From Sediminicoccus rosea (GTDB taxonomy: Bacteria; Pseudomonadota; Alphaproteobacteria; Acetobacterales; Acetobacteraceae): 64,000 nt of DNA. This document shows positions 1 to 64,000 of this stretch, one piece after another. Every line of letters starts with the position of its first letter. Position 1 is the stretch's first letter. The notes beneath the pieces were generated by a model. The model saw nothing but the letters and a program-made list of their open reading frames with translations. It did no database searches and was not told where the DNA came from. The stretch lies in the NCBI RefSeq assembly GCF_033547095.1, contig NZ_CP137852.1, positions 4,861,001 to 4,925,000 of the forward strand, read 5' to 3'. Made by a program: the position numbers and the translations under genes.

Positions 1-156
1 ATCGTCACGCACAACATGCAGCAGGCGGCGCGCTGCGCGGACCAGGTGGCCTTCTTCTACCTGGGCGAGCTGATCGAGGTGGCGCCGGCGGCCGAGATGT
101 TCACGGCGCCGAAGCAGCGCAAGACCCAGGAATACATCACCGGCCGGTTCGGCTGA
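1..156 (+). CDS. pstB: Phosphate ABC transporter ATP-binding protein PstB, C-terminal fragment
   Basis: Only the last 51 codons are present; the gene runs off the left edge. The fragment opens with the H-loop region ([13 protein letters not shown]) and continues through the typical PstB tail ([10 protein letters not shown], then a C-terminus ending TGRFG). PstB is the cytoplasmic ATPase of the PstSCAB high-affinity phosphate importer. The stop lies 11 bp before phoU, the usual pst-phoU order, so the genes are probably co-transcribed and induced by phosphate starvation. The assignment rests on the tail sequence and the neighbours; Walker motifs lie outside the window. Confidence 0.9.
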
Positions 157-167
157 GGAGCACGACG

Positions 168-890
168 ATGCCCAACGGTTCCCCCTCGCACATCGTGAAA
201 TCCTACGAGGAAGACCTCAAGCGCCTGCGCGAGATGATCGCCCGCATGGGCGGCCTGGCCGAGCGCCAGGTGGCGGATGCGGCCGATGCGCTGATCCGCC
301 GCGACAACAAGCTCGCCGCCGAGGTCGTCGCCCGCGACAAGCTGCTGGACGACATGGAGCGCGAGGTGGAGCAGTTCTGCGTCCGCCTCCTCGCGCTGCG
401 CCAGCCCATGGCGCAGGACCTTCGCCTCATCATCGCCTGCATGAAGATCAGCCAGGACCTGGAGCGCATCGGCGACTACGCGCGCAACGGTGCCAAGCGC
501 GCCATCGTCGTCTCGCAGCAGCCGCTCCTCGGCAGCCTCAACGGCTTCGAGCGGATGGCCGAGCTGGTGCAGGAAAACCTCAAGGGCGCGATCGACGCCC
601 TGGTCGAGGAGGACCACGCCCAGGCCGACGCGGTCTGGGCGAATGACGAGCCCATTGACGGCATCTACAACGGCATCTTCCGCGAGATGCTGACCTTCAT
701 GATGGAAGATCCGCGGAACATCACCGCCGCCACGCACCTGCTCTTCATCGCGAAGAACATGGAGCGCATCGGCGACCACGCCACCAACATCGCCGAGCGC
801 GTGCATTTCGCCGTGCTCGGCACGCCGCTGACGGAGGAACGCCCCAAGGCGGATGTCTCCACCTCGGCGGTGGTCCAGCCCCCGGCTTAA
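168..890 (+). CDS. phoU: Phosphate signalling complex protein PhoU
   Basis: A 240-residue cytoplasmic all-helical protein, the normal length for PhoU. Two tandem PhoU domains are visible; each carries the metal-binding signature (DLERIGDYA near residue 100 and NMERIGDHATN near residue 200). PhoU links the Pst transporter to the PhoR/PhoB system and represses the regulon when phosphate is plentiful. It lies 11 bp after pstB and 3 bp or more before phoB, so the three form one operon tail. A GAGGAG-like ribosome site precedes the ATG. No phoR is seen here. Confidence 0.95.
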   Translation: MPNGSPSHIVKSYEEDLKRLREMIARMGGLAERQVADAADALIRRDNKLAAEVVARDKLLDDMEREVEQFCVRLLALRQPMAQDLRLIIACMKISQDLERIGDYARNGAKRAIVVSQQPLLGSLNGFERMAELVQENLKGAIDALVEEDHAQADAVWANDEPIDGIYNGIFREMLTFMMEDPRNITAATHLLFIAKNMERIGDHATNIAERVHFAVLGTPLTEERPKADVSTSAVVQPPA

Positions 891-902
891 GGAGTGCGCG
901 CC

Positions 903-1619
903 ATGCCCGAAGGCTTCCATGGCGGGGCCAAGCCCACCATCCTCGTCGTCGAGGATGAGGCCGCCCTGCTCGCCCTGCTGCGCTACAACCTCGAGCGCCA
1001 GGGCTTCCATGTGGAGGAGGCGACGGACGGGCAGGAGGCGCTGATCCGCATCGCGGAAGCCAAGCCCGACCTCGTCCTGCTCGACTGGATGCTGCCCGCC
1101 ATGTCCGGCATCGAGGTCTGCCGCCAGATCCGCCGCCGCCCCGCCACGCGTGACCTGCCGGTGATCATGGTCACCGCCCGCACCGAGGACCAGGACGCGG
1201 TGCGCGCGCTGGACACGGGCGCCGATGACTACATCGCCAAGCCCTTCGCGGTGGAGGCGCTGCTGGCCCGCATCCGCGCCCTGCTGCGCCGCTCGGCCGC
1301 CGTGCCGGCCAAGGGCAGCATCTCCTATCACGACCTGGCGATGGACCAGGACGCGCACCGGGTCACCCGCAATGGGCGCCCGCTGCACCTGGGGCCCACC
1401 GAATACCGGCTGCTGGAATTCTTCCTCTCCCACCCGCGCCGCGTCTTCACGCGCGAGCAGCTTCTGGACGCCGTCTGGGGCCGCGACATCCATGTGGAGC
1501 TGCGCACGGTGGACGTGCACATCCGCCGCCTCCGCAAGGCGATCAACGATGAGGGCGAGGTGGACCTGATCCGCACCGTCCGTTCGGCCGGCTACGCGCT
1601 GGACGCCGACGGCGGCTGA
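903..1619 (+). CDS. phoB: Phosphate regulon response regulator PhoB
   Basis: OmpR-type response regulator of 238 residues. The receiver domain has acidic residues in VVEDE (near 17), phospho-acceptor Asp61 in LLDWMLP and Lys112 in AKPF. The C-terminal winged helix includes LGPTEYRLLEF and the TVDVHIRRLRKAI recognition region. It activates phosphate-starvation genes by binding pho boxes. I chose the ATG at 903 because GGAG at 891-894 sits 8 bp upstream; a GTG at 894 would add three residues and overlap that ribosome site. Directly behind pstB-phoU, so the product is PhoB rather than a generic OmpR-family member. Confidence 0.93.
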   Translation: MPEGFHGGAKPTILVVEDEAALLALLRYNLERQGFHVEEATDGQEALIRIAEAKPDLVLLDWMLPAMSGIEVCRQIRRRPATRDLPVIMVTARTEDQDAVRALDTGADDYIAKPFAVEALLARIRALLRRSAAVPAKGSISYHDLAMDQDAHRVTRNGRPLHLGPTEYRLLEFFLSHPRRVFTREQLLDAVWGRDIHVELRTVDVHIRRLRKAINDEGEVDLIRTVRSAGYALDADGG

Positions 1620-1668
1620 CCCGCCCGCCGGCAAGCGCCTCCATCGCAGCCCAGCCGTAGCTCCCGAG

Positions 1669-1751
1669 GATCCGGCCGCACGTGCGGCCGGCGGAAAGCT
1701 TCAGCTTTCCGAAACCAAGCGCGCGGAGCGCGCGCCCGGCTTTTGAGGGCA
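1669..1751. repeat. 83-bp multi-hairpin intergenic repeat, single copy
   Basis: One unit of a repeat family also present at 28101-28372 and, in a 119-bp form, at 22262-22737. It contains three successive inverted repeats: CCGGCCGC/GCGGCCGG, GGAAAGCT-TC-AGCTTTCC, and GCGCGC/GCGCGC. It ends in the family signature GCCCGGC-tttTGAGGGC. It lies between the convergent phoB and the ThDP enzyme gene. The gap to the stop codon of the minus-strand gene is 5 nt (1752-1756). Confidence 0.8.
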
Positions 1752-1756
1752 GAAAA

Positions 1757-3298
1757 TCAGATCACCAGTTCAATCAGGAAGGGCCCGGGGCGCGCGAAGC
1801 TCTGCGCCATCAGGTCGGCCACCTGATCCAGCGTGGTGGCCTGCGCCGCCTCCACGCCCATGGATTCCGCCAGCTTCACCCAGCCGATATCGGGGTTGCC
1901 GAGGTCCAGCATGTTCATCGCCGTCGGGCCCGGATTGGCGCCCACATTGCGGTATTCGCCGATCAGGATCTGGTACTTGCGGTTGGAGAGGATGATCGTC
2001 GTCACCGGCAGCCGCTCGCGCGCCTGGGTCCAGAGCCCCTGCACCGTGTACATGGCCGAGCCATCCGCCTGCAGCGCGATGACGCGCCGCCCAGCCCCGC
2101 CGATCGCCGCCCCCGTGGCCAGCGGCACGCCGCAGCCGATGGCGCCGCCCGTGATCTGCAGCCAGTCATGCGCGGGTGCCGCATGGGTGTGCGGGAAGAA
2201 GCCGCGGCCGTAGCTCACCGCCTCATCCACGATGATGGCGCCTTCCGGCATCAGCGCCGCCACGGTGCGCGCCAGCCCCTCGGGCGTCGGCGCGCCGCGC
2301 TCGGCCTCGGGCCGCGGGCCGGCATCCGGCATGGCGACCTTGGGCGCATTCAGCTCCTCGGCGAGCGCGGCCAGGGCGGTCACCGCATCCTGCTCGGGCC
2401 GCGTCAGCACCGTGATCGTCGCATGCTCCGGATGGTGGCGGGAGGGCATGTTCGGGTAGGCGAAGAAGCCGATGGGCGCCTTGGAGCCGACCAGGATGAT
2501 GTGCTCGTAATCCTTCAGCCGCGCGATCGCCTGGTCCGCCGGATAGGGCACCCGCTCGAGCTGGAGGCGGCCGCGGCCGCGCTGGAACTTGGCGTTGGAG
2601 GTCTCGGCCAGCAGATGCGCGCCGGTCGCCTGCGCGATGCGGTTGGCCTCGACCTGCGCGGCCTCGCTCGTGCCCATGGTGCCGCCCAGCAGGACCAGCA
2701 CGTTCTTCTTCTCGCGCAGCACGCGCGCTGCATTGCGGATGGCGTGCATCTCGGCCTGCGGCACGGCGGGCACGGGCAGGGCGTCCGCCACCACGCCGCC
2801 GTCATCCCAGCAGGTGTCGGAGGGCAGGATCATGGTGGCGATCTGCCCGGGCGAGGTGCGGGCGGCCTGCACTGCGCTGGCCGCGTCGGCGCCCACGTCC
2901 TGGGCCTTGGTGCTGGTCCGCACCCATTGCGAGACGCCGCGGGCGAAGCCCTCGGTATCGGCGGTCAGCGGCGCGTCGAAGGGGCGGTGATAGGTCGCCT
3001 GGTCGCCCACGCAGTTCACGATGCCCGAGCGCGCGCGCCGGGCGTTGTGCAGGTTGGAGAGGCCATTGGCCAGGCCCGGGCCGCAATGCAGCAGCGTCAC
3101 CGCGGGCTTGCCCGTCATGCGCCAATAGCCATCCGCGGCGCCGGTCACGACATTCTCCTGCAAACCCAGCACGCAGCGCATGCCGGGGATGCGGTCGAGT
3201 GCCGCCACGAAATGCATCTCGCTCGTGCCGGGGTTGGAGAAGCAGACCTCCACGCCGCTCTTCAGCAGGCTATGCACAAGGCTTTCGGCACCGTTCAC
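1757..3298 (-). CDS. Acetolactate synthase-like thiamine diphosphate enzyme
   Basis: A 513-residue cytoplasmic ThDP-dependent enzyme of the acetolactate synthase/benzoylformate decarboxylase superfamily. The N-terminal Pyr domain carries the catalytic glutamate (Glu48 in LGLQENVV) and the central domain is of the TPP-M type. The C-terminal PP domain has the Mg/diphosphate motif as ADGSAMYT followed by ILSNRKY, so the first Gly of the usual GDG is Ala. The protein is somewhat shorter than IlvB, and no regulatory subunit gene (ilvN) is adjacent. It is therefore probably not the biosynthetic acetolactate synthase; a 2-oxoacid decarboxylase-type reaction is possible but the substrate is unknown. 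Divergent from the gene at 3373. Confidence 0.75.
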   Translation of the reverse strand: MNGAESLVHSLLKSGVEVCFSNPGTSEMHFVAALDRIPGMRCVLGLQENVVTGAADGYWRMTGKPAVTLLHCGPGLANGLSNLHNARRARSGIVNCVGDQATYHRPFDAPLTADTEGFARGVSQWVRTSTKAQDVGADAASAVQAARTSPGQIATMILPSDTCWDDGGVVADALPVPAVPQAEMHAIRNAARVLREKKNVLVLLGGTMGTSEAAQVEANRIAQATGAHLLAETSNAKFQRGRGRLQLERVPYPADQAIARLKDYEHIILVGSKAPIGFFAYPNMPSRHHPEHATITVLTRPEQDAVTALAALAEELNAPKVAMPDAGPRPEAERGAPTPEGLARTVAALMPEGAIIVDEAVSYGRGFFPHTHAAPAHDWLQITGGAIGCGVPLATGAAIGGAGRRVIALQADGSAMYTVQGLWTQARERLPVTTIILSNRKYQILIGEYRNVGANPGPTAMNMLDLGNPDIGWVKLAESMGVEAAQATTLDQVADLMAQSFARPGPFLIELVI

Positions 3299-3372
3299 GC
3301 GAATTCTCCCAAGGACTGGACGTGGCAGACAGCCTGGGCCACAGAAGCATTCCGGGCAAGACGGGGGTCGCG

Positions 3373-3840
3373 ATGTCGAAGTCCACGGGCAGCAAGATCT
3401 GGTTCATCGGCTTCATCGTGGGCGCGCTCGCCATGATGGCCTTCCACCAGGCCTTCCTGCATGTCCTGCACCACCACGCGCACAAGCTGCCCATGCTGAC
3501 CGATGCCGTCGGCCGCTTCCCCATGGCCTTCGACCTCCGCCCGGCCCCGCCCTTCGGCCTGCCCCTGCTGGCCATGCAGGGCCTCTGGGGCGGCGTCTGG
3601 GGCATCATCATCGCGGGGCTGGTGCGCGTCACCCGCGCCGAGAATTTCGACCTGCCGCTCGGCCTCGTCTTCGGCGCCCTCGCCATCACGGCGGTGGAGA
3701 CCACCGGCCTGCCCGGCCTGATCGGCCTCCCCATCCTGAACAGCGCGAACGAACCGGCCCTGATCCGGGCCGCGGTGCTCAATGGCGCCTTCGGCTTCGG
3801 CGTCGTCTTCCTCCTGCGCCCCTTCGCGGTGCGCGGCTGA
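3373..3840 (+). CDS. Small integral membrane protein of unknown function
   Basis: A 155-residue protein with about four hydrophobic helices: near residues 8-30 (WFIGFIVGALAMMAF), 62-85, 93-112 and 130-150. The loop after helix 1 is His-rich (HVLHHHAHKL), which could bind a metal. I do not recognise a family. It starts at the ATG at 3373; longer upstream readings lack hydrophobic or conserved sequence and run into the divergent promoter region. It lies 8 bp upstream of fdhD, so the two are probably co-transcribed, but a link to formate dehydrogenase is only suggested by position. Confidence 0.6.
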   Translation: MSKSTGSKIWFIGFIVGALAMMAFHQAFLHVLHHHAHKLPMLTDAVGRFPMAFDLRPAPPFGLPLLAMQGLWGGVWGIIIAGLVRVTRAENFDLPLGLVFGALAITAVETTGLPGLIGLPILNSANEPALIRAAVLNGAFGFGVVFLLRPFAVRG

Positions 3841-3848
3841 ACCGCCAT

Positions 3849-4739
3849 ATGGCGGTCATGGACACGCCCGACCTCCAGGTCCGCCCGGACCCCGCCGACC
3901 CCCGACTGACCCGCCGCGTCACCGGCCTCGACCATACCGGCGCCGAGGTGGAGACCAGCGTCACCATGGAACGCCCCCTCACGCTCTATCTGAACGGGCA
4001 GGAGATCGTGACCATGATGACGATCCTCGACCGCCCGGAGGACCTGGCCGTGGGCTACCTGCTCAACCAGGGCATGCTGCGCGCGGAGGACCGGCTGACG
4101 GCGGTGGATTATGATGACGACCTCGGCGTCGTCGTCGTCCGCACCGAGGCGCGGACGGATTTCGAGGAAAAGCTGAAGAAGAAGACGCTCACCTCCGGCT
4201 GCGCCCAGGGCACCGCCTTCGGCGACCTCATGGAGGGCTTCGCGAGCGTGCGCCTCTCCACCGAGGTGAAGCTCCGCACCAGCGACCTCTACCGCCTGCT
4301 GCACCGGATCAACACGATCCCCTCGCTCTACCTGGAGGCCGGCGCCATCCATGGCTGCGCGCTGGCGGCGGCCGACCAGCCGCTCTGCTACATGGAGGAT
4401 GTCGGCCGCCACAACGCGGTGGACAAGATCGCCGGCTGGATGTTCCGCGCCGGCGTCTCCGGGGCGGACAAGATCTTCTACACGACCGGGCGCCTCACCT
4501 CGGAGATGGTGATCAAGACGGTGCGGATGGGCATTCCCATCCTGCTTTCGCGCTCGGGCTTCACCGCCTGGGGCGTGGAACTCGCGCGCGAGGCGAACCT
4601 GACGCTGATCGGCCGCTGCAAGGGCAAGCGCTTCACCGTGCTGGCGGGCGAGGGCCGCATGGTCTTCGACGCCGACCCCCGCTACGTCGAGGAGGAGAGC
4701 GCCAAGCACTGGCGCAAGAACTCGGCCGAGGCAGAGTAG
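3849..4739 (+). CDS. fdhD: Formate dehydrogenase accessory sulfurtransferase FdhD
   Basis: A 296-residue cytoplasmic protein that carries sulfur from a cysteine desulfurase to the molybdenum cofactor of formate dehydrogenase. Family landmarks are visible: ERPLTLYLNG, EDLAVGYLLNQG, the cysteine loop, and the strongly conserved YMEDVGRHNAVDK and TTGRLTSEM stretches. The loop reads TSGCAQGT, with one Cys (Cys118) where many homologues have two in CxxC. The start at 3849 is 8 bp after the preceding gene. No formate dehydrogenase subunits are in the window, but mobA at 7236 belongs to the same cofactor pathway. Confidence 0.92.
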   Translation: MAVMDTPDLQVRPDPADPRLTRRVTGLDHTGAEVETSVTMERPLTLYLNGQEIVTMMTILDRPEDLAVGYLLNQGMLRAEDRLTAVDYDDDLGVVVVRTEARTDFEEKLKKKTLTSGCAQGTAFGDLMEGFASVRLSTEVKLRTSDLYRLLHRINTIPSLYLEAGAIHGCALAAADQPLCYMEDVGRHNAVDKIAGWMFRAGVSGADKIFYTTGRLTSEMVIKTVRMGIPILLSRSGFTAWGVELAREANLTLIGRCKGKRFTVLAGEGRMVFDADPRYVEEESAKHWRKNSAEAE

Positions 4740-4839
4740 GGGTCCACCCGCCCAACAAACCGGCAGAGGCTCCGTTCAAAAAATGTCCATGCGGGCCGAA
4801 GGCTCTTTTCATCGGGGTTGAGGGGCGCATCATCCCCGG

Positions 4840-6180
4840 ATGACCGCGCCCCGCCAGATGGCCCTCGCCACCCTCGTCCAGCCGAATGGCAACCACCTCG
4901 CCGCCTGGCTCGCCCCCGGCGCGCAGCCCGATGCCGGCACCGACATCGCCTGGTGGCAGCGCATCGCGCAGATCGCCGAGCAGGGGAAGTTCGACCTCTT
5001 CTTCATCGCCGACACGCCCACCGTCCGCACCGACGACATGCGGATCTGGAGCCACGCGCCCGTCTTCATGAACCAGCTCGAGCCGCTGACGCTGCTCTCG
5101 GCCGTGGCGGGCGCCACGAAGCGCATCGGCCTCGGCGCCACCGTCTCCACCAGCTTCAGCGAGCCCTACAACGTGGCGCGCTTCTTCGCCTCGCTCGACC
5201 ACATCTCGCATGGGCGGGCCGCCTGGAATGTCGTCACCTCGGCCAATGACTTCGCCGCGCGCAACTTCGGCCACGCCAAGCTCCCCCCGCACAGCGAGCG
5301 CTACGAGCGCGCGGGGGAATTCGTGGAGGTGGTGAAGAAGCTCTGGAACAGCTGGGAGCCGGACGCCTTCGTCTATGACACCCAGGAAAAGCTGACCTTC
5401 GACCCCGCGAAATTCCACCTCGTCCAGCATGAGGGCAAGCATTTCCGCGTGCATGGCGGGCTGAACATCGCCCCCGCCCCGCAGGGCCACCCCGTCATCA
5501 TCCAGGCCGGCGCGTCCGACACCGGCAAGGAACTCGCCGCCGCCACCGCCGAGGTCGTGTTCGGCACCTCCGCCACGATCAAGAGCGCCGTCGCCTTCTA
5601 CAGTGACCTCAAGGGCCGCATGGCGAAATACGGGCGCGCGCCCGAGCATCTGAAGATCCTGGGCGGCATCACCGTCATCGTCGGCGACACCGTCGCGGAA
5701 GCCGAAGCCCTGAACCGCGAGTACCAGGAGCTGCTGCACCCCGCCGTCGGCGTCATGCGCCTCGGCCAGGACCTGGAGACCGACCTCTCCGACCTGCCGC
5801 TGGACGAACCCGTGCCCGAATCCCGCATCCCCGCCGCCAGCAACCACCACCAGGCCTATTTCGCCGAGATCGCCGGCCTGATCCGCGAGGGGCTCACGCT
5901 CCGCCAGGTGGCCCAACGCTACAACCGCAGCAAGGCGACGCTCTGCGGCACCCCCGCGCAGATCGCCGACCTGATGCAGGAGTGGATGGAGGCCGGCGCC
6001 TGCGACGGCTTCATGGTCACCTTCCCCGTCATGCCGCGCGGGCTGCAGGATTTCGTGGACAAGGTGGTGCCGGAACTCCAGCGCCGCGGCCTGTTCCGCC
6101 AGGACTACACCGGCACCACGCTGCGCGCGCATCTCGGCCTGCCGCGCCCCCGCCACCCCGCCGAGGAGACCCCCGCATGA
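4840..6180 (+). CDS. LLM-class flavin-dependent monooxygenase (NtaA/SnaA/DszA family)
   Basis: A 446-residue TIM-barrel enzyme of the bacterial luciferase-like group that uses reduced FMN from a separate reductase. Typical family sequence is seen at the N-terminus (a WLAPG region, then GKFDLFFIADTP), at EPLTLLSAVAGATKRIGLGATVSTSFSEPYNVAR-like positions 82-115, at GRAAWNVVTS, and at HPVIIQAGAS. Relatives oxidise nitrilotriacetate, dibenzothiophene sulfone or alkanesulfonates. The stop overlaps the start of a Bug-type binding protein (ATGA at 6177-6180), so the pair probably takes up and oxidises the same compound. The substrate cannot be read from the sequence. Confidence 0.85.
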   Translation: MTAPRQMALATLVQPNGNHLAAWLAPGAQPDAGTDIAWWQRIAQIAEQGKFDLFFIADTPTVRTDDMRIWSHAPVFMNQLEPLTLLSAVAGATKRIGLGATVSTSFSEPYNVARFFASLDHISHGRAAWNVVTSANDFAARNFGHAKLPPHSERYERAGEFVEVVKKLWNSWEPDAFVYDTQEKLTFDPAKFHLVQHEGKHFRVHGGLNIAPAPQGHPVIIQAGASDTGKELAAATAEVVFGTSATIKSAVAFYSDLKGRMAKYGRAPEHLKILGGITVIVGDTVAEAEALNREYQELLHPAVGVMRLGQDLETDLSDLPLDEPVPESRIPAASNHHQAYFAEIAGLIREGLTLRQVAQRYNRSKATLCGTPAQIADLMQEWMEAGACDGFMVTFPVMPRGLQDFVDKVVPELQRRGLFRQDYTGTTLRAHLGLPRPRHPAEETPA

Positions 6181-7157
6181 CCCTGCCCCGCCGCTCCCTT
6201 CTCGCCGCTCCGCTGGTCCTGCCCGGCCTCGCCACGGCGCAAACCGTGGATGGCTGGCCCAACCGCCCGGTGCGCCTCGTCATCGCCTTCGCGGCCGGCG
6301 GCGCGCTGGACGCCATCGCCCGCTCCATGGGGCGGCACATGGAGCGCGAATACGGCCAGCCCTTCGTGGTGGATGCGCGCAGCGGGGCGGGCGGGCGCAT
6401 CGGCACCGCGCATGTCGGTCGTTCCCCAGGCGATGGCTATACCCTGCTCGTCACCAGCAGCGCGGCGCATGGCGTGGCCCCGGGCCTCTACCCGGACCTG
6501 CCCTATCACCCGATGAACGACTTCACCCATATCGGCCTGGTCGGCACCGCGCCCATGGTGCTGCTGGCCAGCGCCAATGCCCCCTACCGGGACCTGGCGG
6601 GCCTCGTCGCCTCCGCCCGCGCGCGCGGCACGCCGGTCAATTTCGGCTCGCCCGGGATCGGCAGCCTCGGCCACCTCACCGGCGAACTCGCCGGCCGCAC
6701 GCTGGGCATCCCCGTGCAGCACGTCTCCTACCGCGGCTCGGCCCCCGCGCAGCTCGACCTGTTGGCCGGGCAGCTCGAACTGGTCTCGGACAACCCCTCC
6801 TCGCATAGCGGGCCGATGCAGGCCGGGCGCATCCGCTGCCTTGCCGTCGCCGCGCCCGCACGCATGGCCGCCTTCCCCGATGCGCCCACCTGGGCCGAGC
6901 AGGGCTACCCGCAGATGGTCGCCAGCGCCTGGTATGGCTTCTCCGGGCCGGCAGGCATGACGCCGGCCATCACCCAGCGCCTCAATGCCAGCCTCGCCGC
7001 CTGGCTCGCCACGCCCGAGGCACGGGAATTGCTGCGCGGCATGGCGATGCAGCCGGAAGGGCGGATGTCCCCCGCCGAATACACCGCCTTTGTCGCCTCG
7101 GAAGTCGCGCGATGGGCCAATGTCGCACGCGAGGCGAATGTCAGGGTCGAAGGATAA
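6177..7157 (+). CDS. Tripartite tricarboxylate transporter substrate-binding protein (Bug family)
   Basis: A 326-residue periplasmic binding protein. The N-terminal signal peptide (LPRRSLLAAPLVLPGLATAQT) is followed by the TctC/Bug fold: WPNRPVRLVIAFAAGGALDAIAR, then DARSGAGGRIG, and later FGSPGIGSLGHLTGE and VSYRGSAPAQLDLLAGQ. It is translationally coupled to the monooxygenase by ATGA. No TctA/TctB genes are beside it, so it must work with membrane components encoded elsewhere or act as a sensor. A perfect GC-rich hairpin follows at 7172-7190. Confidence 0.88.
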   Translation: MTLPRRSLLAAPLVLPGLATAQTVDGWPNRPVRLVIAFAAGGALDAIARSMGRHMEREYGQPFVVDARSGAGGRIGTAHVGRSPGDGYTLLVTSSAAHGVAPGLYPDLPYHPMNDFTHIGLVGTAPMVLLASANAPYRDLAGLVASARARGTPVNFGSPGIGSLGHLTGELAGRTLGIPVQHVSYRGSAPAQLDLLAGQLELVSDNPSSHSGPMQAGRIRCLAVAAPARMAAFPDAPTWAEQGYPQMVASAWYGFSGPAGMTPAITQRLNASLAAWLATPEARELLRGMAMQPEGRMSPAEYTAFVASEVARWANVAREANVRVEG

Positions 7158-7171
7158 AGGGCCTCCGGCGG

Positions 7172-7190
7172 CTGGGGCCGCGGGCCCCAG
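7172..7190 (+). terminator. GC-rich hairpin, possible terminator
   Basis: A perfect 8-bp stem (CTGGGGCC, loop GCG, GGCCCCAG) lies 14 bp after the Bug gene stop. There is no T tract after it, so rho-independent termination is not certain; it could instead stabilise the 3' end of the transcript. Confidence 0.4.
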
Positions 7191-7235
7191 ACCCCATCAG
7201 TTGACGCGGCGCCATACCCGCCGGACAAGCGCCAC

Positions 7236-7841
7236 ATGCACGAGACCTATGGCGTCATCCTGGCAGGCGGACTCGCGCGGCGGATGGGCGGGGGGGACAA
7301 GCCCCTCCGCACCCTCGCCGGCAAGCCGATGCTCGACCACGTCATCGCCCGCATCGGGCCGCAATGTGCGACGCTGGCGCTCAACGCCAATGGCGACCCG
7401 GCCCGTTTCGCCGCCCATGGCCTGCCCGTCCTGCCCGACACCCTGCCCGACCACCCGGGCCCGCTCGCCGGCATCCTCGCCGCCATGGAGGCCTCGCCCT
7501 TGCCCTGGGTGGTGACGGTGCCCGGCGATTCCCCCTTCCTGCCGGAGGACCTGGTCGCGCGCCTGCACGCCGCGCGCGAGGCCGCCGGCACGCCCATGGC
7601 CTGCGCCGCCTCGGGCGGCTACGCCCACCCGCCCATCGCCCTCTGGCCGCGCGAACTGGCCGCGGCCCTGCGTCAGGCCGTCACCGAAGGCGAGCGGAAG
7701 ATCGACCGCTGGACCGCCCGCCATGGCGTCGCCCATGCCGAATGGCCCACCACCCCCTTCGACCCCTTCTTCAACGCCAATACCCCCGAGGAACTGGCGG
7801 AGGCAGAGAGGCTCTTGCTCAACCGGGGTGTTTCGCCGTAA
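7236..7841 (+). CDS. mobA: Molybdenum cofactor guanylyltransferase MobA
   Basis: A 201-residue cytoplasmic nucleotidyltransferase that joins GMP to molybdopterin to give the guanine dinucleotide cofactor used by formate dehydrogenase and DMSO-reductase family enzymes. The N-terminus has the nucleotide-binding signature ILAGGLARRMGGGDKPL (residues 8-24). Later come DHPGPLAGI, the metal-binding VPGDSPFLP and the C-terminal NANTPEEL. Length matches the family. It fits the nearby fdhD functionally, although monooxygenase and Bug genes lie between them. Confidence 0.93.
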   Translation: MHETYGVILAGGLARRMGGGDKPLRTLAGKPMLDHVIARIGPQCATLALNANGDPARFAAHGLPVLPDTLPDHPGPLAGILAAMEASPLPWVVTVPGDSPFLPEDLVARLHAAREAAGTPMACAASGGYAHPPIALWPRELAAALRQAVTEGERKIDRWTARHGVAHAEWPTTPFDPFFNANTPEELAEAERLLLNRGVSP

Positions 7842-7872
7842 CGCTCAGGGACGCTTTCCGGGAGACAAGAAC

Positions 7873-7998
7873 ATGAAGGCCGTCATCACCGGCATCCTCG
7901 CCGCCACCATCCTGTCCGTCGCCGCCGCCTTCGTGCTCGACACGCGCGTGCAGGAATCGGCCGAGCAGCGCTTCGCCACCTCGGGCGTCCGCCTCTAA
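7873..7998 (+). CDS. 41-residue single-helix membrane or exported small protein
   Basis: A short open frame with a GGGAGA ribosome site about 8 bp before its ATG. The product starts MKAVITGILAATILSVAAAFVL, one hydrophobic helix that is either a signal anchor or signal peptide, and then has a charged tail ending TSGVRL. The codon use is high-GC like its neighbours and it fills the gap after mobA, so I believe it is expressed. The function is unknown. Confidence 0.55.
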   Translation: MKAVITGILAATILSVAAAFVLDTRVQESAEQRFATSGVRL

Positions 7999-8007
7999 GG
8001 CCCGAAC

Positions 8008-8029
8008 CGGGCCGGCCCGCGCCGGCCCG
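8008..8029. terminator. Perfect 9-bp hairpin between convergent genes
   Basis: The stem CGGGCCGGC, loop CCGC, GCCGGCCCG lies between the small protein and the convergent oxidoreductase gene. It is followed at 8030-8043 by the palindrome CCTGACGCGTCAGG, which contains the oxidoreductase stop. A bidirectional terminator is plausible, though no T run is present. Confidence 0.4.
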
Positions 8030-8038
8030 CCTGACGCG

Positions 8039-9019
8039 TCAGGGGCGTAGAACGACCCGCCCCACGGCCCGCCGCCCGCGCACCTCGGCCATCGCCTCGC
8101 GGAACTGCGCGAGCGGGAAGCCCGCGTGCACCTCGGGCCGGAGCTTCCCTTCGGCCCACCATGCCACCAGCTGGTCCCACAGCGCCCGCACCCGGGCCGC
8201 GTGCAGATCGCGCCCATCGCCCGGCGACCAGCCGAGATAGGTGCCCCAGTTGAGCCCGGCCACCGCGATGTTCTTGAGCAGCAGGATATTCGCCGGCACC
8301 GTCGGGATGCGCCCCGCCGCATAGCCCACCGTCACCAGCGTTCCGCCATCGGCCAGGCAGCGGAGCGATTCGTCGAAGACATCGCCGCCCAGCGTGTCCA
8401 GCACGCAGGCGACACCCGCGCCGCCCGTGATGTCCCGCACCGCGTCCCGGAAGGGCGCATCACTGTCCAGCACCGCATCCGCGCCGCGGGCGTGCAGCAT
8501 GGCATGCTTCGCCGCCCCGGCCCGTGCGATGACCCGCGCGCCCAGCGCCTTCAGGATCTCGACACCCGCGAGCCCCACGCCGCCCGCCGCGCCATGCACC
8601 AGCACCCAGTCGCCCGCCTGCACCCGCCCGCGCCACATCAGCGCCGAGGCGGCGGTCGGATAGCTGATCGGAAAGGCCACGGCGGGCTCCAGCGGCAGCC
8701 CGTCCGGGATGGGCACCACATGGATGGCGTCCACCACCGCCTCCTCCGCGAAGCCGCCCCAGTCCAGCGCGGCAAAGACCCGCGTGCCGACGGGCAAGGG
8801 CCCTTCCAGCACCGTCCCCACCACCTCGGTCCCCGGCGCGAAGGGAAGCGGCGGCTTGCGCTGGTATTTGCCCGCGACAACCAGCTGCACGGCGAAGGAG
8901 ACCCCCACCGCCGCGATCCTGATCCGCACCGCGCCCGGCCGCATCGGCGGGCGCGGCACCTCCTTCACCTCCAGCGCGTCGAAATCGCGCCAGGATTCGC
9001 AGATCAACGCACGCATCAT
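8039..9019 (-). CDS. NADPH:quinone oxidoreductase family protein (zinc-type MDR without zinc)
   Basis: A 326-residue medium-chain dehydrogenase/reductase. The GroES-like N-terminal domain (MRALICESWRD, then PPLPFAPGTEVVGTV) is followed by a Rossmann domain with VHGAAGGVGLAGVEI as the NADPH loop and GADAVLDSD downstream. The cysteine and histidine ligands of zinc alcohol dehydrogenases are absent, as in the QOR branch, so it likely reduces quinones or enones using NADPH. I chose the ATG at 9019; a GTG at 9028 would add three residues and overlap the upstream gene. The stop of that Bug gene is at 9021-9023, so the two are co-transcribed. Confidence 0.85.
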   Translation of the reverse strand: MMRALICESWRDFDALEVKEVPRPPMRPGAVRIRIAAVGVSFAVQLVVAGKYQRKPPLPFAPGTEVVGTVLEGPLPVGTRVFAALDWGGFAEEAVVDAIHVVPIPDGLPLEPAVAFPISYPTAASALMWRGRVQAGDWVLVHGAAGGVGLAGVEILKALGARVIARAGAAKHAMLHARGADAVLDSDAPFRDAVRDITGGAGVACVLDTLGGDVFDESLRCLADGGTLVTVGYAAGRIPTVPANILLLKNIAVAGLNWGTYLGWSPGDGRDLHAARVRALWDQLVAWWAEGKLRPEVHAGFPLAQFREAMAEVRGRRAVGRVVLRP

Positions 9020-9020
9020 C

Positions 9021-9971
9021 TCACTCACCCTTGATGTCCGCCTCGCGGATCAGCCGGCCGAAGCGCTCATATTCCGTGCGCACGAAGCGCCCGAAGGCCT
9101 CGGGCGTGCTCGCCACCGGCTCGGCGCCCATCGAGCGGAACCGCGCCTGCGCCTCGGGCGTCGCCGCCATCCGCGCCACGGATTCCTGGATGCGCGTGGC
9201 CACCGCCAGCGCCATGCGCGGCGGGCCCCACATCCCGTACCAGGTGGTCATCTCGTAGCCCGGCACCGTCTCGGCCACGATGGGCAGTTCCGGATGGTCC
9301 GGCAGCCGCGCCAGGGTGGTGACGGCCAGCGCCCGCAGCCGCCCCGCCCGCACATGCCCGGCCGAGGAAGCCAGGCTGTCGAACATCACCTGCACCGTGC
9401 CGCCCAGCAGATCCTGCAGCGCCGGGCCGGAGCCGCGATAGGGCACATGCACCATGTCCGTCCGCGTCATCAGCTTGAACAGCTCGCCCGCCAGGTGCGG
9501 CGCACCGCCGATCGAGGAGGAAGCATAGGAAAGCCGCCCCGGCTGCGCCCGCGCCAGGGCGATCAGCTCCGCCACGTTGCGCGCCGGCACCGCCTCATTC
9601 ACCACCAGCACCAGCGGCACCTTCACGATCTCGGAAATCGGCGTGAAGTCGGTCAGCGCGTCGTAGGGCATGTTCCGCTGCAGGTGCGGCACGATGACAT
9701 GGGCCGAGGCATTCACCAGCAGCGTCGTCCCATCCGGCGCGGCGCGCGACACCTCGCCCGCGCCGATGGCGCCCCCCGCCCCAGGCCGGTTCTCCACCAG
9801 CGAGGGCTGCATGCCCGCGGACGCGACGCGGCCCACAAGGTCGGTCGGCCCGCCGGGCGGATAGGGCACGATGAAGCGCGTCGGCCGCTCCTGCGCCTGC
9901 GCCACCCTTTGGGCGGCCATGGCACCGCCCAGCGCCGGCATGGCCAGCATGGCCCGTCTTGTCGCGATCAT
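9021..9971 (-). CDS. Tripartite tricarboxylate transporter substrate-binding protein (Bug family)
   Basis: A 316-residue periplasmic protein with a signal peptide (residues 1 to about 27, ending AQAQE). Family landmarks are TRFIVPYPPGGPTDLVGR, ENRPGAGGAIGAGEV, VPYRGSGPALQDLLGG and the C-terminal GAEPVASTPEAFGRFV. It is followed immediately by the quinone oxidoreductase gene and is divergent from the CoA-transferase gene at 10032. The ligand is unknown; relatives bind carboxylic acids. No permease genes are adjacent. Confidence 0.88.
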   Translation of the reverse strand: MIATRRAMLAMPALGGAMAAQRVAQAQERPTRFIVPYPPGGPTDLVGRVASAGMQPSLVENRPGAGGAIGAGEVSRAAPDGTTLLVNASAHVIVPHLQRNMPYDALTDFTPISEIVKVPLVLVVNEAVPARNVAELIALARAQPGRLSYASSSIGGAPHLAGELFKLMTRTDMVHVPYRGSGPALQDLLGGTVQVMFDSLASSAGHVRAGRLRALAVTTLARLPDHPELPIVAETVPGYEMTTWYGMWGPPRMALAVATRIQESVARMAATPEAQARFRSMGAEPVASTPEAFGRFVRTEYERFGRLIREADIKGE

Positions 9972-10031
9972 CCGCCCTCCCTTTCCAGTCGTGGATTTTG
10001 GGCGATGATAGGCGCAACACAGAGGAACGCC

Positions 10032-11159
10032 ATGTCCCAACCCTTGAAGCCCTATGAAGGCCTGGTCGTGCTGGACGCCGCGCAGGGCATCGCCGGCCCC
10101 TATTGCGGCATGCTGCTGGCGCAGGCCGGCGCCACCGTCATCAAGCTGGAGCCGCCCAAGGGCGACTGGTCGCGCGGACTCACCTCGCGCGCGGGCAGCC
10201 ACAGCGTGATGCACACCGCCTTCAACCGCGGCAAGCGCAGCCTGGTGCTGGACCTCGCCACACCCGAGGGCCAGGCGCGCGTGGCGAAACTCGCCGCCCG
10301 CGCCGATATCCTGATCGAGGCCTTCCGCCCCGGCGTCGCCGCCCGCATCGGCCTCGCACCCGAGGCGGCGAAGGCGGACGCCGTCTGCGTCTCGGTCTCG
10401 GGCTTCGGGCAGACGGGCCCCTATCGCGAGCGGCCCTGCACCGATGGCATCGCCCAGGCCTTCTCCGGCCTCGTCGCCGTCAACACCGGCGCCGATGGCG
10501 TGCCGCACAAGGCGGGCACGCTGGTGGTGGACGTCGTCACCGGCATCTCCGCCTTCGCGGCCTGCCAGGCCGCTCTCGCCGAGCGCGCGCAGGATGCGGC
10601 CGCCGGGCGGCCCGGGCGGCGGCGGCACCTCGATGTCTCGCTGATGCAGACGGCCGCCGCGCTGATGGTGCTGCCCATCTCGGAATCCGGCCTGCTCGGC
10701 CGCATGCCGGGCGAGCTGAACACACCCGCCGGCAGCTACCCGACCAAGGACGGCGCCTGGATCATGTTCGCCCTGGTGCGCGAGGAGGAGTGGGTGACGC
10801 TCTGCCGCACCATCGGCCGCACCGACCTGCTGGAAGACCCGCGCTTCACCGACTTCAAGGCGCGCTTCGCCAACAAGCCCGCCCTCATCGCCATCCTGCG
10901 CGAGGAATTCATGACGCGCGACGCCGCCGAATGGGTCGCGCTGCTGCAAGGCGCCCGCCTGCTGTGTGACCGCGTGAACACGCCGCTCGAATTCCTGGCG
11001 GATCCGCATGTCCAGGCGGTGGGCGCCGCGCCCCTCCTGCAGCAGCCCGAACTCGGCGCCCTGCCCTTCCCCGCCATCCCGGGCTTCGGCGCCTGGGAGC
11101 AACCCGCCCCCGCGCTGGGCGAGGACACGGACGCGCTGCTCGCCGAATGGGGGATCTGA
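10032..11159 (+). CDS. CaiB/BaiF family (class III) CoA-transferase
   Basis: A 375-residue enzyme that moves CoA between carboxylic acids through an aspartyl-CoA anhydride. The N-terminus shows VVLDAAQGIAGPYCGMLLAQAGATVIKLEPP. The catalytic Asp is probably Asp167 in TLVVDVVTGI. The region 120-150 (SGFGQTGPY, then TDGIAQAFSGLV) and NTPAGSYPTKDG are also typical. It is slightly short for the family. It lies 3 bp upstream of a TTC38-like gene, which suggests one transcript. Substrates cannot be told from sequence. Confidence 0.87.
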   Translation: MSQPLKPYEGLVVLDAAQGIAGPYCGMLLAQAGATVIKLEPPKGDWSRGLTSRAGSHSVMHTAFNRGKRSLVLDLATPEGQARVAKLAARADILIEAFRPGVAARIGLAPEAAKADAVCVSVSGFGQTGPYRERPCTDGIAQAFSGLVAVNTGADGVPHKAGTLVVDVVTGISAFAACQAALAERAQDAAAGRPGRRRHLDVSLMQTAAALMVLPISESGLLGRMPGELNTPAGSYPTKDGAWIMFALVREEEWVTLCRTIGRTDLLEDPRFTDFKARFANKPALIAILREEFMTRDAAEWVALLQGARLLCDRVNTPLEFLADPHVQAVGAAPLLQQPELGALPFPAIPGFGAWEQPAPALGEDTDALLAEWGI

Positions 11160-11162
11160 GCC

Positions 11163-12509
11163 ATGGCGCATGACGCCCAGGGCAACCGCGCCAGCTTCGC
11201 CTCGGCCGAGGCCGCCCGCGCCTTCGACCACATGGTGGAGGGCTTCCTCAAATACCGGCTGGACACGCCGCAGCGCCTGAAGGCGGCGCTGCAACTCGAC
11301 CCCGAGGCGCCCCTGCCGCACATGATGCAGGCCGGCTTCGCCATGCTGGCCTACAAGGCCGCGCATGTGCCGGCCGCCCGCGCCGCGCTCGACCAGGCGC
11401 GCAAGCTCGGCGGCAACCCGCGCGAGCAGATGCACCTGGCGGCGCTCGACGCCTGGGCCGATGGCGCGCAGGACCGCGCCATCGCGATCTGGGAACGCAT
11501 CATCGCCGAGCACCCGCGCGACATCATGGCCTTCCGCTTCCACCATTTCGGGGCCTTCTGGATGGGCCGCGCGCCCGCCATGTGGAACGCCGTCGAGGGC
11601 ATCCTGCCGCATTGGGACGGCGAGGTGCCGGGCTATGGCTCGGTCCTCGCCTGCCGCGCCTTCGCCAATGAGGAGGCGGGGCACCTGCTCATCGCCGAGC
11701 ATGCGGGGCGTGAGGCCATCCGCCGCGACCCGGCCGATCTCTGGGCCGCCCATGCCGTGGCCCATGTGCTGGAGATGCAGGGCCGCCGGGCCGAGGGCAT
11801 CGCCTGGATCACCGGCCTGAGCCGCCATTTCGAGGGCGGCAACAACCTGAAGCACCACATCTTCTGGCACCAGGCCATGTTCCACCTGGAGCGCGGCGAA
11901 CATGCCGAGGTGCTGCACCTCTACGACACCGGCTTCCGCAACCTGGACAGCCCCGTCACCCAGATGCAGCCCGACCTCTACATCGACTGCCAGAACGCCG
12001 CCTCCATGCTGTTCCGGCTGGAGCGCCAGGGCGTGGATGTCGGCGACCGCTGGGAGGAACTGGCCGAAAAGGCCGAGGCCCGCATCGGCGACTGCCTTTC
12101 CGCCTTCACCCTGCCGCATTGGATGATGGCGCTCTGCGCCGCCGGCCGCTTCGAGGCGGCGGAGCGGATGCTGGCCGCGATGCGGGATTATTGCGGCGCC
12201 AACAGCGGCGAGAACCCCCGCGTGGTGCGCGAGGCGGCACTGCCCTGCTGCGAGGCGCTGCTGCTGCGCGCCCGCGGCATGCACGCGGCGGCGGTCGCCG
12301 TGATGCGCCCGGCCCTGGGCGGCATGCATGAGCTGGGCGGCAGCCACGCCCAGCAGGATGTGCTCGAACAGCTCTTCCTCGATTGCGCCATGGCGGCCGG
12401 CCTCGACGCGGACGCGCAATTGCTGCTGGAGCGCGTCACCGGCCGCTGGCCGACCCCGCCCGAGCGCCGGGTGGGATATCGTTCGGCCACGATCGGCTGG
12501 CGGGGCTGA
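11163..12509 (+). CDS. TTC38-like tetratricopeptide repeat protein
   Basis: A 448-residue soluble protein without signal peptide, made of degenerate TPR helices throughout. The central stretch AAHAVAHVLEMQGRRAEGI followed by HHIFWHQAMFHLERGEHAEVL matches what I know of animal TTC38 and its bacterial relatives. The family has no firmly assigned reaction; the conserved His/Trp residues are unusual for a pure scaffold. It is 3 bp behind the CoA-transferase, so a shared pathway is possible. The family assignment is from recall of the conserved motif. Confidence 0.7.
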   Translation: MAHDAQGNRASFASAEAARAFDHMVEGFLKYRLDTPQRLKAALQLDPEAPLPHMMQAGFAMLAYKAAHVPAARAALDQARKLGGNPREQMHLAALDAWADGAQDRAIAIWERIIAEHPRDIMAFRFHHFGAFWMGRAPAMWNAVEGILPHWDGEVPGYGSVLACRAFANEEAGHLLIAEHAGREAIRRDPADLWAAHAVAHVLEMQGRRAEGIAWITGLSRHFEGGNNLKHHIFWHQAMFHLERGEHAEVLHLYDTGFRNLDSPVTQMQPDLYIDCQNAASMLFRLERQGVDVGDRWEELAEKAEARIGDCLSAFTLPHWMMALCAAGRFEAAERMLAAMRDYCGANSGENPRVVREAALPCCEALLLRARGMHAAAVAVMRPALGGMHELGGSHAQQDVLEQLFLDCAMAAGLDADAQLLLERVTGRWPTPPERRVGYRSATIGWRG

Positions 12510-12541
12510 CCACCGCCAAGCCACTGTCCTGATTCAATGAT

Positions 12542-12598
12542 TTGACAGGAAAATCTTTTTGCGGTGTCAATCCGGTCGCCGCCGCGTATATAGCGGCG
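12542..12598 (+). promoter_or_regulatory. Candidate promoter region ahead of the polysaccharide export operon
   Basis: A consensus -35 hexamer TTGACA is at 12542-12547 in a locally AT-rich stretch. No good -10 lies at 16-18 bp. Downstream, the inverted repeat CGCCGC/GCGGCG (12580-12585 and 12593-12598) surrounds GTATATA, which could be a -10 or an operator. Promoter activity is inferred; the exact start is unclear. Confidence 0.3.
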
Positions 12599-12684
12599 CT
12601 GATCCGTGGGGCAGGCCGCGCGGGGTGATCCAACTCGTCGCAGGTCGCGAACACCGCCTTGAATTCGGGGGCGGGCCCCGCGCC

Positions 12685-13062
12685 ATGAAGAAAGGTCTGT
12701 CGCCTTTGCTGCACACGAGATGGATGTTTGGCGTTCTCGCCCTGGCCCTCCTGCCCGGCTGCGGCATGCAATGGCCTGATCTCTCGCCGGTCGCGTCCAG
12801 CTCGGCCGCGCCGCCGGTCAGCACGGTGCCGCGCGGGCCGGACCCCTTGGGCGACTTCGCCGAGACCGCCACGCCGGGCGGCGTGGGCTTCGTGAACGGC
12901 GAACGCGCGCGCCTCGTGCGCAGCTACAACGCCGCCAGCGGGCGGGAATGCCGGGAGATCATCCTGGGCGCAGGCAACAGCGAGCGCGTGGCGGTGGCCT
13001 GCCGCAACGGCGCCGGCCAGTTCGTCTCCTCCACGCCCCTGCTGCGCGGCAGCTTCAGGTAG
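12685..13062 (+). CDS. Putative lipoprotein ahead of capsule export genes
   Basis: A 125-residue secreted protein. The N-terminus has Lys residues, a hydrophobic core (WMFGVLALALLPGCG) and a lipobox LPGC, so it is probably a lipoprotein. The mature part is short; its C-terminal half contains Cys residues in GRECREI and VACRNG that may pair. I do not recognise a family. It lies 7 bp upstream of the KpsM-like permease gene and is likely the first gene of that operon. A role in polysaccharide export is inferred from position only. Confidence 0.6.
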   Translation: MKKGLSPLLHTRWMFGVLALALLPGCGMQWPDLSPVASSSAAPPVSTVPRGPDPLGDFAETATPGGVGFVNGERARLVRSYNAASGRECREIILGAGNSERVAVACRNGAGQFVSSTPLLRGSFR

Positions 13063-13069
13063 CACCTGC

Positions 13070-13873
13070 ATGGATCTCGTGGGCAAGGAGCCGGGCATCC
13101 TCCAGATCTTCCGCGCGCGCATGCGGGTCATGTCCGCGCTGATGATCCGCGAGTTGCACACGCGCTTCGGCCGCGAGAACCTCGGCTATGTCTGGCTCTT
13201 CCTGGAGCCGGCCCTGCTCGGGCTCGGCGTCGCGGTGTGGCAATGGTCCATCGGCGTCGGCTCCTCCATGAAGGGGGACCTGAACAAGTTCAGCTTCTTC
13301 CTGATCGGCTACATCCTCTACTATCTGTTCCGCACGCTGGTCAGCCGCTCGCCGCACGGCATCGCCGCGAACTACCAGCTGCTCTACCACTCGCGCGTGA
13401 CGGTGGAGGCGGTGATGTGGGCGCGCAGCGTGCTCGACGCCGCCGCGGTCGCCATCTGCATCGCCATCTTCGTTCTCATCATCGGCATCGTCTTCGGCGA
13501 CTGGCCGAGCAACCCGCTGCAGATGATGGCCGGCGTGCTGCTGATGATGCTGCTCTCGCACGGGACCGGCCTGATCTTCCTCGCCTCGACCGCGCTGAAC
13601 TCGCAGCTGGTGGATCGCCTCGTCCATCCCTTCACCTATCTCTGCCTGCCCTTCTCCGGCATGTTCTTCATGGTCTGGTGGCTGCCCGGCTCCATGCAGG
13701 AGCTGGTGCTGTGGTTCCCGCTGATCCACATCATGGAATTCACGCGCGAGGGGCAGTTCGGCCCGCGCGTGCCCTACAGCTACAACCTGACCTACACGCT
13801 GATCTGGATCCTGGGGGTCAATTTCATCGGGCTTTGCGCGCTCAAGGCGGCCAAGCCGCATCTGGAGGTCTGA
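13070..13873 (+). CDS. Capsule polysaccharide ABC exporter permease (KpsM type)
   Basis: A 267-residue inner-membrane ABC-2 permease with about six hydrophobic helices. It begins with the amphipathic RARMRVMSALMIRELHTRFGREN segment typical of KpsM/BexB/CtrC proteins. Also family-like are LGYVWLFLEPA near residue 40 and PFTYLCLPFSGMFFMVWWLP near 185-205. With the ATPase encoded 6 bp downstream it would move lipid-linked polysaccharide across the inner membrane. The next two genes supply the periplasmic and outer-membrane parts of the same machine. Confidence 0.9.
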   Translation: MDLVGKEPGILQIFRARMRVMSALMIRELHTRFGRENLGYVWLFLEPALLGLGVAVWQWSIGVGSSMKGDLNKFSFFLIGYILYYLFRTLVSRSPHGIAANYQLLYHSRVTVEAVMWARSVLDAAAVAICIAIFVLIIGIVFGDWPSNPLQMMAGVLLMMLLSHGTGLIFLASTALNSQLVDRLVHPFTYLCLPFSGMFFMVWWLPGSMQELVLWFPLIHIMEFTREGQFGPRVPYSYNLTYTLIWILGVNFIGLCALKAAKPHLEV

Positions 13874-13879
13874 GCCGCC

Positions 13880-14527
13880 ATGCTGCAGCTGGAAGGCGTC
13901 TGCAAGAGCTTCACCAAGAACGGCGTGACGCGCGAGGTGCTGTCGGGCATCGACGCCACCTTCCTGCCGGGCGATGCGGTGGGCATCCTCGGCCGCAACG
14001 GCGCGGGCAAGAGCACGCTGATGAAGATCCTCGCCGGCGTCGAGCATCCCACGCGCGGCAAGGTGCGCCGCCGCATGAGCGTCTCCTGGCCGATGGGCTA
14101 TGACGCTGCGGTGCATGGCGCGTTGACGGGGGCCGACAATGCGCGCTTCATCGCGCGGCTCTATGATCGCCCGATCGGGTGGGTCGAGAGCTTCGTCCAG
14201 GAATTCTCCGAGATCGGCGAGGAATTCCACAAGCCGGTCAAGACCTATTCGGACGGCATGAAGGCGCGCCTCATCTTCGCGCTGTCCATGGCGGTGGATT
14301 TCGACTGCTACCTGATCGACGAGGTGATCGCGGCCGGTGATGCCCGCTTCGCCGAGCGGTGCCGCCAGGCCCTGCTCGCCCGGCGCGGGCGCAGCGCCTT
14401 GATTCTTGTTTCACACCAGACGAATACGGTTCGCCAGCTCTGTTCCCACGCCGCGATCCTCCACGAAGGGAGGCTGACTTTCCATGAAGATCTGGACCAA
14501 GCTTTCGCCGAATACGAGCAACTCTAG
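13880..14527 (+). CDS. Capsule polysaccharide ABC exporter ATP-binding protein (KpsT type)
   Basis: A 215-residue ATPase, the compact size of KpsT/CtrD. Walker A is GRNGAGKST (residues 38-46). The signature loop is YSDGMKARL rather than LSGGQ, which is normal for this family. Walker B is YLIDEV, followed by IAAGDARF, and the H-loop is LVSHQ. It powers the KpsM-like permease. Its last 44 bp overlap the start of the KpsE-like gene, in another frame, which points to tight translational coupling. Confidence 0.92.
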   Translation: MLQLEGVCKSFTKNGVTREVLSGIDATFLPGDAVGILGRNGAGKSTLMKILAGVEHPTRGKVRRRMSVSWPMGYDAAVHGALTGADNARFIARLYDRPIGWVESFVQEFSEIGEEFHKPVKTYSDGMKARLIFALSMAVDFDCYLIDEVIAAGDARFAERCRQALLARRGRSALILVSHQTNTVRQLCSHAAILHEGRLTFHEDLDQAFAEYEQL

Positions 14528-15902
14528 CTCGGCCGCGGGTGCCTCGCGCCCGCTGCCAACCCTCCCGGCGGCCGGCGCGTCCCAGGTCCAGCCGGGGGGC
14601 GCCACGGCGCTCGGCCGTGCGGCGGCGGGCGCCCCATCCGGCCGTGCACCGGCCGTCCCGGTGCGCGAGAAGGCGTTGCGCGACAAGACGGGGCGCGAAA
14701 AATCGCTGCGCGCCACCCCCTCGCTGCGTGCCAGCACCAGCCTGGCGGACCGGCTCTCCGGCCGGCCGCTGCCGCCGGTCGGCAGCATGGGCGGGCGGCG
14801 GAACTGGCGGGAATGGATCCGCGAGCATCCCTTCACCATGTGGGTCGTCCTGCCCAGCCTGATCGCGGCCTTCTACCTCTTCTTCATCGCGGCCCCGCAA
14901 TACGTCAGTGAATCGCGCTTCACCGTGCGGGCGCAGATGCCCCGCATCGCCGCCTCCAGCGGCTTGGGCGGCGAGATCCTGGGCTCGGCCGGCTTCATCC
15001 CCTCGCCCGAGAACGTCGCCGCCGTCCGCGACTTCCTGCTGTCGCACGACGCCGTCCGCAAGACGCGGGAGAAGCTCGACCTCGTCGAGATCTTCCGCCG
15101 CCCTGAAGCGGACCCGCTCTTCCGCCTCTGGTGGGCCCGCCCGACGGCGGAGCGGCTGCGCTGGTATTATCGCTGGCAGGTGACGGTGACGGTGGACCCC
15201 ACCACCGGCATCTCCGACCTGCGCGTCTGGACCTTCCGCCCCCAGGACAGCCTCGCCCTGTCCAACCAGCTCATGGCCCTCAGCGAGGAGCTGGTGAACG
15301 ACATGAACACCAAGATCCGCGAGGAGGCGATGCGCGTCGCCCGCACCGAGCTGCGCCGCGCCGAGACCCGCCTGACCGATGCGCGCGTGGCGCTCACCAT
15401 GTTCCGCCAGCAGGAGCGCGAGGTGGATCCCGCCGCCACCGCCTCCGCCGCCGTGGCCACCATCAACGCCCTGCAGAGCGACATCGCCCGCGCCCGCAGC
15501 GAACTGCAGACGCTGCAGGCCTTCGCGCGCCCCGGCAGCCCGCAGGTCATCAACCTCGAGAACCGCATCCGCGGGCTGGAGGCGCAGGTGGCGGAGGAGC
15601 GGGCGCGCATCGCCACCGCCTCCTCCGGCGTGACCGAGCAGATGGAGACCTTCGCGCGCCTCACCGCCGAGGTGCAGCTCGCGCAGAACCAGCTCGAAGC
15701 CAACATCATCGTGCTCGACCGCGCCAATTCGGATGCCGCCCGGCAGGCCGTCTTCCTCACGCGTGTGGTGGACCCCAACCTGGCCGAGCGGTCGCTCTTC
15801 CCCCTGCCCTACTGGGCCAGTCTCTATGTCTTCCTCAGCCTCACCATCCTCTACGGCATGGCCTGGCTGATCCTGACCGGAATGAGAGAACATGCGCGCT
15901 GA
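14484..15902 (+). CDS. Capsule export inner-membrane co-polymerase protein (KpsE/CtrB type)
   Basis: A 472-residue protein with two membrane spans, near residues 117-136 (FTMWVVLPSLIAAFYLFFIA) and close to the C-terminus (SLYVFLSLTILYGMAW). Between them is a long periplasmic coiled coil (about 250-410), the layout of KpsE/BexC/CtrB. It starts at the ATG at 14484 with GGGAGG 10 bp upstream. Unusual for the family is a cytoplasmic N-terminal extension of about 100 residues rich in Ala, Pro, Gly and Arg. It connects the ABC exporter to the outer-membrane channel encoded next. Confidence 0.88.
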   Translation: MKIWTKLSPNTSNSSSAAGASRPLPTLPAAGASQVQPGGATALGRAAAGAPSGRAPAVPVREKALRDKTGREKSLRATPSLRASTSLADRLSGRPLPPVGSMGGRRNWREWIREHPFTMWVVLPSLIAAFYLFFIAAPQYVSESRFTVRAQMPRIAASSGLGGEILGSAGFIPSPENVAAVRDFLLSHDAVRKTREKLDLVEIFRRPEADPLFRLWWARPTAERLRWYYRWQVTVTVDPTTGISDLRVWTFRPQDSLALSNQLMALSEELVNDMNTKIREEAMRVARTELRRAETRLTDARVALTMFRQQEREVDPAATASAAVATINALQSDIARARSELQTLQAFARPGSPQVINLENRIRGLEAQVAEERARIATASSGVTEQMETFARLTAEVQLAQNQLEANIIVLDRANSDAARQAVFLTRVVDPNLAERSLFPLPYWASLYVFLSLTILYGMAWLILTGMREHAR

Positions 15903-17667
15903 CTTTCTTCGCCCCCTCGTCATCGCGGCTGGTCTTGCCGGGCTGATTCCGGCCGGCGTGCAGGCCCAGAGCCTGCCCGGCGGCGGGCTGCCACCCAACC
16001 TCGCCGCGGCCGCCGCCAGCATCGCGAACCGGGCCGGGGGCGGGACGGCGGGCGCCGCCGGCACCGCGCTGGCCGCCCCCCCGGGCGACCCCGGCACCAA
16101 CCGCCTGGGCAGCACGACCGAGGCCGAGGCCGGCGCCATGGCCGCGCTGCCGCTGGGCGAGGTCAGCCGCGCCAGCGGCCGGCCGACCGCGGTCTTCGGC
16201 GCATCGCTGTTCACCCAGTCCGCCGCCGCCTCCTCCGAGGCGCCGAACCCGAACTACGTGCTGACGCCGGGCGACCGCGTGGCCGTGCGCGTCTGGGGCG
16301 CGGTGGATGCCGACCAGAGCGGCATGATCGACCCCGCGGGCAATTTCTTCCTGCCCAATGTCGGCCCCATCCCGCTGGCCGGCACCCGCTCGGGCGATAT
16401 CCAGAGCCGGGTGGAGCAGGAGGTCCGGCGCCTCTACACCCAGCAGGTCCAGGTCTATGCGACCGTCCTCTCGGCCCAGCGCATCGGCGTCTTCGTCACG
16501 GGCTTCGTCCGCACGCCGGGGCGCTTCGCCGGCAGCGCCGCCGATTCCGTCATTGACTTCCTGGTCCGCGCCGGCGGCGTGGACCCCTCCCGCGGGAGCT
16601 TCCGCGAGATCTCCATCCTGCGCGGCGGCCGCCAGGCGGCCAGCGTGGACCTCTACCGCTTCCTGCTCGACGGCCGCCTGCCCGCGCTGCGCCTGCAGGA
16701 GGGCGACACGATCGTCGTCGGCCGGCAGCGCGCCCTGGTGGGGGCCACCGGCGGCGTTCGCAACAACTTCCTCTTCGAGGTGCCCGGCCAGATCATGACG
16801 GGGCGCGAGCTGATCGAATATGCCCGCCCCCTGCCCAGCGCCACCAACGCCATCATCCAGGGCACGCGGGATGGCCGGCCCTTCTCGCGCTACAGCACGC
16901 TGAGCGAATTCCACTCCCAGCGCCTCGGCGACCAGGATGTGGTGACCTTCATCACCGACCGCCCGATGCAGACCGTGCGCGTCACCGTCGAGGGCAGCCG
17001 CGTCGGCCCCTCCGTGCTGGTGATGGACCGCGACGCCCAGCTCTGCAACGCGCTCGACTACATCGAGGTGGACCCGACGCTGGCCGACACCAGCAGCATC
17101 TACATCCTGCGCGCCAGCGTCGCCGCCCAGCAGGCCCGCGCCCTGGCCGAGGCGTCGGACCGGCTGGAGCGCGCGCTCTTCCTCGCCACCTCCCCCACCC
17201 AGGGCGTGGCCGCCATCCGCTCGGCCGAGGCGCAGCAGATCTCCTCCTACCTGCAGCGCGCGCGACGCGTGGTGCCGGAGGGCCGGATCGTCGTGTTCAG
17301 CGGCGGGCGCTGCAACAGCATCCGCCTCGAGGACAACGACATCATCGTGATCCCCGAGCGGCGCGAGACGGTGCTCGTCACGGGCGAGGTCGGTGCGACG
17401 CGCGCCGTGCTCTGGCGCCCCGGCATCACCGTGGCGGACCTGATCCGCGAGGCGGGCGGCCTGACGGCGCGTGGCAACATGAACAGCATCATGATCCGCC
17501 GCGCCTCGGGCGAGGTGATCCTCGACCCGCGTGAGGCGCCCCGCGCGGGCGACGAGGTCATCGCCCTGCCCCGCATTGATCCGCGCAACCTCCAGGTTGC
17601 GCAGGACATCATGCAGGTGCTGTTCCAGGCTGCCCTGGCCGCGCGTGTCTTCGTGCCGGTAAATTAG
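15892..17667 (+). CDS. Polysaccharide export channel protein (KpsD/Wza type, SLBB domains)
   Basis: A 591-residue exported protein. The signal peptide (to about residue 26, AGVQAQS) lacks a lipobox Cys, as in KpsD. A low-complexity Ala/Gly stretch follows. The polysaccharide export domain starts near 119 (NYVLTPGDRVAVRVWG, then DPAGNFFLPNVG), with SLBB domains after it (FVTGFVRTPGRF near 200 and VLVTGEVGA near 495). It should form the periplasmic/outer-membrane conduit. The start overlaps the KpsE-like gene by 11 bp. No polymerase or glycosyltransferase gene follows; a hairpin at 17684-17721 closes the operon. Confidence 0.88.
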   Translation: MRADFLRPLVIAAGLAGLIPAGVQAQSLPGGGLPPNLAAAAASIANRAGGGTAGAAGTALAAPPGDPGTNRLGSTTEAEAGAMAALPLGEVSRASGRPTAVFGASLFTQSAAASSEAPNPNYVLTPGDRVAVRVWGAVDADQSGMIDPAGNFFLPNVGPIPLAGTRSGDIQSRVEQEVRRLYTQQVQVYATVLSAQRIGVFVTGFVRTPGRFAGSAADSVIDFLVRAGGVDPSRGSFREISILRGGRQAASVDLYRFLLDGRLPALRLQEGDTIVVGRQRALVGATGGVRNNFLFEVPGQIMTGRELIEYARPLPSATNAIIQGTRDGRPFSRYSTLSEFHSQRLGDQDVVTFITDRPMQTVRVTVEGSRVGPSVLVMDRDAQLCNALDYIEVDPTLADTSSIYILRASVAAQQARALAEASDRLERALFLATSPTQGVAAIRSAEAQQISSYLQRARRVVPEGRIVVFSGGRCNSIRLEDNDIIVIPERRETVLVTGEVGATRAVLWRPGITVADLIREAGGLTARGNMNSIMIRRASGEVILDPREAPRAGDEVIALPRIDPRNLQVAQDIMQVLFQAALAARVFVPVN

Positions 17668-17683
17668 AGTAACAGAGGCCAGG

Positions 17684-17721
17684 GCGGCGGGGCGGGGCCG
17701 ACGCGGCCCGAGCCCCGCCGC
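17684..17721 (+). terminator. Long nested GC hairpin after the capsule export operon
   Basis: The outer stem is GCGGCGGGGC (17684-17693) with GCCCCGCCGC (17712-17721). The inner stem is GGGCCG/CGGCCC around ACG. It begins 16 bp after the kpsD-like stop. No T tract follows, so the termination role is probable rather than certain. Confidence 0.5.
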
Positions 17722-17878
17722 GCCCCGGAAAAAGCGCGCCACGGCCCCTCCGCAACGCCACCGCCCCGGCATTGCGGCGTTGCACAATTTTGGGTTGACC
17801 TGCCGTCCCGCTTAGGTTGCAGATGGGGCAAGGTTTGCGGTGGGCCGTCCTGGCCCATCGCCTGAGGGGTCTCTCTGC

Positions 17879-19042
17879 ATGCGGTTTTTCGTAGCGTCGG
17901 TGTTCCTGGCGGCGGTCTCGATGGTGCAGCCCGCCCAGGCGCAGATGGGACCCGGCGGCCCACCCCCGGCCGTGGGCGTCGTCGAGGCGCGGCGGCAGCC
18001 GGTGACCGAGAGCACCGAGTTCATCGGCCGTATCGAGGCGATCAACCGCGTGGACCTGCGCGCCCGCATCACCGGCTTCCTGGAGGAGCGCCTGTTCCGC
18101 GAGGGCACCGAGGTGGAGGAGGGCAAGCTCCTCTTCCGCATGGAGCGCGCGCCCTTCGAGGCGCAGCTGGAACAGGCCAAGGCGAATGTCGCCTCGGCCG
18201 AGGCGCAGCTCGCCAATGCCCGCACCTCGCTCGCCCGCGCGCGGGAATTGCGGACGACCGGCACCGGCACCCAGGTCGCGCTCGACAACGCACAGGCGCA
18301 GGAGCGCACCTCCGCCGCCACGCTGCTCGGCGCCCAGGCGGCGGTGCGCGTGGCCGAGATCAACCTGGCCTATACCAACATCTACGCGCCCTTCGCCGGC
18401 GCCATCGGGCGCTCCACCTACACGCCCGGCAACGTCGTCTCCCCCTCCAGCGAGCCGCTTGCCACCATCGTCAGCCAGGACCCGATGCGCGTCGCCTTCA
18501 CCATCGCCCAGCGCACCGCGCTCGAGCTGCGTGAGCGCTACGAGGGGCGCGGCGGTGCAGCCGCGGTGGTGGTCCGCATCCGCCAGTCGGACGGCACGAT
18601 CTACCCGCTGCCCGGCCAGATCGACTTCATCGACACGCAGGTCAGCCGCGACACGGATTCGATCCTGGTGCGCGCCAGCATCGCCAACCCGATCCGTGCC
18701 GGCATGCAGCAGAACGACATCGGCGCGCGGCAGCTGGTGGACGGGCAGTTCGTGACCGTGCTGCTGGAGAGCGCCCAGCCGGTGATGGCCGTGACCATCC
18801 CGCGCTCGGCCATCGCGCAGGACCAGGCGGGCTTCTTCGTCTTCATCGTGGATGGCGAGGGCCGCGCCCAGCGCCGCAACGTGACGCTCGGCCGCAGCAC
18901 CGCCGAGACCGCCGTGATCGAGAGCGGCCTGGAAGCCGGCCAGCGCGTGATCACCGAGGGCATCCAGCGCGTCCGCCCCGGCCAGCCGGTGAACGCCGCC
19001 CCCGCCGGGGTCAGGCCCGCAGCCACCGGCCGGCCGGGCTGA
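17879..19042 (+). CDS. RND efflux periplasmic adaptor (AcrA/MexA family)
   Basis: A 387-residue membrane fusion protein. The ATG at 17879 gives a clean signal peptide ([21 protein letters not shown]); an upstream ATG would put a charged extension before it. No lipobox Cys is present. The barrel-sandwich half motif [24 protein letters not shown], the alpha-hairpin (about 95-150), the second lipoyl half ([15 protein letters not shown]) and the beta-barrel are in order. It bridges the RND pump encoded 6 bp downstream to an outer-membrane factor not in this window. Confidence 0.92.
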
Positions 19043-19048
19043 CGCCGC

Positions 19049-22000
19049 ATGTTCTCCGCCATCTTCGTCCGCCGCCCGCGCTTCGCCATCGTCATCTCGA
19101 TCGTGATGACGCTGGCCGGCGCGCTCTCCATGTTCAACATCCCGGTGGCGCAGTTCCCGGACATCGTGCCCCCCGTGGTGCAGGTGACCGCGCGCTATCC
19201 CGGCGCCTCGGCCGCCGTGGTGGAAGCCACCGTCGCCCAGCCCATCGAAAGTGCCGTGAACGGCGCGGACCGCATGCTCTACATGCGCTCCAACTCGGGC
19301 AGCGATGGCAGCTACTCGCTGGCCGTCACCTTCGCGCTCGGCACCAATCCCGACATCAACACGGTGAACGTGAACAACCGCGTGCAGGGCATCCTGGCGC
19401 GGTTGCCGCAGGAGGTGCAGCGCGCCGGCGTCACGGTCCGCAAGCAGTCCTCGGCGGTGCTGCAGTTCATCGGCGTCTCCTCCACCAATCCGGAGCACCC
19501 GCCGCTCTTCCTCTCAAACTACGTCACCATCAACATGCTGGACACGCTGCGCCGCCTGCCCGGCGTGGGCGACGTGCAGATGTTCGGCGCGCAGGACTAC
19601 TCCATGCGCGTCTGGTTCGAGGTGGACCGGCTGAACAACCTCAACGTCTCCCCCTCCGAGATCATCGCGGCCATCCAGGCGCAGAACATCCAGGCGGCGG
19701 CGGGCCGCATCGGCGCGCGGCCGATCGGCGAGGACCAGCAGTTCCAGTTCAACATCCAGACCCAGGGCCGCCTGATCACGCCCGATGAGTTCGGCGCCAT
19801 CGTCATCCGCGCCAATGCCGACGGCTCGGTGCTGCGCGTGCGCGACGTGGCGCGGGTGGAGCTGGGTGCGGCCAACATGGATGTGGAGGCGCGGCTGAAC
19901 GGCCAGGCCACCGTCACCATGGGCGTCTATCTCTCGCCGGGCGCCAATGCCGTGCAGGTCGCGCAGCTCGTCAGCCGCACCCTCGCCACGATGGGCCAGC
20001 GCTTCCCGGAAGGGATGACCAGCACGGTGATCTACGACACCTCCACCTTCGTGACCGACACGATGCATGAGGTGATCAAGACCCTGATCGAGGCCTTCAT
20101 CCTCGTCGTCATCGTGGTCTATCTCTTCCTGGGCTCGCTGCGCGCCACCATCATCCCGACCATCGCGGTGCCGGTCAGCCTGATCGGCACCTTCGCGGTG
20201 CTGTTCGCGCTAGGTTATTCGGCCAACACCATCTCGCTGCTCGCGATGGTGCTCGCCATCGGCATCGTCGTGGATGACGCGATCGTGGTGGTCGAGAATG
20301 TCGAGCGCGTGATGGAGGAGGAGCCCGACCTCACGCCGGCCGAGGCCACCAACAAGGCGATGGGCGAGATCACGGCGCCGATCATCGCCATCACCCTCGT
20401 CCTGCTCTCGGTCTTCGTGCCGATCGGCCTGATCTCTGGCGTCTCGGGCGTGCTGTTCAAGCAGTTCGCGGTGACCATCAGCGTCGCCATGATCATCTCG
20501 GCGATCAACGCGCTGACGCTCTCCCCCGCGCTCTGCGCCATCGTGCTCCGGCATGAGGGGCAGAAGCGCGGGCCCATCAAGTATGTGCTGCGCGCCATCG
20601 ACAAGGTGCGCGACGGCTATGCCTGGATCGTGGGCCGGCTGGTGCGCGTGGCCTTCCTCTCGATCATCCTGACCGGCGTCTTCGCCTGGGGCATCTTCTC
20701 GCTCGGCAGCCGCACGCCGCAGGGCTTCCTGCCGCAGGAGGACCAGGGCGCCTTCTTCGTCCAGCTCCAGCTGCCGCAGGGCTCCTCGGTCGCGCGCACG
20801 CGCGAGGCGACGATCCAGGTGGAGAATTTCCTCCGCCAGAACCCGGCGATCGAGAACATCCTCTCCATCATCGGCTTCTCCTTCATTGACGGCGGGGCAC
20901 AGCCCAACTCGGCCTTCCTCGTCGCGCGGATGAAGCCCTTCGAGGACCGCACGACGGTGGAGGCCAGCGTCTTCACCGGCATCCGCTCGGTCTTCGGCTT
21001 CGCCGCCGGCTTCCGCGTCGCCAATGTCTTCGCCTTCAACGTGCCGCCCATCCTCGGCCTCGGCACGGGCGGCGGCTTCGAATACCAGCTCCAGGACTTC
21101 GAGGGGCGCGACCCGGTGGAGCTGGGCGGCGCGATGATGGGCATGATGATCGCGGCCAACCAGGATGCACGGCTGGCCGGCGTCTTCTCCACCTTCTCGC
21201 CCACCACGCCCTCGCTCTACCTCGACGTGGACCGTGACAAGGCGCAGGCGCTGGGCGTTCGCATCAGCGACATCTTCACCACGTTGCAGGCCTCGCTCGG
21301 CGGCTTCTACGTGAACGACTTCAACCTCTTCGGCCGCACCTGGCAGGTGAACATCCAGGCCGAGGCGGTGGACCGCGACGACATCCCCGACATCTGGCGC
21401 CTGCAGGTCCGCAATGCGCGCGGGCAGATGGTGCCGCTGCGCGCCTTCGCCGATGTGCGGGTCGTGCTCGGCCCGCAGACCATCCAGCGCTACAATAACG
21501 TCCGCTCGGTGACGCTGAACGGCCAGGGCAGGCCCGGCATCTCCTCGGGCGATGCGATGGCGGCGATGGAGGAGCTTTCCACCCGCGTGCTGCCCTCGGG
21601 CTACAGCTTCGACTGGACCGGCACCGCCTATCAGGAGAAGCAGGCCTCGGGCCAGACCACGGCGCTGATCGCGCTCGCGCTGCTCTTTGCCTATCTCTTC
21701 CTGGTGGCGCTGTATGAGAGCTGGACCATCCCGGTGCCCGTGCTGCTCTCGGTCGCGGTGGGCGGTCTTGGCTCCTTCGCGGCGCTGGTCATCGCGGGGC
21801 TGCCGCTCAACGTCTATGCGCAGATCGGCCTTGTCGTGCTCATCGCGCTGGCGGCGAAGAACGGCATCCTGATCATCGAATTCGCGAAGGAGCAGCGCGA
21901 GAAGGGCCTGCCCATCCAGGAGGCCGCGGTGCTCGGCTCCAAGATGAGGTTCCGCGCGGTGATGATGACGAGCTTCGCCTTCATCCTGGGCCTGGTGCCG

Positions 22001-22192
22001 CTGATCACGGCGACGGGTGCCGCCGCGCTGTCACGCCAGGCGGTGGGCCTGCCGGTCTTCGGCGGCATGCTCGCGGCGTCGGTCATCGGCATCTTCATGA
22101 TCCCGATGCTCTACGTGGTGTTCCAGTCCCTGCGCGAGCGGGTGAAGGGGCTGTTCGGCAAGCGCGAAGGTGAGCCCGCGAAGGCGCATTGA
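19049..22192 (+). CDS. RND multidrug efflux pump (AcrB/MexB, HAE1 family)
   Basis: A 1047-residue proton-driven inner-membrane transporter of full AcrB length. It begins [16 protein letters not shown], the usual amphipathic start and TM1. The large periplasmic loops follow, then TM4 with the proton-relay pair in [19 protein letters not shown], the second half starting near 530, and the family end [14 protein letters not shown] tail. HAE1 membership suggests hydrophobic or amphiphilic drug efflux. It forms an operon with the adaptor gene; no TolC-type gene follows. A tandem repeat array starts 30 bp after the stop. Confidence 0.94.
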
Positions 22193-22221
22193 GGCGGGCG
22201 GGCGCCCAACGCCCGCCCCGA

Positions 22222-22737
22222 CCCACCCGGCCGCACGGCGCTTGAGGGCGCCAAACAAGCCCATCCGGCCGCACGGCGGCCGGCGCAGCCCGAAAAGGCC
22301 AGTGGCCCGGCGCGCCAGCCGCGCGGCGAAGCCCAAGCCGCCGGAGGCGGCGCCCGGCGTCTGAGGGCGCTCAACAAAACCATCCGGCCGCAACCGCGGC
22401 CGGCGCCGCCCAACCGGGCTCATGGTCCAGCGCGGCCGTGGTGCGGCGAAGCCAAGCCGCCGGAGGCGGCGCCCGGCGTCTGCGGGCGCTCTACAAAACC
22501 ATCCGGCCGCAACCGCGGCCGGCGCCGCCCAACCGGGCTCATGGTCCAGCGCGGCCGTGGTGCGGCGAAGCCAAGCCGCCGGAGGCGGCGCCCGGCGTCT
22601 GAGGGCGCTCTACAAAACCATCCGGCCGCAACCGCGGCCGGCGCCGCCCAACCGGGCTCATGGTCCAGCGCGGCCGTGGTGCGGCGAAGCCAAGCCGCCG
22701 GAGGCGGCGCCCGGCGTCTGAGGGCGCTAAATCGGCG
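22222..22737. repeat. 119-bp tandem repeat array with multi-hairpin units
   Basis: Three nearly identical 119-bp units start at 22381, 22500 and 22619. A diverged 119-bp unit precedes them at 22262, and a shortened remnant at 22222-22261. Each unit has ATCCGGCCGC-AAC-GCGGCCGGCG, then a spacer with CCGGGCTCATGGTCCAG, then GCGAAGCCAAGC, the stem GCCGCC/GGCGGC, and GCCCGGCGTCTGAGGGC. The last unit runs into the stop codon of the DUF2889 gene. Open frames crossing it are artefacts of the repeat. It accounts for the 534 bp between the RND pump and DUF2889 genes. Confidence 0.92.
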
Positions 22738-23320
22738 TCTCTTCCCGCTTCTCGGCGAGGTCGCTCCATTCGGGCCACTTCTTCCGCACCACCGGGCTGT
22801 CCGGCGCATAGGCGTGGCAGGTGCCGAGCAGGGCGGGGCGCTTGCGCGGCGCGCCGGCCGCCTCGGCCTTGCGCTGCGCCGCCTGGCGGCGGTTGCGCAG
22901 CGGCCACATGGTCTGGAAGGCGACGGTGCCCATCTGCGCCAGCACCTCGCGCAGATGAGTGCAGCCCAGCACGCCGCCGACCCGCTCATTCACCGCGCGG
23001 TTGAAGCCGGGGCCGATGGTCAGCCCCGCGAGCTTGGCGAAGGCCGGCGTGGCGCCGGTGCAGACGGCGAAGGGCGTGTGGTCGGAGGCCGCTTCGCAGG
23101 CGATGATCAGCATGTCCTCGTTGATCGTCATCCGCACCCACATGCCATGGATCGGGTCGCCCGGGCCGACCTGGCCGCGATGTTCCGAGGGGAAGCCGTA
23201 GGTCTTGGTGTCGGTGAGATGCGCCTCGATGTCCACCAGCCCGTCCTCGCGCACATAGCCGCGCAGCTGGATGTCGCGCAGGTGTTCGAGCTTGCGGGGG
23301 GCGGGGGCTGAGAGCGGCAT
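22727..23320 (-). CDS. DUF2889 domain protein
   Basis: A 197-residue soluble protein of unknown function. It shows the DUF2889 pattern as I know it: an RDIQLRGYVREDGLVDIEAHL beginning region, a DTKTY segment, HGMWVRMTI, and GCTHLREVLAQMGTVAFQ (residues near 125-145). The conserved His/Cys-Thr-His pair could bind a ligand or metal, but no activity is established. I chose the ATG at 23320; frames extending further upstream add sequence unlike the family and enter the secB promoter region. The stop lies inside the last repeat unit. Confidence 0.75.
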   Translation of the reverse strand: MPLSAPAPRKLEHLRDIQLRGYVREDGLVDIEAHLTDTKTYGFPSEHRGQVGPGDPIHGMWVRMTINEDMLIIACEAASDHTPFAVCTGATPAFAKLAGLTIGPGFNRAVNERVGGVLGCTHLREVLAQMGTVAFQTMWPLRNRRQAAQRKAEAAGAPRKRPALLGTCHAYAPDSPVVRKKWPEWSDLAEKREETPI

Positions 23321-23429
23321 CCGCCAGAGATAGGCGTTTGATGCGCCGCCGCAAAGGGCGCGACACGTCTGGCGGCACCGCCCGCCCCGTGGTAGCGCCC
23401 CCCCATCCGCATTGATCGAAGGCGATCCC

Positions 23430-23909
23430 ATGTCCGACCAGCCCCAGAACCCCGCCAATGGCAGCTCCGGCCAGGAGCCCATGCCGATCGTCCTGAACAT
23501 CCAGTTCACCAAGGACCTCTCCTTCGAGGTGCCCGGCGCGCCGGGCATCTACGCCACGCTGCGCGAGCAGCCGCGCGTGGACCTGGCGCTCGACGTGCAG
23601 GCCCGCCCGATCCAGGAGGGCGAGAACGTCTTCGAGGTGTCGCTGATGATCCGCGCCGACGCCAAGTCGGGCGAGACGCCCTGCTTCATCGCGGAGCTGA
23701 CCTATTGCGGCATCTTCACCCTGAACGTCCCGCAGGAGCATCTGGAGCCGGTGCTGCTGGTGGAATGCCCGCGCCTGCTCTTCCCCTTCGCCCGCAACAT
23801 CCTGGCCGATGTGACGCGCGAGGGCGGCTTCCCGCCGGTGATGCTGAACCCGATCGACTTCGTGCAGCTCTGGCAGAACCGCCGCGCCCAGCCGGTCGGC
23901 ACGGCCTGA
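23430..23909 (+). CDS. secB: Protein-export chaperone SecB
   Basis: A 159-residue cytoplasmic chaperone that keeps preproteins unfolded and delivers them to SecA; it works as a tetramer. The family signature is clear: YTKD-like QFTKDLSFEVPGAP near 30-45, then FEVSLMIRADA, and CPRLLFPFARNILADVTREGGFPPVMLNPIDF near 110-145. I chose the ATG at 23430; the ATG at 23412 adds only a poorly conserved hexapeptide. It is a single gene ended by a strong terminator at 23917. Confidence 0.95.
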   Translation: MSDQPQNPANGSSGQEPMPIVLNIQFTKDLSFEVPGAPGIYATLREQPRVDLALDVQARPIQEGENVFEVSLMIRADAKSGETPCFIAELTYCGIFTLNVPQEHLEPVLLVECPRLLFPFARNILADVTREGGFPPVMLNPIDFVQLWQNRRAQPVGTA

Positions 23910-23916
23910 GGCGCCC

Positions 23917-23945
23917 CCGGGGAGGGGCCACCCTCCCCGGATTTT
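23917..23945 (+). terminator. Rho-independent terminator of secB
   Basis: A perfect 10-bp stem, CCGGGGAGGG, loop GCCA, CCCTCCCCGG, followed by ATTTT, 7 bp after the secB stop. Confidence 0.88.
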
Positions 23946-24067
23946 GAATATCCGGGCGATCAGTCTGCGCACGAAATTATAAATATCTGCAAAAAATACA
24001 CGCAGAGCTTGCATTTCCTGCAAACAGCTCGCTCTATTTGAGCCAACGGTAACCAAAGGTTAGCCGC
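23946..24067 (+). promoter_or_regulatory. AT-rich leader of the glycan operon
   Basis: This 122-bp stretch is strikingly AT-rich compared with the window (for example AAATTATAAATATC and GCAAAAAATACA). It includes the inverted repeats TTGCA-TTTCC-TGCAA and GGTAACC. It separates the secB terminator from the aminotransferase gene and presumably holds its promoter. I cannot assign a convincing -35/-10 pair. Confidence 0.45.
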
Positions 24068-25255
24068 ATGGCTCCTGTTCGCCTTGCCTTGCCCGCCGAC
24101 TCCCCGCGGCCCCTGCACGAGAGCCTCCCGGCGCCCCTTCCGCTCTCCCCGCCCCATCTCGCCGGCGGCGAACTGGACAGTTTGCGGCGCTCCCTCGAAT
24201 CCGGCTGGCTGGCCCCCGCCGGGCCCGAGCTCCAGGCCTTCGAGGCCGAAATCGCCCAGGTGGCGCGCCAGCCGCATGCGCTTGCCACCAGCTCCGGCAC
24301 GGCCGCGCTCCATCTCGGCTTCCGGGTGCTCGGCGTGCAACCGGGCGACGAGGTCTGGGCGCCGAGCCTGACCTTCGTGGCGACCGTGGCCCCCGCCGTG
24401 CAGATGGGCGCCACCCCCCGCTTCCTCGACGTGGACCCCGCCTCCTGGACGCTCGATCCGCACCTGCTGCGCGAGGAGCTGGCCGCCGCCGCCCGGCGCG
24501 GCCGCCTGCCGCGCTGCGTGGTCCCGGCCGACCTCTACGGCCAGCCGGCCGACATGACGGCGATCCGCGAGGCCTGCGACGCCTGGGGCGTTCCCATCCT
24601 GTCGGACAGCGCCTGCTCGCTCGGCGCCATGCAGCATGGCCGCCCGGCCGGGCATGGCGCGCGGCTGGTGGCGCTGAGCTTCAACGGCAACAAGATCGTT
24701 ACCGCGGGCGGCGGCGGGGCGCTGCTCTCGGGCGATGCGGCGCTGATCGCCCAGGCCCGGGCCCTGGCGACGCAGGCGAAGGAACCCGCCGTGCACTACC
24801 AGCACGAGACGACGGGCTTCAACTACGCCATGAGTTCCCTGCTCGCCGCCGTCGGCCGCGCCCAATTGCCGAGCCTGGCCGAGCGGGTGACGACGCGGCG
24901 CGCCATCTTCGCCCGCTACGCCAAGGCGCTGGCCGGCCTGGCCGGCCTGACCTTCATGCCCGAGCCCGCCTGGGCCCATTCCTCGCGCTGGCTCACCGCC
25001 ATGCTGGTGGACCCGCGCGCCTTCGGCACGGACCGCGAGACGCTGCGCCGCGCCCTGGCCGAGGAAGGGATCGAGAGCCGACCGGTCTGGAAGCCGCTGC
25101 ATCTCCAGCCCGCCTTCCGCGATGCGCCGGTGGTGGGCGGGCGGGTGGCGGCCGCGCTGTTCGAGGAGGGCCTCTGCCTGCCCTCGGGCAGCGGGATGAG
25201 CCCGGCCGACCAGGCGCGTGTCATCGGCGTGATCCGCGCCCTGCACCGGGGGTAA
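24068..25255 (+). CDS. DegT/DnrJ/EryC1/StrS family sugar aminotransferase
   Basis: A 395-residue PLP enzyme that transaminates keto groups on nucleotide sugars. Visible features are the phosphate-binding TSSGTAALHLG (75-85), EVWAPSLTFVATVAPAVQMGATPRFLDVDP (95-125), SDSACSLGA with the PLP-ring Asp (near 180), and the Schiff-base lysine Lys209 in SFNGNKIVTAGGGGAL. The first gene of a three-gene unit with two glycosyltransferases, so it likely makes an amino sugar for a surface glycan. It could be exported by the KpsMT-like system 10 kb upstream, but that is inference. Confidence 0.88.
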   Translation: MAPVRLALPADSPRPLHESLPAPLPLSPPHLAGGELDSLRRSLESGWLAPAGPELQAFEAEIAQVARQPHALATSSGTAALHLGFRVLGVQPGDEVWAPSLTFVATVAPAVQMGATPRFLDVDPASWTLDPHLLREELAAAARRGRLPRCVVPADLYGQPADMTAIREACDAWGVPILSDSACSLGAMQHGRPAGHGARLVALSFNGNKIVTAGGGGALLSGDAALIAQARALATQAKEPAVHYQHETTGFNYAMSSLLAAVGRAQLPSLAERVTTRRAIFARYAKALAGLAGLTFMPEPAWAHSSRWLTAMLVDPRAFGTDRETLRRALAEEGIESRPVWKPLHLQPAFRDAPVVGGRVAAALFEEGLCLPSGSGMSPADQARVIGVIRALHRG

Positions 25256-25264
25256 CGCCACGGC

Positions 25265-26479
25265 TTGGCGCGCATCCTCTACCTCCACCAGCATTTCTCA
25301 ACCCCGGCCGGCGCCACCGCCACGCGCAGCCACGCCCAGGCCCGCGCGCTGGCCCAGGCCGGCCATGCGGTGACCATCGCCTGCGGCCAGTGGCAGGGCG
25401 CCGTGACCGGCCTCGAGGGCCCGTTCCGGCGCGGGGCGCGCCATGGCCGCATTGCGGGGTTCGAGGTGGTGGAATGGGCCATCCCCTGCGGCAGCGCACT
25501 CGGCGAGGCGGCGCGGATCAGCGCCTTCCTGCGCTATGCGGCGCGCGCCACGCGGCTCGCGCTGCGGCCGGGCTGGGATCTGGTGATCGCCAGCTCCACG
25601 CCGCTCACCGTGGCGCTGCCCGCGCTGCTGGCGCGCCGGGCGCGCGGCACGCCCTTCCTCTTCGAGATCCGCGACCCATGGCCCGAATTGCCCGTCGCCA
25701 TGGGGCTGCGCCGCCCGCTGCTGCTGCGCGGGATGGAGCGCCTGGCCCGCGCCGCCTGCCGTGACGCCGCGGCGGTCGTCGCCCTCACCGAGGGCATGGC
25801 CGGGACCGCGCGCGGCCGCGGCACCCCGCCCGGGCGCCTGCATGTCATCGGCCAGGGCTGCGACCTCGACCTCTTCGGCCCGCATGCCACCCCCTGGCGC
25901 CCGGAGGCGGCGGGTGGCGGCGAGATGCTGGCGGTCTATGCCGGGGCGCATGGCCGCGCCAACGGGCTGCACCAGCTGCTGGAGGTGGCGGCGCTGCTGC
26001 AGGCGGCGGGCGAGCGCCGCATCCGCCTGCTGCTGGTGGGCGAGGGCGGCGAGAAGCCGGCGCTGATGGCCGCGGCGGCGGCGCGCGGCCTCGGCAATGT
26101 CACCTTCCTCGATGCCATGCCCAAGCCGGAACTTGCGCGCCTGATGGCCGGCAGCCAGGTCGGGCTGCTCTGCCTCGCGCCCATCCCCGCCTTCGCCGAA
26201 TGGACCGCGCCCAACAAGCTGATGGACTACCTCGCCGCCGGGCGCCCCGTGCTCTCCAACGTGCCTGGCGAGGCGGCTCGGCTGCTGGAGGCCGGCGGCT
26301 GCGGCGAGACCCATGCGGGGCCCGCCGCGCTCGCCACGGCCCTGCGCCGCCTGGCCGACCAGCCCGTGCAGCGCGAGGCGATGGGCCTGGCGGCGCGGCG
26401 CCTCGCGGAGCGGCGGCATGACCGGCGGCTGCTCGCCGCCCGCTTCGTCACCGCCGTGGAAGGTGCGCTCGGCGCATGA
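25265..26479 (+). CDS. Glycosyltransferase family 4 protein (WbuB-like)
   Basis: A 404-residue GT-B fold enzyme. The N-terminus is RILYLHQHFSTPAGATATRSHAQARALAQAGH, the acceptor-domain pattern of WbuB-like transferases. The C-terminal donor domain shows AVYAGAHGRANG, LLVGEGGEKPAL, and the EX7E-like region around FAEWTAPNKLMDYLAAGRPVL. Translation apparently begins at TTG 25265, because no ATG or GTG sits before the conserved first strand. It overlaps the next gene by ATGA (26476-26479). Donor and acceptor sugars are unknown. Confidence 0.85.
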   Translation: MARILYLHQHFSTPAGATATRSHAQARALAQAGHAVTIACGQWQGAVTGLEGPFRRGARHGRIAGFEVVEWAIPCGSALGEAARISAFLRYAARATRLALRPGWDLVIASSTPLTVALPALLARRARGTPFLFEIRDPWPELPVAMGLRRPLLLRGMERLARAACRDAAAVVALTEGMAGTARGRGTPPGRLHVIGQGCDLDLFGPHATPWRPEAAGGGEMLAVYAGAHGRANGLHQLLEVAALLQAAGERRIRLLLVGEGGEKPALMAAAAARGLGNVTFLDAMPKPELARLMAGSQVGLLCLAPIPAFAEWTAPNKLMDYLAAGRPVLSNVPGEAARLLEAGGCGETHAGPAALATALRRLADQPVQREAMGLAARRLAERRHDRRLLAARFVTAVEGALGA

Positions 26480-27558
26480 TCCTGCTGCTCTCCGCCGCGC
26501 ATCCGAGCGACGACATGCGCGTGGTCCGCAAGGAGGGCGAGAGCCTGGCCGCGGCGGGCTGGGCGGTCACGCATCTCTCGCCCGCGCCGGCGCGGCCCAT
26601 CGGTCCCGTGGCGGTGGAGACGGTGCCCCGCACGGCCCGCCGGCACCGCTGGCGGGCGCTCTACGCCCGCGCCATGGCCCTGCGGCCGCGCGTGATCCAT
26701 GCCTCCGAGCCGGATGCCTGGATCATCGCCTGGCTCGCCGCCCGCCGGACGGGCGCACGCCTCGTGCTTGATGTGCATGAGCACTATCCCTCGCGCCTCG
26801 ATGCGAGGCTGCCGGCCTGGCTGCGGCCAGTGGCGCAGGGCGCGATCCGCCGCGTGATGCGGGCGCTGGGTCGCCGCGCCGATGCGGTGGTACTGGCGAA
26901 GGACGGCCTGGCCCAGGACTTCCCGGGCGCGCGCTGCATCGCCGTGCGCAACCACGCGCTGGTGCCGGAGGGGCTGCCACGGCGGCGGCACGGGTCGGGC
27001 CCGGTGACGCTGCTGCATCTGGGCGCCATCGGCGTCGCGCGCGGCTGGCCCGTGCTGCTGGAGGCGCTGGCGCTCTGCCCGGCGGAGACGCGGCTGCTCG
27101 TCATCGGCCGATTCACCGATGGCAGCGAGGCGGCGTTCCATGCGGCGGCGGCCGGGCGCGGCCTCGCCGGGCGCATCACCTGCACCGGCTGGCTGCCGGC
27201 CGAGGCGGCGATGGCGCGCGCGGCGATGGCCGACATCAACCTGATCCTCTTCCAGCCGGGCGAGGAAAATCATCGCCTCGCCCTGCCGCACAAGCTGTTC
27301 GACGGGATGGCGCTTGGCCTGCCCGTCATCGCGCCGCGCTTCGCCACCGGTGTCGCGGAGATCGTGGAGGGCAGTGGCTGCGGGCTGCTGGTGGATGTGA
27401 CCGCCCCCGCCGCCATCGCCGCCGCCGTGGCGGAACTGGGCGATGCGGACCGGCGCGCCGCGCTGGGCGAGGCCGGCTGGCAGGCGGCGCGCGGCGCCTG
27501 GGGCTGGCCGGCCGAGGCGGAGAAGCTGGTCGCGCTCTATCGCGAGCTGCTGGCCTAG
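26476..27558 (+). CDS. Glycosyltransferase (GT4-like)
   Basis: A 360-residue GT-B type glycosyltransferase. The first domain has SAAHPSDDMRVVRKEGESLAAAG and DVHEHYPSRL; the second has TLLHLGAIGVARGWP and the donor-binding EENHRLALPHKLFDGMALGLPVIA region. It is translationally coupled to the preceding transferase. Its TAG stop shares the tetranucleotide CTAG with the TAG stop of the convergent thioesterase gene. It likely adds a sugar to the same glycan as its neighbours. Confidence 0.82.
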   Translation: MILLLSAAHPSDDMRVVRKEGESLAAAGWAVTHLSPAPARPIGPVAVETVPRTARRHRWRALYARAMALRPRVIHASEPDAWIIAWLAARRTGARLVLDVHEHYPSRLDARLPAWLRPVAQGAIRRVMRALGRRADAVVLAKDGLAQDFPGARCIAVRNHALVPEGLPRRRHGSGPVTLLHLGAIGVARGWPVLLEALALCPAETRLLVIGRFTDGSEAAFHAAAAGRGLAGRITCTGWLPAEAAMARAAMADINLILFQPGEENHRLALPHKLFDGMALGLPVIAPRFATGVAEIVEGSGCGLLVDVTAPAAIAAAVAELGDADRRAALGEAGWQAARGAWGWPAEAEKLVALYRELLA

Positions 27559-28052
27559 GCGCCCCGCCGCCGCAGCGCGAGGCGCTTGGCCGGTTCGCCC
27601 GTCGCGCGGCCGGCCAGGATCTCGCGCACCTCGGCAGGCCAGGGGGTGACGCGGCGGATGTTCAGGTCCACGCAGAGGTAGAGAACCTCATGCTCGGAGG
27701 CGGTCCAGCCCTCGGTGAAGTGGAACATGCGGTGCCTGAGCAGCAGGCGCTTGTCATCGGCGGCCAGCACCGTGCTCTCGGCGCCGATCAGCATGGCCTC
27801 GGTCATCTCACGCTGGTAGTCGAGCCAGGCCTCGGCCGCGAAGGTGCCGAGGCCGCCCTTCTTGAGCGCGGTACCGAGCCCCAGATGCGGCCAGAGCCGG
27901 TCGGTCTGCAGGTCATAGGCGACGAGGTAGTAGCCCATGTTCAGGTGGCGATAGCCATCCACCCATTCCCGCTTCACCGCGACCAGGGGTTCGTCCCAAC
28001 GGAACCATCCCCCCTCAAGACGCGGCGCGGGACCATCCTCGACGAAGGGCAT
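27555..28052 (-). CDS. Thioesterase-like hotdog-fold protein
   Basis: A 165-residue single-domain protein resembling 4-hydroxybenzoyl-CoA thioesterase relatives. The segment WVDGYRHLNMGYYLVAYDLQTD (residues 31-52) corresponds to the active-site helix (GHxNxxxY) of this fold. RLLLRHRMFHFTEGWTASEHEVLYLCVD supplies the central strands. Such proteins hydrolyse acyl-CoA esters, and similar ones occur beside carnitine dehydrogenase genes, but nothing like that is nearby. It is transcribed alone, downstream of the repeat trio at 28101-28372. Confidence 0.75.
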   Translation of the reverse strand: MPFVEDGPAPRLEGGWFRWDEPLVAVKREWVDGYRHLNMGYYLVAYDLQTDRLWPHLGLGTALKKGGLGTFAAEAWLDYQREMTEAMLIGAESTVLAADDKRLLLRHRMFHFTEGWTASEHEVLYLCVDLNIRRVTPWPAEVREILAGRATGEPAKRLALRRRGA

Positions 28053-28100
28053 GCAGCCTCCAACCAGACCAGTTCAACAAGACGAAAGCCGCACCCCCGG

Positions 28101-28372
28101 CATCCGGCCGCAGCTGCGGCCGGCGGAGCGCTTCAGTGTTCCGAAGCCAAGCACGCGGATGCGCAAGCCCGGCGCCTGAGGGCACGACAATGAAGTATCC
28201 GCCCCGGCCAGGCACGGCCGAGAGCGTCGGCACGCCGAAGCCAAGCGCGCAGATGCGCGCGCCCGGCGTCTGAGGGCACAACGCCGCCGTATCCGAGCCG
28301 AATGGGCGAGGCGGAGAGCTTCAGCTCTCCGAAGCCAAGCGCGCGGATGCGCGCGCCCGGCGTCTGAGGGCA
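28101..28372. repeat. Three 84-bp multi-hairpin repeats spaced by 10-bp linkers
   Basis: Units lie at 28101-28184, 28195-28278 and 28289-28372, each exactly 84 bp, separated by two 10-bp linkers (94-bp period). They belong to the family at 1669 and 22262. The 3' half (CCGAAGCCAAGC, GCGCGC stem, GCCCGGCGTCTGAGGGCA) is conserved; the 5' half varies. The third unit has the perfect hairpin GGAGAGCT-TC-AGCTCTCC. The array ends 5 nt before the stop of the RraA-like gene. It fills the 325-bp gap between 28053 and 28377; I see nothing else there. Confidence 0.9.
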
Positions 28373-28377
28373 TAAAC

Positions 28378-29082
28378 TCAGTGAATATCATCCGACTTGG
28401 CCAGCGCCTCGCGCAACTTGCCGATGTCGAAATCCGGGCGCTTGGCCATCTCCAGGATGACAGCTTCCTTGCGGCTCAGCAGGTCGATCGCGGCCGGCAG
28501 GGCCTTCACCGCATCGGCCGGGATGGTGACCGCGCCGTGGCGGTCGGCATGGACCACCTCGTCATGCACCACCTGCATGCCGTGCACGGTCACCGGGCGG
28601 CCCCAATCCACCACATGCACATAGGCGTGGCTCGGGTTGATGATGCCGAGCAGCTGGAAGCCCGGCGCCACCATGTCGAGGTCGCGGATCGAGCCGTTGG
28701 TGACGCAGCCGAGTGCCTTCAGGCCCTTGTGGACGTTGGTGTTCACCTCGCCCCAGAAGGCGCCGGTGCCGGGCACGTCATCGAGATCCTGCAGGACCAC
28801 CACGGTCGGCATGTCGGTGTTGGCGACATACTCGTACCAGCCGATGCGCGAGGCGCGGTCGGCTTCCTTCGTGCGGCCCGAGGGGAATTGCGCGCGGATG
28901 GTGCCGACGCGCGCCGGCCCGCAGATCGGCGGCATGGACGGGTGGGCGCAATCGAAGGTGCGGACCGTGAAGCCATGGCCGCGCCGCGCGGGCACGACGA
29001 GCTCGAGCGCATTGCAGATGGTGGGCGTATCCCAGGCGCAGAGCGCGTCGAGATCGGCTTGGGTATAGGGGCGTGCGACCAT
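28378..29082 (-). CDS. RraA-like family protein (possible 4-hydroxy-4-methyl-2-oxoglutarate aldolase)
   Basis: A 234-residue cytoplasmic protein of the RraA/HMG aldolase fold. DTPTICNALE opens the fold. The active-site stretch is WGEVNTNVHKGLKALGCVTNGSIRDLD (residues near 120-146), with the Arg and Asp that bind pyruvate and metal in aldolase members. The last part has GMQVVHDEVVHADRHGAVTIP. An excellent ribosome site (AGGAGG) 5-6 bp before ATG 29082 decides the start. Known members cleave 4-carboxy-4-hydroxy-2-oxo acids from aromatic degradation, but many are uncharacterised. Confidence 0.82.
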   Translation of the reverse strand: MVARPYTQADLDALCAWDTPTICNALELVVPARRGHGFTVRTFDCAHPSMPPICGPARVGTIRAQFPSGRTKEADRASRIGWYEYVANTDMPTVVVLQDLDDVPGTGAFWGEVNTNVHKGLKALGCVTNGSIRDLDMVAPGFQLLGIINPSHAYVHVVDWGRPVTVHGMQVVHDEVVHADRHGAVTIPADAVKALPAAIDLLSRKEAVILEMAKRPDFDIGKLREALAKSDDIH

Positions 29083-29198
29083 GTGTTCCTCCTGGCGTTG
29101 GGGCAGTGTCGGGCGAGGCGGCGCGCGCGTCAAACCACGGGAGTGACAGATTCGTGATGCGATGGACACGGCGCGCGGCGGCGCTACAGCATCCGCCC

Positions 29199-30575
29199 AT
29201 GCGCCTCGCCGCCCTCCTCCTGCTGCTGATGCTGCCTGGCCTCGCCGCCGCGCAGACCGGCCGCTTCAATTCCGCCGGCACGCCCAACCTCGGCCCGCCG
29301 GAGGATGCGATGATCCCCAGCCTCGCCGCGAAGCAGGACCGGCTGGAGGAGGAGGGCTGGCTGATCCGCGGCCAGGCGACCTTCATCCTGCAGGGCAATG
29401 CCGGCTTCCGCTCGCCCTACCAGGGGGCGGGCAGCCTCCTGCCCGCCCCCCAGGCGCGCAACACGCTCTCGACCGACCTGATCCTCGGCCGGCGGCTCTG
29501 GCATGGCGCGGAGGTGATCGTAAATCCCTCCGTCACGCGCGGCTTCGGCCTCTCCAACTCCACGGGTGTCGCGAGCTTCCCCAATGGCGAGGCGTTCCGC
29601 CTGGGCAGCAGCGATCCGGTGCTGTTCGTCCCGCGCCTCTTCCTGCGGCAGACCATCGCCCTCTCCGAGGACACGGTCCCGCCCGACAATGATCCACTGC
29701 GCTTCACCGAGCGCCTGCCGCGCGAGCGCATCACGATCACGGCGGGCAAGTTCGCCGTCTGGGACATCTTCGACGACAACCGCTACGCGCATGACGCGCG
29801 CACGCAGTTCATGAGCTGGGCGCTGGTGGGCGGCGGCGCCTTCGACTACGCGGCCGATGCGCGCGGCTACACCGAGGGCCTGGCCATCGAATGGGAGAAC
29901 GGCATCTGGGCCGTGCGCGGCGGCGCCTTCCGCGTGGCGCGCCAGGTGAACGGGCTGTTCCTCGACCCCGCCATCACGCGCGGCTTCCAGCTCCTCGCCT
30001 CGGTGGAGCGCTTCTGGCGCTTCGGCGAGCGGGAGGGCGCGCTGCGGCTGATCTACGGCTATTCGCGAGCGCGGCAATCGCGCTGGAACGAGCTGTTCAG
30101 CAACGGCTTCCAGACCTTCGACATCAACCCCTATGGCTACCGCGCGAAGAACAACGCGACGCTCTCCTCCGACCAGGAGATCACCGGGGATTTCGGCATC
30201 TTCGCCCGCGCCTCCTGGAATGACGGGCAGACGCAGAACTGGATGTTCACCGAGATGGACCGCGCGCTCAGCTTCGGCGGCACGCTCACCGGCCAGCGTT
30301 GGGGCCGGCCGGCGGATACGCTCGGGCTCGGCACCAATATCGGCTTCATCAGCGGCGGGCGGCGGCGCTACCTGGAGGATGGCGGCATCGGCTTCATCAC
30401 CGGCGACGGGCGGCTGAACTACAGCCCCGAATGGGTGACCGAGACCTATTACGATGCGCGCCTCGCCCCCGGCCTGCACGGGGCGCTCGGCTATGCCCTG
30501 GTGGTGAACCCGGCCTACAATGCGGATCGTGGTCCCGTCTCCATCTTCACCGCCCGGATGCGCGTCGCCTTCTGA
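29199..30575 (+). CDS. OprB-like carbohydrate-selective outer-membrane porin
   Basis: A 458-residue exported protein. The signal peptide is RLAALLLLLMLPGLAAAQ. The mature protein is rich in alternating aromatic/polar beta strands (GQATFILQGNAGF, ITITAGKFAVWDIFDDNRYAHD, FGIFARASWNDG) and ends NADRGPVSIFTARMRVAF, with the terminal Phe that BAM recognises. The KFAVWDIFDDN and NPAYNADRGPV segments resemble the OprB/carbohydrate porin family. The start at 29199 gives the signal peptide directly. The 3' end overlaps the next gene by 56 bp. Confidence 0.78.
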   Translation: MRLAALLLLLMLPGLAAAQTGRFNSAGTPNLGPPEDAMIPSLAAKQDRLEEEGWLIRGQATFILQGNAGFRSPYQGAGSLLPAPQARNTLSTDLILGRRLWHGAEVIVNPSVTRGFGLSNSTGVASFPNGEAFRLGSSDPVLFVPRLFLRQTIALSEDTVPPDNDPLRFTERLPRERITITAGKFAVWDIFDDNRYAHDARTQFMSWALVGGGAFDYAADARGYTEGLAIEWENGIWAVRGGAFRVARQVNGLFLDPAITRGFQLLASVERFWRFGEREGALRLIYGYSRARQSRWNELFSNGFQTFDINPYGYRAKNNATLSSDQEITGDFGIFARASWNDGQTQNWMFTEMDRALSFGGTLTGQRWGRPADTLGLGTNIGFISGGRRRYLEDGGIGFITGDGRLNYSPEWVTETYYDARLAPGLHGALGYALVVNPAYNADRGPVSIFTARMRVAF

Positions 30576-31185
30576 CCGCACGGCGCTCTTCGCCGCCGAG
30601 CCGCGCTTCGCGCAGATCGAGGAGCGCGCGGGCCCGCTGCCCTGGCGCAGCCGCCCGCGCGGCTTCGCGGGATTGCTCCGCACCATCTGCGGCCAGCAGA
30701 TCAGCAACCAGGCGGCGGGCGCGATCTGGCGGCGGCTCTCCGCGCTGCCGGGCGCGCTGACGCCCGAGGGGCTGCTCGCGATGGATGACGCGACGCTGTG
30801 TGGCACGGCCGGCCTCTCCCGCCCCAAGGCCGCGCATGCGCGCAGCCTGGCCACCGCCTGCCTCGACGGCACGCTCGATTTCGACCGCATGGCGAGCCTT
30901 CCCGATGCCGAGGCGGTGGCGATGCTCAGCGCCGTGCGCGGCCTCGGCCCCTGGACGGCCGAGGTGCATCTGATCTTCGCCGAAGGGCGCGCGGACATCT
31001 TCCCCTCCGGCGATATCGCGCTGGCCAATTCCGCGCGTCATCTCTTCGCGCTTGAGGCGCGGCCCGCGCCGAAACCCCTGGCCCGCATGGCAGAGGCGTG
31101 GTCGCCCGCGCGCTCACTCGCCGCGCGATTGCTCTGGCATCATTGGCGGCACGAGACCGGCCGCCCGCTGATCGAGGATCCCTGA
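30520..31185 (+). CDS. DNA-3-methyladenine glycosylase (AlkA-like, HhH-GPD)
   Basis: A 221-residue base-excision repair enzyme that removes alkylated purines. The core FAGLLRTICGQQISNQAAGAIW (49-70), the helix-hairpin-helix LSAVRGLGPWTAEVHLIF (136-153) and the catalytic Asp165 in FPSGDIALAN are all present. It lacks the N-terminal TBP-like domain of E. coli AlkA, as in the short bacterial AlkA group. The start (ATG 30520, or GTG 30529) lies inside the porin gene, and the stop overlaps the next start (TGATG). It is probably cytoplasmic and co-transcribed with the porin by chance of packing. Confidence 0.88.
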   Translation: MRIVVPSPSSPPGCASPSDRTALFAAEPRFAQIEERAGPLPWRSRPRGFAGLLRTICGQQISNQAAGAIWRRLSALPGALTPEGLLAMDDATLCGTAGLSRPKAAHARSLATACLDGTLDFDRMASLPDAEAVAMLSAVRGLGPWTAEVHLIFAEGRADIFPSGDIALANSARHLFALEARPAPKPLARMAEAWSPARSLAARLLWHHWRHETGRPLIEDP

Positions 31186-32351
31186 TGCGCTTCTCCCCCA
31201 CCATCATGGCGACGGCCGACCCCGCCATCCCCGCCGCCCGCGCCTGGGCGGCGCGCTACCAGGGCCAGCGCGGCCCGGCGCTGGACCTGACGCAGGCCGT
31301 GCCAGGCTATCCGCCGCATCCGGAACTGCTGGCACGCCTTGGCGAGGCGGCTGGGCAACGCGCAGCCGCGGGCTATGGCGCCATCGCGGGCGACGAGGCG
31401 CTGCGCGCGGCCCTGGCCGAGGATGCGAGCGGCTTCTACGGCGCGGCCATCGGGCCCGGGCAGGTGGCGATCACCGCCGGCTGCAACCTCGCCTTCGCCA
31501 TGGCGATGAAGGTGCTGGCCGCCCCTGGCGACAATGTGCTGGTCCCCACACCCTGGTACTTCAACCATGAGATGGCGCTGACCATGGCCGGCGTGGAGGC
31601 ACGGCCCCTGCCCTGCTCCGCCGCGCAGGGCTTCGTGCCCGATGTGGCGCTGGCCGCGACGCTGCTGGATCAGCGCACGCGCGCCATCCTTCTCGTCACG
31701 CCCAACAACCCGACCGGCGCCGTCTATCCGCCCGAGGTCATCGCGGGCTTCGCCGAGCTCGCGCGCCGGCGCGGCATCGCGCTGGTGCTGGACGAGACCT
31801 ATCGCGACTTCCTGCCCAACACCGTGCCGCACCGCCTCTTCAGCGATCCCGACTGGGGCGAGGTGCTGGTGCATCTCTACAGCTTCTCCAAGGCCTATTG
31901 CATTCCGGGCCACAGGCTCGGCGCCGTCATCGCCGGCGAGGGTTTCCAGCACCAATTGGCCAAGGCGCTCGACACCCTCCAGATCTGCCCCGCCCGTCCG
32001 GCGCAGCAGGTGCTGGCCTGGGCGATCCCGGCGCTGCGCGACTGGCGCTCGGACAACCGCAAAATCATGCTGGCGCGCGCGGCCGCCTGCCGCGCCGCGC
32101 TGAACAGCGACTGGATCGACGCGATGGGCAGCTACTTCGCCTATCTGCGCCTGCCCGAGGGGGCGCCCGATGCGATGGCGGCGGCCGAACACCTCGCCGC
32201 CGAACAGGGGCTGATGACGCTGCCCGGCCCCTTCTTCGGCCCGGGGCAGGAGCGGCACCTGCGCCTCGCCTTCGCCAATGCGGAGGCCGAACGGCTGGCG
32301 GAACTGCCGGCACGGCTGGCGGGACTGGGGGCTGGCCACGCCACGGGTTGA
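31185..32351 (+). CDS. Class I/II pyridoxal phosphate aminotransferase
   Basis: A 388-residue fold-type I aminotransferase. Key residues are visible: TPNNPTGAVYPP (172-183), DETYRDF with PLP-binding Asp203 and Tyr206, and Schiff-base Lys236 in SFSKAYCIPGHRLGA. LDLTQAVPGYPP at the N-terminus is typical of aspartate/aromatic-type enzymes. The start codon overlaps the stop of the glycosylase gene. The amino-donor specificity cannot be predicted. The first 32-bp operator-like site lies about at its 3' end (32350-32381). Confidence 0.86.
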   Translation: MRFSPTIMATADPAIPAARAWAARYQGQRGPALDLTQAVPGYPPHPELLARLGEAAGQRAAAGYGAIAGDEALRAALAEDASGFYGAAIGPGQVAITAGCNLAFAMAMKVLAAPGDNVLVPTPWYFNHEMALTMAGVEARPLPCSAAQGFVPDVALAATLLDQRTRAILLVTPNNPTGAVYPPEVIAGFAELARRRGIALVLDETYRDFLPNTVPHRLFSDPDWGEVLVHLYSFSKAYCIPGHRLGAVIAGEGFQHQLAKALDTLQICPARPAQQVLAWAIPALRDWRSDNRKIMLARAAACRAALNSDWIDAMGSYFAYLRLPEGAPDAMAAAEHLAAEQGLMTLPGPFFGPGQERHLRLAFANAEAERLAELPARLAGLGAGHATG

Positions 32352-32381
32352 TTTTCGAAAATCTTGACGGTTTCGACAATC
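32350..32381. promoter_or_regulatory. 32-bp operator-like element, site 1 (ahead of the dioxygenase gene)
   Basis: It contains the perfect palindrome GATTTTCGAAAATC (32350-32363), then TTGACG and GTTTCGACAATC. Two TCGA cores lie 18 bp apart. The same arrangement is found at 34518-34549 and, in opposite orientation, at 37609-37640. The central TTGACG (32364-32369) could be a -35 hexamer, so a bound protein would block the promoter. Confidence 0.7.
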
Positions 32382-32423
32382 CGCGCGAGGCTCCCCGGCC
32401 AGATCCGCTCGAGGGGGGGAAAG

Positions 32424-32459
32424 ATGACACGCCAGCAGCACCAGGCCGCGCCCGCATGA
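32424..32459 (+). CDS. Candidate 11-residue leader peptide coupled to the dioxygenase gene
   Basis: ATG at 32424 follows a strong purine-rich ribosome site (GAGGGGGGGAAAG) and encodes MTRQQHQAAPA. It stops at a TGA that overlaps the ATG of the dioxygenase gene (ATGA, 32456-32459). The dioxygenase ATG itself has no comparable ribosome site, which suggests translation is handed over from this minicistron. No homology can be claimed for such a short peptide. Confidence 0.35.
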   Translation: MTRQQHQAAPA

Positions 32460-33370
32460 TCCAGGTCAAGCGCCTCCGGCACCTCGCCCTCACCGTGACC
32501 GACATGGAGCGGCAGCTCGCCTATTACCGCGACATCATCGGCCTGGCCGAGATCGGCCGCGAGGCGGGGCGCGCCTTCCTGGCGAGCGAGGCGGGCCAGC
32601 TTTCCATCGTGCTGGAGCAGGGCGGCGTGGCCGGCCTCGCGCGGCTCGGCTTCGACCTGCCGGCCGATGGGGATATCGCCGCCGCCGAGCGCGCGCTGGT
32701 CGCCGCCGGAATGCCGGCCGAGCGCTGCACCGATGTGGCGCCGGGCTGCCCCGTGGCGCTGCGCTCGCGCGATGCGGATGGCCGCGCGATCGAGCTGCAT
32801 GTCGCCTTCCACGGCTATGAGAACCGCCTGCCCCTGCCCGGCATCGCGCCCCTGAAGCTCGGCCATGTCGCCTGCTTCTCGCCCGATCCGGCGGCGACGG
32901 CGGATTTCTTCACCGGGCAGCTGGGCTTCCGCGTCTCCGACTGGATCGAGGACCGCTTCGTCTTCCTGCGCTGCAACCACGAGCACCACACGGTGAACTT
33001 CACCCGCGGCCCCGATGCGCGCATGCACCACATGGCCTTCGAACTGCGCGACGCCGGCCACATGCACCGCGCGGCCGATATCCTGGGCGGGCAGAAGGTG
33101 CCCATCCTCTGGGGCCCGGTGCGTCATGGCCCCGGCCACAATGTCGCGATGTATCACCGCGACCCCGAGGGCAATGCGATCGAGCTGTTCCACGGCCTCG
33201 ACTGCATGACGGACGAGGCGCTGGGCTTCTGGGACCCCCGCCCCTGGCACCGCGACCGGCCGCAGCGCCCCAAGACCTGGGTCGGCCTGCCGCGCGATGT
33301 CTGGGGCCTGCCACCCTCCCAGGCCTTCCTCGAGATGCACCGGCTGCAACTGCCCGAGGAAAAGGGCTGA
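32456..33370 (+). CDS. VOC-family extradiol-type ring-cleavage dioxygenase
   Basis: A 304-residue protein with two vicinal-oxygen-chelate modules, like catechol 2,3-dioxygenases. The C-terminal module keeps the full metal triad: His137 (KLGHVACFSP), His192 (MHHMAFEL) and Glu243 (GNAIELFHG). HGPGHNVAMYHRDPEGN supplies the usual second-shell residues. It probably cleaves a catechol-like ring, or a related diketone, with Fe(II) and O2. It is followed 1 bp later by an NTF2-like gene and preceded by operator site 1. The ATG at 32456 is the start that matches the first VOC strand. Confidence 0.84.
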   Translation: MIQVKRLRHLALTVTDMERQLAYYRDIIGLAEIGREAGRAFLASEAGQLSIVLEQGGVAGLARLGFDLPADGDIAAAERALVAAGMPAERCTDVAPGCPVALRSRDADGRAIELHVAFHGYENRLPLPGIAPLKLGHVACFSPDPAATADFFTGQLGFRVSDWIEDRFVFLRCNHEHHTVNFTRGPDARMHHMAFELRDAGHMHRAADILGGQKVPILWGPVRHGPGHNVAMYHRDPEGNAIELFHGLDCMTDEALGFWDPRPWHRDRPQRPKTWVGLPRDVWGLPPSQAFLEMHRLQLPEEKG

Positions 33371-33371
33371 G

Positions 33372-33749
33372 ATGGCGCCCGACGCCGCCGCCATCCTGGC
33401 GCTGGAGGACCGGCGCTTCCAGGCGATGGTCGCGCAGGATTTCGCGGCACTCGATGCCCTGATCGCCGAGGATCTTCGCTTCGTCCATTCGAACGGCGCG
33501 GTGGAGGACAAGGCGGAATTCCTCCGCAAGCTGCGCGATGGCGAGCGGCGCTACCTGCGCTACGCGGCGCTCACGCGCGAGGTGCGGCAGGAGGGCGGCT
33601 TCAGCTTCGTCTTTGGCGAAGCGGATGCCGAGATCGCGCGCGCGGGTGGTGGAATCCGCACGCGGATGACCTATACCGCCATCTACCGCGACGCGCCCGC
33701 GCCGCGCCTCTTCGCCTGGCATTCGGTGAAGTCCCCCGCCGCCCCTTGA
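33372..33749 (+). CDS. NTF2-like (SnoaL/DUF4440-type) small protein
   Basis: A 125-residue cone-fold protein. The N-terminal helices (ILALEDRRFQAMVAQDFAALDALIAEDLRFVHSNG, residues 8-42) and the strand near RMTYTAIYRD are typical of nuclear transport factor 2-like proteins of the DUF4440 group. Members act as small isomerases, dehydratases or binding proteins; the His in FVHSNG and the one near the C-terminus could be active. Its position between the dioxygenase and the GntR regulator suggests a part in the same pathway. Confidence 0.75.
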   Translation: MAPDAAAILALEDRRFQAMVAQDFAALDALIAEDLRFVHSNGAVEDKAEFLRKLRDGERRYLRYAALTREVRQEGGFSFVFGEADAEIARAGGGIRTRMTYTAIYRDAPAPRLFAWHSVKSPAAP

Positions 33750-33800
33750 AGCCCGGGTGGGGACGGCCTCACTCTCACGGTCTCCAAGGAGTGCCCCACG

Positions 33801-34514
33801 ATGTCCGCCACGGCCGCCACGAAGCGCGCCGCCCCCGCGGCGGTGCTGATCAGCCAGACGGTGCTGAACCGCCTGCTGGCCGACATCCTGGATGGGCGCT
33901 ACGCGCCCGGCGCCCGGCTGCGCTTCGCCGAGTTGCAGGCGGCCTATGAGGTCGGCATCGGCACGCTGCGCGAGGCGCTGTCGCACCTCGCCTCGGTCGG
34001 CATGGTGGAGGTGGACGCCAATCGCGGCTACCGCGTGGCCCCGGTCTCCGAGGCGGATCTGCTGGATGTCTCCAGCCTGCTGATCGAGTTCGAGCAGCGC
34101 GCGATCCTCTCCTCCATCGAGAATGGCGACAAGGCGTGGGAGGAGGCGGTGGTGGTGACCTTCCACCGCCTCTCCGCCATCGAATCCCGCCCGCGCGCGG
34201 AACGCGCGGCGCGCTTCAAGGAATGGGTGGCGCTGCACCGGGATTTCCACCACGCGCTCGTCTCGGCCTGCGGCTCGCGCTGGCTGCTGCACATGCGCGG
34301 GCTGCTCTATGACCATATGGAGCGCTACCGCCTGCTCTCGCAGCGCCACCGCCCGCAGGGGCCGGGGCGCCTCGCCGAGCATGAGGCGATCAAGCAGGCG
34401 GCCCTCGAACGCCGCGGGCCGGAGGCGGCGGAGCTGCTGCGGAAGCAGCTGCAATGGACGGTGGACAACGTCAGGCTCTACGCGCCGCAATTCATCCAGC
34501 CACCCAGCGCCTGA
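33801..34514 (+). CDS. GntR-family transcriptional regulator with FCD ligand domain
   Basis: A 237-residue DNA-binding protein. The winged helix (residues about 17-75) contains LADILDGRYAPGARL and VGIGTLREALSHLASVGMVEVDANRGYRVAPVS. The C-terminal FCD helical domain has RFKEWVALHRDFHHALVSACGSRWL, with the Asp/His residues that usually bind a metal and a carboxylate ligand. It most likely controls the surrounding catabolic genes; 32-bp sites lie immediately 3' of it and at both ends of the cluster. A good AAGGAG ribosome site precedes the ATG. Confidence 0.9.
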   Translation: MSATAATKRAAPAAVLISQTVLNRLLADILDGRYAPGARLRFAELQAAYEVGIGTLREALSHLASVGMVEVDANRGYRVAPVSEADLLDVSSLLIEFEQRAILSSIENGDKAWEEAVVVTFHRLSAIESRPRAERAARFKEWVALHRDFHHALVSACGSRWLLHMRGLLYDHMERYRLLSQRHRPQGPGRLAEHEAIKQAALERRGPEAAELLRKQLQWTVDNVRLYAPQFIQPPSA

Positions 34515-34517
34515 CCA

Positions 34518-34549
34518 GAAAATCGAACATCTTGAAAGTTTCGAAAATC
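34518..34549. promoter_or_regulatory. 32-bp operator-like element, site 2 (ahead of the hydrolase gene)
   Basis: It starts 3 bp after the GntR gene stop and ends 51 bp before the hydrolase ATG. It reads GAAAATCGAACATC, then TTGAAAGTTTCGAAAATC, aligning base for base with site 1 (GTTTCGA-AATC right half identical except one base). TTGAAA at 34532-34537 may be the -35 of the hydrolase promoter. Confidence 0.7.
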
Positions 34550-34600
34550 GGGGCATGATGCCGCACGAGCCCGGTTCAACGGGCAAAGGAACGGCATCCC

Positions 34601-35476
34601 ATGGACAGCGAGATCACCTTCACCTCGGACGGGCTCACCCTCGCCGGCAGCCTGCATGTGCCGGAAGGCCGCGCGCCGGAGCAGCGGCTGCCCGCCGTCA
34701 TCGTCCTGCACGGCTTCATCGGCGCCAAGGACAATTCCTATTCCGAGGTGGTCAGTCGGCTGATGGAAAGCTGGGGCTATGTCGTGCTCCGCATCGACTT
34801 CCGCGGCTGCGGCAAGAGCGAGGGCAAGCGCGGCTACGTGCTCTGCCATGACCAGGTGGCCGATACGCGCAACGCCATGACCTGGCTCGCGCAGCGCCCC
34901 GAGGTGGACCCCACGCGCATCGCGGTCCTCGGCCACTCCTTCGGCGCCGCCATCGCCGCCTATACCGCCAGCACCGACACGCGCTTCGCGGCGGCCATCA
35001 TCTCCTGCGGCTGGGGCCATGGCGAGCGCAAGTTCCGCGGCCAGCACGCGACACCCGAGGCCTGGGAGAAGTTCACCAACCTCCTCGCCGAGGGCCGTGC
35101 CCACAAGGCCCGCACGGGCGAGACGATGATGGTCAGCCGCTGGGATGTGGTGCCGATGGCCGAGCATCTGCGGAAGAACCTCTCCCACCTCGCGCAGACG
35201 GTGGTGGCCGCCGACACCGCGCAGAGCATGTTCGACTTCAAGGCCGAGGAGGTGATCCACCAGCTCGCCCCCCGCCCCGTGCTCTTCATGCATGGCGCGG
35301 ACGACACGGTGACGCCGGTCGAGCAATCCATCCGCATGTGGGAGCTGGCGGGCCAGCCCAAGGACCTCGTGCTGATCACCGGCACCGACCATTTCCCGAT
35401 CTTCGGCAAGGACAATCGCGGCCGCGACATCCTGAAGGGCTGGATGGAGCGCTACTTCCCCGCCACGCCGGCATGA
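34601..35476 (+). CDS. Alpha/beta hydrolase
   Basis: A 291-residue serine hydrolase without signal peptide. The nucleophile Ser113 is in GHSFGAAIAAY; the acid is probably the Asp in LFMHGADDTVTP; the base is the His in GTDHFP. The oxyanion-hole strand is IVLHGFIGAKDN. It resembles the dienelactone hydrolase/acyl-peptidase-like group. In a cluster with an extradiol dioxygenase it could hydrolyse a ring-cleavage product, but the fold alone does not prove it. It is coupled to the next gene by ATGA (35473-35476). Confidence 0.83.
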   Translation: MDSEITFTSDGLTLAGSLHVPEGRAPEQRLPAVIVLHGFIGAKDNSYSEVVSRLMESWGYVVLRIDFRGCGKSEGKRGYVLCHDQVADTRNAMTWLAQRPEVDPTRIAVLGHSFGAAIAAYTASTDTRFAAAIISCGWGHGERKFRGQHATPEAWEKFTNLLAEGRAHKARTGETMMVSRWDVVPMAEHLRKNLSHLAQTVVAADTAQSMFDFKAEEVIHQLAPRPVLFMHGADDTVTPVEQSIRMWELAGQPKDLVLITGTDHFPIFGKDNRGRDILKGWMERYFPATPA

Positions 35477-36519
35477 GCGCCCGCATCGAGGCCGGCGCCC
35501 TGCGCGACTTCGCCGCCGCCATCCTGCAGGCGGCCGGCACCGGCGAGGCCGATGCGCGCGCCTGGGCCGAGACGCTGGTCTGGGCCAATCTGCGCGGCGT
35601 GGACAGCCACGGCGTGCTGCGCATCCCGCGCTATCTCGAACTCATCGGCACCGGCGCCATCAACCCCAAGCCCCGCATGGCGATGCGCATGCAGGCCGGC
35701 GCCATCGGCCTGCTCGACGCCGACCAGGCGCCCGGCCCCGTCGCCATGAACCGCGCGATGGATGAGGCCATCGCCATCGCGCGGCGGCTGCATCTGGGCT
35801 GGGTGGTGGCGCGGGACATCACCCATGCGGGCGCCGTCGGGCATTTCGCGCTGCGCGCAGCCGAGCAGGGGATGGCGGGGCTGGTGATGACCGCCTCCGG
35901 CCCGCTCATGGCCTGGCCGGGCAGCGCGGGGGCGGTGGTCTCCACCAACCCACTCGCCATCGCCATCCCGGCCGGCACGCGCCCGCCCTTGCTGCTGGAC
36001 ATGTCCACGGCGGCCGTCGCACTCGGCAAGATCATGGCGGCGAAGGATGCCGGCACGCCCATCCCCGAGGGCTGGGGCGTGGATGCGGCCGGCCAGCCGA
36101 CGCAGGATCCCGCGAAGGTCGCGACGCTGCTGCCCATGGCCGGGCCGAAAGGGGCGGGCCTCTCGCTGATGATCGAGTGCCTGGCCAGCCTCGCCGCCGG
36201 CAATCCGCTGATCAGCCTGGCGCTGCGCGGCGCGGGGGCGAAGGAAGGGCCGCGCATGAACGGCCTCGCCATCGCGCTCGATATCGCGGCCTTTGGCGAG
36301 CCGGGCGCCTTCACCGCCGAGGTGGATGCGCTCGCCTCCGCCGTGGCCGCCGTGCCGGCGAGCGGCGCCACGCCCGTGCTGCTGCCGGGGGATCGCGGCG
36401 GCGCCGTGATGGCGCGCCGCCTGCGCGAGGGGATCACCCTGCCGGATGGCACCTGGAAGCGCCTCTCGGCCTCGGCCGCCGGGCTTGGCGTGGCCCTGCC
36501 CGGCCTGCTGAGCAGCTAA
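35473..36519 (+). CDS. Ldh/MDH-2 family NAD(P)-dependent oxidoreductase
   Basis: A 348-residue enzyme of the malate/L-lactate/ureidoglycolate dehydrogenase family, a fold distinct from classic lactate dehydrogenases. Signature segments are WANLRGVDSHGVLRIPRYL (38-56), ARDITHAGAVGHFALRAAEQGMAGLVMTAS (118-148), VVSTNPLAIAIPAG and GPKGAGLSLMIECL (about 220). Enzymes of this family oxidise 2-hydroxy acids or reduce cyclic imines. Overlaps the hydrolase by ATGA and shares CTAA at its end with the stop of the convergent Bug gene. Its likely job is a 2-hydroxy/oxo-acid step in the regulon. Confidence 0.86.
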   Translation: MSARIEAGALRDFAAAILQAAGTGEADARAWAETLVWANLRGVDSHGVLRIPRYLELIGTGAINPKPRMAMRMQAGAIGLLDADQAPGPVAMNRAMDEAIAIARRLHLGWVVARDITHAGAVGHFALRAAEQGMAGLVMTASGPLMAWPGSAGAVVSTNPLAIAIPAGTRPPLLLDMSTAAVALGKIMAAKDAGTPIPEGWGVDAAGQPTQDPAKVATLLPMAGPKGAGLSLMIECLASLAAGNPLISLALRGAGAKEGPRMNGLAIALDIAAFGEPGAFTAEVDALASAVAAVPASGATPVLLPGDRGGAVMARRLREGITLPDGTWKRLSASAAGLGVALPGLLSS

Positions 36520-37508
36520 CCTGCCTGCAGCTGCCGGCTGCCGATCAACTCGCGCCAGCGGGAGATCTCGGTGGCGACGAGGCTGCGCAGCTCCTCGGGC
36601 GTGCTGGTGCGCACGCGCCCATCCACCAGCGCGGCGAGGCGGCTGCGATGCTCCGGCTGCTCGGCCAGGGTCATCACCGCCTGATGGAGCCGCGCCTGCA
36701 CGGGGCCGGGCAGGTTGGCTGGCCCCGCCAGCCCGGCCCAGGTGGTCACGACGTAGTTCGGCACCGTCTCCGCCGCGGGCGGCACGTTCGGGAAGGCCGC
36801 GACCGGCTCGGCCGCCGTCACCGCCAGCGCACGCAGCCGGCCGGATTGCAGCTGCGGCCCGGCCGTCACCGTCGTGATGATGGCGCAGGCGAGGTCGCCG
36901 CTCATCAGGCCGGTGATGGCATCGGATTCGCCGCGATAGGGCACATGCACCAGCTGCGCGCCGGACATGGCGCCCAGCAGCTCGCCCGCCAGGTGATGCG
37001 TGGACCCCACCCCGGCCGAGCCGAAGGTGATCCCGCCGGGCCGGTTGGCCATTTGCAGCAGCGAGCGGAGATCCCGCGCCGGATGATCCGCCCGCACCGC
37101 GATGACGAAGCCGAACTCCACGACGCGGGAGATCCAGGTGAAGCCGTCCACCGGATCGAAGGTGAGGTTGCGGCCGAAGGCGGCGGCCACCGCATGGCCC
37201 CCGGTGATGAGGCCGAGCGTATAGCCGTCGGGCGCCGCACGGCTCAGCGCGGCGGAGGCCACCATGCCGCCCGCGCCCGGGCGCGGCTCCACGATGACGG
37301 ATTGCCCGAGCAGGCTGCCGAGCGAGACCGCCAGCACGCGCGCCAGCGCATCGGCCGAGCCTCCCGGCGCGAAGCCATGCAGCAGCGTGATGGGGCGCTC
37401 CGGCCAGGCGGCAAGGGCGGGCGCGGCGGCCAGCGCGCCCACGCCGCCCAGAAGGAGGCGACGCGCGATGCGCGGCGCAGGCGGGCCGGCCGTGAAGCGG
37501 CGTGTCAT
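36516..37508 (-). CDS. Tripartite tricarboxylate transporter substrate-binding protein (Bug family)
   Basis: A 330-residue periplasmic protein. The signal sequence has a twin-arginine-like start (RIARRLLLGGVGALAAAPALA). Fold landmarks are WPERPITLLHGFAPGGSADALAR, VEPRPGAGGMVASAALSRAAPDGYTLG, FGSAGVGSTHHLAGELLG, and VHVPYRGESDAITGLMSGD. Its own upstream region carries operator site 3, in the orientation matching its transcription, so it likely captures the substrate of the regulon between 32456 and 36519. No TctAB permease is adjacent. Confidence 0.87.
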   Translation of the reverse strand: MTRRFTAGPPAPRIARRLLLGGVGALAAAPALAAWPERPITLLHGFAPGGSADALARVLAVSLGSLLGQSVIVEPRPGAGGMVASAALSRAAPDGYTLGLITGGHAVAAAFGRNLTFDPVDGFTWISRVVEFGFVIAVRADHPARDLRSLLQMANRPGGITFGSAGVGSTHHLAGELLGAMSGAQLVHVPYRGESDAITGLMSGDLACAIITTVTAGPQLQSGRLRALAVTAAEPVAAFPNVPPAAETVPNYVVTTWAGLAGPANLPGPVQARLHQAVMTLAEQPEHRSRLAALVDGRVRTSTPEELRSLVATEISRWRELIGSRQLQAG

Positions 37509-37608
37509 TCCTGTTCGTCCTCCCTGAGCCAAGGCCGGACCACGGGCCCGGCACGCCGCCGCCGCCCTGGCTGGGGGCGACGATCAACGCCAGGACACAC
37601 TCTCACAG

Positions 37609-37640
37609 GATTTTCGAAACTTCAACTCTCTTCGAATATC
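37609..37640. promoter_or_regulatory. 32-bp operator-like element, site 3 (ahead of the Bug gene)
   Basis: On the minus strand it reads GATATTCGAAGAGA, then GTTGAAGTTTCGAAAATC, 100 bp upstream of the Bug gene ATG at 37508. The 32-bp length, the 18-bp TCGA-to-TCGA spacing and the right half GTTTCGAAAATC are the same as in site 2. TTGAAG in the middle may be a -35. The element's right end overlaps the stop codon of the giant gene by two bases (37639-37640). Confidence 0.68.
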
Positions 37641-40600
37641 AGACAAAGCTCCAGTCCGAGCTGTGCAGGCTGGCGGCATTGGCGAGGGTGATGAACTCCA
37701 CCGTCAGGCCATCCGCCGAGCTGATCCGCCAGATCGTGGCGTCGGTCTGCGTGAAGCTCGCGCCCTGCGCCACCGTGCCGTAGCCGCTGAACTCCAGCCG
37801 ATCCCCCGCCGCGGGCCCCTGGCCGGCGAAATCCAGCACCACATCCCCATCGGCCTGCCCACGGACGAAGCGGAACACGTCATGGCCCGCGCCACCGGTC
37901 AGGGTATCGCTGCCTTCGCCGCCATCCAGGATGTTCGCGCCGGCATTGCCGTCCAAGCGGTTGTCCAGCGCATTGCCCGTGCCGCTCAGCCCGGCCGAGC
38001 CCGAGAGGCTGAGGCGCTCCACCTCGGCACCCAGCGTCAGGCTGACCGAGGTGAGGACGCGGTCATAGCCGCCGCCCACCTGCTCCACCACCTGATCGAG
38101 CGCGTGGTTCACGACATAGGTGTCGTTGCCCGCACCACCCTCCATGCGGTCCGCGCCCCAGCCGCCATCCAGCCAGTCATTGCCCAGGCCGCCGACCAGG
38201 GTATCGGCGCCGCCATCGCCCCGCAGCGTATCGTCGCCCTCGCCGCCATCCAGGATGTTCGCGCCGGCATTGCCATCCAAGCGGTTGTCCAGCGCATTGC
38301 CCGTGCCGCTCAGCCCCGCCGGGCCCGAGAGGCTGAGATGCTCAAGCTCCGCCCCCAGCGTCAGGCTCACCCGGGAGACCACGCGATCATAGCCGCCGCC
38401 CGCCTGCTCCACGACCTGATCGAGCGCGTGGTCCACGACATAGGTGTCGCTGCCCGCGCCGCCTTCCATCCGGTCCGCGCCGGAGCCGCCATCCAGCCAA
38501 TCAAGGCCCAGGCCGCCGATCAGCGTATCGGCGCCGGCCTCTCCCATCAGGGTGTCGTCGCCCTCGCCGCCATCCAGCAGGTTCGCCCCCGCATTGCCGT
38601 CCATGCGGTTGCCCAGCGCATTGCCCGTGCCGCTCAGCGCAGCCGTGCCCGAGAGGCTGAGGCGCTCCAGCTCCGCGCCCAGCGTCAGGCTGACCGAGCT
38701 GATCACGCGGTCATAGCCACCGCCCGCCTGCTCCATCACCTGGTCGCGCACATGGTCCACGACATAGGTGTCGCTGCCCGCGCCGCCCTCCATCCGGTCC
38801 GCGCCCGAGCCGCCATCCAGCCAGTCAACGCCCATGCCGCCAATCAGGGTATCGGCGCCGCCGCTCCCCCTCAGACTGTCATCCCCTTCGCCGCCCTCCA
38901 GGCGGTTCGCCCCGGCATTGCCGTCGATCCGGTTGTTCAGCGCATTGCCCGTGCCGGAGAGGCCGCGGGTGCCGAGCAGGGTGAGGTTCTCGACATGGGC
39001 GCCCAGCGTCCAGCTCACCGTGGCGAGCACGAGGTCCCGGCCCTCATCCGCTGCCTCGAAGACGCGGTCCGCGGCATGGTCGGCGCTGTAGGTGTCGGCA
39101 CCGGCACCGCCGGCCATGCCATTGGCGCCCGCCCCGCCGAGGCTGTCATCGCCGCCCAGCCCGAACAGGATGAGTCCCGCGGCCGTGGCGTCCAGCACCT
39201 CGCCCGCTTCGGTGCCGACCTGCGCGGCGGCGGGCGACGCCACCTGCTCGGCCGTGCCGCCGGCATCGGTGTAGCTGGCAACGGCACGCAGCAACTGCCC
39301 GGCCTGCCCCGTGGCCGGTGCGAAGCTCGCGGCATCGGCGCCCGGAATCTCGGCCCAGATGTCGCCCGCCAGCGCCTGCCAGCGAAAGCCGATCGTCCCC
39401 ATCCCGTCCGGGTCCGTGAGGGCGGGCGTCGCCGTCAGCAGCCCGTCCTCCAGGCTGAACCGGATCGTGCCCTGCGGCGCGTCATTCTGCGGCGAGATCC
39501 GCACCGTGATGGTGGTTGATTTCTCCAGCACGAAGCTGCCCAGCGTCGAGCCCGTCTGGCGGATGATGTCGACCGCGCCATCGCCGTCATAGTCGCCGAT
39601 GGCGGGCGCCGCGCTGAGGAGATAGGGGTCAACCAGCCGCAGCGGATTGGCCGCGCCGGTCAGCTCGACGAAGGTGCCGCCGTCGTTGCGGAAGCTGCGG
39701 AGGGTGCCGGCCGCGCTCGCCAGCACGAGGTCCATGTCGCCATCGCCATCGAGGTCGCCGACGGCCGGCGCGGCGCGGTCCACGGTGATGCCGGCGAAGG
39801 GCGTGGCCGCGATGTCCACCGCGACGAAGCCGTCCTCCGTCTGGCGCCAGGCCTGCAGGCCACTGAAGGCCAGCGAACCCGCCAGCAGATCCAGATCGCC
39901 ATCATCATCGAAGTCGATGAACACCGGGGTGGAGAGGCGCTGGGCGGCGAGTGTCGTGAAGCTGCCCCCGGACGGCCCGCCGGCCACGAAGCCATCGGTC
40001 GTGCCACGCCAGAAATCCAGCCCTTCCTGCGCGCTGCCAAGGACGAGATCGACGAAGCCATCGCCGTCAACATCGCCGAAGGCCGGCGCCGTATACGCGC
40101 CACCGACGACATCCCTGAACGGGTTCGAGCCGCCCGCCAGGAACTGGAAGCCGGCCTCCGTGTTCAGATACGTATCGAGCGTGCCGTAGGCGTTCCCCAT
40201 GACGAGGTCGAGGTCGCCATCGCCGTCGAAATCCACCAGCACCGGCCGCGGATCCATTTCCGTGTAGAGGTGCCCGACGGGGTCCAGCAGCATGGGCAGC
40301 GGCACGAAGGCCCCTCCCTGATCCGCCATGTTGAGCCGGCCGCCCACCGCATCGACGAGGCCATAGGTCAGGTTGCGCGTCGCGGTCGGCGCGTCGCTCG
40401 TATTGGCGTAGGTCAGCGCGCCGATCATCGCCTGGACCGCCGCGCCATAGGCCGCCGCCGTGAAGGCGACGCTGAAGGTGCCGCCGACGCCACCCGAGGC
40501 GGTGCCGATCACCTCGCCCTCGTAGCGCACATTCGTGCCGTCGAAGCTGATCTGGCGGAAGCCGTTGCCCGTGCTGCGGAGCGAGACGACATCCTCGGCC

Positions 40601-43600
40601 AGCAGGCCCGAGACGGTGAAGACCCCGCCCGCGAACCGGTCGCCCTGGATCAGCGCCACCGAGGCATCGATCAGCAGCGGTCCGGCCTTCGCCGCGTCTT
40701 CCGTGAAGGTCACCTGCGGGGCGAGGCCGCCGAGCCAGGTGATCTCGCGCGTGTCGGTGACCGTGACGACCAGGGTCGTGGAGCTGAAGCTGCCGGTCGC
40801 ATCGGTCGCCCGAACCTCCAGCTCGTAGACATTGTCGCGGTTCGCATCGCGCGGCGCCTCGAAGTCGAGACCGTAGGAGCCGAGCCTGCCGCGCTGCCCT
40901 GGCTCGTTGAACATGTAGAAGGCGCCGCTGTCCGGCCCCACCGGCCGGAAGGTCACCTGACCGCCCTCGGGATCGAAGGCGCTGAAGATGACATCCGTCC
41001 AGAGGGCGCCCTCGCGGACGGTCAGGTGGGTGACGGTCTGGCTGATGACCGGCGGGTCGTCCTGCGGCGTGACGTTGACCGTGATGCTGTTGCCCGGCGC
41101 GGTCTGCACGAGGGAGCGGAAGCTGCCGGTGCCATTGCCCGTCACCACATCCACGAGACCGTCGCGGTTGATGTCAGCGGCCGCGAGGGCCCAGGCGGCA
41201 TTCCCGCTGAAGGCAGCCAGCGGATTGGCCGTGCCGGTCAGCTGCACATAGCCTTCGCCCGTGTTGCGCCACACCTGGGGCGGCCCGCTCACCATGCCGA
41301 TCGCGAGGTCGAGGCGGCCATCCTGGTCGAAATCGACGAAGACCGGCGCCCCGATGCCGCCCACCTGGCCCGCGGCGAAAAGCGGGTTGAGCCCATCGGC
41401 CAGCCGGACGAGGCCCTCGGGCTTGTTGAGCCAGACCCTCAGATCCGGCGACAGGACCAGGTCCTTGCGCCCATCACCGTCGATATCCACGAAGGCAGGG
41501 GCACCCTGCGCGTTGCCCCCCACGGTGATGCCGGCCACCGGGCTCTCGGCAAAGGGGACGAAGCCGTCGGCGGTGTTGCGCCAGGCCAGCAGCGGCTGGT
41601 CCGACGAGCCATAGGCGAGGACCAGATCTTCCCGCCCATCGCCGTCGAGGTCGCCGAAAGCGGGCCGGGTGTAGATCCCGGGCGCCGAGATGTGGGCGAA
41701 GGGATTTTGCGCGGTGGTCGCGGGGGTGAAGCCGGTCTCGGTGGCGAGGAACACCCGGAGGCCGTTGTTGGAGCCGCCGCTGACCAGGTCGAGCCGGCCA
41801 TCGCCGTTCACGTCGAAGAATGCCGGCGCGGAGAGGCCCGCGCCGACCGAGAGCCCCGCCACGGGATCGGCCGATGGCGTCGCGAAGACCCGCGCCTCAC
41901 CCGGCTCGACCAGGTCGAGGCGAAGCTGGCGCGTGGCCGTCGGCGTATCATCCGTCGTCGCGTAGGTGAGCGAGCGCAGCACCGCCTGCGCGGCCGCCTC
42001 GGTGACGCCGGTGGTGAACAGCACGGTGAACCGGCCGCCGCCATTCTCGGTGACGATGCCGACCTGCGTGCCGCCGAAGCGGATCGTGGTGCCGTCGAAG
42101 CCCAGCTGCCCGGGGCCGTCGCCGGTGTGGAGGATGCCGATCCGGTCTTCCGCCAGCAGGCCCGAGAGCTCGAGCCGCGCGCCGCGCAGGTCGTCGCCCG
42201 CCGCCAGCGTCGCGCTGCCGAACAGCACGGCCGGCGCCGCATTCACGGCGTTCTCCGCGAGCGTCACCTGTGCCGGCAGGGCACCGAGCTGCGCCTGCTC
42301 GACCGCGTTCTGCACCGTGACGGCGATGCTGGTGCGCGAGCCGCCGGAGACGGCCGTCACCTCGTGGATGTTGTCGCCATCCGCGTCGCGCGGGCGCTCG
42401 AAATCGGGCGCGGCGCGGAACCGCAGCGCACCGGTCGCCGGGTTGATCTCGAACAGTGCGGCGTCGGCCCCCTCCAGGGACCAGCCGCCGGCGTTCGGCA
42501 GGCCGGGCTGCCAGAGGGTGGTGCCGGTGTTCTCGACCGTCGCGAGCGTCACATCGGCAAGGGGCGGTGCCGGCGGCAGGCTGGCCACCACCGCCACCTC
42601 GATGATCCGCGACGTGACACTGCCATCGCGGTCCAGCAGGCTGACCTGGAGATCGCGCGATCGGGGGGGCACTTGCGCCGTGCTGTCAAAGGCGAGGCTC
42701 TCGATGAGCGCCTCGATCGCCGCATCGGTGACGCTGGGCAGCAGCGTCACCGTCAGCCATGCGCCGGCACCGCCCGACCAGGTGCCGATCGCCGTCCCGG
42801 CGAAGCTGACCTGCGCGCCATCCAGCGTGATGCCGCCCGGCGTCGGCGCGATCATCACCCGGTCGCCCGCCAGCTGCCCGGTGACCACCAGCTGCCGCGG
42901 CGCATCGTCCCCCCGCTGAAAGCTGACATCGGCGTCCAGCCGCTGCGGCCCGCCCCGGACGGCGCTCTCGAGGAAGTTGACCCGGCTCTCCACGCCGTCC
43001 AGCCGCGCATAGTCCCGGTTGTCGGTGACGGTGATGGTGACGGCCTGGGTGGTGGTCACGCCATTGGCGGTGGCGAGGATCTGCAGGTCATGGACATTGT
43101 TGCCGCCGGCATCCCCCGGGACCTCGAAATCCGGCGGGGCGCGGAACCGCACCGCGCCCGTCGCGTCGATCGTGAACAGGTCGCGGTCGGCCCCGGCGAG
43201 CGAATAGGTCACGGCCTCGCCCTCCGGGTCCACCGCCTGCGCCTGCAGGACGATGCCGGTGGCGTTCTCCACGAAGCTGACCGCATTGGGGGAGAGGAAG
43301 CGCGGCGCGTCATCCTCGGCCGTCACCGTCAGCGTGACGCGCGCGGCACCCGGCGGCCCGTCATTCCGCAGCACGGTGAAGCCGCCGGCGGCGGAGCCCA
43401 CCACCAGATCGGCATAGCCGTCGCGGTTCAGGTCGACCCCTGCCGGCGTGCTGGATGCGCCCACATCGACGCCGGCGAAGGGATTGGCCGCGCCGGCCCA
43501 TTCGACGAAGCCGGTGGAGGTGTTGCGCCAGGCGCGCAGCGTGCCCTCCAGGTTGCCGACGACCAGGTCCATCCGCCCGTCGCCATCGACGTCGAGCAGG

Positions 43601-45210
43601 GCGGGGGCGGCATGCGCGCCGACATCGATGCCGGCGAAGGGATTGGCGCTCCCGGTCAGCGGCACCCAGCCCTCGGCCGTGTTGCGCCAGGCGAGGAGCA
43701 GCCCCTCCTGGTTGCCGACCACGAGGTCCGGCCGGCCATCGCCGGTGACATCACCGAAGGCCGGCTTCGCGTAATCGCCGACATCCACGCCGCGGAGGTT
43801 CCACAGCCCGGTCGCGTCGCTGCCGACCAGGAAGAAGCGATCGGGCGTGGCGCCCACGCCATTGCTGCCGGAGTGGTAGGTGACGAAGAGCGTTCCATCG
43901 AGCCAGCCGAACACCATGTCGGGCAGGCCATCGGCGTTGAGGTCGGTGAAGGCCGGCGCGGCATTGGCGCGCGTGAAGGAGAAGTCGAAGACCTCGAACG
44001 GATTGCGGCCCGACCAGGGCTGGAACGCGCCGTCATTGTTCTGGCGGCTCTGGATCCGCCCGGCGCCCTGGCCCCAGATCAGGTCGGCATCTCCATCGCC
44101 GTCGAGATCGGCGAAGGTCGGTGCGCTGTCACTTCCGGGGACGAGGGCGGCCAGCGGTTCGTCGGCGAGGGTGGTGAAGCCCGGCGTCCAAGGGCTGCCC
44201 AGGCTGCGGCCTGCGGTGTCCACCAGATCGATCGTCAGCACCCGCGTCGCTGCCGGCGTGTCGCTGGCGGTGCGATAGCCGAGGCGGTTGACCAGCGCCT
44301 CCACCGCCGTGCCGGTGGCGGCGCCGTTGAAGGTGACGACCAGCGGCGCACCCACGCCGCCGCTGATGGTGCCGAACGGCACGCCGCCGAAGCGCACCTC
44401 GCCATTGCCGCCCAGGCTGATCTGCCCCGGCCCGCTCCCCTGCCCGACCACGCCCAGCACATCCCCCGCCACCAGGCCGGAGACGACGAGGCGTGCGGGG
44501 ATGGCGCCGTTCCCCAGGTTCAATTGCGAGTCGAGAGACAGCAGAACCAAGGCGTCATCCGCCGCGTTCTCGGCCAGGGTCAGGCGCGGGATGAACCCAC
44601 TCAGGCTCGACGCGTCGTTCACATCCGTCACCGTGATCGCCACCGCGCGGCTGCTGGACAGCGCCCCGTCGGAGGCGGTGACGATCAGGTCATAGACGTT
44701 GTTGCCCCCGGCATCGCGCGGGCTTTCGGCATCCGGCGGCTCGACGAAGAACACCGCGCCGGTGGAACTGACCTTGAAGCGCGACGCGTCGGTGCCGCTG
44801 AGCGTCCAGCGCAGCGAATCCCCCTCCGGGTCGGTCGCCCGCGCCTGATAGGCGACGACGGTGCGGCCCTCGGCGAAGCTCGCGGTGGCGCCCGAGGTGA
44901 AGACCGGGGCCTCGTTCACGTCGAGGACGGTGATGGTGATGTCCCGGCTGTCCTCGCCGAAGGCGTTCTTGGCGGTGACCGTCAGCTGATAGACGTTGTT
45001 CCGGCCCTCATCGCGCGGCGCCTCGAAATCCGGTGCATCCCGGAAGCGGATCGCCCCGGTGGCATCAATGACGAAATCACCGCTGTCCGGCCCGAACAGC
45101 GCCCAGGACTGGACATTGATCCCAGCGGCTCCCTGATAGGCGATCCCGTTGCCCTCCTCGTCGAATTTGACGGCGCTGGGCGAGGTGAAGACAGGGCGGG
45201 AACCGGACAT
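37639..45210 (-). CDS. Giant secreted cadherin-like/FG-GAP/RTX calcium-binding protein
   Basis: A 2523-residue protein. Residues 1-200 are two cadherin-like domains (ending TVLDVNEAP and TVTDVNDAS). Three blocks of five FG-GAP/VCBS repeats follow at about 360-620, 1130-1370 and 1650-1900, each repeat with a DxDGDGxxDLV calcium site. Cadherin-like and recurrent AENA-type modules separate the blocks. Residues about 2010-2450 are RTX nonapeptides (GGxGxDxL) in tandem 108-residue units. The end (hydrophobic, acidic, no signal peptide at the N-terminus) suits type I secretion. I chose ATG 45210 with GAAGG upstream; a TTG at 45252 is less likely. Probably a surface or biofilm adhesin; no type I secretion genes are nearby. 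Confidence 0.88.
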   Translation of the reverse strand: MSGSRPVFTSPSAVKFDEEGNGIAYQGAAGINVQSWALFGPDSGDFVIDATGAIRFRDAPDFEAPRDEGRNNVYQLTVTAKNAFGEDSRDITITVLDVNEAPVFTSGATASFAEGRTVVAYQARATDPEGDSLRWTLSGTDASRFKVSSTGAVFFVEPPDAESPRDAGGNNVYDLIVTASDGALSSSRAVAITVTDVNDASSLSGFIPRLTLAENAADDALVLLSLDSQLNLGNGAIPARLVVSGLVAGDVLGVVGQGSGPGQISLGGNGEVRFGGVPFGTISGGVGAPLVVTFNGAATGTAVEALVNRLGYRTASDTPAATRVLTIDLVDTAGRSLGSPWTPGFTTLADEPLAALVPGSDSAPTFADLDGDGDADLIWGQGAGRIQSRQNNDGAFQPWSGRNPFEVFDFSFTRANAAPAFTDLNADGLPDMVFGWLDGTLFVTYHSGSNGVGATPDRFFLVGSDATGLWNLRGVDVGDYAKPAFGDVTGDGRPDLVVGNQEGLLLAWRNTAEGWVPLTGSANPFAGIDVGAHAAPALLDVDGDGRMDLVVGNLEGTLRAWRNTSTGFVEWAGAANPFAGVDVGASSTPAGVDLNRDGYADLVVGSAAGGFTVLRNDGPPGAARVTLTVTAEDDAPRFLSPNAVSFVENATGIVLQAQAVDPEGEAVTYSLAGADRDLFTIDATGAVRFRAPPDFEVPGDAGGNNVHDLQILATANGVTTTQAVTITVTDNRDYARLDGVESRVNFLESAVRGGPQRLDADVSFQRGDDAPRQLVVTGQLAGDRVMIAPTPGGITLDGAQVSFAGTAIGTWSGGAGAWLTVTLLPSVTDAAIEALIESLAFDSTAQVPPRSRDLQVSLLDRDGSVTSRIIEVAVVASLPPAPPLADVTLATVENTGTTLWQPGLPNAGGWSLEGADAALFEINPATGALRFRAAPDFERPRDADGDNIHEVTAVSGGSRTSIAVTVQNAVEQAQLGALPAQVTLAENAVNAAPAVLFGSATLAAGDDLRGARLELSGLLAEDRIGILHTGDGPGQLGFDGTTIRFGGTQVGIVTENGGGRFTVLFTTGVTEAAAQAVLRSLTYATTDDTPTATRQLRLDLVEPGEARVFATPSADPVAGLSVGAGLSAPAFFDVNGDGRLDLVSGGSNNGLRVFLATETGFTPATTAQNPFAHISAPGIYTRPAFGDLDGDGREDLVLAYGSSDQPLLAWRNTADGFVPFAESPVAGITVGGNAQGAPAFVDIDGDGRKDLVLSPDLRVWLNKPEGLVRLADGLNPLFAAGQVGGIGAPVFVDFDQDGRLDLAIGMVSGPPQVWRNTGEGYVQLTGTANPLAAFSGNAAWALAAADINRDGLVDVVTGNGTGSFRSLVQTAPGNSITVNVTPQDDPPVISQTVTHLTVREGALWTDVIFSAFDPEGGQVTFRPVGPDSGAFYMFNEPGQRGRLGSYGLDFEAPRDANRDNVYELEVRATDATGSFSSTTLVVTVTDTREITWLGGLAPQVTFTEDAAKAGPLLIDASVALIQGDRFAGGVFTVSGLLAEDVVSLRSTGNGFRQISFDGTNVRYEGEVIGTASGGVGGTFSVAFTAAAYGAAVQAMIGALTYANTSDAPTATRNLTYGLVDAVGGRLNMADQGGAFVPLPMLLDPVGHLYTEMDPRPVLVDFDGDGDLDLVMGNAYGTLDTYLNTEAGFQFLAGGSNPFRDVVGGAYTAPAFGDVDGDGFVDLVLGSAQEGLDFWRGTTDGFVAGGPSGGSFTTLAAQRLSTPVFIDFDDDGDLDLLAGSLAFSGLQAWRQTEDGFVAVDIAATPFAGITVDRAAPAVGDLDGDGDMDLVLASAAGTLRSFRNDGGTFVELTGAANPLRLVDPYLLSAAPAIGDYDGDGAVDIIRQTGSTLGSFVLEKSTTITVRISPQNDAPQGTIRFSLEDGLLTATPALTDPDGMGTIGFRWQALAGDIWAEIPGADAASFAPATGQAGQLLRAVASYTDAGGTAEQVASPAAAQVGTEAGEVLDATAAGLILFGLGGDDSLGGAGANGMAGGAGADTYSADHAADRVFEAADEGRDLVLATVSWTLGAHVENLTLLGTRGLSGTGNALNNRIDGNAGANRLEGGEGDDSLRGSGGADTLIGGMGVDWLDGGSGADRMEGGAGSDTYVVDHVRDQVMEQAGGGYDRVISSVSLTLGAELERLSLSGTAALSGTGNALGNRMDGNAGANLLDGGEGDDTLMGEAGADTLIGGLGLDWLDGGSGADRMEGGAGSDTYVVDHALDQVVEQAGGGYDRVVSRVSLTLGAELEHLSLSGPAGLSGTGNALDNRLDGNAGANILDGGEGDDTLRGDGGADTLVGGLGNDWLDGGWGADRMEGGAGNDTYVVNHALDQVVEQVGGGYDRVLTSVSLTLGAEVERLSLSGSAGLSGTGNALDNRLDGNAGANILDGGEGSDTLTGGAGHDVFRFVRGQADGDVVLDFAGQGPAAGDRLEFSGYGTVAQGASFTQTDATIWRISSADGLTVEFITLANAASLHSSDWSFV
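37900..38960 (-). repeat. 324-bp tandem coding repeats in the RTX region
   Basis: The C-terminal part of the giant gene contains at least three 324-bp (108-codon) tandem units, recognisable at 38120, 38444 and 38768 as the same reading in the same frame. Each encodes DGNAGAN, two or three GGxGxD clusters, DTYVVDH, GGGYDRV and SLTLGAE. A partial unit lies at each side. Such near-identical units can change number by recombination. Confidence 0.85.
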
Positions 45211-45345
45211 GGGGCGTGCCTTCGGCCTGGAGCAGGACGGATGACGCAACAAGCAGGACGGGCCGCCCCGGGCGCCGCGGGCGCGCCCAAGCGGCCCGTC
45301 CTGGCCGATGCTTAAAACTTCGATAAGCTAGCGTTCGCGCCAAAG

Positions 45346-45391
45346 ATGCCTGGAGATGCATCGCAATGCATGCTTATGCATCCGCATGCGT
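45346..45391. promoter_or_regulatory. Five ATGCAT-like hexamers at exact 10-bp spacing
   Basis: ATGCCT (45346), ATGCAT (45356), ATGCAT (45366), ATGCAT (45376) and ATGCGT (45386) stand on one face of the helix. The array lies 30 bp after the stop of the HTH gene and 136 bp upstream of the giant gene ATG. The AT-rich segment at 45309-45330 (CTTAAAACTTCGATAAGC) between array and gene is the presumed promoter. Confidence 0.6.
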
Positions 45392-45420
45392 GCGAAGACG
45401 CGGCAGCGCCCTGGCATGCG

Positions 45421-46389
45421 CTACGCGGCGGGGCCGGGTCCGTCCGTGTCGGAGGGCACGAGCAGGCCCCGGACCGCGGCGAGGGCGGCCGCGGCCTCGG
45501 GGGCGAGGCCCCGCGCGATGGCCTCGGCATCACAGGCGAGACTGTTCCCGGCGCCGACCGTCAACACCATGGCGCGCTCCGGGCTGGTCGGGCCGAGAAG
45601 GAAGCGCCCGACCAAGGAGGCGGGCAGGATATCCCCGAGGCCGCGGCCATTTTCCCAGGCGAGACGCCGCATCGCCTCGCCCTTCCAGGCGGGCTCTGGC
45701 TCGTCATCCAGGCGCAGCCCCATCAACCGCGTCGCCGCCACGGGACCACGAAGCGAGGAAGCGGCGGAGGATCCGATGCCATCGATCACCATGGCCTGGC
45801 CGGTGATGACGCCGTTGAGCACGCCGAAGGCCAGGCTGTCGCCATGCGCCTCCTCCTCGAGAGCCAGGTAGAGCAGGTGGTGCAGGGGAATGAGCGGCCC
45901 CTCGGCCCGCCAGGTGCCATGCAGACCGCCCTGCGCGGCCATCCGCAGCCCCCCCTCGCGCTGCCCGACACTGGCGAGGTAGCCGACCAGGCTGGGCCGT
46001 TCCGGCATCAGCACGCTCGCATGCAACAGGAGCCACAGGCCACCATACCGGGCCGTGGCGCTAGCGCCCGCCTCGGCGGCGGCGAAGCCGGGCAGCAACG
46101 ACCGGGGCGGGGCGGCCGGCGCCTCCGTCGCCCGGGCGTAGCGCGCGGTGAACACGGCCACCGGCAGGCGCCAATCCGCCCGGGTGAAGCCCGGAATGAC
46201 CTCCGCGATCGCCGCGGTCAGGGCCACCAGGCTGCTGGCGCCCGGCTGGATCTTGCCGGCCACCCAGCGCTGGGCCACCGACTTGTCCACGCCCACGCGC
46301 TGCGCGAGCGCCGCGCGGCTCCAGTTGAGACGGTCCAGCAGGACGCCGATCTTCTGCGCGAAATCCTGGATCTCGGTTGCAGGCCCCAT
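45421..46389 (-). CDS. Helix-turn-helix (XRE-like) protein with long unknown C-terminal domain
   Basis: A 322-residue protein. Residues 6-65 form a lambda-repressor-like HTH: FAQKIGVLLDRLNWSRAALAQRVGVDKSVAQRWVAGKIQPGASSLVALTAAIAEVIPG. The remaining 250 residues are helical, Ala-rich, and match no family I know; a ligand- or partner-binding role is only a guess. It lies directly upstream of the giant RTX-protein gene, in the same direction, with the phased ATGCAT array between them, so it may regulate that gene. A C9 tract sits 43 bp upstream of its ATG. Confidence 0.7.
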   Translation of the reverse strand: MGPATEIQDFAQKIGVLLDRLNWSRAALAQRVGVDKSVAQRWVAGKIQPGASSLVALTAAIAEVIPGFTRADWRLPVAVFTARYARATEAPAAPPRSLLPGFAAAEAGASATARYGGLWLLLHASVLMPERPSLVGYLASVGQREGGLRMAAQGGLHGTWRAEGPLIPLHHLLYLALEEEAHGDSLAFGVLNGVITGQAMVIDGIGSSAASSLRGPVAATRLMGLRLDDEPEPAWKGEAMRRLAWENGRGLGDILPASLVGRFLLGPTSPERAMVLTVGAGNSLACDAEAIARGLAPEAAAALAAVRGLLVPSDTDGPGPAA

Positions 46390-46431
46390 GCCTCAACATG
46401 ACACAATGGACAGGTCTGCCGGAAGGCCCGG

Positions 46432-46440
46432 CCCCCCCCC
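46432..46440. repeat. Homopolymer tract C9
   Basis: Nine C in a row (G9 on the minus strand) between the HTH gene start (46389) and the dihydropyrimidinase stop (46444). It lies about 43-51 nt upstream of the HTH ATG, where promoter elements are expected, so slippage could alter spacing. Confidence 0.9.
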
Positions 46441-46443
46441 GGA

Positions 46444-47895
46444 TCAGGCCTGGAACGGCGGCGCCGCGTCGAAGCCATTGGCCAGGATGCCGCGCGGCTT
46501 CACCATGTCATAGGGCCCGCGCGGCAGGTATTGCGCCGTCCCCGGCTCGGCCTGGACCACGCCATCACGCATCACCACCTCGCCCCGGCGGATGGTCATG
46601 ACCGGCCAGCCCGTCACCTCCATCCCCTCATAGGGCGTGTAGTCGATGGCGTGCTGCATCAGCGCGTTGGTGATGGTGCGCTTCGCCTTCGGATCCCACA
46701 GCGCCAGGTCGGCATCGGCGCCGATGGCGATGCTGCCCTTGCGCGGGGCAAGCCCCATCAGCCGCGCTGGATTGGTCGCCGTCAGGCGCACGAAATCATC
46801 CAGGCTGATGCGCCCCTTGGACACACCCTCGCTGAACAGGATGGGCAGGCGGGCGGCGAGACCGGGAATGCCGTTCGGGATGTCCCGGAAGGTCGCGTCG
46901 CGGCCGTTCTGCGCCTTGCCCCTGTCGCCGCCGAAGCTGAAGGCGCAATGGTCGGAGGAGACGACGTCGAGCACGCCGCGCCGGATCATGTCCCAGATGC
47001 GCGCATGCTCGTCCTTGTCGCGCGGGGCGGGGCTGCACATGAACTTCGCGCCCTCGAAGCCGGGCTGGTCCATCTGGTCGGCGGTGAGCGCGATGTATTG
47101 CGGGCAGGTCTCGCCCCAGACCTTCACGCCGCGGGTCTGCGCGCGCGCGATCTCCTCCGCCGCCTCGGCGCAGCTGACGTGGAAGACCTGGATCGGCTGG
47201 TCCACCAGCTCGGCCAGCGCGATGGCGCGGTGCGTCGCCTCTCGCTCCACGACCGGCGGGCGAGACCAGGCGTGATACTTCGGCGCGGTCATCCCGGCGG
47301 CGAGCAGCGCCTCCGTGCGCCAGTTGATCGCCGCGTAGTTCTCGCAATGCACGGTGACCAGACAGCCATGCTTGCGCGCGGTCACCAGCACCTTGATGAA
47401 ATCCGCGTCGCTCACGTGCAGCGGCTCATAGGTCAGGAACACCTTCAGGCTGCGCACGCCCTTCGCCACGAGTTGCGGGATCTCGCGCTCCAGCACCTCC
47501 TCCGTCGCGTCGCTGATGATCTGGTGAAAGGCGTAGTCCACCATGCCCTTCGCCGCGCGCGCCGAGCTGTCGGCGAAGCGCTCCAGCACCCCATGCCCCT
47601 TCCATTGCGGCACGAAGCAGACGACGGAGGTGGTGCCGCCGGCGAAGGCCGCGCGGCTGGCACTCTGGAAGCTTTCCTCGTTCACGCCGGAGGGCGAGGG
47701 CTCCTCGATGTGGCAATGGCTGTCCACGCCGCCCGGCAGGACGAGCAGCCCGGCCGCGTCCACGCTGGCGCCGCCCGCGGGCAATTGCTCGGCCAGGGCC
47801 ACGATGCGCCCGCCCTTCACGCCGATGTCGCAGCGCGTGGTGCCGAAGCCCGTCGCCACCGCGCCGCCGCGCACCACCAGATCGTAATCCGTCAT
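46444..47895 (-). CDS. Dihydropyrimidinase/D-hydantoinase
   Basis: A 483-residue cyclic amidohydrolase that opens dihydropyrimidine or hydantoin rings. The binuclear metal centre is complete: His60 and His62 (DSHCHIEEP), the carboxylated Lys151 (SLKVFLTYE), His183 (TVHCEN), His239 (FHVSCAE) and Asp315 (SSDHCAF). Length matches the family. The ATG at 47895 fits the first strand (TDYDLVVRGG). It is a lone gene with no carbamoylase or other reductive pyrimidine catabolism genes beside it, so the true substrate could be another cyclic diamide. Confidence 0.9.
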   Translation of the reverse strand: MTDYDLVVRGGAVATGFGTTRCDIGVKGGRIVALAEQLPAGGASVDAAGLLVLPGGVDSHCHIEEPSPSGVNEESFQSASRAAFAGGTTSVVCFVPQWKGHGVLERFADSSARAAKGMVDYAFHQIISDATEEVLEREIPQLVAKGVRSLKVFLTYEPLHVSDADFIKVLVTARKHGCLVTVHCENYAAINWRTEALLAAGMTAPKYHAWSRPPVVEREATHRAIALAELVDQPIQVFHVSCAEAAEEIARAQTRGVKVWGETCPQYIALTADQMDQPGFEGAKFMCSPAPRDKDEHARIWDMIRRGVLDVVSSDHCAFSFGGDRGKAQNGRDATFRDIPNGIPGLAARLPILFSEGVSKGRISLDDFVRLTATNPARLMGLAPRKGSIAIGADADLALWDPKAKRTITNALMQHAIDYTPYEGMEVTGWPVMTIRRGEVVMRDGVVQAEPGTAQYLPRGPYDMVKPRGILANGFDAAPPFQA

Positions 47896-47937
47896 GAAGC
47901 CGTCTCTCCTCTTGCGCGGCCAGCATGGCGCGGGGAA

Positions 47938-47951
47938 TTGATCCGGCGCAA
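47938..47951 (+). promoter_or_regulatory. Imperfect FNR/FnrL-type box ahead of hemN
   Basis: TTGAT-CCGG-CGCAA matches TTGAT-N4-ATCAA at 8 of 10 positions, 35 bp before the hemN ATG. Anaerobic activation of hemN by FNR-type regulators is well known in alphaproteobacteria, but two bases of the right half deviate. Confidence 0.3.
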
Positions 47952-47986
47952 GGACAGGCGGCGCTGGCCGCGCGCACCCTCCGGGC

Positions 47987-49327
47987 ATGGACACCCTCGC
48001 CCGCCCCGCCCCCCCTGTCGCCCTCACGGCGAACCTGCCGCGCTACACCAGCTACCCGACCGCGCCGCATTTCGGGCCGATGGAGGAGGGTCTCTACCGC
48101 GAATGGCTCGCCGCCATGCCGCCCGGCTCGGCCCTCTCGCTCTACGTGCACATCCCCTTCTGCCATGAGCTCTGCTGGTATTGCGGCTGCCACACTTCGG
48201 TGACGCGCAATGATGCGCGCGTCGCGCGCTATGCCGCCGCGCTGGAGACGGAGGCCGGCACGCTGGCCCGCGCGCTGCCCGCCGATGGCATCGTGCAGCA
48301 CCTGCACCTGGGCGGCGGCACGCCGAGCGCGCTGGGCGGCCCGCGGCTGACGAAGCTCATGGGCCGGCTGCGCGCCCTCTTCCCCTTCGCGCCCCAGGCC
48401 GAGCTCTCCGTCGAGCTGGACCCGCGCACATTGACACAGGAGGTGGTGGACGCGCTGGCCACGGCCGGCTTCAACCGCGCCTCGCTCGGCCTGCAGGACG
48501 CCAATGCCGAGGTGCAGGAGCGAATGGGCCGCGTCCAGCCGGCCGAGATGGTGGCCGCCGCCGTCACGCGGCTGCGCAACGCCGGCATCAGCCGCATCAA
48601 CCTCGACATGATGTACGGCCTGCCCGGCCAGGATCGCGACCATGTGCGCGCGACCGCGGCCTTGGCGGCCGAGTTGGGCGCCGACCGCGTGGCGGTCTTC
48701 GGCTACGCCCATGTGCCCTGGATGAAGCCCTCGCAGAAGGCGATCCGCCCGGAGGATCTGCCCGGGCCCGAGGCGCGGCTGGAGCAGGCGGAATGCGCGG
48801 CGGAAGCGCTGCGCGCGGCGGGCTTCGTCAGCATCGGCCTCGATCATTTCGCGCGGCCCGGGGATTCCATGGCCCGCGCCAGCAAGGACGGCCGGCTGCG
48901 CCGCAACTTCCAGGGCTACACGACCGACCAGGCGGATCACCTGCTGGGCCTCGGCGCCTCCTCCATTGGTGCCACGCCGCGCGGTTATGCGCAGAACATT
49001 CCCGATGAGCGCGGCTATGTCGCGGCGGTGGAGGCCGGGCGCCTGCCCATCGCGCGCGGCCTGACGCTGACGGCGGAGGATGTGGTGCGCCGCACCGCCA
49101 TAGAGCGCGTGATGTGCGACCTCGCCCTCGACCTCGATGCCCTGCCAGCCGCCGTGCTGGCCACCGCGCGGCCGGCGCTGGAGGCGCTGGAGGCGCAGGG
49201 CATGGTGCGCCTCAGCGGCGCCTGGCTGACCGTGCCCGAGGAATCACGCCCCTATCTGCGCCATGTGGCGGCCTGCTTCGATGCCTATCTGGGCCAGGGC
49301 AAGGGGCGGCACAGCGCGGCGGTGTAA
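47987..49327 (+). CDS. hemN: Oxygen-independent coproporphyrinogen III oxidase HemN
   Basis: A 446-residue radical-SAM enzyme that decarboxylates coproporphyrinogen III to protoporphyrinogen IX without oxygen. The 4Fe-4S motif is Cys59, Cys63, Cys66 (FCHELCWYCGC), with the extra Cys68 known from E. coli HemN. The N-terminal PRYTSYPTAPHF, the GGGTPSALGG loop and the DMMYGLPGQ segment are diagnostic for true HemN rather than HemW. The length is full. Transcribed alone, divergent from the dihydropyrimidinase gene. Confidence 0.94.
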   Translation: MDTLARPAPPVALTANLPRYTSYPTAPHFGPMEEGLYREWLAAMPPGSALSLYVHIPFCHELCWYCGCHTSVTRNDARVARYAAALETEAGTLARALPADGIVQHLHLGGGTPSALGGPRLTKLMGRLRALFPFAPQAELSVELDPRTLTQEVVDALATAGFNRASLGLQDANAEVQERMGRVQPAEMVAAAVTRLRNAGISRINLDMMYGLPGQDRDHVRATAALAAELGADRVAVFGYAHVPWMKPSQKAIRPEDLPGPEARLEQAECAAEALRAAGFVSIGLDHFARPGDSMARASKDGRLRRNFQGYTTDQADHLLGLGASSIGATPRGYAQNIPDERGYVAAVEAGRLPIARGLTLTAEDVVRRTAIERVMCDLALDLDALPAAVLATARPALEALEAQGMVRLSGAWLTVPEESRPYLRHVAACFDAYLGQGKGRHSAAV

Positions 49328-49337
49328 CTTGTCGAGA

Positions 49338-49380
49338 GGATGATTCACCGCTTCGGCGTGCCGCCTTTACGGATCATGCT
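49338..49380. repeat. Possible alphaproteobacterial palindromic intergenic element
   Basis: On the minus strand the segment reads GCATGATCCGTAAAGG ... CCG ... CGGTGAATCATCC. This resembles the GCATGATCC-AAAAGTGG type intergenic elements common in Rhizobiales genomes. It is an imperfect inverted repeat between hemN and the convergent hydrolase gene. The relation is from memory of that consensus and only one copy is seen. Confidence 0.3.
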
Positions 49381-50019
49381 CTAACCCTGGAGGAAGGGAT
49401 TGGAGCGCCGCTCCGTCCCGAAATCCGAACCCGGGCCGTGGCCGCAGACGAAGGCGATGTCATCGCCCAGCGGCAGCAGCTTCGTCGTGATCGCGGTGAT
49501 CAGCGCGTCATGGTCGCCATAGGGGAAGTCGGTGCGGCCGATCGAGCCCTGGAACAGCACATCGCCCACGAAGGCCACGCGCAGATCCTTGCTGACATAG
49601 ACGAGGCTCCCCGGCGAATGGCCGGGGCAATGCAGCACGTCGAAGGTCTCGCCGCCGATGGTGATGCTCTCGCCCTCCTCCAGCCAGCGGTCGGGCACGA
49701 GGTTGCGCGCGCCGCGGATGTCATAGGCGCGGCCCTGCTGCTCCAGGTGGTCGAGCAGGATGGCATCGGCGCGGTGCGGGCCGGTCACGGCGATGCCCGT
49801 CTTCTCGCGCAGCTCATCCGCGCCGCCGGCATGGTCGATATGGCCATGCGTCAGCAGGATCTGCGTAAGCGTGACGCCGCGGGCGGCGATCTCCGCCTCG
49901 ATCCGCGCCACATCGCCCCCGGGGTCGATCACCGTGCCCTGCATGCTCTGGTCATCCCAGACCAGCACGCAATTCTGCTGGAAGGGCGTCACGGGGATGA
50001 TGCTGGCCTTGAGCGGCAT
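49381..50019 (-). CDS. MBL-fold metallo-hydrolase (YcbL/glyoxalase II-like)
   Basis: A 212-residue single-domain metallo-beta-lactamase fold enzyme. The metal motif is LLTHGHIDHAGG (HxHxDH), with additional ligands His in HCPGHSPGS, Asp in FVGDVLFQGSIGRTDFP and His in FVCGHGPGS. The GxxGRTDF segment is characteristic of YcbL-type (GloC) hydroxyacylglutathione hydrolases lacking the C-terminal domain of classic glyoxalase II. It should hydrolyse S-lactoylglutathione-like thioesters in the cytoplasm. Confidence 0.88.
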   Translation of the reverse strand: MPLKASIIPVTPFQQNCVLVWDDQSMQGTVIDPGGDVARIEAEIAARGVTLTQILLTHGHIDHAGGADELREKTGIAVTGPHRADAILLDHLEQQGRAYDIRGARNLVPDRWLEEGESITIGGETFDVLHCPGHSPGSLVYVSKDLRVAFVGDVLFQGSIGRTDFPYGDHDALITAITTKLLPLGDDIAFVCGHGPGSDFGTERRSNPFLQG

Positions 50020-50072
50020 GGTGGGCCTCCTTGGAAGCGCGCGCTGTATCATCCGCACAGGCGCGCGACAAA

Positions 50073-51500
50073 CTACCCGGGCAGCCTGGCCACCACCCGC
50101 AGCCCGCCGCCTTCGCGGTTGGAGAGCGTCACGTCGCCGCCATGCGCGCGCAGGATGCTGCGCGCGATGGTGAGGCCGAGGCCGGTGCCGCCCGTCTCGC
50201 GGTTGCGGCTGGCCTCGACGCGGCGGAAGGGCTGGAACACCGCCTCCTGCTCCGCCTCGGGGATGCCGGGGCCGTCATCATCCAGGATCAGCACCGCGCC
50301 ATGGTCGCGCTGCTCCAGCGTGAGCCGCGCCGCATCGCCATACTTCAGCGCATTGCCGACGAGGTTCGCCAGCGCGCGCTTCATCGCCACCGGGCGCAGC
50401 TGCAGCACCAGGTGCTCCGGCCCCGCATAGGCGATGCGTCCCGCATGGTCGGGCGACATGTCCACCGCCTCGTCCAGCACCGTGCGCGCGAGGCTCGCGA
50501 GGTCCACCGCGCCGGCCGGCTCGTTCGCCGCGTCGTCGCGCGCGAAGGTCAGCGTGGCGGCGATCATCGCCTCCATCTCCGCGAGGTCGGCCAGCATCTT
50601 CGCGCGCTGGTCGTCATCCTCCAGGAATTCGGCGCGCAGCCTGAGGCGCGTGATGGGCGTGCGGAGGTCATGGCTGATGGCGGCCAGCATCTGCGTCCGG
50701 TCGGCCACGAAGCGGCGGATGTTGCTCGCCATGGTGTTGAAGGCGGCGGCCGCGGTCGCCACCTCGCGCGGGCCATTCTCCGGCAGGGGCGGCGCGTTCA
50801 CGCCCCGCCCCAGCCGCTCGGCCGCGGCGGCGAGGTCCGTCACCGGGCGCGTCAGGCGCCGCACCGCCCACCAGGTCATCAGCGCGGCGGCGAGCGACAT
50901 GGCGAGGAAGGCGACGAGGAAGTTATCAGAATGCCAGGGGCGCGGCGGCGGCATCCGGATGGTGAGGTTCAGCCAGCCTTGGTCCGCGAAGCGCATGGAG
51001 ACGGCGAAGCTGCTGCGCCCCAGCGCGCCCGAATGCACCTCGATGGGCCGGAAGCGGCGCGGCGGTGGCGGCAGCCCGCCGCCATCCAGCCGAAGCCCCG
51101 GCGGTGGCGGCCGCGGCGGCCCCTCCCCATCGGGGCGGCCACCCGGTGGCCGCGGCGGGGGGGGTGGGGGCGCGCCATCCAGGCGGAACCAATGCGCCAG
51201 CGGCAGCGGCACATGCGGCAGGCCCGGCGGCAGGGTGGAATGGGCGTCATAGGTGGCGATGAGCGTGGCGGGCAGCTCGGCCTCGGCGAGGATGGCGGGC
51301 CGGCGTTCGGGCGGTGCGGTCACCAGCGCGCGCCACAGCGCGAAGCTGCGCAGTGCGGTCTCCCGCGCCTCGGCCGCGCGCTGGAGTTCCACCCGGTCGA
51401 AGGCATGGATGGTCAGACCCACCGCCTGCACCACCATCAGCCCGAGGATCAGGACCAGCGCGGTGCGGCCGGCCAGGCTGCCCGGCCAGAGCCTCTTCAT
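50073..51500 (-). CDS. EnvZ-like sensor histidine kinase with proline-rich periplasmic domain
   Basis: A 475-residue inner-membrane kinase. TM1 is near 11-31 ([19 protein letters not shown]), TM2 near 193-213, then a HAMP linker. His277 in [17 protein letters not shown] is the phospho-acceptor, and the ATPase domain has [18 protein letters not shown] and [10 protein letters not shown]. The periplasmic sensor contains an unusual Pro/Gly/Arg-rich stretch (residues 110-149). The coding DNA there has a run of eight identical bases at 51157-51164. It lies 13 bp behind the response regulator gene, its obvious partner. Confidence 0.9.
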
Positions 51501-51513
51501 CGCAGGGGGCGCC

Positions 51514-52275
51514 TCATTCGGCGGCGCGCTCGGCCGTCTGCTCCGCGGGCGGGCCACGCTCGACCGTCGCCGAGAGGACATAGCCCCCGCCGCGCACCGT
51601 CTTGATGACCGAGGGGTTGCGCCCGTCATCCTCCAGCTTGCGCCTGAGGCGCGAGACGGCGACGTCGATGGCGCGGTCGAAGGGCCCAGGCTGCCGGTTG
51701 TGCAGCAGGTCCATCAGCATGTCGCGCGTCAGCACGCGGTTGGGGCGTTCCAGCAGCGTCGTCAGCAGCTCGTATTCCCCGCCGGTCAGCGGGACTTCCG
51801 CACCCTGCGGGTTGATCAGGCGGCGGCGCGCGGGCTCCAGCAGCCAGCCGGCGAAACGGATCTGCGCGCTGGCATCCTCGCTGTTCTGGGCCTGCGCCTG
51901 GGCGCCCTCGGCGCGGCGCAGCACGGCGCGGATGCGGGCCAGCAGCTCGCGCGGGTTGAAGGGCTTGGCCATGTAGTCATCGGCGCCAAGCTCGAGGCCC
52001 ACGATGCGATCCGTCTCCTCGCCCATCGCCGTCAGCATGACGATGGGGATGTTGGACTGCCCGCGCAGCCAGCGCGCGACATCGAGGCCGGATTCGCCCG
52101 GCAGCATGAGGTCCAGCACGACCAGGCTGTAGCGCGCCAGCGGCCAGACCTTCCGCAGCTCCCGCGCGTCCCGCGCGAGGGTGACGCGCAGGCCCTGCTT
52201 CTCGAGGAATTTCCCGAGAAGCTCACGGATCTCACGGTCGTCGTCGAGGACAAGGATATGCGGGGCGGGTTCCAT
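51514..52275 (-). CDS. OmpR-family response regulator
   Basis: A 253-residue regulator. The receiver has the acidic patch LDDDRE (10-14), phospho-acceptor Asp55 in VLDLMLPG, Thr82 and Lys104 in AKPFNPREL. The OmpR winged helix has VPLTGGEYELLTTLLERPNRVLTRD and DVAVSRLRRKLEDDG. The pair with the EnvZ-like kinase downstream suggests an osmotic or envelope stress role as in OmpR, though in many alphaproteobacteria the closest pairs have other targets. Direct repeats of GTTACAAT stand just upstream of its ATG. Confidence 0.9.
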   Translation of the reverse strand: MEPAPHILVLDDDREIRELLGKFLEKQGLRVTLARDARELRKVWPLARYSLVVLDLMLPGESGLDVARWLRGQSNIPIVMLTAMGEETDRIVGLELGADDYMAKPFNPRELLARIRAVLRRAEGAQAQAQNSEDASAQIRFAGWLLEPARRRLINPQGAEVPLTGGEYELLTTLLERPNRVLTRDMLMDLLHNRQPGPFDRAIDVAVSRLRRKLEDDGRNPSVIKTVRGGGYVLSATVERGPPAEQTAERAAE

Positions 52276-52282
52276 GGCGACG

Positions 52283-52325
52283 ATTGTAACAGCCGCCCCC
52301 GTGTCAGTCCGTCGCCAATTGTAAC
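52283..52325 (-). promoter_or_regulatory. Direct GTTACAAT repeats upstream of the response regulator gene
   Basis: On the minus strand GTTACAATT (52325-52317) and GTTACAATC (52290-52282) occur 35 bp apart, the second 7 bp before the ATG. GTTACA is the half-site known for OmpR-class regulators, so autoregulation is likely. Confidence 0.5.
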
Positions 52326-52332
52326 GGCGTGA

Positions 52333-53085
52333 TCAATGCGGAAACCGCCGCGTCCCGCCATCCACATGGATCACCTGCCCCGTGATGTAGTGCGCGAGCG
52401 GCGAGGCGAGGAAGGTGGCGAGCACGGCCAGGTCCCGCGCCTCGCCGATATAGCCCACCGGCACCTGGCTCTCGGCCCAGGCGCGGCGCGCCTCCTCGGT
52501 CGGCAGGATGCGCTGGTCGATCTGCTCGGAGCGGATGCGGCCGGGCGGGATGGAGTTCACCGTGATGCCGTCCCGCCCCAGGGTGCGGCTCAGCGCCTTG
52601 GCCCAGATATGGACCGCGCCATTGGGCGCGTTGGCGGCATTGATCATCCAGGCCTCGTCCTGGCCGGTGAGGTTGATGATCCGGCCGAATTTCTGCGCCT
52701 GCATCATCGGCACCAGGGCATGGGTGATGCGGCGGCCCGCGTGGAAGTTGATCTCCATCGCATCCATCCAGGCCTCGTCGCTGCCCAGCCCCTCCTGCGG
52801 GCGGGAGGAGCCGGCATTGTTCACCAGGATGTCGCAGCGGCCGAAGCGCGCCTGCATCGCATCGCGGATGCGCTCGCCCGCATCCTTCGCGGTGAAGTCC
52901 TGCTCGAGGATGAGCGGCTCGGCACTCGCCGGCAGCTCGGCGGCGAGCGTCTCCAGCAGCGGGCGGCGGCGCGCCAGGATGGCGAGGCGGCAACCCTCGG
53001 CCGCCAGCTCCTTCGCGATGGCGCGGCCTAGACCGGCCGAAGCCCCCGTGACCAGCGCCACCTTGCCCTGCAATTGAAGATCCAC
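52333..53085 (-). CDS. Atypical short-chain dehydrogenase/reductase
   Basis: A 250-residue Rossmann-fold protein. Cofactor elements are normal: VTGASAGLGRAIA (12-24), Asp in EQDFTA and LVNNAGSS (87-94). The catalytic YxxxK reads HIWAK (His159, Lys163), so the tyrosine is replaced by histidine. The serine position after IINLTG is not obvious either. It may have another catalytic mode or be a binding protein. It ends VIHVDGGTRRFPH, the standard SDR tail. It is just downstream of the tctA terminator and transcribed alone. Confidence 0.82.
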   Translation of the reverse strand: MDLQLQGKVALVTGASAGLGRAIAKELAAEGCRLAILARRRPLLETLAAELPASAEPLILEQDFTAKDAGERIRDAMQARFGRCDILVNNAGSSRPQEGLGSDEAWMDAMEINFHAGRRITHALVPMMQAQKFGRIINLTGQDEAWMINAANAPNGAVHIWAKALSRTLGRDGITVNSIPPGRIRSEQIDQRILPTEEARRAWAESQVPVGYIGEARDLAVLATFLASPLAHYITGQVIHVDGGTRRFPH

Positions 53086-53100
53086 GGCGAATATCCCCCC

Positions 53101-53137
53101 AAAACGAAAAACGCCGCGGAGGTTGCCCTCCGCGGCG
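53101..53137 (-). terminator. Rho-independent terminator of the tctCBA genes
   Basis: A perfect 11-bp stem (CGCCGCGGAGG, loop TTGC, CCTCCGCGGCG) is followed on the minus strand by TTTTT CG TTTT, 23 bp after the tctA stop. Confidence 0.9.
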
Positions 53138-53160
53138 CGTTTGGGGAAGAGCGCCCGGCC

Positions 53161-54663
53161 TTACTCGGCCAGAGCCTTGTCCTTGCCCTTGCGGATGTTC
53201 GGCATGAGCATGAGCGCCAGCGCGAAGGCGGCGATGCCGAGCATGGTCGCCGAGATCGGGCGCTGGATGAAGACCGCCCAGTCGCCGCGCGAGAGCAGCA
53301 TGGCGCGGCGCAGGTGTTCCTCCATCATCGGGCCGAGCACGAAGCCGATCAGCAGGGGCGCGGGCTCCAGCTTCAGCTTGTTGCACATGTAGCCGAACAC
53401 GGTGAACAGCACGGTCATGTACACGTCGAACACGTTGTTGTTCAGCGAGTAGACGCCGATGCAGCAGAACACCAGGATCGAGGGATACAGGAAGCGGTAG
53501 GGCACCTGCAGCAGCTTCACCCACATGCCGATCATCGGCAGGTTGATGACCAGCAGCATGAGGTTGCCGATCCACATCGAGGCGATCAGGCCCCAGAACA
53601 GGTCGGGCTGCGCTTCCACCATGCGGGGGCCGGGCTGGATGCCCTGGATGATCAGCGCGCCCACCATCAGCGCCATCACGGCGTTGGAGGGGATGCCCAG
53701 CGTCAGCAGCGGGATGAAGCTGGTCTGCGCCGCGGCGTTGTTGGCCGCTTCCGGACCGGCCACGCCCTCGATGGCGCCCTGGCCGAACATGTGCCGGCCC
53801 TTCGACATCTTCCGCTCCATCATGTAGGAGCCGAAGGCCGCGAGCGAGGCGCCACCACCCGGCAGGATGCCGAGGAAGGAGCCGACGACCGTGCCGCGCA
53901 GCACCGACGGCGTCGCGCGCTTGAACTCCTCCTTGGTCAGCCAGAGCGAGCCCACCTTGGAGCTGAGCACCGAGCGCGATTCCGGGCGCTCCAGGTTCAG
54001 CACGATCTCGGCGATGCCGAACATGCCCATGGCGATGGGCACGAAGCCGATGCCGTCCGAGAGTTCAGGAATGCCGAAGGTGAAGCGCTGCTGGCCGGTC
54101 TGCACGTCGGTGCCCACCAGGCCGAGGGCCACGCCCAGCACCACCATGCCCACCGCCTTGATGATCGAGCCCTGCGCGAGAACGCAGGCGATGATCAGGC
54201 CTAGTAGCATGAGTGAGAAGTAGTCGGCCGGTCCGAAGCTCAAGGCCACCTGCGTCAGCAGCGGGCCGGAGGCAGCGACCAGGATGGTCGCGACGGAGCC
54301 GGCGAAGAAGGAGCCGAGTGCCGCGGTGGCGAGTGCCGCCCCCGCGCGCCCGTTGCGCGCCATCTTGTAGCCTTCGAGCGTCGTCACCACCGACGACACC
54401 TCACCCGGCAGGTTCAGCAGGATGGCCGTGGTCGAGCCACCATACTGCGCGCCGTAGAAGATGCCCGCCAGCATGATGATGGCGGTGGTCGCAGGAAGCC
54501 CGAAGGTGATGGGCAGCAGCAGCGAGATCGTCGCCACCGGGCCGATGCCCGGCAGCACGCCGATCGCGGTGCCGATCAGCGCGCCCAGCAGGGCGAAGCT
54601 GATGTTCTGCAAGGAGAGCGCAACGCCGAAGCCATGCGCGAGGTTGGTCAAAAGCAGTTCCAT
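53161..54663 (-). CDS. tctA: Tripartite tricarboxylate transporter permease, TctA large subunit
   Basis: A 500-residue inner-membrane protein with about 10-12 helices. It has the TctA signature GTAIGVLPGIGPVATISLLLPITF (residues 31-54) and the repeat-related GSFLGILPGGGASLAAFGSYMMERK (about 262-286). LAGIFYGAQYGGSTTAILLNLPGE is also typical. It forms the transport channel driven by the ion gradient with TctB (23 bp upstream) and the periplasmic TctC. The substrate is probably a carboxylic acid. Confidence 0.93.
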   Translation of the reverse strand: MELLLTNLAHGFGVALSLQNISFALLGALIGTAIGVLPGIGPVATISLLLPITFGLPATTAIIMLAGIFYGAQYGGSTTAILLNLPGEVSSVVTTLEGYKMARNGRAGAALATAALGSFFAGSVATILVAASGPLLTQVALSFGPADYFSLMLLGLIIACVLAQGSIIKAVGMVVLGVALGLVGTDVQTGQQRFTFGIPELSDGIGFVPIAMGMFGIAEIVLNLERPESRSVLSSKVGSLWLTKEEFKRATPSVLRGTVVGSFLGILPGGGASLAAFGSYMMERKMSKGRHMFGQGAIEGVAGPEAANNAAAQTSFIPLLTLGIPSNAVMALMVGALIIQGIQPGPRMVEAQPDLFWGLIASMWIGNLMLLVINLPMIGMWVKLLQVPYRFLYPSILVFCCIGVYSLNNNVFDVYMTVLFTVFGYMCNKLKLEPAPLLIGFVLGPMMEEHLRRAMLLSRGDWAVFIQRPISATMLGIAAFALALMLMPNIRKGKDKALAE

Positions 54664-54686
54664 GGTCGCTATCCCCTATCCCGCAC

Positions 54687-55289
54687 TCAGCTCTGCGGCC
54701 ACAGATTCACACGGATGTCGAGTTCGTAGATGAAGACCCAGTAGCAAAGCACCAGCAGGAAGACGAGGAGGCCGGCGACGCCCTTCTTGGTGTGGGTGTG
54801 TTCGGCCGCGCAGCTCACCAGGATCACCGCGGTCAGCGCGGCGAAGAAGCCGCCCTTCTCGAGGATGAGCCCGAACAGCGCGACGGCGGCGCAGATGATG
54901 GCGAGCAGCTTCCACCCGGCGGAGATCGCCAGCACCAGGAAGCCCACGATGATGCCGAGGCCGACCGCGTTGTAGGTCTGGCCGAAGAAGCCCCAGACGG
55001 AGGGCGAGAGCTTCCAGGCCAGCGTGCCGGCGGCGATGCCCAGCGCCAGGCTGCCCCAGTCCAACTTCGTCCACTTCTCCAGCGGATCGGGCCCGCTGAA
55101 CAGGCTGAAGAAGATCACCAGCGCGCCAAGACCGGCCTGGATATAGAACACCATCATGGGCATGTAGCCCGGGCCCATGCGGCGGGCCGTGCCCAGGCTG
55201 TGATCCTGGTTGAGGTAGAGCCCCACGAGCGCGACCAGCACCAGGAAGATTCCTGAGGCCAGATCCTTGGCGTTGATCTTCAACTGCAT
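54687..55289 (-). CDS. tctB: Tripartite tricarboxylate transporter small subunit TctB
   Basis: A 200-residue membrane protein with about four to five hydrophobic helices and the family start KDLASGIFLVLVALVGLYL, then GTARRMGPGYMPMMV, the TctB hallmark. The ATG at 55289 is chosen because longer readings add a charged tail not seen in the family. It lies between tctC (89 bp upstream) and tctA. Confidence 0.9.
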   Translation of the reverse strand: MQLKINAKDLASGIFLVLVALVGLYLNQDHSLGTARRMGPGYMPMMVFYIQAGLGALVIFFSLFSGPDPLEKWTKLDWGSLALGIAAGTLAWKLSPSVWGFFGQTYNAVGLGIIVGFLVLAISAGWKLLAIICAAVALFGLILEKGGFFAALTAVILVSCAAEHTHTKKGVAGLLVFLLVLCYWVFIYELDIRVNLWPQS

Positions 55290-55378
55290 AAGCCAGACTC
55301 CCAATCGTCGTGCCGGACCTTCCGGCATTTCGAACGAACTGCCAAGCGCCAAGCGCGCCTGGGACCAAATCTTACGAA

Positions 55379-56374
55379 TCAGTCAGGTTGCGCGCCACTT
55401 TCGCGAACCAGCACGGCCCAGCTCGCGACCTCGGCGGTGACAAAGGCCGCATATTCCTCAGGCGAGAATTCCCCCGGCGTGCCGCCGATTTCAGCAAACC
55501 GCGCGCGGACCTCCGCCGTCGCGAGGATCGCGCGCACCTCGCGCGAGAGGCGCTCAACCACGGGTTGCGGCATCCGCGCGGGCCCCGAAAGTCCGAACCA
55601 GGAACTGGTGACCAGATCGTAGCCCTGCTCGCGCAGCGTCGGCACATCGGGGAAGGAGGGATGGCGCTCGGCGCTGCTCATCGCCACCGCGCGCACGCTG
55701 CCCTGGCGGATATGCGAGGCGGCGGAGGGCAGGCTGTCGCTCATCAGCGGCACCTGGCCGCCGATCACCGCCGTCATTGCCGGGCCCGCGCCACGGAAGG
55801 GGATGTGGTTGATCTCGCGCCCCAGGATCTGACCCATGCGGACGATGAGCAGGTGGTTGGAGCTGCCCGCGCCGCTGCTCGCCATGTCCAGCCCGCGCGG
55901 GCTGGCGCGGTGGATGCGCGCGAAATCCGCCATGTTGGAAATGCCCGCGCGCGGATTCGCGACGAAGACCGAGGGGTTGAGCGTCAGCAGCGCGATATGG
56001 CTGAAGTCACGCACCGCATCGTAGCGCATGTTCGGATAGAGCGTGGGCGAGATGCCGTGGCTCGCGATGTTCGAGAGCACGAGCGTGTAGCCATCGGGTG
56101 CGGCCTGTGCCGCCAGCAGGCTGCCCACCGTCGCCCCCGCGCCGGGCCGGTTCTCGATGATGATGGGCTGGCCCAGGCGCTCCTGCAGCGGTGTCGCCAC
56201 CAACCGCGCGATGAGGTCGGTCGTCCCGCCGGGCGCGAAGGGGACGATGAGGCGGATGGGCTGGGCGGGCCAGGCCTGCGTGGCCGAAGACTGGGCAAGC
56301 GAAGGCGGCGCCGCCAGCGTCGGCGACAGGCTCGCGGCCATCAGCGCATGGCGGCGCGTCAGCTTCCCGGACAT
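55379..56374 (-). CDS. tctC: Tripartite tricarboxylate transporter binding protein TctC (Bug family)
   Basis: A 331-residue periplasmic protein, signal peptide to about residue 28 (SPTLAAPPSLAQS). Landmarks are IRLIVPFAPGGTTDLIARLVA, ENRPGAGATVGSLLAAQAAPDGYTLVLS, MASSGAGSSNHLLIV and IPFRGAGPAMTAVIGGQ. Unlike the three other Bug genes in the window it is followed by tctB and tctA, so it is the cognate receptor. It is divergent from an amidohydrolase operon at 56515, which suggests a shared substrate. Confidence 0.9.
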   Translation of the reverse strand: MSGKLTRRHALMAASLSPTLAAPPSLAQSSATQAWPAQPIRLIVPFAPGGTTDLIARLVATPLQERLGQPIIIENRPGAGATVGSLLAAQAAPDGYTLVLSNIASHGISPTLYPNMRYDAVRDFSHIALLTLNPSVFVANPRAGISNMADFARIHRASPRGLDMASSGAGSSNHLLIVRMGQILGREINHIPFRGAGPAMTAVIGGQVPLMSDSLPSAASHIRQGSVRAVAMSSAERHPSFPDVPTLREQGYDLVTSSWFGLSGPARMPQPVVERLSREVRAILATAEVRARFAEIGGTPGEFSPEEYAAFVTAEVASWAVLVRESGAQPD

Positions 56375-56514
56375 CCTGCACCCCCGTGATTGTGGCCCGA
56401 TTGAGGCCGATCGTTGCGGGCGCTATCGCACGCGGCCCGGCGCGATACAAGCGGCATGGCTGGACAGCCCGTGAGGCCGGGGAGAGGATGCCGCAACGCA
56501 GCGAGGCCCCGAAC

Positions 56515-57690
56515 ATGCTCACCAATGATCCCGCCACCCGCATCCGCGAACAGGCCGCAGCCCTGGAGCCCCGCCTGATCGAGCTGCGGCGCGACATCCA
56601 CAGCCATCCCGAACTCGCCTTCGAGGAGGTCCGCACCGCCGGCATCGTTGCTGCCGAACTCACGCGCATGGGCATCGCGCACCGCACCGGCGTGGGGCGC
56701 ACCGGCGTTGTCGGCATCATCGAGGGCGCGCGGCCCGGCCCCACGCTCGGCCTGCGCGCCGACATGGACGCGCTGCCGATCCATGAGGAGACCGGCCAGC
56801 CCTTCGCCAGCAAGCTCGACGGGAAGATGCACGCCTGCGGGCATGACATCCACATCGTCACCCTGCTGGGCGCGGCCGAGATCCTGAACGGGCTGCGCGA
56901 GAATCTCGCCGGCCGCATCGTGCTGATCTTCCAGCCGGCGGAGGAGGTGCTGGAAGGCGCGCCGGCCATGATCGCCGATGGCGCGGCGGATGGCCTCGAC
57001 ATGGCGATCGGCTTCCACAACCACCCGGACAAGCCGGTCGGCAGCTTCGGCTTCGTGCGCGGCCCCTCGCTCGCCGCCTCCGACCGCTTCGACATCATCC
57101 TGCGCGGCAAGTCCGGCCATGCGGCGCACCCCTATGCGGCGGTGGACCCGATCGTGGGCGCGGCCCATCTCATCACCCAGTTGCAGACGGTGGTGGCGCG
57201 CGAGCAGAAGCCGCTGCATCCCTGCGTCGTCACCGTCGGCATGTTCCAGGCCGGCACGACCTACAACATCATTCCCGAACGCGTTCACCTGAAGGGCACG
57301 GTCCGCACCCTGCATGCCGAGGCGCGCGACGTGGCGGAAAACGCGATCCGCCGCCTCGTCGAGCACACCGCCGCCGCGATGCGGATGGAGGCCACCATCA
57401 CCTATCGCCGCATGGTGGCGAGCCTGGTGAATGACGACCGCGTGCTGGAGCCCGCCATCGCCAGCGTGCGCGCCCATTTCGGCGAGGTGGTGAGCGAGGG
57501 CGTGCCCTCCATGGGGGCCGAGGATTTCTCGGCCTTCGCCGAGCGCGTGCCCGCCTTCCACCTCGGCGTCGGCGCCGGCGCGCCGGGCCGCGACGACAAG
57601 CTGCACAATGCCAACTACCAGCCGGATGAGCGCTGCATCGCGCTCGGCGTGCAGGCGCTCTCCCGCATCGCGGTGGACATGCTCTCGTGA
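56515..57690 (+). CDS. M20-family amidohydrolase (hippurate hydrolase-like)
   Basis: A 391-residue metallo-amidohydrolase. The metal ligands are visible: ADMDALPI, HACGHDIH (Cys and His), QPAEEVLEGA (Glu pair), GFHNHPD, and the C-terminal MGAEDFS. The dimerisation domain begins near GKSGHAAHP. Members deacylate N-acyl amino acids or similar amides. Start: ATG 56515 with GAGG 9 bp upstream; the ATG at 56488, preceded by GGGGAGAGG, would add nine residues and is possible. It is coupled by GTGA to the creatininase-type gene. Confidence 0.87.
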   Translation: MLTNDPATRIREQAAALEPRLIELRRDIHSHPELAFEEVRTAGIVAAELTRMGIAHRTGVGRTGVVGIIEGARPGPTLGLRADMDALPIHEETGQPFASKLDGKMHACGHDIHIVTLLGAAEILNGLRENLAGRIVLIFQPAEEVLEGAPAMIADGAADGLDMAIGFHNHPDKPVGSFGFVRGPSLAASDRFDIILRGKSGHAAHPYAAVDPIVGAAHLITQLQTVVAREQKPLHPCVVTVGMFQAGTTYNIIPERVHLKGTVRTLHAEARDVAENAIRRLVEHTAAAMRMEATITYRRMVASLVNDDRVLEPAIASVRAHFGEVVSEGVPSMGAEDFSAFAERVPAFHLGVGAGAPGRDDKLHNANYQPDERCIALGVQALSRIAVDMLS

Positions 57691-58466
57691 GGATCGCGGA
57701 GCTTTCCGCCCCCGAGGTCGCGGCGCGGATCGCCGAGGGCTGCGCGGTGCTGCTGCCCATGGGCAGCACGGAGACGCATGGACCGGCCCTGCCGATGGGC
57801 GACTATCTCTTCGCCGAGGGCATCGCGATGCACATCGCGCGCTCCGCGGGCGATGTGCTCGTGGCGCCGCCGCTGGCCTTCGGCGGCGCGGATTTCTTCC
57901 GCGGCGTGCCGGGCGGCGTGGCGCTGAGCACGCCCACCCTCACCGCGCTGGTCACCGAGATCCTGGTGGCGCTGCATGAGGGCGGCGCGCGGCGCATCCT
58001 GATCATCAACGGGCATGGCGGAAACATCCCCGCGATCGAGGACGCGCAGCGCGCGCTGCGCCACCGCCATGGCGCCATCATCCCCGTGCTGCACCTCTGG
58101 AAATCCGCCGGCGCCTGGCAAACGGAGCTGGGCGGATCGCCCGATGCGCTGGGCCATGGCGGCGATCCGGTGGCCTCGGTGGGCATGCATCTGCGGCCCG
58201 ATCTCTGCCAGCCGGCGCTGCTGCGCCCGCGCGCCGCGCCCGAGCCTTTCCTCGGCCTGCCGGTCAGCGGCTTCGGCACCATCCGCGCCCCGGCGGGGGA
58301 TGCGGGCGTGGATTTCGGCGTGCCCATCGAATTGCCGGAGATCGCACCCGGCGGCGTCCAGGCGAAGGATCCCTCGGGCGCCAATCCGGAGCTGGGCGCG
58401 CGCATCGTGGCGCGCCATGTCGCCGCCGCCACCGCGCTGCTCGCCGCCATGAAGGCCCCCGCATGA
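57687..58466 (+). CDS. Creatininase-family amidohydrolase
   Basis: A 259-residue enzyme starting at a GTG that overlaps the previous stop (GTGA). Metal ligands are Glu29, His31 and Asp39 (STETHGPALPMGD) and His110 in NGHGGN. The second family motif reads LGHGGDPVAS, with Asp where HAGE-type members have Glu. The family opens lactams or hydrolyses formamides and creatinine; homologues outside creatinine metabolism are common. Placed between an M20 amidohydrolase and a ketopantoate reductase-like gene, it likely attacks a related amide. Confidence 0.86.
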   Translation: MRIAELSAPEVAARIAEGCAVLLPMGSTETHGPALPMGDYLFAEGIAMHIARSAGDVLVAPPLAFGGADFFRGVPGGVALSTPTLTALVTEILVALHEGGARRILIINGHGGNIPAIEDAQRALRHRHGAIIPVLHLWKSAGAWQTELGGSPDALGHGGDPVASVGMHLRPDLCQPALLRPRAAPEPFLGLPVSGFGTIRAPAGDAGVDFGVPIELPEIAPGGVQAKDPSGANPELGARIVARHVAAATALLAAMKAPA

Positions 58467-59404
58467 AGGTCACGATCTTCGGCGCCGGCGCCATCGGCAG
58501 CCATGTCGCCGCGCGCCTCGCTTCGCGCGGGCGGTCCGAGGTCAGCGTCATCGCGCGCGGTCCGCAGCTGGAGGCGATCCGCGCGCGCGGCATCACCGTC
58601 GAGGCGCCGGACGCCACCTTCACCGCGCATCCCCGGGCCGAGCAGGACCCCGCCGCGCTCGGCCCGCAGGATGCGGTGATCGTTACCGTGAAGGCGCCCG
58701 CCGTGACCGGCGTGGCGGAGGCCATCGGCCCGCTGCTGGGGCCCGAGACGCCGGTCGTCTTCGTCATCAACGGCATCCCCTGGTGGTGGGGCGAGAACCT
58801 CACGAGCCTCGATCCCGGCGGTGTGGCGCGGGCGCGCATCGGCCTGCCGCGCACCATCGGCGGCGTGGTCTGGTCCGCCTGCACCGTGACGGAACCCGGC
58901 GTGGTGCGGGTGCAGAGTGCCGCCAACCGCGTGATCTTCGGCGAGCTGGACAACCGCATGTCCCCGCGCCTCCAGGCGCTGGCGGACGCGCTGGAAGGCC
59001 CCGGCATGGGCGGCGTCGCCACCACCGACATCCGCACGGCGATCTGGACCAAGCTGCTCAACAACCTGACCAACGGCCCGATCTGCCTGCTGACGCGGCA
59101 GGACATGAAGACCACCTTCAGCGACCCGGCGGTGCTCGCCGCCGCCAAGGCCGTGATGCATGAGGGGCTGGCCATCGCCGCAGCCCTCGGCCACCCGGTG
59201 CCGGGCGACCCGGAGGCGCAGATCCTCCGCTCGGTCGCGCTCGCGCACAAACCCTCGATCCTGCAGGATCTGGAAGCCGGGCGGAGCCTGGAATTCGAGG
59301 CGCTGCTCAGCGTCCCGCTGCAATTGGCGCGCGAGGCGGGGGTTGCGACCCCCACCTTCGAATTGCTGGTCTCCCTCGCGCGCCAGGCGGCGCGCTTCGG
59401 GTGA
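58463..59404 (+). CDS. Ketopantoate reductase family oxidoreductase (PanE/ApbA-like)
   Basis: A 313-residue NADPH-dependent reductase. The Rossmann motif is IFGAGAIGSHVAARLASRG (residues 5-23). The reductase core has KAPAVTGVAEAI, VINGIPWWWG, and the catalytic lysine region TAIWTKLLNNLTNGPI near 196-211. It overlaps the creatininase-type gene by ATGA. True PanE makes pantoate; the operon context with two amidohydrolases and the TWWG-containing loop suggest a catabolic 2-oxo acid reductase instead. Confidence 0.83.
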   Translation: MKVTIFGAGAIGSHVAARLASRGRSEVSVIARGPQLEAIRARGITVEAPDATFTAHPRAEQDPAALGPQDAVIVTVKAPAVTGVAEAIGPLLGPETPVVFVINGIPWWWGENLTSLDPGGVARARIGLPRTIGGVVWSACTVTEPGVVRVQSAANRVIFGELDNRMSPRLQALADALEGPGMGGVATTDIRTAIWTKLLNNLTNGPICLLTRQDMKTTFSDPAVLAAAKAVMHEGLAIAAALGHPVPGDPEAQILRSVALAHKPSILQDLEAGRSLEFEALLSVPLQLAREAGVATPTFELLVSLARQAARFG

Positions 59405-59887
59405 TTACCGCGCCTTGACCGGCCGGTTCGCGTGGCTGTCCGCCGGCACGCCGCGCGCCAGCGACATGTGGCTGTGCACCGCGATCCAGGGCTCGGGGCC
59501 ATCCCCGGGCACGAGGATGAGCGTGGTGCGGCCCGGCCGGTCGAAGCGTGCGCCGTCCGGCGCATAGCCGGTCGAGGTGAAGGGCGCGATGGCGACGGCC
59601 ATCTTCCCGTCCGGACTGGCCAGAACGCGCGTCACGTCCAGCCGGAAGGTGAAGTCGGTCGTCTTGGGCCAGACCGATTCCCATTGCCGGTCGCGGAACA
59701 CCTCCAGCCCCTCGACGATGGGCTGGACCGTCCCGAAGGCGATGATGCGCGGGTGCCAGAACGGGTAGGCGCTGCGGTAGTCCACCTCGCGCACCGTGGC
59801 CGAGAAGCGCGCGAGCCAGTCCAGGATGGCGTCGCGGATGGCGGGCGGCGCCTCCGGCAGGGAGGGGGTGGGCAGGGCCGCTGTCAC
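59405..59887 (-). CDS. NTF2-like (SnoaL/YybH-type) protein
   Basis: A 160-residue cone-fold protein. The helix pair IRDAILDWLARFSATVREVDYRSAYPFWHPRIIAFG (17-52), the strand with VAIAPFTSTGYAPDG and the end WIAVHSHMSLARG fit DUF4440/YybH proteins. VHSHMS with two histidines may mark the active site of a hydrolase or lyase, but no reaction is established. It overlaps the upstream gene by ATGA (59884-59887), in a three-gene minus-strand unit with the kinase at 60390. Confidence 0.75.
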   Translation of the reverse strand: MTAALPTPSLPEAPPAIRDAILDWLARFSATVREVDYRSAYPFWHPRIIAFGTVQPIVEGLEVFRDRQWESVWPKTTDFTFRLDVTRVLASPDGKMAVAIAPFTSTGYAPDGARFDRPGRTTLILVPGDGPEPWIAVHSHMSLARGVPADSHANRPVKAR

Positions 59888-60378
59888 GGGCGGGCCCGGC
59901 GGGCGGGGGCGGGCCGGTTCAGCGCCGCGAGCGCGGCCTCGATTTCCGACTGCGCCTTGCCCCGGTCATTGGCGAAGAGGGCGGCCCGCGCGGCGGCGAT
60001 ATGGCCCACCGGCCCGGTCTGCACCGGCTGGCCCGCCTGGGCGGGGACGGTGCTGCGGGTCAGCAGGCGGGATTCCGCGCGCTCCAGGAATTCATTGGCC
60101 TGGCCGGCGCGGCCGGCGCGCAGCGCGGTGCCGGCCGCGCGAAGCTGCGCCGCCGCGTCATCCAGGCTCGCCGCATCGGCATCCGCCGCGTCCCGGCGCT
60201 GGGCCTGCACGCCCGGCGGCACATCCGGGTTGCGGCGCTGGCGCTGCAATTCCTGGATGGAGTCGGGCACCGTCGCCTGCGCCATCAGGTTGGGCGCCGG
60301 GTGGTTTTCCCCGTGATGGGCCAGGGCCGGCACGGAGACGGCCAGCAGCAGCGCGGCGGCCAGCGGGAGATGACGCAT
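59884..60378 (-). CDS. Small exported helical protein of unknown function
   Basis: A 164-residue protein with a signal peptide (RHLPLAAALLLAVSVPALA) cleaved before HHGENH, a His-rich start that might bind metal. The rest is helical and rich in Ala, Arg and Gln, with ANEFLERAESRLL and KAQSEIEAALAAL repeats resembling short TPR-like or coiled-coil helices. I do not recognise a family. It lies 11 bp after the kinase gene and overlaps the NTF2-like gene. Confidence 0.6.
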   Translation of the reverse strand: MRHLPLAAALLLAVSVPALAHHGENHPAPNLMAQATVPDSIQELQRQRRNPDVPPGVQAQRRDAADADAASLDDAAAQLRAAGTALRAGRAGQANEFLERAESRLLTRSTVPAQAGQPVQTGPVGHIAAARAALFANDRGKAQSEIEAALAALNRPAPARRARP

Positions 60379-60389
60379 GGGTGAAGTTC

Positions 60390-61367
60390 CTATCCGACAA
60401 GCGCCTTGAGATCGGCCTGCGGGCGGGCCCCGTAATGGCTGATCACTTCGGCGGCGGCGATGCTGCCCCAACGCCCGGCCTCGGCCAAGGGCTTGCCCAT
60501 GGTCCAGGCGGCAAGGAAGCCGGCGGCATAGGCGTCGCCCGCGCCGGTCGTGTCCACCACCGTGGTCGGCTGCGCCGGCACCACATGGCGCTGCCCGCCC
60601 GAGAGGATGACGGAGCCGTGCTCGCTGCGCGTCAGCGCCGCGATCTCGACATCCTGCGCCACGCGCTTCGCCGCGACCTCGAAGTCATCGGTCTCGTAGA
60701 GCGCCAGGATCTCGGCCTCATTGGCGAAGAGGATGTCGCATTCCTCGGCCACGAAGGCGCGGAAGGCGTCGCGGTGGCGGCCGACGCAGAAGGGGTCGGA
60801 GAGGGTCAGCGCCACCTTGCGGCCGGCGGCATGGGCGGCCTTGGCCGCGGCGCGGAAGGCGGCCTGGGCGGCCGGCGGGTCGAAGAGATAGCCCTCGAGA
60901 TAGACCACCTTGGCACGCGCGACCTCGGCCGCATCCACATCCGCGGGCCCGAAGGTCACGCAGGCGCCGAGGAAGGTGTTCATGGTGCGCTGGCCGTCCG
61001 GCGTCACCAGGATGAGGCAGCGCGCGGTGGGCGCGCCGGACGCGAGCGGCGCGGTCGGGAAATGCACGCCCGCCGCCTTGATGTCGTGCGCGAAGACCTG
61101 GCCCAGCTGGTCGGCCGCGACCTTGCCGAGGAAGCCGACGCGGGCGCCCAGGGCGGCCGCCACCGCGCAGGTGTTGGCGGCCGAGCCGCCCGAGCTTTCC
61201 ACGCCCGCCGGCATGGCGGCGTAGAGGGCCTCGGCCTGGGCGGTGTCGATCAGCTGCATCCCCCCCTTGGGCAGGCCACGCCCGGCCAGGAAGGCGTCAT
61301 CAGTGGGGGCCAGGACGTCCACGATGGCATTGCCGATGCCGAGGATGTCGAGGGAGGTGAGGCTCAT
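60390..61367 (-). CDS. PfkB-family carbohydrate kinase, adenosine kinase-like
   Basis: A 325-residue cytoplasmic kinase. It begins LDILGIGNAIVDVLAPTDD, then GGMQLID and SSGGSAANTCAVAAALGARVGFLGKVAAD, the PfkB signature 1 region. The catalytic Asp and anion hole are in VVDTTGAGDAYAAGFLAAW (about 280-298), signature 2. This subgroup is usually annotated as adenosine kinase in alphaproteobacteria; ribokinase-type substrates cannot be excluded. It is divergent from the bactofilin gene. Confidence 0.85.
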   Translation of the reverse strand: MSLTSLDILGIGNAIVDVLAPTDDAFLAGRGLPKGGMQLIDTAQAEALYAAMPAGVESSGGSAANTCAVAAALGARVGFLGKVAADQLGQVFAHDIKAAGVHFPTAPLASGAPTARCLILVTPDGQRTMNTFLGACVTFGPADVDAAEVARAKVVYLEGYLFDPPAAQAAFRAAAKAAHAAGRKVALTLSDPFCVGRHRDAFRAFVAEECDILFANEAEILALYETDDFEVAAKRVAQDVEIAALTRSEHGSVILSGGQRHVVPAQPTTVVDTTGAGDAYAAGFLAAWTMGKPLAEAGRWGSIAAAEVISHYGARPQADLKALVG

Positions 61368-61457
61368 GCGGGCTGTCTTCCTGGTGAAGCGGAGCCCCCC
61401 GGGTAGCCTCCCGCTCCGGGAAATGCAAAGCAGGGCCGGAATCTTCACAGACGGACG

Positions 61458-61485
61458 TTGCCCGGCCACGGCGGCGCGTTATACA
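61458..61485 (+). promoter_or_regulatory. Candidate sigma-70 promoter of the bactofilin gene
   Basis: A -35 TTGCCC (61458-61463) and a -10 TATACA (61480-61485), spacer 16 bp, lie 35 bp before the bactofilin ATG. A GAAGGA ribosome site follows at 61507-61512. Confidence 0.5.
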
Positions 61486-61520
61486 CCCCGTCTTCGCTCG
61501 GATATTGAAGGAACGCCTGC

Positions 61521-62078
61521 ATGTCGATCTTCGGTCGCAAAAAGGATGACACCCCCGACTCCAACCAGGAGGGGACGAACGGGCCCGCGCAGCGCGATTC
61601 GGAACTGACGATGCCGAGCTACCGCGCCCCTGCCGCCAACAGCGCGCCCATGGGCCTGCCGCCCAAGCCCAGCAACGCCCCGGTCCGCCCCGGCGTGCCG
61701 GCCCCGGCCGCCATGCCGGCCCGTGGCGGCCCGGTGACGACCAACGCGAATGAGCGCCGGACGCTCATCGTCGGCCGTGGCATCAGCCTCCAGGGCACGG
61801 TCGCCGATGCCGAGCGCCTCGTCGTCGAGGGCACGGTCGAGAGCCAGATGATCCAGGCGGCCGAGCTCTCGGTGGCGCAGACCGGCGTGTTCCGCGGCGA
61901 AGTCCAGGTCGAGGACGCCGAGATCGCCGGCCTGTTCGACGGCACGGTCACCGCGCGCGGCAACCTGATCGTCCGCGCCACCGGCAAGATCAAGGGCATG
62001 GCGCGCTACAAGAAGCTCTCGGTCGAAGAAGGTGGGCAGATCGTCGGCAGCATGGAAATGCTGCAAGGCGAAGGCTGA
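61521..62078 (+). CDS. Bactofilin (polymer-forming cytoskeletal protein)
   Basis: A 185-residue protein. An unstructured Pro/Ala-rich N-terminus (residues 1-80) precedes a beta-helical bactofilin domain (about 82-180) with regular repeats such as GRGISLQGTVADAERLVVEGTVES and GVFRGEVQVEDAEIAGLFDGTVTARGNLIVRATGKIKG. Bactofilins assemble without nucleotide into filaments or patches that place cell-wall or surface enzymes, for example in stalk or shape control. No M23 peptidase gene, a frequent partner, is adjacent. A terminator follows. Confidence 0.92.
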   Translation: MSIFGRKKDDTPDSNQEGTNGPAQRDSELTMPSYRAPAANSAPMGLPPKPSNAPVRPGVPAPAAMPARGGPVTTNANERRTLIVGRGISLQGTVADAERLVVEGTVESQMIQAAELSVAQTGVFRGEVQVEDAEIAGLFDGTVTARGNLIVRATGKIKGMARYKKLSVEEGGQIVGSMEMLQGEG

Positions 62079-62090
62079 ACCACTTCCTGC

Positions 62091-62113
62091 CCCGCCGCCC
62101 CCGCGGCGGGTTT
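62091..62113 (+). terminator. Rho-independent terminator of the bactofilin gene
   Basis: A perfect 8-bp stem, CCCGCCGC, loop CCCC, GCGGCGGG, followed by TTT, 12 bp after the stop. The T run is short. Confidence 0.7.
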
Positions 62114-62152
62114 CCCTGACTTCAGGACACCCCCCGCTCAGGACCCTCGGGC

Positions 62153-62653
62153 ATGGCGCGCCGCCTGATCCTATCCCTCTTCGCGCTCTCCGCCTGCACC
62201 GGCGGGCCGGAGCGGGAGCGGGAGGCCGCCGAGGCCATCCTGGACTCGCACCGCGCCAGCCTCCAGGCGCTCGGCGCCCCAGCCCCCGCATCCCGGCCGC
62301 GCGCGGCGCCCCTTCCCGTGGGGCATTCCCACGCCGCGGCCTCGCTCCTCGGCGCCTCGCCCGAGGCCGTGCGCGCCGCGTTGGGCGAACCCATGCTGCG
62401 CCGCACCGAAGGCCCGGCCCAGGTCTGGCTCTATTCCGGCGGCGGTTGCCAGCTCGACATCGTACTCTACGCCGGCGAGGCCGGGCCGCGCGTCGCCCAT
62501 GTGCAGGCGCGGGCCGGCGGCCTGGCCCAGCGCAGCGAGACCTCCTGCCTGCGCGACATCTCGGCCCAGGCGGCGAATCCGCGCCGTGCGGCCCCGCCCA
62601 GCATCCCCCCCGCGCCCGCCCCTCTCGCCGAGGAAGCCGGGTCGGACGCCTGA
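62153..62653 (+). CDS. Putative lipoprotein with BamE/SmpA-like segment
   Basis: A 166-residue exported protein. The signal sequence ARRLILSLFALSAC ends in a lipobox (LSAC), so Cys15 is probably lipidated. A linker is followed by ASLLGASPEAVRAALGEPMLRRTEGPAQVWLYSGGGCQLDIVLYAG (residues about 63-108), a pattern (G-x-S-x-x-x-V-x-x-x-LGxP ... WxY ... CxLxV) reminiscent of SmpA/BamE-like domains. The C-terminal tail is Pro-rich. Function not known. Confidence 0.65.
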   Translation: MARRLILSLFALSACTGGPEREREAAEAILDSHRASLQALGAPAPASRPRAAPLPVGHSHAAASLLGASPEAVRAALGEPMLRRTEGPAQVWLYSGGGCQLDIVLYAGEAGPRVAHVQARAGGLAQRSETSCLRDISAQAANPRRAAPPSIPPAPAPLAEEAGSDA

Positions 62654-62683
62654 CCCGGAGCCCATGAAAGGGAATCGGGCGCG

Positions 62684-63610
62684 ATGATCGCCTACCTCGA
62701 TGCCTTCGTCCCCGCCTTCGGCCTGCTGGCGCTCGGTGCGCTGCTCAAGCGCCGCCTGCTGCGCGAGGACGCCATCTGGGCCGGGATCGAGCGGCTGATC
62801 TTCTGGGTGCTGCTGCCCGCGCTGCTGGTCGCCGCCATCGGCTCGGTCAAGCTGGGCGAAGTGCCGGTCTTCGGCATGATGGCGGCGATCTGGACCGCCC
62901 TCGGCCTCGGCACCGCCGCCTCCCTGCTGATCGCCCGCGCCTTCCGCCAGCCCCATGCCTCGATGACGAGCGTGCTGATGGGCGGCATCCGCTTCAACAA
63001 CCTGATCGGCTTCGCCGTGGCGGGTGCGCTGTTCGGGGCGCCCGGCATCGCGCTCGGCGCCGTCGCCACCGGGCTGATCGTGCCCTTCGTGCAGTTCGTG
63101 ACCAACACGGCCTTCGCCGCGGGGGGCGGGCGGCGCTTCCAGCCCTGGCCGGTGCTGCGGCAGATCCTGATGAACCCGCTGATGCTGGCCTGCGTTGTCG
63201 GCTTCGCGGTGGCCTGGGCCGGCGGCCTGCCACCCGGGGTGAAGCCCCTGCTGGAGGCGCTGGGCCGCGCCTCGGTGGCGCTCGGTCTGCTCGCGGTGGG
63301 CGCCGCGCTCTCGGTCGGCGCCATGACGGACCGGCTGCCGCTGCAACTCGTCACCGCTGCGCTCAAGCTCATCGTCATGCCGGCGCTGACGCTCGCCTTC
63401 TGCCTCTGGCTGGGGCTGGAGCCGCTCTCCATCGCCATGGCGGTTCTGTTCATGGCGCTGCCCACCGCCGCCACCTCCTACGTCATGGCCCGCGCCATGG
63501 GGGGCGACGCGCCGCTGATGGCCGCCATCACCTCGACCGAGCATGTGCTGGCCATCGTCAGCCTGCCGCTCTGGCTGCTGCTGGTGAAGCACCTGACGGG
63601 GCTGGGCTGA
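62684..63610 (+). CDS. AEC-family (auxin efflux carrier-like) transporter
   Basis: A 308-residue inner-membrane protein with about ten hydrophobic helices in two five-helix halves. It starts IAYLDAFVPAFGLLALGALLKRRLL and has RFNNLIGFAVAGALFG and LLAVGAALSVGAM, with the C-terminal MALPTAATSYVMARAMGGDAPLMAAITSTEHVLAIVSLP, the most conserved segment of the AEC family. Bacterial members export or import malate, malonate and other carboxylates. It begins 30 bp after the lipoprotein gene. Confidence 0.88.
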   Translation: MIAYLDAFVPAFGLLALGALLKRRLLREDAIWAGIERLIFWVLLPALLVAAIGSVKLGEVPVFGMMAAIWTALGLGTAASLLIARAFRQPHASMTSVLMGGIRFNNLIGFAVAGALFGAPGIALGAVATGLIVPFVQFVTNTAFAAGGGRRFQPWPVLRQILMNPLMLACVVGFAVAWAGGLPPGVKPLLEALGRASVALGLLAVGAALSVGAMTDRLPLQLVTAALKLIVMPALTLAFCLWLGLEPLSIAMAVLFMALPTAATSYVMARAMGGDAPLMAAITSTEHVLAIVSLPLWLLLVKHLTGLG

Positions 63611-63683
63611 GGGCGGCCGGGCAACGCAATCTTCACGCCTCCGCCGCTAGGGAAGGTTGCGAGAAGAGGATCCGCCGCCGCCC

Positions 63684-64000
63684 ATGCCAAGCACCGCAAC
63701 CGCCCCCGCCCCTGCCCTTGCCGCAACCAGCGGCACCAGCCCCGGCCGCCCTCTGCCGGCGCCGCGCAAGGATCCCACGCTGCTCCATGCGCATGCCGCC
63801 ATGGCCTCCATGCTGGAGCATGGCCTGGCGCCCAGCCCGGCCAATTACCTCGTCTGGTTCAGCTTCCACAGCGATTCGGCCCCCGGCCTGCGCGCCGAGG
63901 TCGAGCGCCGGCTCGCCGCCCAGCCCCGCGTCACGCAGGAGATGATGGAGGAGCTGCATCTGCAATTCTTCACGGCCGACCACGAGGCGCTCTCCCTGCG
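63684..64000 (+). CDS. N-terminal fragment of a probable GGDEF-domain diguanylate cyclase
   Basis: The first 105 codons of a gene that leaves the window at the right edge. A low-complexity Ala/Pro start is followed by HAAMASMLEHGLAPSPANYLVWFSFHSDSAPGLRAEVERRLA, then a segment MEELHLQFFTADHEAL. This helical module (a helix with PxPxNYxVWYxYHSG) is what I know from the N-termini of many alphaproteobacterial diguanylate cyclases. The catalytic GGDEF motif would lie outside the window, so the call is tentative. AGAAGAGGA is a good ribosome site. Confidence 0.55.
   Translation, partial: MPSTATAPAPALAATSGTSPGRPLPAPRKDPTLLHAHAAMASMLEHGLAPSPANYLVWFSFHSDSAPGLRAEVERRLAAQPRVTQEMMEELHLQFFTADHEALSL

Follow-up and report, generated by a model that had tools for sequence, protein, structure and literature searches.

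What do three closely similar 32-bp elements, scattered around the gene for a GntR-type regulator, do for the catabolic genes beside it? The elements lie in a 64,000-nt stretch of Sediminicoccus rosea DNA, here called the window (GCF_033547095.1, NZ_CP137852.1, forward-strand positions 4,861,001 to 4,925,000), and an initial annotation had treated each of them as one long operator. Their reported coordinates and letters are reproduced exactly (Table 1), as are the distance of 18 bp from TCGA to TCGA in all three sites and the identity of the 12-base right half, GTTTCGAAAATC, in sites 2 and 3. Pairwise, the sites agree at 25/32, 22/32 and 24/32 positions, and TTTCGAAA occurs three times in the window, once per site. 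Leave-one-out matrices score sites 1-3 at 37.6, 43.6 and 36.7 bits, against best scores of 18.4, 18.1 and 18.9 bits in the shuffled window (40 first-order Markov resamples per test). The central TTGA that had been described covers positions 15-18 of sites 1 and 2, and is displaced by one base, to 16-19, in site 3. The single long operator fares less well: each element is best read as two TTCGAA-centred palindromes of 14 bp, resembling GATTTTCGAAAATC, around a -35-like hexamer.

Table 1. Genes and predicted regulatory features of the locus, in window coordinates
Feature	Position	Strand	Remarks
Operator 1 (predicted)	32350..32381	+	Palindrome A 32350-32363, B 32368-32381; kept before VOC in L006-L010
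-35-like TTGACG	32364..32369	+	Between palindromes of operator 1
-10-like GAGGCT, weak	32387..32392	+	17 bp past -35; NANNNT equally spaced in L006-L009
11-codon leader ORF	32424..32459	+	Purine-rich ribosome-binding-like stretch; stop overlaps VOC start (ATGA)
VOC-type extradiol dioxygenase-like enzyme	32456..33370	+	Pfam Glyoxalase 1.1e-20; NCBIfam catechol_2_3 6.8e-40, under cut-off
DUF4440/SnoaL-like protein	33372..33749	+	Pfam 4.9e-19
GntR/FCD regulator, CsiR-like	33801..34514	+	Pfam GntR 1.9e-14, FCD 4.3e-13
Operator 2 (predicted)	34518..34549	+	Palindrome A 34518-34531, B 34536-34549; kept in L006-L010
-35-like TTGAAA	34532..34537	+	Spacer of operator 2
-10-like CATGAT, weak	34554..34559	+	16 bp past -35; NANNNT equally spaced in L006-L010
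Alpha/beta hydrolase	34601..35476	+	Pfam Hydrolase_4 1.1e-21
Ldh_2 family oxidoreductase, malate/L-lactate dehydrogenase-like	35473..36519	+	Pfam 8.3e-99
Bug/TctC periplasmic receptor	36516..37532	-	Pfam TctC 5.2e-58
-10-like GAGTGT, weak	37597..37602	-	17 bp past -35
Operator 3 (predicted)	37609..37640	-	Before Bug kept in L006, L007, L009, L010
-35-like TTGAAG	37620..37625	-	One base beyond its place in sites 1 and 2

The genes under these sites include an extradiol-dioxygenase-like VOC gene and a hydrolase gene, with NCBIfam scores under the cut-offs, and the substrate of the set is probably an aromatic compound. By eye count, the leader ORF ahead of the VOC gene has the same length in L006, L007 and L008 and 17 codons in L009. 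For the receptor gene, whose TctC/Bug family we take to be COG3181, an ATG at 37509 is more likely to be the start than the annotated one. The regulator belongs to the FCD subfamily of the GntR superfamily, with an N-terminal winged helix-turn-helix and a C-terminal FCD domain (Pfam 53.5 and 50.2 bits against cut-offs of 27 and 24.3), and its best NCBIfam model is CsiR (4.3e-39; 134.5 bits, under the cut-off of 218). Its AlphaFold model (pLDDT 88.3) gives the FCD domain six helices, the number that marks the VanR group, only when residues 132-137 and 139-154 are taken as one, and VanR-group repressors are among the solved folds nearest to it.

A scan of the 5.14-Mb genome with a pattern derived from the sites finds zero-mismatch matches only at the three places in the window, and none for the reversed control pattern. 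The claim that no further copies exist thus holds for the 64 kb of the window; the genome, however, has a fourth site (G000:C1:3158973-3159004), with three mismatches and 1.7 Mb distant, which precedes a second Bug gene (Bug2). This site is retained in two near relatives, with the orthologue of Bug2 starting, as matched, 111 bp (G250) and 153 bp (G249) past it. Another match with three mismatches, at C1:3377289, is without TCGA cores and receives no matrix score. A random spread of the motif, which would have spoken against a regulatory role, is therefore not seen: there are four places in 5.14 Mb, all 5' of a start codon.

Comparison with orthologous loci, which were fetched through the GntR gene and do not amount to independent counts, shows the sites accompanying the dioxygenase, hydrolase and Bug genes. 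In L006-L010 they precede all three wherever the contig covers these genes (that of L008 stops within the hydrolase). In the more distant L012, L013, L029 and L030 a site stands directly 5' of the GntR gene, and in L014-L017 a site stands 5' of a GntR gene that has Bug, LDH, VOC and hydrolase genes, in variable order, behind it. The window's aminotransferase, FG-GAP, outer-membrane-like and RraA-like neighbours have no match in any orthologous locus compared. Matches with at most two mismatches occur in 11 of 13 genomes chosen for search because they hold an orthologue, with no matches for the reversed control; by our own count 24 of the 32 distinct match places are at regulon genes, two of them (G195:C57:56329 and G261:C206:13896) placed there from contig position or sequence with the genes unread, and the other eight have no known regulon link. 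The system is patchy, as five sampled genus mates (G044, G124, G175, G216 and G248) have no orthologue at E 1e-30. A more distant, mostly Rhizobiales clade carries ATTTTCGAAAAT in 6/8 loci and a form with one base altered in 2/8; in L018 and L019, the two loci tested, it separates gntR from a divergent LigB-type extradiol dioxygenase gene, and in L021 the core is TCGG. The operator may have arisen once for Acetobacteraceae and Rhizobiales together: the operator-bearing rows form two groups in the tree, but a single clade is not rejected by an AU test (p 0.098), with the degenerate L011/L028 copy labelled as operator-bearing in both analyses. That copy retains a single palindrome, adjoining a short VOC ORF.

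The promoter-like layout was examined in 28 curated sites, a set without L011/L028 (one palindrome), L031/L032 (proteins identical to L014/L015), the weaker second upstream sites of L015 and L016, the Rhizobiales sites of L018-L025 and the G261 and G195 sites that came only from the two-mismatch search. With target genes assigned by hand from the neighbours, the spacer carries TTG on the transcribed strand at 27/28 sites and in the reverse orientation at 1/28; the L010 copy of the VOC operator is without TTG. Because simple scoring against E. coli promoters gave mixed best promoters, a fixed-spacing test was adopted, picked after inspection of the aligned sites: NANNNT lies 16-17 bp after the -35-like hexamer in 24/27 sites, compared with 3/324 hexamers in controls at 19-30 bp, and is missing from three sites, site 4 included. 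Both counts lend weight to the earlier proposal that the central hexamer may be a -35 element under simple repression, and the comparison across loci likewise supports the view that the sites are putative operators for the product of the neighbouring GntR/FCD gene, each serving one transcription unit.

On this comparative evidence it is very probable that an extradiol-dioxygenase/Bug catabolic regulon is repressed by two GntR/FCD dimers acting at double operators, with the regulator controlling its own gene as well. The protein encoded at 33801-34514 would bind each 32-bp double operator, two dimers, or one tetramer, occupying the palindromes 18 bp apart. As the -35 hexamer would lie inside the spacer and the second palindrome between -35 and -10, binding is proposed to exclude RNA polymerase. 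The protein would leave the DNA in response to an effector, for which the aromatic substrate and its ring-cleavage product are the probable candidates, and release would switch on four units jointly: dioxygenase-DUF4440-gntR, hydrolase-dehydrogenase, the Bug receptor and the unlinked second Bug receptor. We infer that gntR is probably co-transcribed with the VOC gene, and it would therefore be autoregulated.

The arms of the 32-mer also make an inverted repeat, GATTTTCGAA-N12-TTCGAAAATC, which might be one operator read by a single dimer or by a rigid tetramer over both arms. The spacing is constant in the 28 curated sites, though fixed spacing helped to find them, and the VanR-group repressor Atu1419 is described as tetrameric in the available part of its report (PMC7797058). 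This is nevertheless unlikely, given that each arm alone comes close to being a palindrome of 12-14 bp, which is the length of known dimer sites, that homologues elsewhere have either one palindrome or a pair spaced by 7, 18-19 or 29 bp, and that the same text assigns one 10-bp palindrome to each Atu1419 dimer (PMC7797058). The GntR protein could also bind these sites and activate, with the ring-cleavage intermediate as co-inducer, in the manner of BphR1 of P. furukawaii KF707, a GntR relative, and close functional relatives do work in both directions (PMC10282184, available text). In the same text, however, there is no overlap between operator and promoter at the activated genes (PMC10282184); the window palindromes, by contrast, lie on either side of the -35-like hexamer and take up the -35/-10 spacer, and activation appears quite improbable.

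It is more doubtful still that a different regulator binds the element, with the GntR gene merely a bystander target. The presence of GntR in all loci is by construction, since they were fetched through it, but the strict pair pattern follows the orthologue (4/6 family genomes with a best match of at least 56% identity against 16/243 without), a site directly precedes gntR in distant orthologues, and a residue of helix-alpha2 covaries with an operator base. That the elements derive from a mobile or structural repeat is scarcely credible: three alike copies do fall inside 5.3 kb, but the scan gave four places in 5.14 Mb besides the one core-less match, all four precede start codons, and the sites are kept across genomes.

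The covarying residue is residue 42, at which Phe accompanies TTCGAA and Ile accompanies ATCGAT among the homologues compared; it was spotted by eye ahead of the first test, and its column tied with two others for separation among the 66 scanned. A fresh set (98 of 99 loci, one being dropped as at least 90% identical to a training row; L268, which the training set contained under L017, was left out) held no contradiction for Phe42 or Ile42, although about half carried neither core. The preset prediction that Leu or Val at this position would go with neither core failed in that set, where Leu42 accompanied TTCGAA in five loci, ATCGAT in five and neither in 29, and Val42 accompanied ATCGAT in one and neither in ten. 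The chances are slightly better than even that a large class of CsiR/BphS-like FCD regulators in Proteobacteria, most of them uncharacterised, uses TCGA-core operators, with residue 42 helping to set the outer base and with pairs at 18-19 or 29 bp, one helical turn different.

The catabolic gene set thereby gains a testable four-unit regulon with exact predicted operators, an unlinked transporter gene included, and a simple residue-to-base link is indicated in a GntR group whose operators depart from the GT...AC motif of textbooks. Should this link hold true, sequence search could find the target genes and regulons of many uncharacterised regulators, and operator-regulator pairs could be used as biosensor parts.

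How far does this arrangement depart from known GntR systems? The canonical FadR-subfamily operator is a TKGT-N3-ACMA palindrome, and GntR sites frequently have a weaker box beside them, 7-12 nt from the centre and with GT...AC motifs (PMC4494728, available part). The window sites, in contrast, are TCGA-cored without GT...AC boxes, and what lies beside each palindrome is not a half-site but an entire second palindrome 18 bp off. The VanR-group FCD repressors Atu1419 and AlkR, whose structures are solved, have operators unlike those of the window (ATGTATACAT and ATTGTCAGACAAT), and in Atu1419 Glu34 and Arg45 occupy the places of Phe42 and Ile53 in the window regulator, judging by an alignment offset of 8 and by Glu and Arg facing these residues in two other structures. 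CsiR of E. coli and P. putida, a regulator of glutarate catabolism, has other targets; the P. putida protein represses and protects two regions, one across -10/-35, and no TCGA palindrome is named for it in the available text (PMC6667623). Among the matches listed from open-licence literature (titles and abstract starts), no GntR operator of the TTTTCGAAAA or TTCGAA type was found.

AphS and BphS come closest; both are GntR repressors, and the meta-cleavage genes that they control serve phenol and biphenyl breakdown. Control of an aromatic meta-cleavage pathway and release by a ring-cleavage intermediate mark regulators of this type. According to the available part of PMC6449761, they are autoregulated and act on genes for catechol 2,3-dioxygenase and hydrolase, with a COG3181 'aromatic transporter family receptor' among the AphS-regulated genes, and bind a 14-nt TCGA-core palindrome, AAATmTCGAkATTT, at multiple sites taken as cooperative. 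The window shares a GntR regulator and AT-flanked TCGA-core palindromes, several per promoter, but does not match that exact sequence: the base before TCGA is A or C in AphS/BphS, whereas in the curated sites it is T in 22/28 left and 24/28 right boxes and A in the remainder. The strict 18-bp pair around a -35-like hexamer is a further difference, as is the lack of any ring-hydroxylating oxygenase gene seen beside the window regulator. Upstream of the gene in the BphS position, P. naphthalenivorans CJ2 has two TCGA cores 19 bp apart in inverted repeat, and the cores are 19 bp apart on plasmid pBN2 and 7 bp apart on pKF715A. The regulator itself has 36-38% aligned identity (40-43% in local matches) to three BphS-like plasmid proteins, of which two have Val and one Ile at residue 42. 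GntR repressors with multi-site TCGA-core operators were thus already known, in so far as the available text describes them, and the window regulator looks like a relative of the phenol and biphenyl repressors with an altered DNA sequence preference.

The three 32-bp elements around gntR, the gene for the predicted GntR/FCD regulator, occur exactly as the initial annotation described them, each with two TCGA cores 18 bp apart; the central TTGA that it placed in a common frame is also present, but begins at position 15 in plus-strand sites 1 and 2 and at position 16 in minus-strand site 3. Pairs of elements are identical at 22-25 of 32 positions. In leave-one-out matrix tests the omitted site scores 36.7-43.6 bits, whereas resampled windows, 40 for each test, peak at 18.1-18.9. 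Nor is the motif spread at random: in a scan of the 5.14-Mb genome, a pattern derived from the sites matched without mismatch at the three window places only, and a reversed control pattern gave no match.

Coordinates of the elements and associated features (window positions unless a locus or genome is named)
Feature	Position	Strand	Description
Site 1	32350-32381	+	
Leader ORF	32424-32459		11 codons; purine-rich ribosome-binding-like stretch; overlaps VOC start by ATGA
VOC	32456-33370	+	extradiol-dioxygenase-like
gntR	33801-34514	+	
Site 2	34518-34549	+	
Site 3	37609-37640	-	
Long ORF	37639-45252	-	2537 aa; terminates two bases into operator 3
Site 4	G000:C1:3158973-3159004		source genome; 3 mismatches to the pattern (genome scan)
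Additional site-like sequence	G251:C26:76479-76508		Falsiroseomonas stagni, off the gntR contig
Rhizobiales operator	L018, L019: about 7810-7940		central ATTTTCGAAAAT, outer TTGGA-bearing boxes on either side
Gap before BphS-like GntR gene	L271: 3765-3928		plasmid pBN2; divergent; three TCGA cores, two 19 bp apart

The sequence comparisons indicate a real and conserved four-site regulon under a predicted GntR/FCD repressor, with paired TTCGAA operators set around a putative -35. Its units are VOC together with gntR and a DUF4440 gene, the hydrolase gene paired with that for an Ldh_2 dehydrogenase, the Bug receptor gene and, 101 bp downstream of the end of site 4, a second, unlinked TctC/Bug gene (Bug2). 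gntR is probably co-transcribed with VOC, given the 51-bp gap and the orientation. The leader ORF also has 11 codons in the related loci L006, L007 and L008 and 17 in L009 (counted by eye), and this retention, together with the ATGA overlap, suggests translational coupling to VOC. The repeats of the long ORF look FG-GAP/RTX-like by eye, and it has no match among related loci. GntR binding at the sites, the effector and the pathway of the genes are what we infer.

Each element consists of two GATTTTCGAAAATC-type palindromes, 18 bp from centre to centre, and also reads in its entirety as an inverted repeat, GATTTTCGAA-N12-TTCGAAAATC. Both boxes carry TCGA at this spacing throughout 28 curated sites, although the spacing was itself partly a criterion in finding them and the curated counts include orthologous, non-independent sites. 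The spacer has TTG on the transcribed strand in 27 of the 28 and on the opposite strand in one, and NANNNT follows 16-17 bp past the -35-like hexamer in 24/27, as against 3/324 control hexamers at 19-30 bp. Because the TTG position ranges from 15 to 17 among site groups while core spacing is constant, the operator and the -35 seem to be distinct, superimposed features.

The expected conservation ahead of orthologous genes is borne out: L006-L010 keep the sites before VOC, hydrolase and Bug wherever the contig includes these genes, and in L012-L017, L029 and L030 a site lies immediately upstream of gntR itself. Four of the outer neighbours in the window have no match in related loci. L011 is a remnant copy with a short VOC ORF, one palindrome only and no hydrolase or dehydrogenase match. 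Site 4 is kept close to Bug2 orthologues in two genomes (G249, G250); the remaining four genomes in which Bug2 has a match at E 1e-60 (G251, G252, G254, G255) have no site there at <=2 mismatches, and G261 has no Bug2 match at that threshold. Among 249 family genomes, the strict pair pattern occurs in 4/6 with the orthologue versus 16/243 without. Five sampled genus mates (G044, G124, G175, G216, G248) lack this pattern and, at E 1e-30, the regulator, so that the locus is patchy within its own genus.

A mostly Rhizobiales clade of homologues (39-42% identity) has ATTTTCGAAAAT in 6/8 loci, L021 and L022 differing by one base. Its TTGGA-bearing boxes, which flank the centre on both sides, could represent half-sites or else supply the -35 elements for the two divergent promoters; in both loci tested (L018, L019) a LigB-type extradiol dioxygenase gene diverges from gntR. 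The FCD-domain DHMERYR is shared by the window and Rhizobiales clades and absent from 24 distant same-family paralogues (L033-L056), in whose 2.4-3.7-kb loci WTTCGAAW occurs once, 501 bp upstream.

The regions upstream of 79 homologues at greater distance contain 16 perfect TCGA-core palindromes of 12 bp, where 0.70 would be expected. The core varies with residue 42, in helix alpha2 of the protein. Across 104 rows, Phe42 accompanies TTCGAA in 21, ATCGAT in none and neither in 20, and Ile42 accompanies ATCGAT in 10, TTCGAA in none and neither in 10; Leu42 (16) and Val42 (9) have neither core, Thr42 has TTCGAA in 5/8 and Pro42 ATCGAT in 1/3. Counted as clusters at 60% identity, Phe has TTCGAA in 8, neither core in 6 and ATCGAT in 1, the last being a mixed cluster in which the row with ATCGAT (L115) carries Ile; Ile has ATCGAT in 6 and neither in 7. 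A prediction fixed in writing before new loci were obtained met no contradiction among the 98 tested for Phe42 (4 TTCGAA, 2 neither) or Ile42 (13 ATCGAT, 18 neither), and the one Thr42 core was TTCGAA; for Leu/Val42 it was contradicted by 5 TTCGAA and 6 ATCGAT. In the 99 regions of this fresh set, when 64 palindromic cores are all scored in the same way, these two are the most frequent (ATCGAT 19 versus 0.43 in shuffles, TTCGAA 10 versus 0.77). Beyond the window and Rhizobiales clades, the surroundings of 54 strong sites show a second WTCGAW core mostly 18-19 bp away (9 counts) or at 29 bp (8) and 7 bp (4), with 7 counts at other distances; some pairs entered these counts once from each side, and the rows include close relatives. 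Upstream of gntR in L037, L166, L210 and L211 the cores overlap as AAAATCGATTTTCGAT at a TCGA spacing of 7 bp; this compact layout also precedes the BphS-like gene of pKF715A.

The closest known systems are AphS and BphS, reported as GntR-family repressors of the genes for phenol and biphenyl degradation; they recognise the motif AAATmTCGAkATTT, have several sites and regulate their own expression (PMC6449761). KKS102 BphS represses while the ring-cleavage product is absent, and relatives can also act as activators (PMC10282184). Plasmid BphS-like genes are also preceded by paired TCGA cores, at a spacing of 19 bp for CJ2 and pBN2 and of 7 bp for pKF715A. Of the three plasmid proteins, one has Ile and two have Val at residue 42. 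The pBN2 gene neighbours hydrolase, ring-hydroxylating dioxygenase and catechol 2,3-dioxygenase genes. Unlike the window sites, the operators reported for the FCD regulators AlkR, LhgR and DhdR are without a TCGA core. The window system probably resembles AphS/BphS in manner of working but differs in core sequence, and its regulon is a variant of the AphS/BphS kind.
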